Source: a virus
Direction: 5' to 3' (one strand)
Virus record (IMG/VR): IMGVR_UViG_3300023179_000612
Location: 1 to 20,556 of that record
DNA: 20,556 bases
A model generated the notes under the pieces. It was not told where the DNA came from and did not search any database. It saw only the letters and a program-made list of their open reading frames with translations. A program made the position numbers and the translations under genes. Shown one piece after another: positions 1 to 20,556 of this stretch (position 1 is the first letter of the stretch; each line of letters begins with the position of its first letter).

Positions 1-531
1 TTGGTTTACTAACGATTTGTAATGCTCTATTTTCTCCTTTATCATGTCAAGGGGAAGGCTTAGTCTGTCGTTCCTTATTGACTTCAATTCTTCGAGTTTA
101 ACCTTGCCTATTCGCCTTACTATACCCTCGTTGTATTCGAGGAGATTGCCGTGCTTGTGTTGGTTACAAGTGACACATTGACCGTGGACATTGGACTCAT
201 GGAAACGAAGGTTGGGGTAAGAACCAACGGAGTAGTAGTGACCGGCATCATACTTGCCTTGTAGGGCTTTCCCGCACGATATACAAGGTCTTCCCTTGTC
301 CCTGAGCCTGATGTAAGTATTGAAGACTTGTTGGAGTTCCTTGCGCCATTGGGATATGCTCTTGTTCTTCTCCCGCATTGCCTTAATCTCCCGCTTGTCC
401 TTCTTTTCTTTAGCCTTTACCGCCCAAGCAAGAATACAAGCTGCCTCTGAGCAAGTCATTTGCAGGGTGCTATAGGACGGAATGAAGTCCGTCTTACATA
501 TCTTGCACTTTCTACTCCTCGCCTTCGCCAA
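1..531 (-). CDS. ninG: NinG/Rap-like recombination endonuclease (3' truncated by window edge)
   Basis: 177 codons are visible and the frame is still open at base 1, so the C-terminus lies outside the window. The protein starts MAKARSRKCKIC and has Cys pairs at residues 9/12, 83/86 (CISC) and 119/122 (CVTC), with GHYYSVGS near residues 98-105. This Cys/His pattern is characteristic of NinG (lambda Rap), a zinc-containing nuclease that acts on branched recombination intermediates. No ATG is present; I chose the TTG at 531 because it directly follows the TAA stop of the upstream gene (TAATTG) and has GGAAG just before it. NinB lies 0.9 kb upstream on the same strand, as in lambda-type nin regions. 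The family call is confident; activity is inferred from the family. Confidence 0.88.
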   Translation of the reverse strand, partial: MAKARSRKCKICKTDFIPSYSTLQMTCSEAACILAWAVKAKEKKDKREIKAMREKNKSISQWRKELQQVFNTYIRLRDKGRPCISCGKALQGKYDAGHYYSVGSYPNLRFHESNVHGQCVTCNQHKHGNLLEYNEGIVRRIGKVKLEELKSIRNDRLSLPLDMIKEKIEHYKSLVNQ

Positions 532-780
532 TTACTTCCAGGTTATTTGTTCTACCTTGATGTTGGCCAGTACCGTCTCCGCGATTAAGGTCTGAACGTC
601 TGCGGCAATTCGCTCGTCCATCCCATCGGTATTCACGATAACCTCGTCTCTGTTCGTGCCGTTGGTGTGTCTGATTAGTTTGAAGTCCCATGATAATTGA
701 TTTACGTTAGGTACAGCCATTGTTACGCGACCAAGAAACGTCTCGGTCTTTGCTATTGGTTTGGATTGTATCTGTATCAT
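532..780 (-). CDS. Hypothetical 82-residue protein upstream of ninG
   Basis: I do not recognise this protein. It is soluble-looking with mixed alpha/beta character, no Cys motif and no membrane segment. The stop codon abuts the TTG start of ninG, so the two are probably translationally coupled and cotranscribed. ATG 780 follows a TATATTTG promoter box after only 5 nt, so the mRNA may have almost no leader. A second in-frame ATG (MAVPNV, at 720) is an alternative start. Its position beside ninG suggests a recombination or early role, but nothing in the sequence proves it. Confidence 0.7.
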   Translation of the reverse strand: MIQIQSKPIAKTETFLGRVTMAVPNVNQLSWDFKLIRHTNGTNRDEVIVNTDGMDERIAADVQTLIAETVLANIKVEQITWK

Positions 781-785
781 ATTGG

Positions 786-793
786 CAAATATA
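786..793 (-). promoter_or_regulatory. Bacteroidetes-type -7 box (TATATTTG) for the 780 gene and ninG
   Basis: TATATTTG on the minus strand matches the TAnnTTTG -7 consensus and ends 5 nt before ATG 780. I see no clear TTG/TTTG at the expected -33 distance, so the promoter is only half supported. Confidence 0.4.
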
Positions 794-847
794 GTGCTTG
801 TGTGTTACTTTTATTTATTTTTTTGATAAATTATTTTCCCAGAAGTA

Positions 848-1090
848 TTGACAACCCTTGTCCGTGAATGGTTCACTCAGGAAGTAGGATTGATAAAACT
901 CCGATGGCGTCGCGGTGTGGCGATAGCAGTTTTGACTTTGTGGGCAGTTTCTACCCTTGCACATTGTGATGTCTGGACACATATTAAATTTTGTTTATTA
1001 ACACTTGACTTTTATTGTTTGACTGTTGTAGTTTTGTTGAACCTCTTCTTCCGATGTGCGCAGCTTCGGAAGGCGAGGGAAAAGGAATAA
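848..1090 (+). CDS. Small two-helix membrane protein, antisense to the surrounding genes
   Basis: This 80-residue protein has two hydrophobic segments, at about residues 23-39 and 48-68, separated by a short polar turn. It has Arg-rich flanks (RWRRG before helix 1) and a basic C-terminal tail (RKAREKE). Both ends are therefore probably cytoplasmic. The only plausible start is TTG 848. The main support is the strong rightward terminator beginning 14 nt after the stop codon, since an isolated terminator in this orientation needs a gene. Its last 93 bases are antisense to the leftward Lys-rich reading frame 998-1345. Size and topology would suit a holin or a membrane-acting early protein, but that is speculation. 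Confidence 0.5.
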   Translation: MTTLVREWFTQEVGLIKLRWRRGVAIAVLTLWAVSTLAHCDVWTHIKFCLLTLDFYCLTVVVLLNLFFRCAQLRKAREKE

Positions 1091-1345
1091 AAACCCTTTG
1101 CTCAAGCCTCGAACTGCGCTCGGGGCTTTCTTTTTGCCTATCGAATTCGTTTTACTCCCATCTACGTCAGCCAAGGTAGTGCGATAGGCAAACTTCATTT
1201 GAGAGAATGTTGGATCAGGCAACTGCCCCTTTGCGGGGCGGGATTGTTTGTTTTTCATGGGGGGGAGCTTTTTCTTTACTTTCTCTTTCTTCTCTTCTCG
1301 TGACTTGTCTGGTTTCTCTTTCTTTTCTTTTGAAAAACCCAACAT
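998..1345 (-). CDS. Putative Lys/Glu-rich small protein
   Basis: This 115-residue frame begins MLGFSKEKKEK and is extremely rich in Lys and Glu over its first 35 residues. A less biased stretch (LPDPTFSQMKFAYRTTLADVDGS) follows and looks like real protein. The start lies 22 nt after the stop of ninB, consistent with the same leftward operon. Doubt comes from the C-terminal third, which runs through the rightward terminator at 1104-1135 and antisense to the membrane gene 848-1090. Either both genes exist as an antisense pair or only one is real. No function can be assigned. Confidence 0.42.
   Translation of the reverse strand: MLGFSKEKKEKPDKSREEKKEKVKKKLPPMKNKQSRPAKGQLPDPTFSQMKFAYRTTLADVDGSKTNSIGKKKAPSAVRGLSKGFLFLFPRLPKLRTSEEEVQQNYNSQTIKVKC
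1104..1135 (+). terminator. Rho-independent terminator of the rightward membrane gene
   Basis: A 9-bp stem, AAGCCTCGA with TCGGGGCTT (one T-G pair), has a 7-nt loop and is followed by TCTTTTT. The run of T is only on the plus strand, so it ends rightward transcription. Confidence 0.75.
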
Positions 1346-1367
1346 GCCAACGTGTTAAAGTTATGAG

Positions 1368-1799
1368 TCATGCATCAAGAACTTCATCATCATTAGGGTC
1401 AGGAATAAAAATGTTCAAGGTTTCAGCAGAAAATTGCTTAACCATCTCGACATATTCCTCAAACTCCGTCGTTGTGAGTTCACTTGTCTTCCTAGGAATC
1501 TTAACCACCTCTGTGTCTGTAACCATTTCGGTGTAAAGAAACTTCCCCTTCAAAAACTCGTGCGTCAGGTCCTTGTCCACGTCATGTCCGAGTTCCCTCA
1601 GCCTTGTGGCTATGCTTGTTATGACTATGCCCCAGTAGTATGAGTTCTGGAACACCGACCTATACTTTTTTTCGGGCTTGACCTCAATAACAACCGCGAG
1701 GTCTTTTTCCCTTGCCATCAGGCGAAGTCCCTCATCAAAGAGAGACCGCGCCTTCACGACAAGCGAGCCGTCTGGTTTAATCGTTCCCCGATGTTTCAT
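1368..1799 (-). CDS. ninB: NinB/Orf-like recombination mediator
   Basis: This 143-residue protein carries the family hallmarks RSVFQNSYYWG at residues 47-57 and a KIPRKTSELTTTEFEEYVEMV-like segment near 100-120, followed by an acidic C-terminus. In lambda, NinB (Orf) binds single-stranded DNA and helps load recombinase in place of host RecFOR; that is family knowledge, not visible here. NinG lies just downstream in the same operon and a PD-(D/E)XK nuclease upstream, giving a recombination module. The start ATG 1799 overlaps the 3' end of the small membrane gene 1777-1884 by 23 nt. Confidence 0.78.
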   Translation of the reverse strand: MKHRGTIKPDGSLVVKARSLFDEGLRLMAREKDLAVVIEVKPEKKYRSVFQNSYYWGIVITSIATRLRELGHDVDKDLTHEFLKGKFLYTEMVTDTEVVKIPRKTSELTTTEFEEYVEMVKQFSAETLNIFIPDPNDDEVLDA

Positions 1800-1884
1800 C
1801 GTCCTTTGTTACTTGGTGGTACAATATGGTCATTGCCATTATGGATGCGGCACATACCGATATGAATATAACTAGTTCTTTCAT
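1777..1884 (-). CDS. Single-helix membrane microprotein (35 residues)
   Basis: The protein starts MKELVIFISV and has one hydrophobic helix over residues 4-22, followed by a polar acidic tail ending SGND. Its ATG overlaps the TGA of the upstream gene (ATGA at 1881-1884) and its own stop overlaps ninB, so it is tightly coupled on both sides. This makes it likely to be a real gene despite its size. It could be a small membrane effector or an anchored regulator; no family is recognised. Confidence 0.62.
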   Translation of the reverse strand: MKELVIFISVCAASIMAMTILYHQVTKDDETSGND

Positions 1885-2204
1885 TGTGTTATGGTTTTGA
1901 ATCCGTTCATCTTGACAATATGCTCGTAGAGTTCATCAAAGGTCTTGAGTATCTCGTTGCCGTCCTTGTCCCAAGACTTCATGTCTGGGTTAAGTTTCCC
2001 TTCGATGTAGCCCTTCTCATACATGAACCAACTGAAGTCGTCGAGAGCCTCCTCGGTCATGATCTCCTTGAGTAAGGTGTAAATGACATGATTCTCGGGT
2101 TCTGTGAATTCTGTTGTGTCTATCCCAATGTCATAAGCCGCGCCGGACATTCTCCAAGCCTTTTGTAGTTGGAGTGTGATTGATAAAAATGTTTCGTATC
2201 TCAT
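1881..2204 (-). CDS. Conserved-looking hypothetical protein, 107 residues
   Basis: Begins MRYETFLSITLQLQ and contains an aromatic-rich segment (FSWFMYEKGYIEGK) near residues 57-70. It appears soluble, acidic and helical, with no catalytic motif I can identify. Its ATG overlaps the stop of the PD-(D/E)XK nuclease gene (ATGA at 2201-2204), and its own stop overlaps the next microprotein. The location suggests co-translation with the nuclease, and it may be a partner, but this is inference. Confidence 0.75.
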   Translation of the reverse strand: MRYETFLSITLQLQKAWRMSGAAYDIGIDTTEFTEPENHVIYTLLKEIMTEEALDDFSWFMYEKGYIEGKLNPDMKSWDKDGNEILKTFDELYEHIVKMNGFKTITQ

Positions 2205-3184
2205 GCCTCTTCTTCTTCTAATGGTTGTGCTACAATCATGAGGTAGTCCCAGTCATACCCCGCGGATATAATCTCCTTCTTAACCTCTTCGTTCTTGGCT
2301 GTTATTTTATCTCCCTTGGCATATCTTGAAACTACTCGCGACCACCTTGCCACCTTCGACTTGACCGCGTCCGAGTAATCTCTTGGTGTCTCGTATCCGT
2401 ATAGCATTTGAAGGTATGACGAATACTCGATGCCCAGATTCTTCTTGAACCTTCCGTCCTCGAATGTTATCTCATCCTCAAGGGGCGGTCTCTCGTCTGA
2501 CCGATAGTATTTAGTAATCTTCTCAAGGTCTTTCTTGTACTCCGCCTCAAGTTGTTCGGACGGATAAAGTGGAAAGCATATCATTCGTAGGTCGTCCTTG
2601 CAGATGTAGGCAAGTTCCCCCGACAATCCCAGTCCCTTCATGTAAGTAAACAACTGGAGTCTGTGGTGGCTTATTGGCTTTTCGTTTCTTTCAAGCATAT
2701 CCATCACAAACGAGGAGCAAGACTTGACCTCAAGAACCTTTGTGCTTAACGGCTTATCTCCGTATGCCTCGTATAGCTTATTAGCGATGAATAGAGACGA
2801 TGCTTGGATGCTTTCGGGTAGATAGGACTTCGATATGTCTTTGGTCGCTTTATCGAGGTCTATTTGCCCTCCCGCAAGGAAGTCAAGTCTGCCTGATACT
2901 TTAAGTAGGTCTGGATACTCTAGCATGACTCTTTCTTGTGTCTCTTGGATTATGCCAGCCCTCTCAAGAACGAACCTGACCACCCATTCGACAAGATTAC
3001 CCGCCTCGAACTTTCTTAAGGAACGGATGTTGGGCGGGTTTGTTGGTGTGACCGCCTTCATCCTCAGCCATCTATCGACGAGGGGTTGTCCGATTTCCGA
3101 GGCATAGCAGTAGTCCCTCGGCTGTAAGTCTCTTTGTGGGGAGTATACGCACTCGTTCCACAACTGGTCTAGTTTCCAATTCAT
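2201..3184 (-). CDS. PD-(D/E)XK superfamily nuclease (Cas4/RecB-like)
   Basis: This 327-residue protein has the ordered motifs of the RecB/Cas4-type nuclease fold: an early Glu-containing helix (FEAGNLVEW, about 59-67), GRLD at 98-101, LEVK at 151-154 supplying the E-x-K pair, and QLFTY at 177-181 matching the Q-x-x-x-Y motif. The metal-binding Asp, Glu and Lys are all present, so an active DNA exonuclease or nickase is expected. I see no Cys cluster for an iron-sulfur centre, unlike Cas4. The C-terminal 100 residues are helical and charged. With ninB and ninG downstream in the same operon, a role in phage recombination or end processing is likely. Both ends overlap neighbours by 4 nt. Confidence 0.85.
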   Translation of the reverse strand: MNWKLDQLWNECVYSPQRDLQPRDYCYASEIGQPLVDRWLRMKAVTPTNPPNIRSLRKFEAGNLVEWVVRFVLERAGIIQETQERVMLEYPDLLKVSGRLDFLAGGQIDLDKATKDISKSYLPESIQASSLFIANKLYEAYGDKPLSTKVLEVKSCSSFVMDMLERNEKPISHHRLQLFTYMKGLGLSGELAYICKDDLRMICFPLYPSEQLEAEYKKDLEKITKYYRSDERPPLEDEITFEDGRFKKNLGIEYSSYLQMLYGYETPRDYSDAVKSKVARWSRVVSRYAKGDKITAKNEEVKKEIISAGYDWDYLMIVAQPLEEEEA

Positions 3185-3615
3185 TGGTAGATAATTGTTA
3201 AATTTGAAATGTCGTTTGCTAATTCAATGTCTTCGATGGCGTGTTCCTTGGTTGGGTAATTGTACTCACCAACTACGGCATGGTCTGTCCATAGAACTAA
3301 ATTGTAGGTGTCGTCCTCCTGGTGAACTACGTCGGATTGAACTTCAACTAACTCGTTTTGTATTGTCCGGACGCATGAGGCGAACTTTTTATTGTAGAAT
3401 CGGTCTGCGTCAATTTTCTTCTCATTCCTTTGGATGTCATAGAATAATACTCTGACTTCATTGGGAATGGAAGGAAGTAATTTACCAGGGCTTTTGTAGT
3501 CTTTATACTTTCCTATAAACCTAGAGTGCCACCGGTTTGTTTTCTTAATTGCATAAAGTTCTCCGTTATCTTTCAGAACTTCATAGCCATCATTCATCTG
3601 ATAAATGCGTGTCAT
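3181..3615 (-). CDS. Hypothetical 144-residue protein
   Basis: Starts MTRIYQMNDGYEVLK and has a basic, aromatic N-terminal half (NRWHSRFIGKYKDYKSPG) and an acidic C-terminal half. No known motif is visible. Its stop overlaps the start of the nuclease gene (ATGA, 3181-3184), so it is translated together with it. The intergenic gap upstream is only 13 nt, so no separate promoter is obvious. Confidence 0.75.
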   Translation of the reverse strand: MTRIYQMNDGYEVLKDNGELYAIKKTNRWHSRFIGKYKDYKSPGKLLPSIPNEVRVLFYDIQRNEKKIDADRFYNKKFASCVRTIQNELVEVQSDVVHQEDDTYNLVLWTDHAVVGEYNYPTKEHAIEDIELANDISNLTIIYQ

Positions 3616-3628
3616 AGGTTTTGTAAAT

Positions 3629-3748
3629 TTAGTGTAACTTGTTGATTTTATTGCTATTCTTATCTAAATTATCCTTAAATATAGATGTAGCGAGCCAATA
3701 CATTAGCGGTAAGGCGATAAAAAATAGGACGGTTTGCAGTCGTTTCAT
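3629..3748 (-). CDS. Single-helix membrane microprotein (39 residues)
   Basis: Starts MKRLQTVLFFIALPL with one hydrophobic segment at about residues 5-22, followed by an Asn/Lys-rich hydrophilic tail. The ATG overlaps the TGA of the upstream Cys-rich gene (ATGA, 3745-3748). An N-terminal KR before the hydrophobic run would orient the tail outward, or it could act as an uncleaved signal anchor. No family is recognised. Similar microproteins occur at 1777-1884 and 3957-4028. Confidence 0.6.
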   Translation of the reverse strand: MKRLQTVLFFIALPLMYWLATSIFKDNLDKNSNKINKLH

Positions 3749-3960
3749 AGTCCATGTTTTTCGTGAAAGTTTTGATAAGCGACACAGTTTTCGCACTCTT
3801 CAATACACAGTCTTTTTTCTGCCTCCTGGTACTTTTCATCATAGAGCGTACATTCTCCGTCCTCGTCCATGCCATGCTCGCAGGCGTATTTGTCGCATAT
3901 TTTGAAAATGAAATGATCATCGCAATGCGGGCAAAGTAGTTTGTAATGTAGTAAATTCAT
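3745..3960 (-). CDS. Cys-rich, probable zinc-binding small protein
   Basis: This 71-residue protein has CPHC at residues 10-13 and further Cys/His sites (CDKYACEH, then CTLYDE, CIEE, CENC), enough for two metal sites. It is likely a zinc-ribbon type nucleic-acid- or protein-binding factor. I chose ATG 3960 because it overlaps the stop of the upstream 23-residue frame (ATGA); a longer in-frame start at 4008 would run through that gene. Neighbours are microproteins, giving no functional clue. Confidence 0.65.
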   Translation of the reverse strand: MNLLHYKLLCPHCDDHFIFKICDKYACEHGMDEDGECTLYDEKYQEAEKRLCIEECENCVAYQNFHEKHGL

Positions 3961-4028
3961 CTTAGTAAGGGTAAAAGGGCTGCCGCCACCGAAATGGCGA
4001 CAACCCATAGCATTTGTTTTTTGGTCAT
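3957..4028 (-). CDS. Very small membrane peptide (23 residues)
   Basis: The peptide starts MTKKQMLWVVAISVAA and is one hydrophobic helix (about residues 6-21) after a basic start, ending in LLR. It is flanked by ATGA overlaps on both sides (4025-4028 and 3957-3960), the strongest sign that it is translated. It could be a small effector, or simply a coupling element that keeps ribosomes moving to the downstream gene. Confidence 0.45.
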   Translation of the reverse strand: MTKKQMLWVVAISVAAALLPLLR

Positions 4029-4342
4029 AGTTTTTCTGTTAGCTTGTCAGTTAGTCCGCTTGCTATTTCGGATACGCTACGTCGAAACTCAGGCTCCGTT
4101 ATCTCATGGAATTCTCCAGAGGTCATAACTTGCGTGGTCTCATGGTCAATGAACTTATCTGTTCTTTTGCTCAAAAAGAAGGATTTAGTTTGTCCTGATG
4201 TGCTGATGGAAATGATTGTCACTTCCTCGTCGTGCGGGATAACTGCTTTGTAAACTGCGTACAAATGATAATCTCTTTTGTAGAATTTTGGTGCGTCGAT
4301 TGAAATCTCCCTTTCAATGCGCTCGGTGACTGTGTATTTCAT
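4025..4342 (-). CDS. Hypothetical 105-residue protein
   Basis: Starts MKYTVTERIEREISID; mostly beta-like at the N-terminus and helical at the C-terminus (SVSEIASGLTDKLTEKL). No motif is recognised. It is coupled by ATGA overlaps to the genes on both sides (4339-4342 upstream, 4025-4028 downstream), placing it in a continuous leftward operon. Confidence 0.7.
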   Translation of the reverse strand: MKYTVTERIEREISIDAPKFYKRDYHLYAVYKAVIPHDEEVTIISISTSGQTKSFFLSKRTDKFIDHETTQVMTSGEFHEITEPEFRRSVSEIASGLTDKLTEKL

Positions 4343-4635
4343 ATTATTTGTGTTAGTATCATGTGTTTGTGCAATAGTTCATCAACGTAGAGGTCGAGGT
4401 TCATGTTAATGCTGTAGTCCATGTAATTCGCGGGGGGCATATTGAGGCAAAACCTTTCGGCAGCCTCTAGCCTCTCTTTCATGCCCTCGTACTCGTGTAT
4501 GTGGTTGCACCCACCAGTCCCATGATTATGGACGTGGGCGGTGCGGACTCCGTCGACGTAGATGTCGGCACTGAACATTATTGTCTCCTCGCTCATCGCG
4601 ATATTGTACGTTATATTTTTGAGTTCTATTTTCAT
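4339..4635 (-). CDS. Hypothetical protein with HVHNHGTGGCNHIH motif, 98 residues
   Basis: The central segment SADIYVDGVRTAHVHNHGTGGC resembles small proteins carried by phages and plasmids in which a beta-hairpin ends in a Gly-Gly-Cys-His cluster; I recall the pattern but cannot name a family with certainty. Four His and one Cys close together could bind metal. Two nucleotides separate it from the upstream gene, and it overlaps the downstream one by ATGA. Function unknown. Confidence 0.72.
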   Translation of the reverse strand: MKIELKNITYNIAMSEETIMFSADIYVDGVRTAHVHNHGTGGCNHIHEYEGMKERLEAAERFCLNMPPANYMDYSINMNLDLYVDELLHKHMILTQII

Positions 4636-4637
4636 AA

Positions 4638-4817
4638 TTAATTTTTAAGTATTATTTCTTTTTGCTCTGCTATTGAACCGGCGGTGTATAGGTCTCCGCT
4701 CTTCGCCCATGTAAGATTGTGGGCTTTGCAAAGATTTTCAAACGTCCTGAATTCAATTTCTTTTGGCGTGTGAATTACTTCATTTAGTTTGCTCTGGTAG
4801 TCTAAAATTAAAATCAT
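4638..4817 (-). CDS. Hypothetical 59-residue protein
   Basis: Reading leftward from ATG 4817 gives a protein starting MILILDYQSKLNEV and ending EIILKN, then TAA. Its first 38 bases overlap the end of the gene 4780-4998 in another frame, and its stop lies 2 nt before the next ATG. It fills what would otherwise be a gap in a tightly packed operon, which supports it. The sequence is soluble, with an NLTWAKSGDLYTAGS segment; no family is recognised. Confidence 0.62.
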   Translation of the reverse strand: MILILDYQSKLNEVIHTPKEIEFRTFENLCKAHNLTWAKSGDLYTAGSIAEQKEIILKN

Positions 4818-4998
4818 GTGCTATTGTGTTTATAGTTTGTATTGTTTCTGATAAAGTTACTTCCAAGGCTTCAGACAAAATTGCGTGGGCTGTTTCCGAG
4901 TCTACGTTGTGCCTACTCATTACGTCGTCAATATGCCACATGGATTCGACGTGGTACCCTGCGCGTCTCAACGTCTCTTTGGCTTCTCTTATTGTCAT
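4780..4998 (-). CDS. Small helical protein with WHIDDV motif, 72 residues
   Basis: The segment ESMWHIDDVMSRHNVDSETAHAILSEAL resembles small conserved proteins common in Bacteroidetes and their mobile elements, with the pattern WHIDDV and then a helix with AxxIL. Their function is not known to me. This gene has one of the few strong ribosome-binding sites in the window, GGAGGAA 3 nt before ATG 4998, which overlaps the stop of the upstream gene. It may therefore be made at a higher level than its neighbours. Confidence 0.75.
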   Translation of the reverse strand: MTIREAKETLRRAGYHVESMWHIDDVMSRHNVDSETAHAILSEALEVTLSETIQTINTIAHDFNFRLPEQTK

Positions 4999-5570
4999 AG
5001 TTCCTCCTCCTGTTCTTCATAAGCCCAGCCGGTTACTTCGGAGGCGAATTTAACTGCTTCTTTTGAGCCGAATTCTGGCTCATAGGCTTCAATCATTACT
5101 CCGTTTTGGTAGGTATACTCTCCGCAATTATAGCCGATGTCTTCGTCTGCGAATTTTACCCTGAATACGTCGTCTGGAAACAATATACTGAGCTTTTCAA
5201 TTACTGCCACTGGTGTACTCCACGCGGTGCTGAATTGAATGTCTCCTTCATCTGTTACTCCTGTGTCGTATGCGTTCCACTTGGTGTTCCAATGGCGTGT
5301 TGCCCAGTCGTACCAATTATCAGCGCCGTATTTAATCATAAACATTTTGCTCATCCGCTCGGTGATCCCTTTGTTCCAGGTGTCGGGCGTTTGTTTGGCA
5401 AATTCTTCGGGGGTTACTATGCGCGTCGGACTCGTTGTGTTTCTCAGGTCTTCTGGCATTGGATGAATTGTGTTAAAATCTATGAACTCGTTGTTTCCTT
5501 TAATGAAGTCCATGATGAATTCTTCGTGTGCTGACTCAATAGTCAAGACGTTTGTAACGTGATTTGGCAT
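4995..5570 (-). CDS. Api92/YubB-like ferredoxin-fold protein
   Basis: This 191-residue protein begins MPNHVTNVLTI and contains DFNTIHPMPEDL near residues 31-42 and YGADNWYDWATRHWNTKWNAYD near 81-102. These are the features of the DUF1281/Api92-like family found in phages and plasmids, with a ferredoxin-like fold. Function is unknown. The C-terminus is very acidic (EEQEEEL). The leader contains the ACCAATA element seen upstream of several genes in this block, 20 nt from the ATG. The 3' end encodes the strong ribosome-binding site of the next gene. Confidence 0.8.
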   Translation of the reverse strand: MPNHVTNVLTIESAHEEFIMDFIKGNNEFIDFNTIHPMPEDLRNTTSPTRIVTPEEFAKQTPDTWNKGITERMSKMFMIKYGADNWYDWATRHWNTKWNAYDTGVTDEGDIQFSTAWSTPVAVIEKLSILFPDDVFRVKFADEDIGYNCGEYTYQNGVMIEAYEPEFGSKEAVKFASEVTGWAYEEQEEEL

Positions 5571-5589
5571 AAGTTTTTGTATTTAATTG

Positions 5590-5757
5590 TTATTGGTTTA
5601 CTTCTTTTATCTCGAATCGCAATGGCGCGGCAAAGAAGGTTTGAATTCTTCTCATTGCTATTTCTGCCGTCTTTACTGTTAGTTCATCAGCGTTATAGCT
5701 GAGTGTCATTTGTGCCTTGTTGCTACGATTGTAGCCCGTAATCGTGTACTGTTTCAT
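5590..5757 (-). CDS. Hypothetical 55-residue protein
   Basis: Reading leftward from ATG 5757 gives MKQYTITGYNRSNKAQ... ending EIKEVNQ, then TAA. A promoter with tandem TTAAC repeats (5779-5823) lies immediately upstream, and an ACCAATA element ends 4 nt before the ATG, so the start is well placed. The protein is small, basic and soluble with no recognised motif. It is the first gene of the transcription unit running down to about 3.2 kb or beyond. Confidence 0.66.
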   Translation of the reverse strand: MKQYTITGYNRSNKAQMTLSYNADELTVKTAEIAMRRIQTFFAAPLRFEIKEVNQ

Positions 5758-5778
5758 AAATTATTGGTTTTGTGTTTG

Positions 5779-5823
5779 CTAAATTAAATTACTTTTTGTT
5801 TGTTACTTGTTAAATAGTGTTAA
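5779..5823 (-). promoter_or_regulatory. Leftward promoter with tandem TTAAC repeats (P5.8)
   Basis: On the minus strand, TTAAC-N5-TTAAC (5823-5809) is followed after 22 nt by the -7-like box TAATTTAG (5786-5779). No TTG is present at -33, so the repeat itself may take over that role. The same box occurs at P13.4, and the same tandem repeat at P8.8, P13.4 and P16.8. Confidence 0.55.
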
Positions 5824-6018
5824 ATCTTCATTGTAGGTAAATTCGTGCGTTATTAGATAGTTGACTATTTCTTCTTTGTAGGCGTGGTCTACAATTTTTC
5901 CTTCAATCGTTATTGTGTAGGTCTCTCTCCCTTCGTGGGTGTCTATCTGGATAACTTTGCCGGCGTACTTCATCGCCTCAAATTTCAGCAGGGCGAATAA
6001 GATTAGTATGGTTTTCAT
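5803..6018 (-). CDS. Hypothetical 71-residue protein with hydrophobic N-terminus
   Basis: From ATG 6018 the protein starts MKTILILFALLKFEAMKYAG; the first 12 residues are hydrophobic, short for a membrane helix but suggestive of a signal or anchor. I prefer this start because it overlaps the upstream stop (ATGA, 6015-6018). The alternative, Met16 at 5973, would give a purely soluble beta-rich domain (YAGKVIQIDTHEGRETYTI). The 3' end contains the TTAAC repeats of P5.8. No family is recognised. Confidence 0.65.
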   Translation of the reverse strand: MKTILILFALLKFEAMKYAGKVIQIDTHEGRETYTITIEGKIVDHAYKEEIVNYLITHEFTYNEDLTLFNK

Positions 6019-6386
6019 TGGAATGGGTTGATATTGTTACTTAATAGGCTGTGAATTTTTCTGCCGTATTTGCTGACCTTGTTTATTTGGTAGTCGTCGC
6101 CGGGGTTATTGATGTACCAGATATCTCTTTCGCCTTTGGCGTTTATAGTTGGAACGGCTATTCTTTCCATGTACCAGTATCCAGGGCGTTCGTGCACTGT
6201 TAGCCCGCTTGCTCTTCTGTAGTGTGCAATTCCTTCGTTTTCGGTTATGCACTCCCTTCGGTTTGCTCCCCTGCCCTTGTGCCAGTAATATTGCCGCCCT
6301 GTGTGTTTGTACGTCACTATCAACGGCGTGTTGTAAGTTGCGCCGCTGTATGTTATGTTTGCGGCAAAGGTTGTTGTTATTTTCAT
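6015..6386 (-). CDS. Hypothetical 123-residue protein
   Basis: Start MKITTTFAANITYSG at 6386 is chosen over an upstream in-frame ATG at 6458 because it overlaps the preceding stop (ATGA) and has the ACCAATA element 2 nt before it. The protein is rich in Tyr, Arg and Gly and probably mostly beta structure. Segments such as YYWHKGRGANRREC are basic and might contact nucleic acid. It is coupled downstream by ATGA to the next gene. Function unknown. Confidence 0.7.
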   Translation of the reverse strand: MKITTTFAANITYSGATYNTPLIVTYKHTGRQYYWHKGRGANRRECITENEGIAHYRRASGLTVHERPGYWYMERIAVPTINAKGERDIWYINNPGDDYQINKVSKYGRKIHSLLSNNINPFQ

Positions 6387-6637
6387 TGTATTGGTTTTTT
6401 TAGTGTGTTGTATGTCAGACCTTCTGAATCTGTGTAGGTGTTGTGTATTATTTCGCAATGGCTCAGCTCTTCCGCTTTTTCTTTGTAGACTTTGGTAAAT
6501 GTTCTTTTTCCTAATTTGTTCAGATATGGCAAAATATATCTTTCGTAGTTGTGCCCATTGGGATCAATGCCGCCGTAGGCGAAACAAGACTCCATCATTT
6601 CGCGCATAAATTGTGCGCTCTCTTCTTTTGTTATCAT
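6383..6637 (-). CDS. Hypothetical 84-residue protein
   Basis: Starts MITKEESAQFMREMMESC; a helical acidic protein with a central NGHNYERYILPYLNKLGKRTF segment. The ACCAATACA element sits directly before ATG 6637, in the same 17-nt context (AAAAACCAATACAATGA) as the next gene. Its final codons (KKPIQ) are encoded by the downstream copy of that element. No family is recognised. Confidence 0.7.
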   Translation of the reverse strand: MITKEESAQFMREMMESCFAYGGIDPNGHNYERYILPYLNKLGKRTFTKVYKEKAEELSHCEIIHNTYTDSEGLTYNTLKKPIQ

Positions 6638-6684
6638 TGTATTGGTTTTTATTGCGCGTTGAAGATGCGCGCCCCCTTTGTTGA

Positions 6685-7881
6685 TTAAATTAAATTAGTT
6701 AGCTGTTCTTTTTTAGTTGTTGGCAGTATCCAGCCCGGCGCCCTTTCTCCGTTGTGTGTTAAGTATGGATTGAACTTTCCGCCTATTGCTTTCAATTTTT
6801 CTTTTATCGGTTTTGTGTCGCCGAAAATTGCTATACATTTTTCCGAGTATTGTATTACCTGAAAATCTTTAACTTCTGGCAATGGTTTTTCTTCGGGTTT
6901 CTTTTCTGACTTCATTACATATCCCGAAAATTCTGTTTTGCTTATCTCCCATCGACTGCCCAGGAATTCTACTTCTGAAAGCTTATCGAGTGTTGTGTAT
7001 GCTTCTTGCCGCCGGAATTTCTTTTCTCTTTCTTTTCTGGTGTATTTGGTTGCTTTTACGTTTACTTCTCCTTTCTCTGTATCTGGTTGCAAGGCGTACA
7101 CAATTAGCCCGTCATAAATTTTCCCCTGTTTTAAGTCGCAAATTTTCAACATTTCTTCTTTTGCGGGCTCGAGTAATACAGCAGCGGCGGCGTCTCTTTT
7201 TTCCCGCTCTTTTTTCTGCTCCTCGTGGTATTGCTCCCATTTCAGTTTCTCGGCTGTTTCGCGTTCTGATATCATCAATTCTATTTCTTCCACCGTTTTC
7301 CCCGTTATATTTAGCACTGCCGCCGGTACATTCTCCTCGTAAATTCCGCCGATGTCTATATAACTAACCAAAAACTGCCCGAAAAAATCGCGGCTAAGGA
7401 ATACCCCGAAATTCCCGTAAAATAAATTCTTGTTGATTTTTGCAAGGTTGTTTTTTTCTCTTTCCAGTTCTTCGGTGTATTGATCCTGATTTTTTAGATA
7501 TTCGCCCTTCTTGTATGCGAAAAACTCGTTACTGTTGCGTTGTACTGAGTATTTCAATACTTCTTTGATGTATTTGTATATGCGCGTTTTTTTATCGTGG
7601 TCGATGGCGTTCCATTTGACTCCAATGCTTTTATTTTTATTTTGTATTATTGACTTGTAGCCGCCTAGATAGCCGCCCGAAACTTCTGGAAATGCTCCGT
7701 GTATTGTTATTTGGGTTTTATACTTAAAAATAGGCGTTTGTAGCTCTCGAAGTTTTTCGAGGGTTGCGCCGTTGGTCTCGATGTCTCTCAGGACTTCCTC
7801 GGGTATGTTTTTGTAACCTTTGTTGGTAATGTTTTTGGCGTCGTATCGTTCGCCCTCGAATAAATTTTGTATGCGTTCCAT
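6685..7881 (-). CDS. 398-residue protein with C-terminal 'GDTKxIKxxLKxxGGxFN' domain
   Basis: Three parts are visible. The N-terminal 200 residues form a mixed domain with GGYLGGYKSI and many Lys/Tyr. A highly charged helical, probably coiled-coil stretch follows around residues 205-245. The last 55 residues match a small domain I recall from C-termini of Bacteroidetes phage and plasmid proteins: FGDTKPIKEKLKAIGGKFNP, then a GWILP-type ending. That domain often sits on large multi-domain early proteins, so an anti-host or DNA-associated role is possible; no catalytic residues are evident. After the stop side, 6654-6672 holds a GCGCG/CGCGC hairpin with no T run. Confidence 0.8.
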   Translation of the reverse strand: MERIQNLFEGERYDAKNITNKGYKNIPEEVLRDIETNGATLEKLRELQTPIFKYKTQITIHGAFPEVSGGYLGGYKSIIQNKNKSIGVKWNAIDHDKKTRIYKYIKEVLKYSVQRNSNEFFAYKKGEYLKNQDQYTEELEREKNNLAKINKNLFYGNFGVFLSRDFFGQFLVSYIDIGGIYEENVPAAVLNITGKTVEEIELMISERETAEKLKWEQYHEEQKKEREKRDAAAAVLLEPAKEEMLKICDLKQGKIYDGLIVYALQPDTEKGEVNVKATKYTRKEREKKFRRQEAYTTLDKLSEVEFLGSRWEISKTEFSGYVMKSEKKPEEKPLPEVKDFQVIQYSEKCIAIFGDTKPIKEKLKAIGGKFNPYLTHNGERAPGWILPTTKKEQLTNLI

Positions 7882-7886
7882 GGTAA

Positions 7887-8165
7887 TTATTTTTTGATTA
7901 TTGGTAAAATTTCTGTAACTGCTTTTCTTCCGTATTTGAGCGAACTTTCGTAGCTTATGTATGCTGTTTTGATTCGTTCTAGGCGTTTAGATCCTGTTTT
8001 TACATTTGCGTAAATAATATATCCGGCTGTTTCGTTGTCGTTGGTGAATACTTGAATCTGTAATTCTCCGGCTAAATTTATTCCGCAAGTGTATATTTTT
8101 TTAGGATTCCAAACGTCCGCGCGGACTTGTCCCAAAGTTGTATAAAAAGTTAGTGTTTGTTTCAT
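7887..8165 (-). CDS. Hypothetical 92-residue protein
   Basis: Starts MKQTLTFYTTLGQVRADVW; predicted beta-rich N-terminus and a basic helical C-terminus ending PIIKK. The last codons coincide with the ACCAATA element 17 nt before the next ATG (7881). A 4-nt gap separates it from the gene upstream. No motif is recognised. Confidence 0.72.
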   Translation of the reverse strand: MKQTLTFYTTLGQVRADVWNPKKIYTCGINLAGELQIQVFTNDNETAGYIIYANVKTGSKRLERIKTAYISYESSLKYGRKAVTEILPIIKK

Positions 8166-8169
8166 GGTG

Positions 8170-8334
8170 TTAAATTTTTTTTATGATGTCGTACTTTGTA
8201 AAAATTTGCTCCCCGCCTGGTATTGCGAACCTGAGTAAAAGTCCGGACGGGCTTTCTTTGTAGCCCTGGAAAGTCCCCGCAATGTGACCGGCAGGGGTGT
8301 TGAGTAAATACTGCGCGCCTCGTGTGTGTATCAT
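8170..8334 (-). CDS. Hypothetical 54-residue protein
   Basis: I place the start at ATG 8334 (MIHTRGAQYLLNTPAGH) rather than at the longer in-frame start 8397. The ACCAATA element lies 11 nt upstream, and the longer version would read through an intergenic hairpin and the previous stop. The protein is a small beta-type domain with GTFQGYKESPSGLLLRF. Function unknown. Confidence 0.65.
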   Translation of the reverse strand: MIHTRGAQYLLNTPAGHIAGTFQGYKESPSGLLLRFAIPGGEQIFTKYDIIKKI

Positions 8335-8352
8335 GTTTTTTGTGTTATTGGT

Positions 8353-8384
8353 AAAAATTAGGGCGGCTGTAGTGGTCGCCGCCC
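8353..8384 (-). terminator. Intergenic hairpin, possible partial terminator
   Basis: A perfect 7-bp stem, GGGCGGC (8361-8367) with GCCGCCC (8378-8384), has a 10-nt loop. Leftward it is followed by TAATTTTT, a weak T run, so it may reduce rather than stop readthrough from the 8391-8753 gene. Confidence 0.45.
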
Positions 8385-8390
8385 GTTTGT

Positions 8391-8753
8391 TTAGCAAATG
8401 GTAAAAATTTCGTAGCCCCGCGCGGTAAATTCTTCATCTGTCTGCCCGTTGCCCGGTTTTACTACTTCCGTTTGTACACCCGCGTTTTCAAAGCATTGCC
8501 AAACTGCTTGACTCAATTTGTCGTAGCCGTAGCCGCCCGCCTTTCCTGTGTTGCCGTAATCGAACGCGGTGCCGGTCTTCGGGTGTTTGCATTCGGCTAA
8601 AGGTCCCGCCCATATAATTACCGAGGCGGTGCAAACTGTGCCCGCGGGGTTGTCGCTCCAATTTGCGATAAGGCGCCCCGCTGGTTTGCCGTTGTAAATA
8701 ATTGCTTTCGCCGTTGTACCTGCAACGTGCTTCATTTCTGTGACGTGTTTCAT
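8391..8753 (-). CDS. Gly/Ala-rich hypothetical protein, 120 residues; first gene of the left block
   Basis: Starts MKHVTEMKHVAGTT; a second ATG at 8735 is possible because MKHV is duplicated. A conserved-looking core, ECKHPKTGTAFDYG then GGYGYDKLSQAVWQ (about residues 55-85), resembles small proteins of Bacteroidetes phages and mobile elements whose function I do not know. The composition is more GC-rich than neighbouring genes. It is the first gene after the leftward promoter P8.8, about 25 nt from the expected transcript start, with an ACCAATA element 13 nt before the ATG. It is therefore likely to be expressed early and strongly. Confidence 0.75.
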   Translation of the reverse strand: MKHVTEMKHVAGTTAKAIIYNGKPAGRLIANWSDNPAGTVCTASVIIWAGPLAECKHPKTGTAFDYGNTGKAGGYGYDKLSQAVWQCFENAGVQTEVVKPGNGQTDEEFTARGYEIFTIC

Positions 8754-8782
8754 AAAAATTTTGTTTTATTGGTTTAACGGCA

Positions 8783-8828
8783 CAAACATACAACAGACAT
8801 TCCGAATACAAAAGTTAAAATATGTTAA
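8783..8828 (-). promoter_or_regulatory. Leftward promoter with tandem TTAAC repeats (P8.8)
   Basis: Minus strand: TTAAC-N5-TTAAC (8828-8814), TTTG (8812-8809), 18 nt, then TATGTTTG (8790-8783). This is a full Bacteroidetes promoter with the tandem repeat abutting the -33 element. It drives the 8753-leftward gene block. Confidence 0.7.
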
Positions 8829-9143
8829 AATTCTAAACCCCTTTATTTACAAGGGTTTCAAGCGAATATATGTTTTTTATGTATACGTTTTTTCAGTATT
8901 TGTTGTATATTTGAGGGTCGGGGCGTTCTGCCTGTTTCACGTTTTCAAAGATCAAAATTAGTATTAACGAAATGGAGCGAAAGGGGGTTGACCTGGGCGC
9001 GGGGGATTTCGCGTATATCCTCACACACTAAGAGAGAGAGAATAAAGAAAGGATAAAAGAGTAAGTAAATACAAAAATGCCTCGTGCGCGCTCGTACATA
9101 GTCCTCTCTATAGTGGGTTACCCCAACACAAAACCTAACCCCC

Positions 9144-9299
9144 TGAAAATCAACGAGTTACACAACCACGTTCCCCGTTTCCTATCCGCTTTCCCGCCTT
9201 CCTCATCCTCTCCGCCCTGGTGTCTGGGTGCTTTTATCCCTTGCATTAACTGTGCTTGTATGGTGTCCGAATGCTTAACCCTTGAAAATCAATGAGTTA
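9144..9299 (+). repeat. Two copies of TGAAAATCAAYGAGTTA, 139 bp apart
   Basis: Copies at 9144-9160 and 9283-9299 differ at one base out of 17. Both follow an AACCC-type run, so the similarity extends slightly upstream. They lie in non-coding DNA; role unknown. Confidence 0.7.
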
Positions 9300-9360
9300 G
9301 TCTACTTTCCCCACACGGTGGAGACAACTTTTATCCGCGCCCCCGCCCCCATGTTCCCGC

Positions 9361-9515
9361 CCTCGTCACCTCGTCACCTGATCCCGTCACCTCGTAGTAA
9401 ATCATGAAATAAACTGGACAACTTCGCGCCTGGTCTCCATTGCGGTAACCTTGTGCCCGCATGCCTCAGCGCCTGCCGGCTCCCCTCGTCACCTCGTCAC
9501 CTCGTCACCTCATTA
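9361..9515 (+). repeat. Two clusters of the 8-bp direct repeat CCTCGTCA
   Basis: Cluster 1: two exact units at 9361-9376, then degenerate copies to 9397. Cluster 2: three exact units at 9484-9507 and a variant CCTCATTA at 9508-9515. An AT-rich stretch (ATATATAT near 9551) follows cluster 2. The arrangement resembles iterons, but a simple microsatellite is also possible. Confidence 0.7.
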
Positions 9516-9680
9516 CAGCTCATTACGTCGCTTATCTTGTTTCCTTCCTTATATATATGTTGCGCGCCTTGTTGTCTTATTATATCGCACCGAATGAAGC
9601 GGCAGGGCATACGCAGGGGCGGCGAACGTCTGGGCGGATACGGGCAGCGGACACCCCACCCACCTTGCTGAAACCGATTC

Positions 9681-9701
9681 GGGAGGGAGGGACGGAGGGG
9701 G
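9681..9701 (+). other. Canonical G-quadruplex motif
   Basis: Four G runs of at least three, with loops A, A and ACGGA, fit the G3+N1-7 rule. A GGGGG-TGA-CCCCC hairpin (9709-9721) lies just downstream and leads into the first CCCCCACCC repeat. Confidence 0.6.
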
Positions 9702-9716
9702 CTGTGTGGGGGGTGA

Positions 9717-9809
9717 CCCCCACCCTTCTTGGAAAATCGCATTTTCTAAATTTCACCCCCACCCGTCTTAAAAAGTACTTTTTATAATTTTATTCCCCCC
9801 ACCCATCTT
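9717..9809 (+). repeat. Three CCCCCACCCnTCTT repeats at 39-40 bp spacing
   Basis: Units at 9717-9730, 9756-9769 and 9796-9809 are identical except for the n position (T, G, A). A weaker relative (CCCCACCCACCTT) is at 9654-9666. Units 1 and 2 are followed by inverted repeats (GAAAAT/ATTTTC and TAAAAAGTACTTTTTA); unit 3 by a weaker one. The last unit ends 10 nt before the -33 TTG of the rightward promoter. Confidence 0.8.
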
Positions 9810-9819
9810 GATAAAAGTC

Positions 9820-9849
9820 TTGTTTTGTCTCAAATGTTTGTTATATTTG
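9820..9849 (+). promoter_or_regulatory. Rightward promoter of the 9867-11258 operon
   Basis: TTG (9820-9822), 19 nt, then TATATTTG (9842-9849) is an excellent match to the Bacteroidetes consensus. Transcription should begin near 9855, which excludes earlier in-frame starts (9825, 9834) of the first gene. Confidence 0.75.
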
Positions 9850-9866
9850 CTACAAATTACATTGAC

Positions 9867-10277
9867 ATGGTACAGGCTTATACTTTATCCGATAGAATTG
9901 TTCAGCAAGGTTTTAACGATGCTCAGTTCCTTGTCGGTAGAGTTTACAAGAATGACGGGACCATTTCGGTATCTTCTACTCAGGAGTTGCTTGACAGTGG
10001 CGCACAGCTTGTCCCTGAATATCAGCAAGTTTGCAGATACTTTTACAAGGAGAGCGGAATAACCCCTCCTAATTGTTTAAAGACTTTGTATAATGGGCAA
10101 GGGGATATAAGCGACCTATTGTTTGACGAATGGTCCTATGCGGGTTCAGTCAATTGGGTTCAGCTCCGCAGGGTCGAGGTCAACTTGATACTGGAAGCTA
10201 CAGCACCCGCGCTTGGCGCAGAGAACTACTACGTCAAGCTCGTGTTCGATGTATTTCAATCGCCCTTAAACCCATAA
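9867..10277 (+). CDS. Hypothetical 136-residue protein, first gene of rightward operon
   Basis: I chose ATG 9867 (MVQAYTLSDRIVQQGF) because upstream in-frame starts at 9825 and 9834 lie inside or before the promoter. The sequence is soluble and not basic, unlike the four genes that follow; its end (VNLILEATAPALGAENYYVK) is beta-like. It might be a small structural or assembly protein, but no family is recognised. The next gene starts 4 nt after the stop, so the operon is continuous. Confidence 0.78.
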   Translation: MVQAYTLSDRIVQQGFNDAQFLVGRVYKNDGTISVSSTQELLDSGAQLVPEYQQVCRYFYKESGITPPNCLKTLYNGQGDISDLLFDEWSYAGSVNWVQLRRVEVNLILEATAPALGAENYYVKLVFDVFQSPLNP

Positions 10278-10281
10278 GATA

Positions 10282-10398
10282 ATGGCCAAGGCCACCACAA
10301 ATAGCAAGGTCAAGTTTGGCGAGCGCAAGTGCGGTTGTCATTCCAAGCGGCCGGGCCCAAAGTCAAAGAACGTCAAACCAACAAGAGGACAAGGATGA
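10282..10398 (+). CDS. Very basic 38-residue protein with CGCH and RGQG tail
   Basis: The protein starts MAKATTNSKVKFGERK, has CGCH in the middle and ends KPTRGQG. More than a quarter of its residues are Lys or Arg. Short basic proteins ending in RGQG recur, in my recollection, in environmental phage genomes, often beside the type of protein encoded next. Its TGA overlaps the next ATG (ATGA, 10395-10398). A nucleic-acid-binding or virion DNA-condensing role is a reasonable guess. Confidence 0.68.
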   Translation: MAKATTNSKVKFGERKCGCHSKRPGPKSKNVKPTRGQG

Positions 10399-10541
10399 AA
10401 CAAGGTCTTTACAGCAACATTCACGCCAAGAGAAAGCGTATCGCCGAAGGTTCGGGAGAGAAGATGAGGAAGCCGGGCAGCAAGGGTGCGCCAACAGCTA
10501 AGGCGTTTAAGGATTCAAAGAAAACAGCTAAAAAGAAATAA
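10395..10541 (+). CDS. Conserved basic small phage protein (48 residues)
   Basis: The core GLYSNIHAKRKRIAEGSGEK, then MRKPGSKGAPTAKAF, matches a short protein family I recognise from many environmental phages. Its function is unknown. It is strongly basic and ends in a Lys-rich tail. ATG 10395 overlaps the previous stop. Presence beside the 86-residue protein at 10998 is a recurring pairing, suggesting a shared role, possibly in virions or nucleoid binding. Confidence 0.75.
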   Translation: MKQGLYSNIHAKRKRIAEGSGEKMRKPGSKGAPTAKAFKDSKKTAKKK

Positions 10542-10570
10542 TTTAAAATTTAAGTAAAACGAAAAGCTTT

Positions 10571-10996
10571 ATGAAAAAAAAGGAATCAACACCATCTAGT
10601 TCTGTTCGCAAAGGGATGTTTGGTCGAACCATTAGTAAATCAACCGACTCGCTTGGGACTAAAAATCGTACTGTTTCAAGAACTAAAAGAGATGGAAGTG
10701 AAGTTGTAAAAAGTAAAACCACTTCCAATTACGGGGGCAAAAAACTTACAACTAAATCCAAGACTACAAGCACTAATGTTCCGGGATTCGCTGGAAATAA
10801 AAATCCTTTTGGGGCAAAACGACTTGTTGAAAGTAAAATTAAGCAAACCTCTTCTGGTCAAGGCTTAAAGAACCGTAACGTATATTCTAGTAATTCCACT
10901 TCTGTAGAAACAGGATACGGAAAAGGAATGAACACGGAGCTTTTAAGCAAAAAACAGACTGAAAAAACAGGATTATTCAAAAAACGAGTTTCTTAA
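10571..10996 (+). CDS. Ser/Thr/Lys-rich disordered basic protein, 141 residues
   Basis: Starts MKKKESTPSSSVRKGMFG. Composition is dominated by Ser, Thr, Lys, Gly and Asn, with almost no acidic clusters or hydrophobic core, so it is probably disordered. Repeated KSKTTS-like segments occur (VVKSKTTSN, TTKSKTTST). The coding DNA is markedly more AT-rich than the genes on either side, which may indicate a separate origin or relaxed constraint. One nucleotide separates it from the next gene. Possible DNA- or RNA-coating protein; no family known. Confidence 0.68.
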   Translation: MKKKESTPSSSVRKGMFGRTISKSTDSLGTKNRTVSRTKRDGSEVVKSKTTSNYGGKKLTTKSKTTSTNVPGFAGNKNPFGAKRLVESKIKQTSSGQGLKNRNVYSSNSTSVETGYGKGMNTELLSKKQTEKTGLFKKRVS

Positions 10997-10997
10997 T

Positions 10998-11258
10998 ATG
11001 GCCAAAACTTCTGCATGGCAAAGGAAAGAGGGCAAGAACCCAGAAGGCGGATTAAACGCCAAAGGCCGTGCATCCTATAAGCGTGAGACCGGCGGAACAT
11101 TGAAGCCCCCTGTGTCTGCTAAACAGGCCAAGAAGTCTCCCAAGGCCGCGGCAAGAAGAAAGTCTTTTTGCTCTAGGATGGGCGGCATGCCAGGTCCGAT
11201 GGAAAAGAACGGCAAGCCTACAAGGAAGGCTTTGGCCTTGCGTAAGTGGGACTGCTAA
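10998..11258 (+). CDS. Conserved small phage protein, DUF6321-like (86 residues)
   Basis: The segments AWQRKEGKNPEGGLNAKGRAS, then a middle run of Lys/Ala, then FCSRMGGMPGPM and KPTRKALALRKW follow a pattern widely seen in phage genomes, which I believe is annotated as DUF6321. Function is unknown. It is basic and rich in Gly and Lys. It is the last gene of the operon and is followed by a terminator 45 nt downstream. Confidence 0.78.
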   Translation: MAKTSAWQRKEGKNPEGGLNAKGRASYKRETGGTLKPPVSAKQAKKSPKAAARRKSFCSRMGGMPGPMEKNGKPTRKALALRKWDC

Positions 11259-11303
11259 AAGCACACGGTCTCGTGTAGAGGTCCGTTGTAGTTACGATTA
11301 AAG

Positions 11304-11328
11304 CCGATCAGAAATGGTCGGTTTTTTT
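11304..11328 (+). terminator. Rho-independent terminator of the rightward basic-protein operon
   Basis: CCGATC (11304-11309) pairs with GGTCGG (11316-11321, one T-G pair) around a 6-nt loop, followed by seven T. It ends the 9867-11258 operon. Confidence 0.82.
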
Positions 11329-11331
11329 ATG

Positions 11332-11402
11332 AAGCCAGAACGGGACTCGAACCCGCATCTCTTTGGTAAAATCAAAGGCGTTGCCAATTACGCTATCTGG
11401 CT
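11332..11402 (-). tRNA. tRNA, anticodon UUU, probable Lys
   Basis: A cloverleaf can be drawn by eye: acceptor AGCCAGA/TCTGGCT (7 bp), D stem GCGT/ACGC, anticodon stem CTTTG/CAAAG with loop ATTTTAC, variable loop AGAT, T stem GCGGG/CCCGT with loop TTCGAGT. Loop position 33 is T and 34-36 are TTT, reading Lys codons. At 71 nt it is one base short: no nucleotide separates the D and anticodon stems. The discriminator base is T, unusual for Lys, and CCA is not encoded. It may be a functional but drifted phage tRNA. Confidence 0.8.
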
Positions 11403-11405
11403 AAA

Positions 11406-11510
11406 CAATTCTAACTCGGTTAACAGCGGCTCTGCATCGCGTGTGCTATGAGCCGGCTGAAACTCCATATCCATAGGAGCGTCCCCGAGCAGCTTGGACT
11501 AGCTGAATTG
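11406..11510 (-). ncRNA. Candidate multi-stem structured RNA abutting the tRNA
   Basis: Read leftward, CAATTC (11510-11505) closes with GAATTG (11411-11406), and CTCGG closes with CCGAG inside it. Enclosed or adjacent are three hairpins: CAGCT-AGTCCA-AGCTG, CTCC..GGAG, and CAG-CGGCTC..GAGCCG-CTG. The element ends 3 nt before the tRNA 5' end, so it would be part of the tRNA precursor. The strand is inferred from the tRNA and from the upstream gene; pairing alone cannot settle it. No known ribozyme or riboswitch core was recognised. Confidence 0.5.
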
Positions 11511-11529
11511 TAGTTGATATGAATCATAT

Positions 11530-11589
11530 AAAAAACCGAAGGAGTCTCATACGGAGTGCGGCCGATTACCGTAAGTATTGACCCTTCGG
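11530..11589 (-). terminator. Long leftward terminator with structured loop
   Basis: CCGAAGG (11589-11583) pairs with CCTTCGG (11542-11536), extended by GTC/GAC past a bulge, with an inner TACGG/CCGTA hairpin. It is followed leftward by TTTTTTATA. It lies 27 nt after the stop of the L,D-transpeptidase-like gene and probably ends that operon. Confidence 0.65.
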
Positions 11590-11615
11590 CGTTGGCGGGA
11601 GCTACCCGTCAGTTC

Positions 11616-12230
11616 TTAAATCCAATTTTCCTCAACCAAGGTGTAAGTAAATGAATTACCATAAAGGCTTTCGCTCTTCCTTGCAAGACCCATAAGTTCC
11701 TTGAAGTCTGATGGAGAAGATACTACTTGACAACCAGCGGACCAGTTGGTATTCAGCTTGGACTTTGTAATTGCACTTGCCCTGTGTATGTTGACCGCAA
11801 ACATCCCCTCTTCAATGTTCGCAGAGTCAACGTCCAAGATTATGTCTCTATTGTTGTCTCTATAAACTTTGATGGGCTTTGATTGAACCAGTGCAAGATA
11901 CCCCGTGTGTTTGCCAATCTTGTATGCACCCTTGTATTGACCGGGAACCATCATGGCGGTCCCTTTTGCGTTCATTGGGTTCTTGTACCAATATGTCCCC
12001 GCGTCTGTGGTCGCCTCGTACCTTTTTACCTTCTTTACGCCCTTTTCTCGATACGCACAGCACAAGATGTCGTCAAACAACCCTGCTTGTCTTGAGCCGC
12101 TTCTTATTCCGATAAGGTTCAGGTTGTAATCGCCGTTGTCAAAGAATGTGTGTCCGAGTTTAATCAAAGCTGATTTTAACGCATCGTAGAGCGTCTCGTC
12201 AGTTGTGTTCAGCAGATACAGCCTTGTCAT
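11616..12230 (-). CDS. L,D-transpeptidase (YkuD)-like protein, probable endolysin
   Basis: This 204-residue protein contains H149, then 14 residues, then S164-A-G-C167. This matches the YkuD catalytic pattern H-X14-17-(S/T)-H-G-C except that the residue before Gly is Ala. The preceding strand GMFAVNIH and the following QVVSS fit the same fold. YkuD-type enzymes cut or join peptidoglycan peptides through the Cys. In a phage this most likely means a cell-wall-degrading lysis enzyme; no signal peptide is visible. Its ATG overlaps the stop of the membrane protein upstream (12227-12230), supporting a lysis pair. It is the last gene before the terminator. Confidence 0.68.
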   Translation of the reverse strand: MTRLYLLNTTDETLYDALKSALIKLGHTFFDNGDYNLNLIGIRSGSRQAGLFDDILCCAYREKGVKKVKRYEATTDAGTYWYKNPMNAKGTAMMVPGQYKGAYKIGKHTGYLALVQSKPIKVYRDNNRDIILDVDSANIEEGMFAVNIHRASAITKSKLNTNWSAGCQVVSSPSDFKELMGLARKSESLYGNSFTYTLVEENWI

Positions 12231-12574
12231 AGCTTGAAGATTTTATTTTGCGCGTCCATTAACTTCCCTTGGTCAAGCATCTTGCATATTTCTCTGAACT
12301 CGTCAGAAGTAATTTTACATGATTCAAATTCACCCAAAGCAGTTTCGTACAGTTCGTCCTTGCTCAACACCTCCATTTTGGGAATGTTCATGAATGTGGT
12401 TGTCGTATAGCGCGGCGGAGGGGTGTAGGTATAGGATATGCCTTCCCTTTTCTTGATCTCCTCAAGGATGTTTGACATGACTTTTGATGTGTCTCTTCTT
12501 ATTGCGTTTTTAACGTAATTAGCAACGCCATAAAGGCAAACGGCAAAGCAAAATCCAATTATAATGTTTATCAT
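12227..12574 (-). CDS. Membrane-anchored 115-residue protein, possible holin/spanin-type
   Basis: I chose ATG 12574 (MINIIIGFCFAVCLYGVANYV) because it overlaps the upstream stop (ATGA) and places a hydrophobic helix at residues 2-20. A basic patch (KNAIRRD) follows, then a helix (MSNILEEIKKREG), a Pro/Thr/Tyr-rich linker and an acidic helical C-terminus. N-terminal anchor plus extended domain, just before a wall hydrolase, is the shape of an inner-membrane spanin or similar lysis factor. Sequence identity to a known family is not evident. Confidence 0.65.
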   Translation of the reverse strand: MINIIIGFCFAVCLYGVANYVKNAIRRDTSKVMSNILEEIKKREGISYTYTPPPRYTTTTFMNIPKMEVLSKDELYETALGEFESCKITSDEFREICKMLDQGKLMDAQNKIFKL

Positions 12575-12765
12575 AGGTTTATGTTGTATGTTGCGTTTCT
12601 CCAAATTTTAATCTGCGTACTAGTAAAGTGCCTGACCACCCCGGTGGAAGAAAGAACAACCGCGAACTCGTCGTTCTCAAGCATCCCATTCTCCTTTACA
12701 TAAAGGACGTAGCCATCCCCCATTTCTGTTACAACCGGAATTGGATGTGGGGCAAACGTTACCAA
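12571..12765 (-). CDS. Hypothetical 64-residue protein, TTG start
   Basis: The frame has no ATG before residue 15, so the likely start is TTG 12765, which overlaps the TAA of the upstream gene (TTGGTAA). The segment MGDGYVLYVKENGMLENDEFAVVL, then STGVVRHFTSTQIKIWRNATYNI, has a strong beta-strand pattern and looks like a compact domain. It is coupled to the next gene by ATGA. Function unknown. Confidence 0.62.
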   Translation of the reverse strand: MVTFAPHPIPVVTEMGDGYVLYVKENGMLENDEFAVVLSSTGVVRHFTSTQIKIWRNATYNINL

Positions 12766-12944
12766 GTCTTTGAAATTGTGAAGTTAAAGAAAAGAGCGCT
12801 GACCCTAAACTCATTGTAAGCTCTTATGAACTCAACCCCCAACAAAGCGCTTGAATTCATTTGACAAACCTGAAAGTTAGCTCGATAGAAACTATTTGAG
12901 CACTTTAAAAGGTTGAATCTGTATTCCATGTTTGTTCTAGGCAT
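12759..12944 (-). CDS. Hypothetical 61-residue protein in an overlapping cassette
   Basis: Starts MPRTNMEYRFNLLK; Met6 at 12929 is an alternative start. It is rich in Phe, Asn and Ser with a probable beta fold (GVEFIRAYNEFRVSALFFNF). It overlaps its upstream neighbour by 40 nt and its downstream neighbour by 7 nt. No family is recognised. Confidence 0.55.
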   Translation of the reverse strand: MPRTNMEYRFNLLKCSNSFYRANFQVCQMNSSALLGVEFIRAYNEFRVSALFFNFTISKTW

Positions 12945-13075
12945 TTTTGTGTGGCTATTTCAATGTCCATTTTGGTTATTCCCTTCATCTTGTCCACGTT
13001 CTGCTTGACTATTTGCATCACCTGGCTCTGCGGAAGTTCGCTCACTTTCAAGCATTCCGTCAGGATGTGAGACAT
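12905..13075 (-). CDS. Small helical protein overprinted on the preceding gene
   Basis: The start ATG 13075 (MSHILTECLKVSEL) is preceded by AAGGAG; a longer version starts at 13096 (MKTKKEIMSH). The 56-residue product is predicted helical (QSQVMQIVKQNVDKM, MDIEIATQKCLEQ). Its first 116 nt lie inside the gene 12960-13415 in a different frame. There the host gene encodes a disordered acidic tail, so this frame looks like the constrained one. Confidence 0.58.
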   Translation of the reverse strand: MSHILTECLKVSELPQSQVMQIVKQNVDKMKGITKMDIEIATQKCLEQTWNTDSTF

Positions 13076-13415
13076 TATCTCCTTCTTCGTTTTCATCTTT
13101 ACTTATTTCTAATTTGGTTCGTGTTATCATGATGTCTATTGCCCTCCAATATTCTATCGGCAAGGTGGCAAGGTTTGACATAACCCGATCCATCTCATTC
13201 ACAACAGACAAGTACGGGGTTCCGCCTTCTATATTGCCAAGGGCAGAATAAGTGTTCTTTAATTCCGTCTCAAGCACCTTGATTAAGTTGTTGGAAATCA
13301 TTTTAACCTTGTGTTTGAACAGACCAAGAGAGATTGCCTCGTCATGGCACTGGGCATAGATTTGTTGCGCGGCTAATGCTGTGACTAAGAGCCTCTTTTT
13401 TTCGTTTATATCCAT
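12960..13415 (-). CDS. Hypothetical 151-residue protein with disordered acidic tail
   Basis: Starts MDINEKKRLLVTALAAQQIY. Residues 1-105 look helical and folded. Residues from about 107 onward (NEEGDNVSHPDGMLESERTS and the rest) are low-complexity, acidic and Gly/Asn-rich, and overlap the next gene in another frame. ATG 13415 follows the -7 box TAATTTAG by only 4 nt, so the mRNA may begin at or very near the start codon. It leads the probable lysis operon; function unknown. Confidence 0.72.
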   Translation of the reverse strand: MDINEKKRLLVTALAAQQIYAQCHDEAISLGLFKHKVKMISNNLIKVLETELKNTYSALGNIEGGTPYLSVVNEMDRVMSNLATLPIEYWRAIDIMITRTKLEISKDENEEGDNVSHPDGMLESERTSAEPGDANSQAERGQDEGNNQNGH

Positions 13416-13419
13416 GTTG

Positions 13420-13465
13420 CTAAATTACTCCTATGAGATTATTTTGTCAAGTTAACGAATGTTAA
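13420..13465 (-). promoter_or_regulatory. Leftward promoter with tandem TTAAC repeats (P13.4)
   Basis: Minus strand: TTAAC-N5-TTAAC (13465-13451), TTG immediately after, 20 nt, then TAATTTAG (13427-13420). The distal repeat contains the TAA stop of the upstream gene. The ATG follows 4 nt after the box. Confidence 0.65.
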
Positions 13466-13719
13466 TTTGCTCCAATCAGGGGTATCATGTTGACCCTTAT
13501 CATCTCGTCTACTTGCTTCATGCTCTTGGCGACAGTAAATACCGCGCCGCCGGAACAGACATGACAAAGGTTGTTGTATTTCTCGTGGGGCGCTATGTTT
13601 TCTATCTGATAGAATATAGCGTCCTCGCACTCAAACCTATCGGGCTCCTTGCCGATCATGCTTGCCAGCCTTTCCTCCTCTGACTCCACGATTACGGGTA
13701 AAACTAATCTTATCTTCAT
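13462..13719 (-). CDS. Hypothetical 85-residue protein with CxxC
   Basis: ATG 13719 (MKIRLVLPVIVES) is chosen over an upstream in-frame start at 13749 because it overlaps the preceding stop (ATGA). The central segment NNLCHVCSGGAVFTVAKSM has a CxxC pair, perhaps metal- or redox-related. The protein is small, acidic at the N-terminal half and soluble. Its stop codon is part of the P13.4 repeat. No family is recognised. Confidence 0.68.
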   Translation of the reverse strand: MKIRLVLPVIVESEEERLASMIGKEPDRFECEDAIFYQIENIAPHEKYNNLCHVCSGGAVFTVAKSMKQVDEMIRVNMIPLIGAN

Positions 13720-13958
13720 TGTAGTATCTTCCTGTAAGAGTTGTCCCATAAAAATTCAGATAGGGCTATTGATGATTCATCTACCTTTTCTTCCGTCCAC
13801 TCTGGGAAGTAATGGTGCAAATACTCGTGAATTAAGACCCTCATGTACTCCCGCGGGGCTATGCGCGGATCTATTTCGATAAGACCGTTCTCGTGGTAAA
13901 GACCATAGGCCCTTTCCCTCCCAAGTTTTCGTTCTTTGACTTTCACGCTCTTTGCCAT
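13716..13958 (-). CDS. Small HExxH metallopeptidase-like protein
   Basis: This 80-residue protein carries HEYLHHYFPEW, with the zinc motif H44-E45-x-x-H48, and downstream Glu residues (EEKVDE, 57-62) that could give the third ligand. It resembles the minimal SprT/ImmA-like zinc protease domains of phages. The start is ATG 13958 (MAKSVKVKERKLG), 4 nt after a TATCTTTG box; a longer in-frame start at 14030 would lie inside the preceding gene. Substrate unknown. It could cut a host regulator or defence protein, or be a catalytically reduced relative. Confidence 0.72.
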   Translation of the reverse strand: MAKSVKVKERKLGRERAYGLYHENGLIEIDPRIAPREYMRVLIHEYLHHYFPEWTEEKVDESSIALSEFLWDNSYRKILQ

Positions 13959-13962
13959 AAGA

Positions 13963-13970
13963 CAAAGATA
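13963..13970 (-). promoter_or_regulatory. -7 box (TATCTTTG) before the metallopeptidase gene
   Basis: TATCTTTG on the minus strand fits TAnnTTTG and ends 4 nt before ATG 13958. No good -33 TTG is present, so support is partial. Confidence 0.4.
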
Positions 13971-13984
13971 TTTCGTGTCCGTTC

Positions 13985-15160
13985 TTAAATTTTTGCATTT
14001 TTCTTCTTTTCGCCAAATTGATAACTCCACTTTTTGTAGTATGAATTGTCATAAAATGGTATAAATTCTTGCTTAAACCTTGTTATTGCCCCGTTTTCGT
14101 CATTGTGGAACTCGATTATCCATCCGCCAAGGTGGGCGGCGAGCTTTTTCTTCCTCATGAATGGGCTTTGGTCCTGGGTCGTGCCCGTCTGAACGCAATG
14201 AACGCCACGGTAGTATAGGTAGTCTGCCTTATGATAGTGGCCTGCAAGCAAGACATGTGGCTTTTCCCCGCCCTGATAACTTTCCACTATTTTTTGTATT
14301 GAGTAACTTGTGGCGTATGAACTGCCGCCGCCAGGATGAAGCACTCTCACAATTGTTTCTCCGTTCTTTGCCTTGAGGTGTACGTCAGCCTCCATATACC
14401 CCATGTACACAAGGTCGTTCCTACCCTCTTGCCTTGCAATGTACTCAGCGTACTTGCCTATGTCAACACCCTCTCTTTGTGTGTACCATCCCTCGTGGTC
14501 GTCGCCCGCTATGAAATAGGTTGTAATTCCCTTTCTTTTGGGGTAATTTTCAACGAAGTACCTTATCTGGTTATCCATACCATGCACACTCAAATCGTGC
14601 TTGTTAAATCGAGCCTCTCCGTCAATCCAATTCCCTGTGTTATAGACCACCTTTATTCCCTCTGACTCAAACATATCGTAAAGGGCTTCAAGCACGTCTA
14701 ATCGCTCGTATTTCGATCCCATGTGGTTGTCTCCCACCGCCCCAAACTTGTAAAATCCGCTTGACATCTTTTTTACGTCAAGTTTCACCGGCTCGGATTT
14801 GGGGATGTGGCTTGAGAACAAAACCTTGTCGCCATTCATTGAAAAATTGTGACCAACATCGGCAAGTTCCTTAATCGCACCCCTTACCTTTGAGACGCCT
14901 ACGTCAAGGGCGTCGGAAATGGACTCAATTGACTCGTGTTTTTTCTTTTTGATTAGGTCTTGAATCATCGACTTAATGTCAGCCTTGGGGGCGGGGGACT
15001 TCTTTACATTTGCCCTCTTCCATAAGAAGAACATTCTTCTGAAAGATTCAAAACTTAAGTCTTTTCTGTGTTTTTGCCAAACGGCCCTGATGTTGTCGTC
15101 TTGTGTTTCGCTTTTCCCCTCCAGGATTAGATTGTAGAGATGCACGTTGTTTTTAGGCAT
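13985..15160 (-). CDS. Calcineurin-like metallophosphoesterase with N-terminal winged-helix region
   Basis: This 391-residue protein carries, in order, GDNH (143-146, the D-x-H metal ligands), TGNWID (175-180, in place of GDxxD), GDDHE (219-223, in place of GNHD/E), H275 followed by GGG, and GHYH (307-310). This is the order of the calcineurin-like phosphoesterase fold, as in SbcD/Mre11 and other phosphodiesterases. Residues 60-115 look like a winged helix (ESISDALDVGVSKVRGAIKELADVG), suggesting DNA binding. It follows the replication genes, so a nuclease or phosphodiesterase in DNA metabolism is likely. An alternative is cleavage of a nucleotide signal used in defence. It has its own full promoter. 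Confidence 0.83.
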   Translation of the reverse strand: MPKNNVHLYNLILEGKSETQDDNIRAVWQKHRKDLSFESFRRMFFLWKRANVKKSPAPKADIKSMIQDLIKKKKHESIESISDALDVGVSKVRGAIKELADVGHNFSMNGDKVLFSSHIPKSEPVKLDVKKMSSGFYKFGAVGDNHMGSKYERLDVLEALYDMFESEGIKVVYNTGNWIDGEARFNKHDLSVHGMDNQIRYFVENYPKRKGITTYFIAGDDHEGWYTQREGVDIGKYAEYIARQEGRNDLVYMGYMEADVHLKAKNGETIVRVLHPGGGSSYATSYSIQKIVESYQGGEKPHVLLAGHYHKADYLYYRGVHCVQTGTTQDQSPFMRKKKLAAHLGGWIIEFHNDENGAITRFKQEFIPFYDNSYYKKWSYQFGEKKKNAKI

Positions 15161-15175
15161 GACTCGTTGTTTTTA

Positions 15176-15207
15176 CAAATATAGTAAATATGCTCACTAT
15201 CACCAAA
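15176..15207 (-). promoter_or_regulatory. Leftward promoter of the phosphoesterase gene
   Basis: Minus strand TTTG (15207-15204), 20 nt, TATATTTG (15183-15176), then 15 nt to ATG 15160. It is one of the best promoter matches in the window and lacks the TTAAC repeat. Confidence 0.72.
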
Positions 15208-15211
15208 TTAT

Positions 15212-15240
15212 ATAAAAAAGAACACCCCGCGAGGGGGTGT
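15212..15240 (-). terminator. Rho-independent terminator after the 15327 gene
   Basis: ACACCCC (15222-15228) pairs with GGGGTGT (15234-15240) over a 5-nt loop; leftward it is followed by TTCTTTTTTA. A second 7-bp hairpin, TTGCGTG/CACGCAA with a GATA-position loop, lies upstream at 15265-15282. Confidence 0.78.
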
Positions 15241-15326
15241 CTTTACAAACTAAACAAGCTGAATTTGCGTGGATACACGCAACGACAGCATCAAATGTAA
15301 TTGTTTTCAACAACACAATGTTTGCA

Positions 15327-15617
15327 TTACGCCTCTTCGTGCTTGACTTCTTCAATTTTTAGCGAGTCCATTGGAGGAACATTGTCCTTTAAAGACTCGT
15401 GGTGCTTGAAGAACTCTTGCTTCTCAGTTGTGTCGATAATGGCAACACGCCCGTTGCTTGCCCAGATTCTCGCCATAGCGTTCAAATAGCCAAGCGTTTT
15501 ATCAAAGTCAGCAAGAAGTTTTGATTTTTGTACAAGGTCTCCGTATTCGTTCTTCATGTGAATTCGGTAGTAAGACTTGTCGTCTTTGACGTGGTCAATA
15601 ATGATAATTTGTGACAT
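15327..15617 (-). CDS. Hypothetical 96-residue protein
   Basis: Starts MSQIIIIDHVKDDKSYYRIH; a beta-rich N-terminal half with Lys, and an acidic C-terminus (KIEEVKHEEA). It is separated from the DnaA-like gene by only 2 nt and followed by a terminator, so it closes the SSB-DnaA-like transcription unit. It may be a small replication accessory, judged by position only. Confidence 0.72.
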   Translation of the reverse strand: MSQIIIIDHVKDDKSYYRIHMKNEYGDLVQKSKLLADFDKTLGYLNAMARIWASNGRVAIIDTTEKQEFFKHHESLKDNVPPMDSLKIEEVKHEEA

Positions 15618-15619
15618 AA

Positions 15620-16171
15620 TTATATAATTTTAATGTTTTCGTGCCAGTAGCCATCAGCGTCTTGATAGCGTTTGTATTCTCTTATCTCTTTTTTGCCTTT
15701 TGGTAAGTAAACAACCTTGATGTTTTTCTTTATGTCGTGATCTCGCATTAGGTCTTGCCTTATGTTTGAAACCAAAGACTCGTCAACACAAAGAAGTACG
15801 GCGTCAAAAAACCTTCTTATTCGCTTATTAAATCTGTATCCGCTTTGAACTTTTCTTATTCCGTTTAACACCGTTGCGTGGTCTTTACCAAACTGGCTGC
15901 CAAGTTCCGCGAGTGTGCTTGGCGTTGAACTTCGCATACAGAACCAGTATATTTGTCTAGCAAGGTTGTAATGATATATCCTTGTTGGGTTGATGTAAAA
16001 GTCGCTTGACTCTATACCAAAAACATTGTATATCCCGTCGATTATTTGCTCCATTATGGTTGACTGCTCGTCTTTGTTGAAATATATCTGAGCAAATATC
16101 CTCCTATTACCTTTTGGGACAAGTTCTATCAACTTGCTGAACTTTGTTTCTTTTATTATGCTCTTGTCCAT
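15620..16171 (-). CDS. DnaA domain IV-like DNA-binding protein
   Basis: Residues 45-112 of this 183-residue protein resemble the DnaA C-terminal domain: a helix (NLARQIYWFCMR), then LAELGSQFGKDHATVLNGIRKV. GKDHATV (95-101) matches the DnaA box-recognition signature G-R-D-H-[ST]-T-V. No AAA+ ATPase domain is present, so it cannot be a complete DnaA. It may bind DnaA-box-like sites at the phage origin or act as a transcription regulator. Its ATG shares one base with the stop of the SSB-like gene (TAATG), so they are coupled. The C-terminal 60 residues are basic and unrecognised. Confidence 0.82.
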   Translation of the reverse strand: MDKSIIKETKFSKLIELVPKGNRRIFAQIYFNKDEQSTIMEQIIDGIYNVFGIESSDFYINPTRIYHYNLARQIYWFCMRSSTPSTLAELGSQFGKDHATVLNGIRKVQSGYRFNKRIRRFFDAVLLCVDESLVSNIRQDLMRDHDIKKNIKVVYLPKGKKEIREYKRYQDADGYWHENIKII

Positions 16172-16782
16172 TAGAAAGGCAAATCATCATCGTTCGACGT
16201 TGCATTAGCTACCGGCGCAGGACTGCCCAACTTCTTGATGAAGGTTTCGTTCAGGTAGTTCTCAAAATAATCTTGTCTTTCTGAATCATCCCAAACGTCA
16301 ATTCCCTTAACCCTGATTTTCTTCATGTCTGGAAGACCTTGTGGGTTTTCTTTTGTCCAATACCAAGCAATGTTATCCTTGTCCCCGTCGTGACGTAGGT
16401 AAAGCATGGTCTTTTTCTTGCCGTCTATTTCTTTCATCCAAGGCGTAAATTCAATTTCTTTTGTTACGTCAATGTTTGGCATAGCAAGAAAAAATCCGCT
16501 TGAATAACGAGAAGACCAGGGCATTTCTAAATTAAAACTATCCGGACCATCCTTTACCTCAACGACAAGTCTTGAGCCAAACCCCATATTAGAGTCGCTC
16601 TTGTAAACGTTTGTGATTTTACCTGAAACCGAGCGGTATCTGTGTTCCCACCAAGTCTTTGAGCCATCCTTTGAGGTGCATTTTACCGCGCCAGGCTCTT
16701 CTGTTTTTACCTTTTTTGCTATCTTCCCATCGCTGATGGAGAGATAAGTTTTTGAGGACGAACCTCCTTGATTTAATCCCAT
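16171..16782 (-). CDS. Phage single-stranded DNA-binding protein (SSB-like)
   Basis: This 203-residue protein ends in ATSNDDDLPF; the acidic tip with terminal Pro-Phe is the protein-interaction tail of bacterial SSB (D-D-D-I-P-F). The body has an OB-fold-like strand pattern rich in Trp, Tyr and Lys (TWWEHRYRSVSGKITNVYK, IAWYWTKENP) suited to stacking on bases. The body does not look like canonical SSB, so it is probably a divergent phage type. It lies between the primase-helicase and the DnaA-like gene, with promoter P16.8 just upstream. Confidence 0.8.
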   Translation of the reverse strand: MGLNQGGSSSKTYLSISDGKIAKKVKTEEPGAVKCTSKDGSKTWWEHRYRSVSGKITNVYKSDSNMGFGSRLVVEVKDGPDSFNLEMPWSSRYSSGFFLAMPNIDVTKEIEFTPWMKEIDGKKKTMLYLRHDGDKDNIAWYWTKENPQGLPDMKKIRVKGIDVWDDSERQDYFENYLNETFIKKLGSPAPVANATSNDDDLPF

Positions 16783-16814
16783 GTGTTATAAAATTTAGTT
16801 AATTATAATTTTAG

Positions 16815-16862
16815 CAAATATACTACTTATATGGTAGTGTTTAGCAAGTTAACAAAAGTTAA
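16815..16862 (-). promoter_or_regulatory. Leftward promoter with tandem TTAAC repeats (P16.8)
   Basis: Minus strand: TTAAC-N5-TTAAC (16862-16848), TTG, 22 nt, TATATTTG (16822-16815), then 32 nt to ATG 16782. The distal repeat contains the TAA stop of the helicase gene. The 18-bp block (CAAGTTAACRAANGTTAA on the plus strand) is shared with P13.4. Confidence 0.68.
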
Positions 16863-18835
16863 AATGGACAATCCCCTTTAGGAGCCGCGCCCCCATTAGA
16901 AAACATATCATTGAGTTCTTGTTCCCACGGCATAGCGGACTCTATCTTGTAACCCTTCTCTTCGAGAAACTTTAAGTTTGGGTACACGTCACTTGGTTTC
17001 TTTGGCTTTTTCTCCTCCTCAAATTTCATTTCGGACTGAACAAACTTGTCGTCAATGTACTTCTGCATGTAGTCTGTACCGCCAAATGTGTACCTTCTGG
17101 TCGATCTGTTGAGTTCAAAGTCAAAACTACCCTTGACCCCAACTATTTTCTGCCTTCTGATTTTCTTTGAATGGAACTCACACGCAGGGTTGTCTGGGGT
17201 TGTCTGAGCAAACGGCCTGTGGTAGATTAAAATATTATCCGCCTTGTTATTCCACATCGCCCCGTCGGCAAGGTCAAAGACATCAGGACAAGGGTAGTTG
17301 CCATCGTCTCCCTTTTTCATCTTGTGAGGGTTGACAACAACATCGAAGTACACGTTGTTCTTTTTGGCAAACCTCGTACAATCAGAAAGGAAGGTTTCAA
17401 GGTATTTGTCGCTTCTTCCCCCGCTCTTTCCATAGTCGTTCGCCATCTGGTTAAAGGGGTCAATCACAACCCGCTCAACCCCATGCTTGACAACGAGACT
17501 GAGGAAAACTTCTTTTACATAATTCGGTGTCGGGCTTACGCTCTTTGGGTACACCATGAAGATATTTTCCCCAATCCAATCATACACCTTCATGTACGAC
17601 TCGTGGTGCGGTCTCATAGGGTTTCTTGGCGTGCAATCCCTTCCGAAATAAATCTCAACAAGGTCGTGGTAGAACTGCTCTGCCGGTAATTCTTCGGGTG
17701 TGAATATGGCGACCTTTTCACCAAATCTTATGAGCCTGAAAAGCATCTCCCATTTCATGAAACTTGACTTTCCGTAGTTACCTATACCGCTGATTACAGT
17801 AAGGTCTCCCTTCACCCTTTTGAAGTGCTTATCAAGTTCAGGTACACCTAGTTCTTTGGCTTGAATGTATCCGTTGAGGTAAATTGATTCGGCAAACGAT
17901 CTAACGTCAGAGGCGTAAATGACATCCTCCTTGCCCATCTCTTCGAGGTTCTCCTCGGTGAGAACAACGTCAACCTTGGTCCCGTCTATTTTGGTTACAA
18001 GAACATCGTCCTTGAATTCCGCGGTTGCAAATTGCGCTGAACTTGACTTGTAGGCACTCTTTACCGCGCTCTGACACTCTAACCTTGTGAAACTTGAGTC
18101 TGCGCTCACATAACCCAAAATTAAGATTTGAGCTTCGTTCTCAGGGATTCCAAAACGGCAACAAGCTGAGGCGAGTTTGAACACAAAGTGGTTTCTCTCC
18201 CCCTCTCTAAACGCGTCTCCTCGCGAGGTCATCCACTTAATCAACTTCCCAAACACATCATCTCCGCTTTGAACAACCATTGCGATCATTTCCCTCTTTT
18301 CCTTTGAGGCAATCTTGTCGTACTCCTTGGCGTTTTTGTTTATGTATATTTCGGGGTCATAAGACTCAAAACACAGTCTCGATAGGTTTTTCCCGGTCCT
18401 GTCAACGCCTGGGATTTCATCGAGCATCGACATGAAGTGTTCGTTGTGTAAGTTCTTGTGTTTTATCCTCACAAGCGCCTTTACTCCCTTCCCGCTCGGA
18501 GATACCCAAGTTGCCGTGACGTAAGAAAGTTTGGAAAGTTGCTCCTTCTTCTTTTTTACATCTTCAACCCCATCAAAGTCAAGGACGATGTACCCGGAAT
18601 GCTCAATCAACTCAGAGTCCTTTCTTGACTTAAATGTTCCGCTGAAACACACGGCAGGCAAGGTTTTCTTTACCTCGTCGGCTTCTTTTTTGGGCAGGCT
18701 TTGTGCCTTCAAGACCGTGTCTTTCGACTTGCCTTGCGCGATTCTTTCGAGGGCCTTGTCAATGCTTATAACATGCCCGACTGTGTCGTTAAAGTTTCTG
18801 TAAATAGAAACATTACCAAGTGTTTTCTCTGTCAT
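16859..18835 (-). CDS. Primase-helicase: BT4734/VirE-N-like domain fused to DnaB-type ATPase
   Basis: This 658-residue protein has three parts. Residues 60-165 match the BT4734/VirE N-terminal domain common in Bacteroidetes (GYIVLDFDGV at 81-90, VSPSGKGVKALV at 111-122). Residues 205-265 look like a primase C-terminal helical domain. Residues 335-600 form a RecA/DnaB-type core with Walker A GIGNYGKS (350-357), Walker B VVIDP (456-460) and a VVNPHKMKKG segment. It should prime and unwind DNA at the fork. The C-terminus ends GDCPF, similar to an SSB tip. AGGAA precedes ATG 18835, which overlaps the initiator gene by 23 nt. Confidence 0.87.
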   Translation of the reverse strand: MTEKTLGNVSIYRNFNDTVGHVISIDKALERIAQGKSKDTVLKAQSLPKKEADEVKKTLPAVCFSGTFKSRKDSELIEHSGYIVLDFDGVEDVKKKKEQLSKLSYVTATWVSPSGKGVKALVRIKHKNLHNEHFMSMLDEIPGVDRTGKNLSRLCFESYDPEIYINKNAKEYDKIASKEKREMIAMVVQSGDDVFGKLIKWMTSRGDAFREGERNHFVFKLASACCRFGIPENEAQILILGYVSADSSFTRLECQSAVKSAYKSSSAQFATAEFKDDVLVTKIDGTKVDVVLTEENLEEMGKEDVIYASDVRSFAESIYLNGYIQAKELGVPELDKHFKRVKGDLTVISGIGNYGKSSFMKWEMLFRLIRFGEKVAIFTPEELPAEQFYHDLVEIYFGRDCTPRNPMRPHHESYMKVYDWIGENIFMVYPKSVSPTPNYVKEVFLSLVVKHGVERVVIDPFNQMANDYGKSGGRSDKYLETFLSDCTRFAKKNNVYFDVVVNPHKMKKGDDGNYPCPDVFDLADGAMWNNKADNILIYHRPFAQTTPDNPACEFHSKKIRRQKIVGVKGSFDFELNRSTRRYTFGGTDYMQKYIDDKFVQSEMKFEEEKKPKKPSDVYPNLKFLEEKGYKIESAMPWEQELNDMFSNGGAAPKGDCPF

Positions 18836-19490
18836 ATTCCTGTGTTTTAATTTGTTTTTGTTCTAATGGCTCATCCTCCCACCTTCTGTCTCGGAGGTAG
18901 CGAATGGGGTCCTTCCAATATTTTGGCTCGCGGCCCAACTTGTGGTTGTCCATGCCTTCCACGGCTAGTATCTGGTCGGCATCGGACATTTTATTCCAAA
19001 CAACTTCAGTTTGCTTCTTATCCACCTTCTTGTTGTATGAATTCCAAAAATCGCTGAATAGATATTTATTTGTTATTTCTTTCTTTGTTATATCTATATA
19101 TGTAGATGCGGGTTTTCGGATATCCGTTTTCCCGATATCCGTTTTCCCGATATCCGTTTTCCCGATGTCGGGTTTCCCGCATTCCGTTGAAAGTGGCTCG
19201 TAGTATACGATGTAGTTAAATCCACGCGACAAACCACCCTCCCCGACCATCCTGATGGACTGTATGTATCCAAGTGCCTCAAGCTCAAGCCAGGCGCTGT
19301 TTATAGACTCTTTTCCGTCCGTAAAGTAGTCGGTAAGTTTGGTTTTGTAGATTACCCAATCGGAGGGAAGCGACAAAAGGAACGAAAGAAGCCCCTTCGC
19401 CTTTAGGCTTATTCGGTTGTCTCTGAGGAATTCCGTTGGAATCATTGCGAAGGGAGCGTCCTTCGTCTTAATTATTTGTCCTGTATTCAT
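18813..19490 (-). CDS. Replication initiator (lambda O / replisome-organiser type)
   Basis: I chose ATG 19490 (MNTGQIIKTKDAPFAM) rather than a start at 19523 inside the leader hairpin. Residues 12-100 form a winged-helix domain (IPTEFLRDNRISLKAKGLLS, then a recognition-helix region ESINSAWLELEALGYI). Residues 105-126 are a tandem DIGKT repeat encoded by 15-bp DNA repeats. Residues 145-206 (FSDFWNSYNKKVDKKQTEVV through RRWEDE) resemble the C-terminal domain of phage replisome organisers. The 225-residue layout, with repeats between DNA-binding and partner-binding domains, parallels lambda O. The helicase gene follows directly. Confidence 0.8.
   Translation of the reverse strand: MNTGQIIKTKDAPFAMIPTEFLRDNRISLKAKGLLSFLLSLPSDWVIYKTKLTDYFTDGKESINSAWLELEALGYIQSIRMVGEGGLSRGFNYIVYYEPLSTECGKPDIGKTDIGKTDIGKTDIRKPASTYIDITKKEITNKYLFSDFWNSYNKKVDKKQTEVVWNKMSDADQILAVEGMDNHKLGREPKYWKDPIRYLRDRRWEDEPLEQKQIKTQEYDRENTW
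19104..19191 (-). repeat. 15-bp iterons inside the initiator gene (candidate origin)
   Basis: On the plus strand, CCGATATCCGTTTTC occurs at 19132-19146 and 19147-19161 exactly, with one change at 19117-19131 and degenerate copies at 19162-19176, 19177-19191 and about 19104-19116. The period is exactly 15 bp, so the reading frame is kept. A strongly AT-rich block (about 19050-19103) flanks the array. Confidence 0.72.
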
Positions 19491-19494
19491 AGTC

Positions 19495-19578
19495 AAAAAG
19501 AAAGCCCGCAAGAGCAACTTCACGGGCTAAATTAGGGTAAGATTAGTTACCTATCAAGCCCTCGTTTGCTGTTGCTCT
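19495..19578 (-). promoter_or_regulatory. Candidate attenuator leader of the replication operon
   Basis: Leftward, AGCCCG (19528-19523) can pair with CGGGCT (19508-19503) and is followed by TTTCTTTTT, a terminator just before ATG 19490. Competing with it, AGAGCAAC (19578-19571) can pair with GTTGCTCT (19518-19511), GGGCT (19561-19557) with AGCCC (19528-19524), and TAGGTAA with TTACCCTA (19553-19533). The two folds exclude each other, as in transcription attenuators. Confidence 0.6.
19527..19557 (-). promoter_or_regulatory. Possible second promoter inside the leader
   Basis: Minus strand TTG (19557-19555), 20 nt, TAATTTAG (19534-19527) matches P13.4 in spacing and box. A transcript from here would begin near 19522 and lack the 5' arm of the terminator, so it would escape attenuation. 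It may instead be a chance match within the hairpin sequence. Confidence 0.35.
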
Positions 19579-19602
19579 AAACAAACGACGACTGGACAAG
19601 GG

Positions 19603-19636
19603 CAAATGTATGGGATAAAACACTTCGAATGTCAAA
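19603..19636 (-). promoter_or_regulatory. Leftward promoter of the replication operon
   Basis: Minus strand TTTG (19636-19633), 22 nt, TACATTTG (19610-19603). Spacing is slightly long. The expected start near 19597 gives a leader of about 105 nt that includes the attenuator-like structure. Confidence 0.55.
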
Positions 19637-19660
19637 AAAATTGCTAATTATTCACACGAG

Positions 19661-19691
19661 TTGACTTGACTATTATATTTTCATACATTTG
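19661..19691 (+). promoter_or_regulatory. Rightward promoter, divergent from the replication operon
   Basis: TTG (19661-19663), 20 nt, TACATTTG (19684-19691), with ATG 19696 only 4 nt later. The -7 box is identical to that of the leftward promoter, suggesting balanced divergent expression. Confidence 0.65.
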
Positions 19692-19695
19692 CCAA

Positions 19696-19917
19696 ATGAC
19701 AAATTTAAGACCACCCGATGAGTGCGCTTTTGTTGAGGTGCTGAACATGGGAAAGACTCACATAGACGCCATTGTAAAATCAGTAGGCCCAAACTGTGAG
19801 CTTGAAGTTGGCCAAAAGATTGGCACAACAAAAAAAATATTTAAAGTTGAAGTCCAAGGTGCTGACGTTTACTCCGTCAACATGAGGGACGTATTATTTA
19901 TTTCCGAAAATGGATAA
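19696..19917 (+). CDS. GroES-like co-chaperonin-type small protein
   Basis: I start at ATG 19696 (MTNLRPPDECAFVEVL), because the earlier in-frame TTG at 19666 lies inside the promoter. The 73-residue product follows the GroES strand order: ECAFVEVL, then DAIVKSVGPNCELEVGQKI, a short loop, YSVNMRDVLFIS. The VGPN...VGQKI and MRDVLFI segments match the two best-kept GroES stretches. It is shorter than the usual 95 residues and lacks an obvious mobile loop. Phages such as T4 encode GroES substitutes for capsid folding; that role is inferred. Confidence 0.52.
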   Translation: MTNLRPPDECAFVEVLNMGKTHIDAIVKSVGPNCELEVGQKIGTTKKIFKVEVQGADVYSVNMRDVLFISENG

Positions 19918-20209
19918 AAGAAGGAATAATTGGAAACGAGCCATAGAGGTTTCTAAAAGGCTCCTTGCCGAAGAGGTTGAAATTTACGAGGTAATGAGAA
20001 TATTCACACCCATGTCCTCCGGCGCGAGAAAAAGATTTCTATTGTGCGACATCGACATAACCGAAAAGGATCTTGACGAGGTCGATAGGGCAATTAGCGG
20101 TTACAAAAAAACCCTTGAAGAAATAAGCAGCACCAGAATAGAAAAGCGCGTCAAAAGGAGTATGTTTTTCCAAACACTAAAAGAGCATTATGATAAGAAC
20201 AAAGTCTAA
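19910..20209 (+). CDS. Hypothetical helical charged protein, 99 residues
   Basis: Starts MDKRRNNWKRAIEVSKRLL; highly charged and helical throughout, with a basic N-terminus and alternating acid/base segments (DITEKDLDEVDRAISGYKK). It could be a nucleic-acid-binding or coiled-coil adaptor. It overlaps the GroES-like gene by 8 nt and the next gene by 20 nt, so all are translated as one unit. No family is recognised. Confidence 0.72.
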   Translation: MDKRRNNWKRAIEVSKRLLAEEVEIYEVMRIFTPMSSGARKRFLLCDIDITEKDLDEVDRAISGYKKTLEEISSTRIEKRVKRSMFFQTLKEHYDKNKV

Positions 20210-20459
20210 AGAAAACTACGCCAAGATTATTGAGGTTTTCTCTTATTACTTGGAAAGGGATGATCTCGGTTGTCACGACGCGGAATTTCTCATGCAAGAT
20301 GAGGACGCCAATGAGTTGTTTAATTATTCTTACCACACGCTTCGCAGGGCTGTAATAAAGCTCAGAGACAAAAAGAACATAGGCAAGAAAAACTTTGACA
20401 AGCAAAAGGAGATATTAAAAATCTACAAAAACAAAAGAAGTGAGTTACCAAGAGGTTGA
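20190..20459 (+). CDS. Hypothetical 89-residue protein, possible helix-turn-helix
   Basis: Starts MIRTKSKENYAKIIEVFSYY. The C-terminal half (NYSYHTLRRAVIKLRDKKNIG) has the pattern of a recognition helix followed by a basic tail, so DNA binding is possible. It overlaps both neighbours in other frames. No family is recognised with confidence. Confidence 0.66.
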   Translation: MIRTKSKENYAKIIEVFSYYLERDDLGCHDAEFLMQDEDANELFNYSYHTLRRAVIKLRDKKNIGKKNFDKQKEILKIYKNKRSELPRG

Positions 20460-20556
20460 TATAGAAAAACTCCGAATCATAAACGGGGAATGTTTGATTG
20501 AGATACACTCTCTTGTTGAGAATGAGATTAACTTCAATGGAACAAAGTTGCAGATT
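20440..20556 (+). CDS. Partial gene at right edge, beta-rich, possibly GroES-like
   Basis: A frame open to the window end begins most plausibly at GTG 20440, inside the previous gene. The 39 visible residues (SYQEVDIEKLRIING, then GECLIEIHSLVENEINFNGTKL) have a strand-loop-strand pattern like the N-terminus of GroES-type proteins. Only the N-terminus is available, so the family call is weak. Confidence 0.45.
   Translation, partial: MSYQEVDIEKLRIINGECLIEIHSLVENEINFNGTKLQI

Follow-up and report, generated by a model that had tools for sequence, protein, structure and literature searches.

A putative kissing-loop attenuator in the leader of a phage replication operon

The window analyzed here, i.e., the whole 20,556-nt stretch of the virus record IMGVR_UViG_3300023179_000612, carries a replication operon on its minus strand that is preceded by a short leader with two prominent hairpins. 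The first gene of this operon encodes a protein of 225 amino acids that matches the replication initiation proteins of phrog_270 and also the DnaD-like phrog_186, and it is followed by a primase/helicase gene. Inside the initiator gene, tandem 15-bp repeats that encode DIGKT repeats adjoin a set of AT-rich repeats, the same arrangement as in lambda-type origins, where iteron-like repeats lie beside AT-rich repeats inside the initiator gene lambda O. By this analogy, we infer that they are candidate origin iterons and a candidate unwinding region, respectively. The features of the locus are as follows:

16859-18835, minus strand: primase/helicase gene, next in the operon (phrog_18375, 2.2e-52)
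18813-19490, minus strand: replication initiator gene, first of the operon, 225 amino acids, MNTGQIIKTKDAPFAMIP... (phrog_270, 1.6e-17)
19065-19103, minus strand: AT-rich 15-bp repeats adjoining the candidate iterons, within the initiator gene
19119-19188, minus strand: tandem 15-bp repeats (about 4.7 copies), within the initiator gene
19491-19502, minus strand: U-tract TTCTTTTTGACT between terminator hairpin and start codon (from sequence)
19503-19528, minus strand: terminator hairpin AGCCCGTGA-[AGTTGCTC]-TTGCGGGCT (from sequence and covariation)
19511-19518, minus strand: kissing segment a', GTTGCTCT, in the terminator loop (from complementarity and covariation)
19536-19551, minus strand: small linker hairpin GGTAA-ctaatc-TTACC (from sequence and folding)
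19562-19588, minus strand: 5'-proximal hairpin 1, TCGTTTGTT-[TAGAGCAAC]-AGCAAACGA (from sequence and covariation)
19571-19578, minus strand: kissing segment a, AGAGCAAC, with the core GAGCAAC at 19571-19577 (from covariation)
19603-19610, minus strand: -7 promoter box TACATTTG of the Bacteroidota type TAnnTTTG (from sequence)
19630-19636, minus strand: -33 side of the leader promoter, with TTGACA at 19630-19635 and TTTG at 19633-19636 (from sequence)

In the direction of transcription, the region 19610-19488 thus presents the promoter box, hairpin 1, the linker hairpin, the terminator hairpin, the U-tract, and the ATG. TAnnTTTG is the known -7 element of Bacteroidota promoters, and we predict that the leader transcript starts around 19595-19598 and is about 107 nt long, with a spacing of about 14 nt between box and hairpin 1. 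An earlier note, made from this sequence alone, had considered that transcripts might start only at about 19522 and would then never contain the complete terminator arm, but the conserved box lies upstream of every element of the leader. The motif TAnnTTTG occurs 29 times in the window (19.5 expected), and the same TACATTTG box is found at 19684-19691 in a divergent promoter (19661-19707, plus strand) that faces an opposite gene cluster at 19666-20459.

The structures described in the earlier note are all present. The terminator hairpin (19528-19503) has nine pairs, five of them G-C, an 8-nt loop, and a T-rich tail as typical of intrinsic terminators, and TTCTTTTTGACT leads directly into the initiator ATG at 19490. 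The 8-nt segment said to complement the terminator's loop side does so perfectly (AGAGCAAC at 19578-19571 and GTTGCTCT at 19518-19511), and a 5-nt segment, GGGCT (19561-19557), is complementary to AGCCC (19528-19524) in the terminator's 5' arm. The inner 7-bp hairpin was only partly recognized: its seven strict base pairs exist, but the full stem (TCGTTTGTT/AGCAAACGA) comprises nine pairs including a U-G and a U-A pair, and AGAGCAAC sits inside its loop (UAGAGCAAC). Since GTTGCTC in turn lies inside the terminator loop (AGUUGCUC), a loop-loop or kissing interaction is the natural reading, and the perfect complementarity of the loops means that they could pair without opening either stem. Such a contact is compatible with the terminator and does not, on its own, create a mutually exclusive nested fold.

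The leader fold is predicted at -35.9 kcal/mol compared to -24.5 kcal/mol for dinucleotide shuffles (more stable than 200 of 200; z -3.6), and when both strands of the window were scanned for hairpin pairs with complementary loops and a T run, the leader came out as the strongest site by far. However, single-sequence shuffles gave modest p values (about 0.035 for the 8-nt match) and were therefore replaced as proof by permutation and covariation tests on relatives, which we collected because the match was only mildly unusual by itself. Protein-guided scans of IMG/VR yielded 279 locus entries with a usable leader, with many contigs counted repeatedly, and 91 unique related leaders in 50 clusters.

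In nine of the 50 clusters, the initiator is operon-internal and has no such leader directly before it. In all 41 clusters with the initiator right behind its own leader, inspection and loop-match tests revealed a 5'-proximal segment that matches a loop in the terminator. This segment is nearly always a hairpin loop, the complementarity spans 6-9 nt, and it is kept across about 30 different loop-pair sequences. For the permutation test, hairpin 1 was located blind to the terminator and then matched to its own or foreign terminators, giving a mean match of 6.6 nt to the own terminator and 3.9 nt to those of other leaders. None of 20,000 permutations that swapped terminators among leaders reached the observed mean, which is itself lowered by two clusters in which the script misplaced hairpin 1 (L026 and L064) and two that are operon-internal (L031 and L066).

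The layout around these loops is similarly recurrent. Almost every leader has a TAnnTTTG-like box 1-23 nt ahead of hairpin 1, and the box positions predict leader RNAs of about 82-121 nt in most relatives. In 75 of 77 annotated leaders, a stretch of eight nt close to the ATG contains at least six T, and such tracts are mostly absent where the initiator is operon-internal. At L031, an extra gene has been inserted before the initiator and the element sits ahead of this gene, so that it belongs to the head of the operon and not to the initiator gene. Among the whole or partial phage genomes that we scanned, the kissing-terminator element was the only convincing site of its kind.

We then examined covariation in an alignment of 29 distinct leaders of the window's subfamily. 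Its three helices, i.e., the kiss and both stems, are 98.8% paired, a value that falls to 36-47% when the partner strand is slid by 1-3 columns. In the kissing helix of 7 bp, every cell is paired (100%), three of the seven pairs carry double-sided changes (GC to AU, CG to UA, and AU to CG), and none shows a one-sided change, so that the compensatory changes for which the earlier note had proposed to look do exist. Three pairs with double-sided changes each were also found in the stem of hairpin 1 (96.6% of cells paired) and in the terminator stem (100%). In contrast, the GGGCT/AGCCC helix shows no double-sided change and performs no better than shuffled columns, and we therefore rejected it as a conserved feature. 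Column shuffles are easily exceeded by related sequences, and weight was thus placed on the variety of letters, the sliding control, and the independent subfamilies. Decisive for the reality of the element is that the complementarity of the apical loops is kept across relatives while their letters change. The small GGTNA..TNACC linker hairpin recurs in many members of the window's subfamily but is not seen in most other subfamilies.

These other subfamilies commonly have loops of seven pairing nucleotides plus one extra 5' base, often A. One of them carries the loop pairs AGTCGCAG/ACTGCGAC, AGTAGCAG/ACTGCTAC, AGTCGAGG/ACCTCGAC, and AGTAGAGG/TCCTCTAC, another has GTGGCTT/AAGCCAC and ATGCAG/CTGCAT together with a GGAA-TTCC mini-hairpin inside the terminator, a third has GTTGCAG/CTGCAAC and GTCGGAT/ATCCGAC, and a fourth GTAGTATG/CATACTAC and GTAGTGTG/CACACTAC; the loop pair of L002 is AGAACCAC/GTGGTTCT. 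The clearest single case is the pair L015 and L017, two loci with 97% identity over 5.8 kb whose 190-nt leader stretches are identical apart from three compensated pairs, loop a reading CTC in one and GCG in the other and loop a' correspondingly GAG and CGC. In this subfamily, the 190 nt before the initiator also contain a second long complementarity, CTATTACATT/AATGTAATAG, beside the kissing pair.

Changes inside and outside the kiss number six and none for L015/L017, five and three for L029/L030, and five and four for L113/L271. Across all close leader pairs, however, differences affect 10.6% of kiss positions against 9.9% in the remaining leader, and we therefore rejected the idea that the kiss generally evolves faster, even though each of its changes needs a matching one on the opposite side. 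Accelerated change is suggested by individual cases such as L015/L017 alone, and these provide a weak hint of selection on loop identity as a model with action in trans predicts.

Taken together, the compared leaders establish a conserved geometry of two hairpins with complementary loops whose complementarity, as judged from these alignments, is maintained by selection. They strongly suggest that the second hairpin acts as an intrinsic terminator and thereby controls access to the replication operon, and the kissing element would then probably set how often the replication genes are read. A terminator leader ahead of the initiator operon combined with compensatory loop complementarity makes attenuation-type control most likely. 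The attenuation logic of the earlier note thus holds, with kissing loops in place of its nested antiterminator, while neither a metabolite nor a protein ligand found any support. Overall, we assign a probability of roughly 0.68 to the reading that the element is a kissing-loop transcription attenuator heading a phage replication operon.

Under this attenuator reading, the leader RNA would start with a hairpin whose 6-9-nt loop is complementary to the apical loop of a terminator just before the initiator AUG, and the frequency of read-through would depend on whether the hairpin 1 loop pairs with the terminator loop as the latter emerges. That loop pairing alters termination at all is something we infer. 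Read-through would set the level of initiator expression and, given the presumed origin inside the initiator gene, might by analogy also bring transcription across that origin. The polarity that we favor is a kiss in cis that forms during synthesis of the terminator's 3' arm, delays closure of the terminator, and so permits read-through; a rapid kiss could have this effect because loop a' emerges from the polymerase at roughly the moment of 3'-arm synthesis. Equally, a stacked kissing complex could stabilize the terminator. Under the favored polarity, leaders already terminated on other genome copies might occupy the loops in trans, promote termination, and create a copy-number feedback. Each terminated leader carries both loops, so that leaders could pair mutually and termination would become more frequent as genome copies accumulate.

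Within this model, we are least sure of the trans step and of the polarity. In its strong form, the terminated leader RNA itself would be a dose-dependent and loop-specific trans regulator that binds nascent leaders and shuts down the replication operon, a self-antisense copy-number switch that we regard as a tentative idea with the odds against it. If it were true, the matched variable loops would constitute incompatibility or superinfection-exclusion types that diversify like the incompatibility groups of plasmids.

An attenuator with the opposite polarity is unlikely. Here, the kiss in cis would strengthen termination, with hairpin 1, kiss, and terminator forming a stable stack that terminates efficiently at all times and holds operon expression down unless a phage protein or the upstream transcript overrides it. 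The topological compatibility of the kiss with a closed terminator and kissing duplex energies of about -4.5 to -13 kcal/mol fit this proposal, but strong termination does not require a kiss, and a constant strengthening effect leaves the re-lettering of still-complementary loops unexplained. Quite improbable, in our view, is a translational or stability element in which the loop contact holds a hairpin by the start codon and governs ribosome access or RNA decay, the U-tract being merely an unstructured A/U-rich translation start region as usual in Bacteroidota. The a'-bearing hairpin does abut the start codon, ending 7-36 nt before the AUG in annotated leaders, and no Shine-Dalgarno sequence is visible in the leader of the window. 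However, translation control has no need for a G+C-rich hairpin followed by the T-tract seen in 75 of 77 leaders, a combination that is the hallmark of intrinsic terminators. Least probable is the nested attenuator of the earlier note, in which AGAGCAAC/GTTGCTCT and GGGCT/AGCCC would form a ligand-switched antiterminator excluding the terminator: its fold exists (-31.4 kcal/mol, just 4.5 kcal/mol less stable than the terminator fold, and within 1.5 kcal/mol before the 3' arm is made), but its 5-nt helix lacks covariation, the leaders of other subfamilies, though different and simpler, still have complementary loops, and there is no Rfam match.

Known systems resemble parts of this element. In ColE1 (RNA I/II) and R1 (CopA/CopT), complementary hairpin loops control replication and the loop sequence sets specificity, but these loops lie on two RNAs from opposite strands, whereas both are found in one leader here. 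The c4 RNA of phages P1 and P7 is an antisense RNA co-transcribed with its target from the same strand; it controls an antirepressor operon. The c4 motif is listed in PMC2864571, and the leader has no Rfam match to it. The gene behind the pT181 attenuator is a replication initiator. Attenuators of the pT181 type comprise a leader terminator, a 5' sensing hairpin, and loop-loop (kissing) control (PMC4878617), and our element shares with them the terminator in an initiator leader, the 5' hairpin, and the loop-loop contact, which is predicted in our case. However, pT181 relies on an antisense RNA that is made separately, and its antiterminator pairs with the 5' arm of the terminator, while the pairing conserved here is to the terminator loop and not the 5'-arm helix GGGCT/AGCCC. 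The window shows no sign of a separate antisense gene, and we rejected a separate trans RNA encoded there because AGAGCAAC has no exact 8-mer copy in the window beyond the leader pair. On the plus strand, no TAnnTTTG box lies within the leader, and one inside the initiator gene (19334-19341) could in principle drive antisense transcription.

The CI RNA of P4 is derived from a leader, pairs with segments of the same leader, and controls premature termination before replication genes (PMC4825925, citing Sabbattini 1995 and Briani 2000). Here, complementarity within the leader and a predicted terminator likewise precede phage replication genes. Unlike here, where the partners are two whole hairpin loops, one of them the terminator loop, CI RNA arises by processing from inside the transcript, and its partners are seqA and seqC. 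P4 CI RNA and pT181 attenuators are precedents for the parts of the trans-feedback idea. P4 is also a temperate satellite, whereas searches for a tyrosine integrase (25 virus records) and for a resolvase (21 records) found neither in these records, which may be fragments. We therefore provisionally set aside a role in lysogenic immunity and consider control in the lytic cycle or in superinfection more likely.

Promoter type and two Cytophagaceae MAG contigs point to Bacteroidota as the host phylum. These contigs (L131 and L132) were all that a search for prophages in Bacteroidota genomes returned, one being met again among 395 genomes, and they carry a weaker version of the element. There, a distant initiator relative is preceded by a 7-nt match, CCCTTCC/GGAAGGG, that joins the presumed transcript start to a hairpin loop inside the terminator without a clear hairpin 1, possibly a reduced form. 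Among named cultured phages, only distant, operon-internal initiator relatives occur in Bacteroides phages C1_85S2P and BF695P2, and no convincing kissing-terminator site emerged when Flavobacterium phage 11b and 17 kb of BF695P2 were scanned. Searches of the open literature returned nothing matching kissing terminators in phage leaders. We also rejected a known riboswitch or leader RNA family because the only Rfam match above gathering score was a tRNA gene in the window (RF00005; 11332-11402, minus strand), and ten relatives had none.

The element represents a family of putative phage regulatory RNAs, apparently absent from Rfam, that is spread across many phage lineages with Bacteroidota-type promoters and is placed exactly at the control point of genome replication. 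Kissing-loop control of replication is classic in plasmids, and a one-strand phage version would link replication timing to plasmid-style incompatibility. The about 30 natural loop pairs could be useful for synthetic RNA regulators, and they make action in cis or in trans directly testable. Finally, among the virus records L002, L010, L083, L089, L092, and L112, several related contigs measure 64-70 kb and others about 32-35 kb, a pattern that would fit tandem double genomes, or a separate class of genome size, for some of them.
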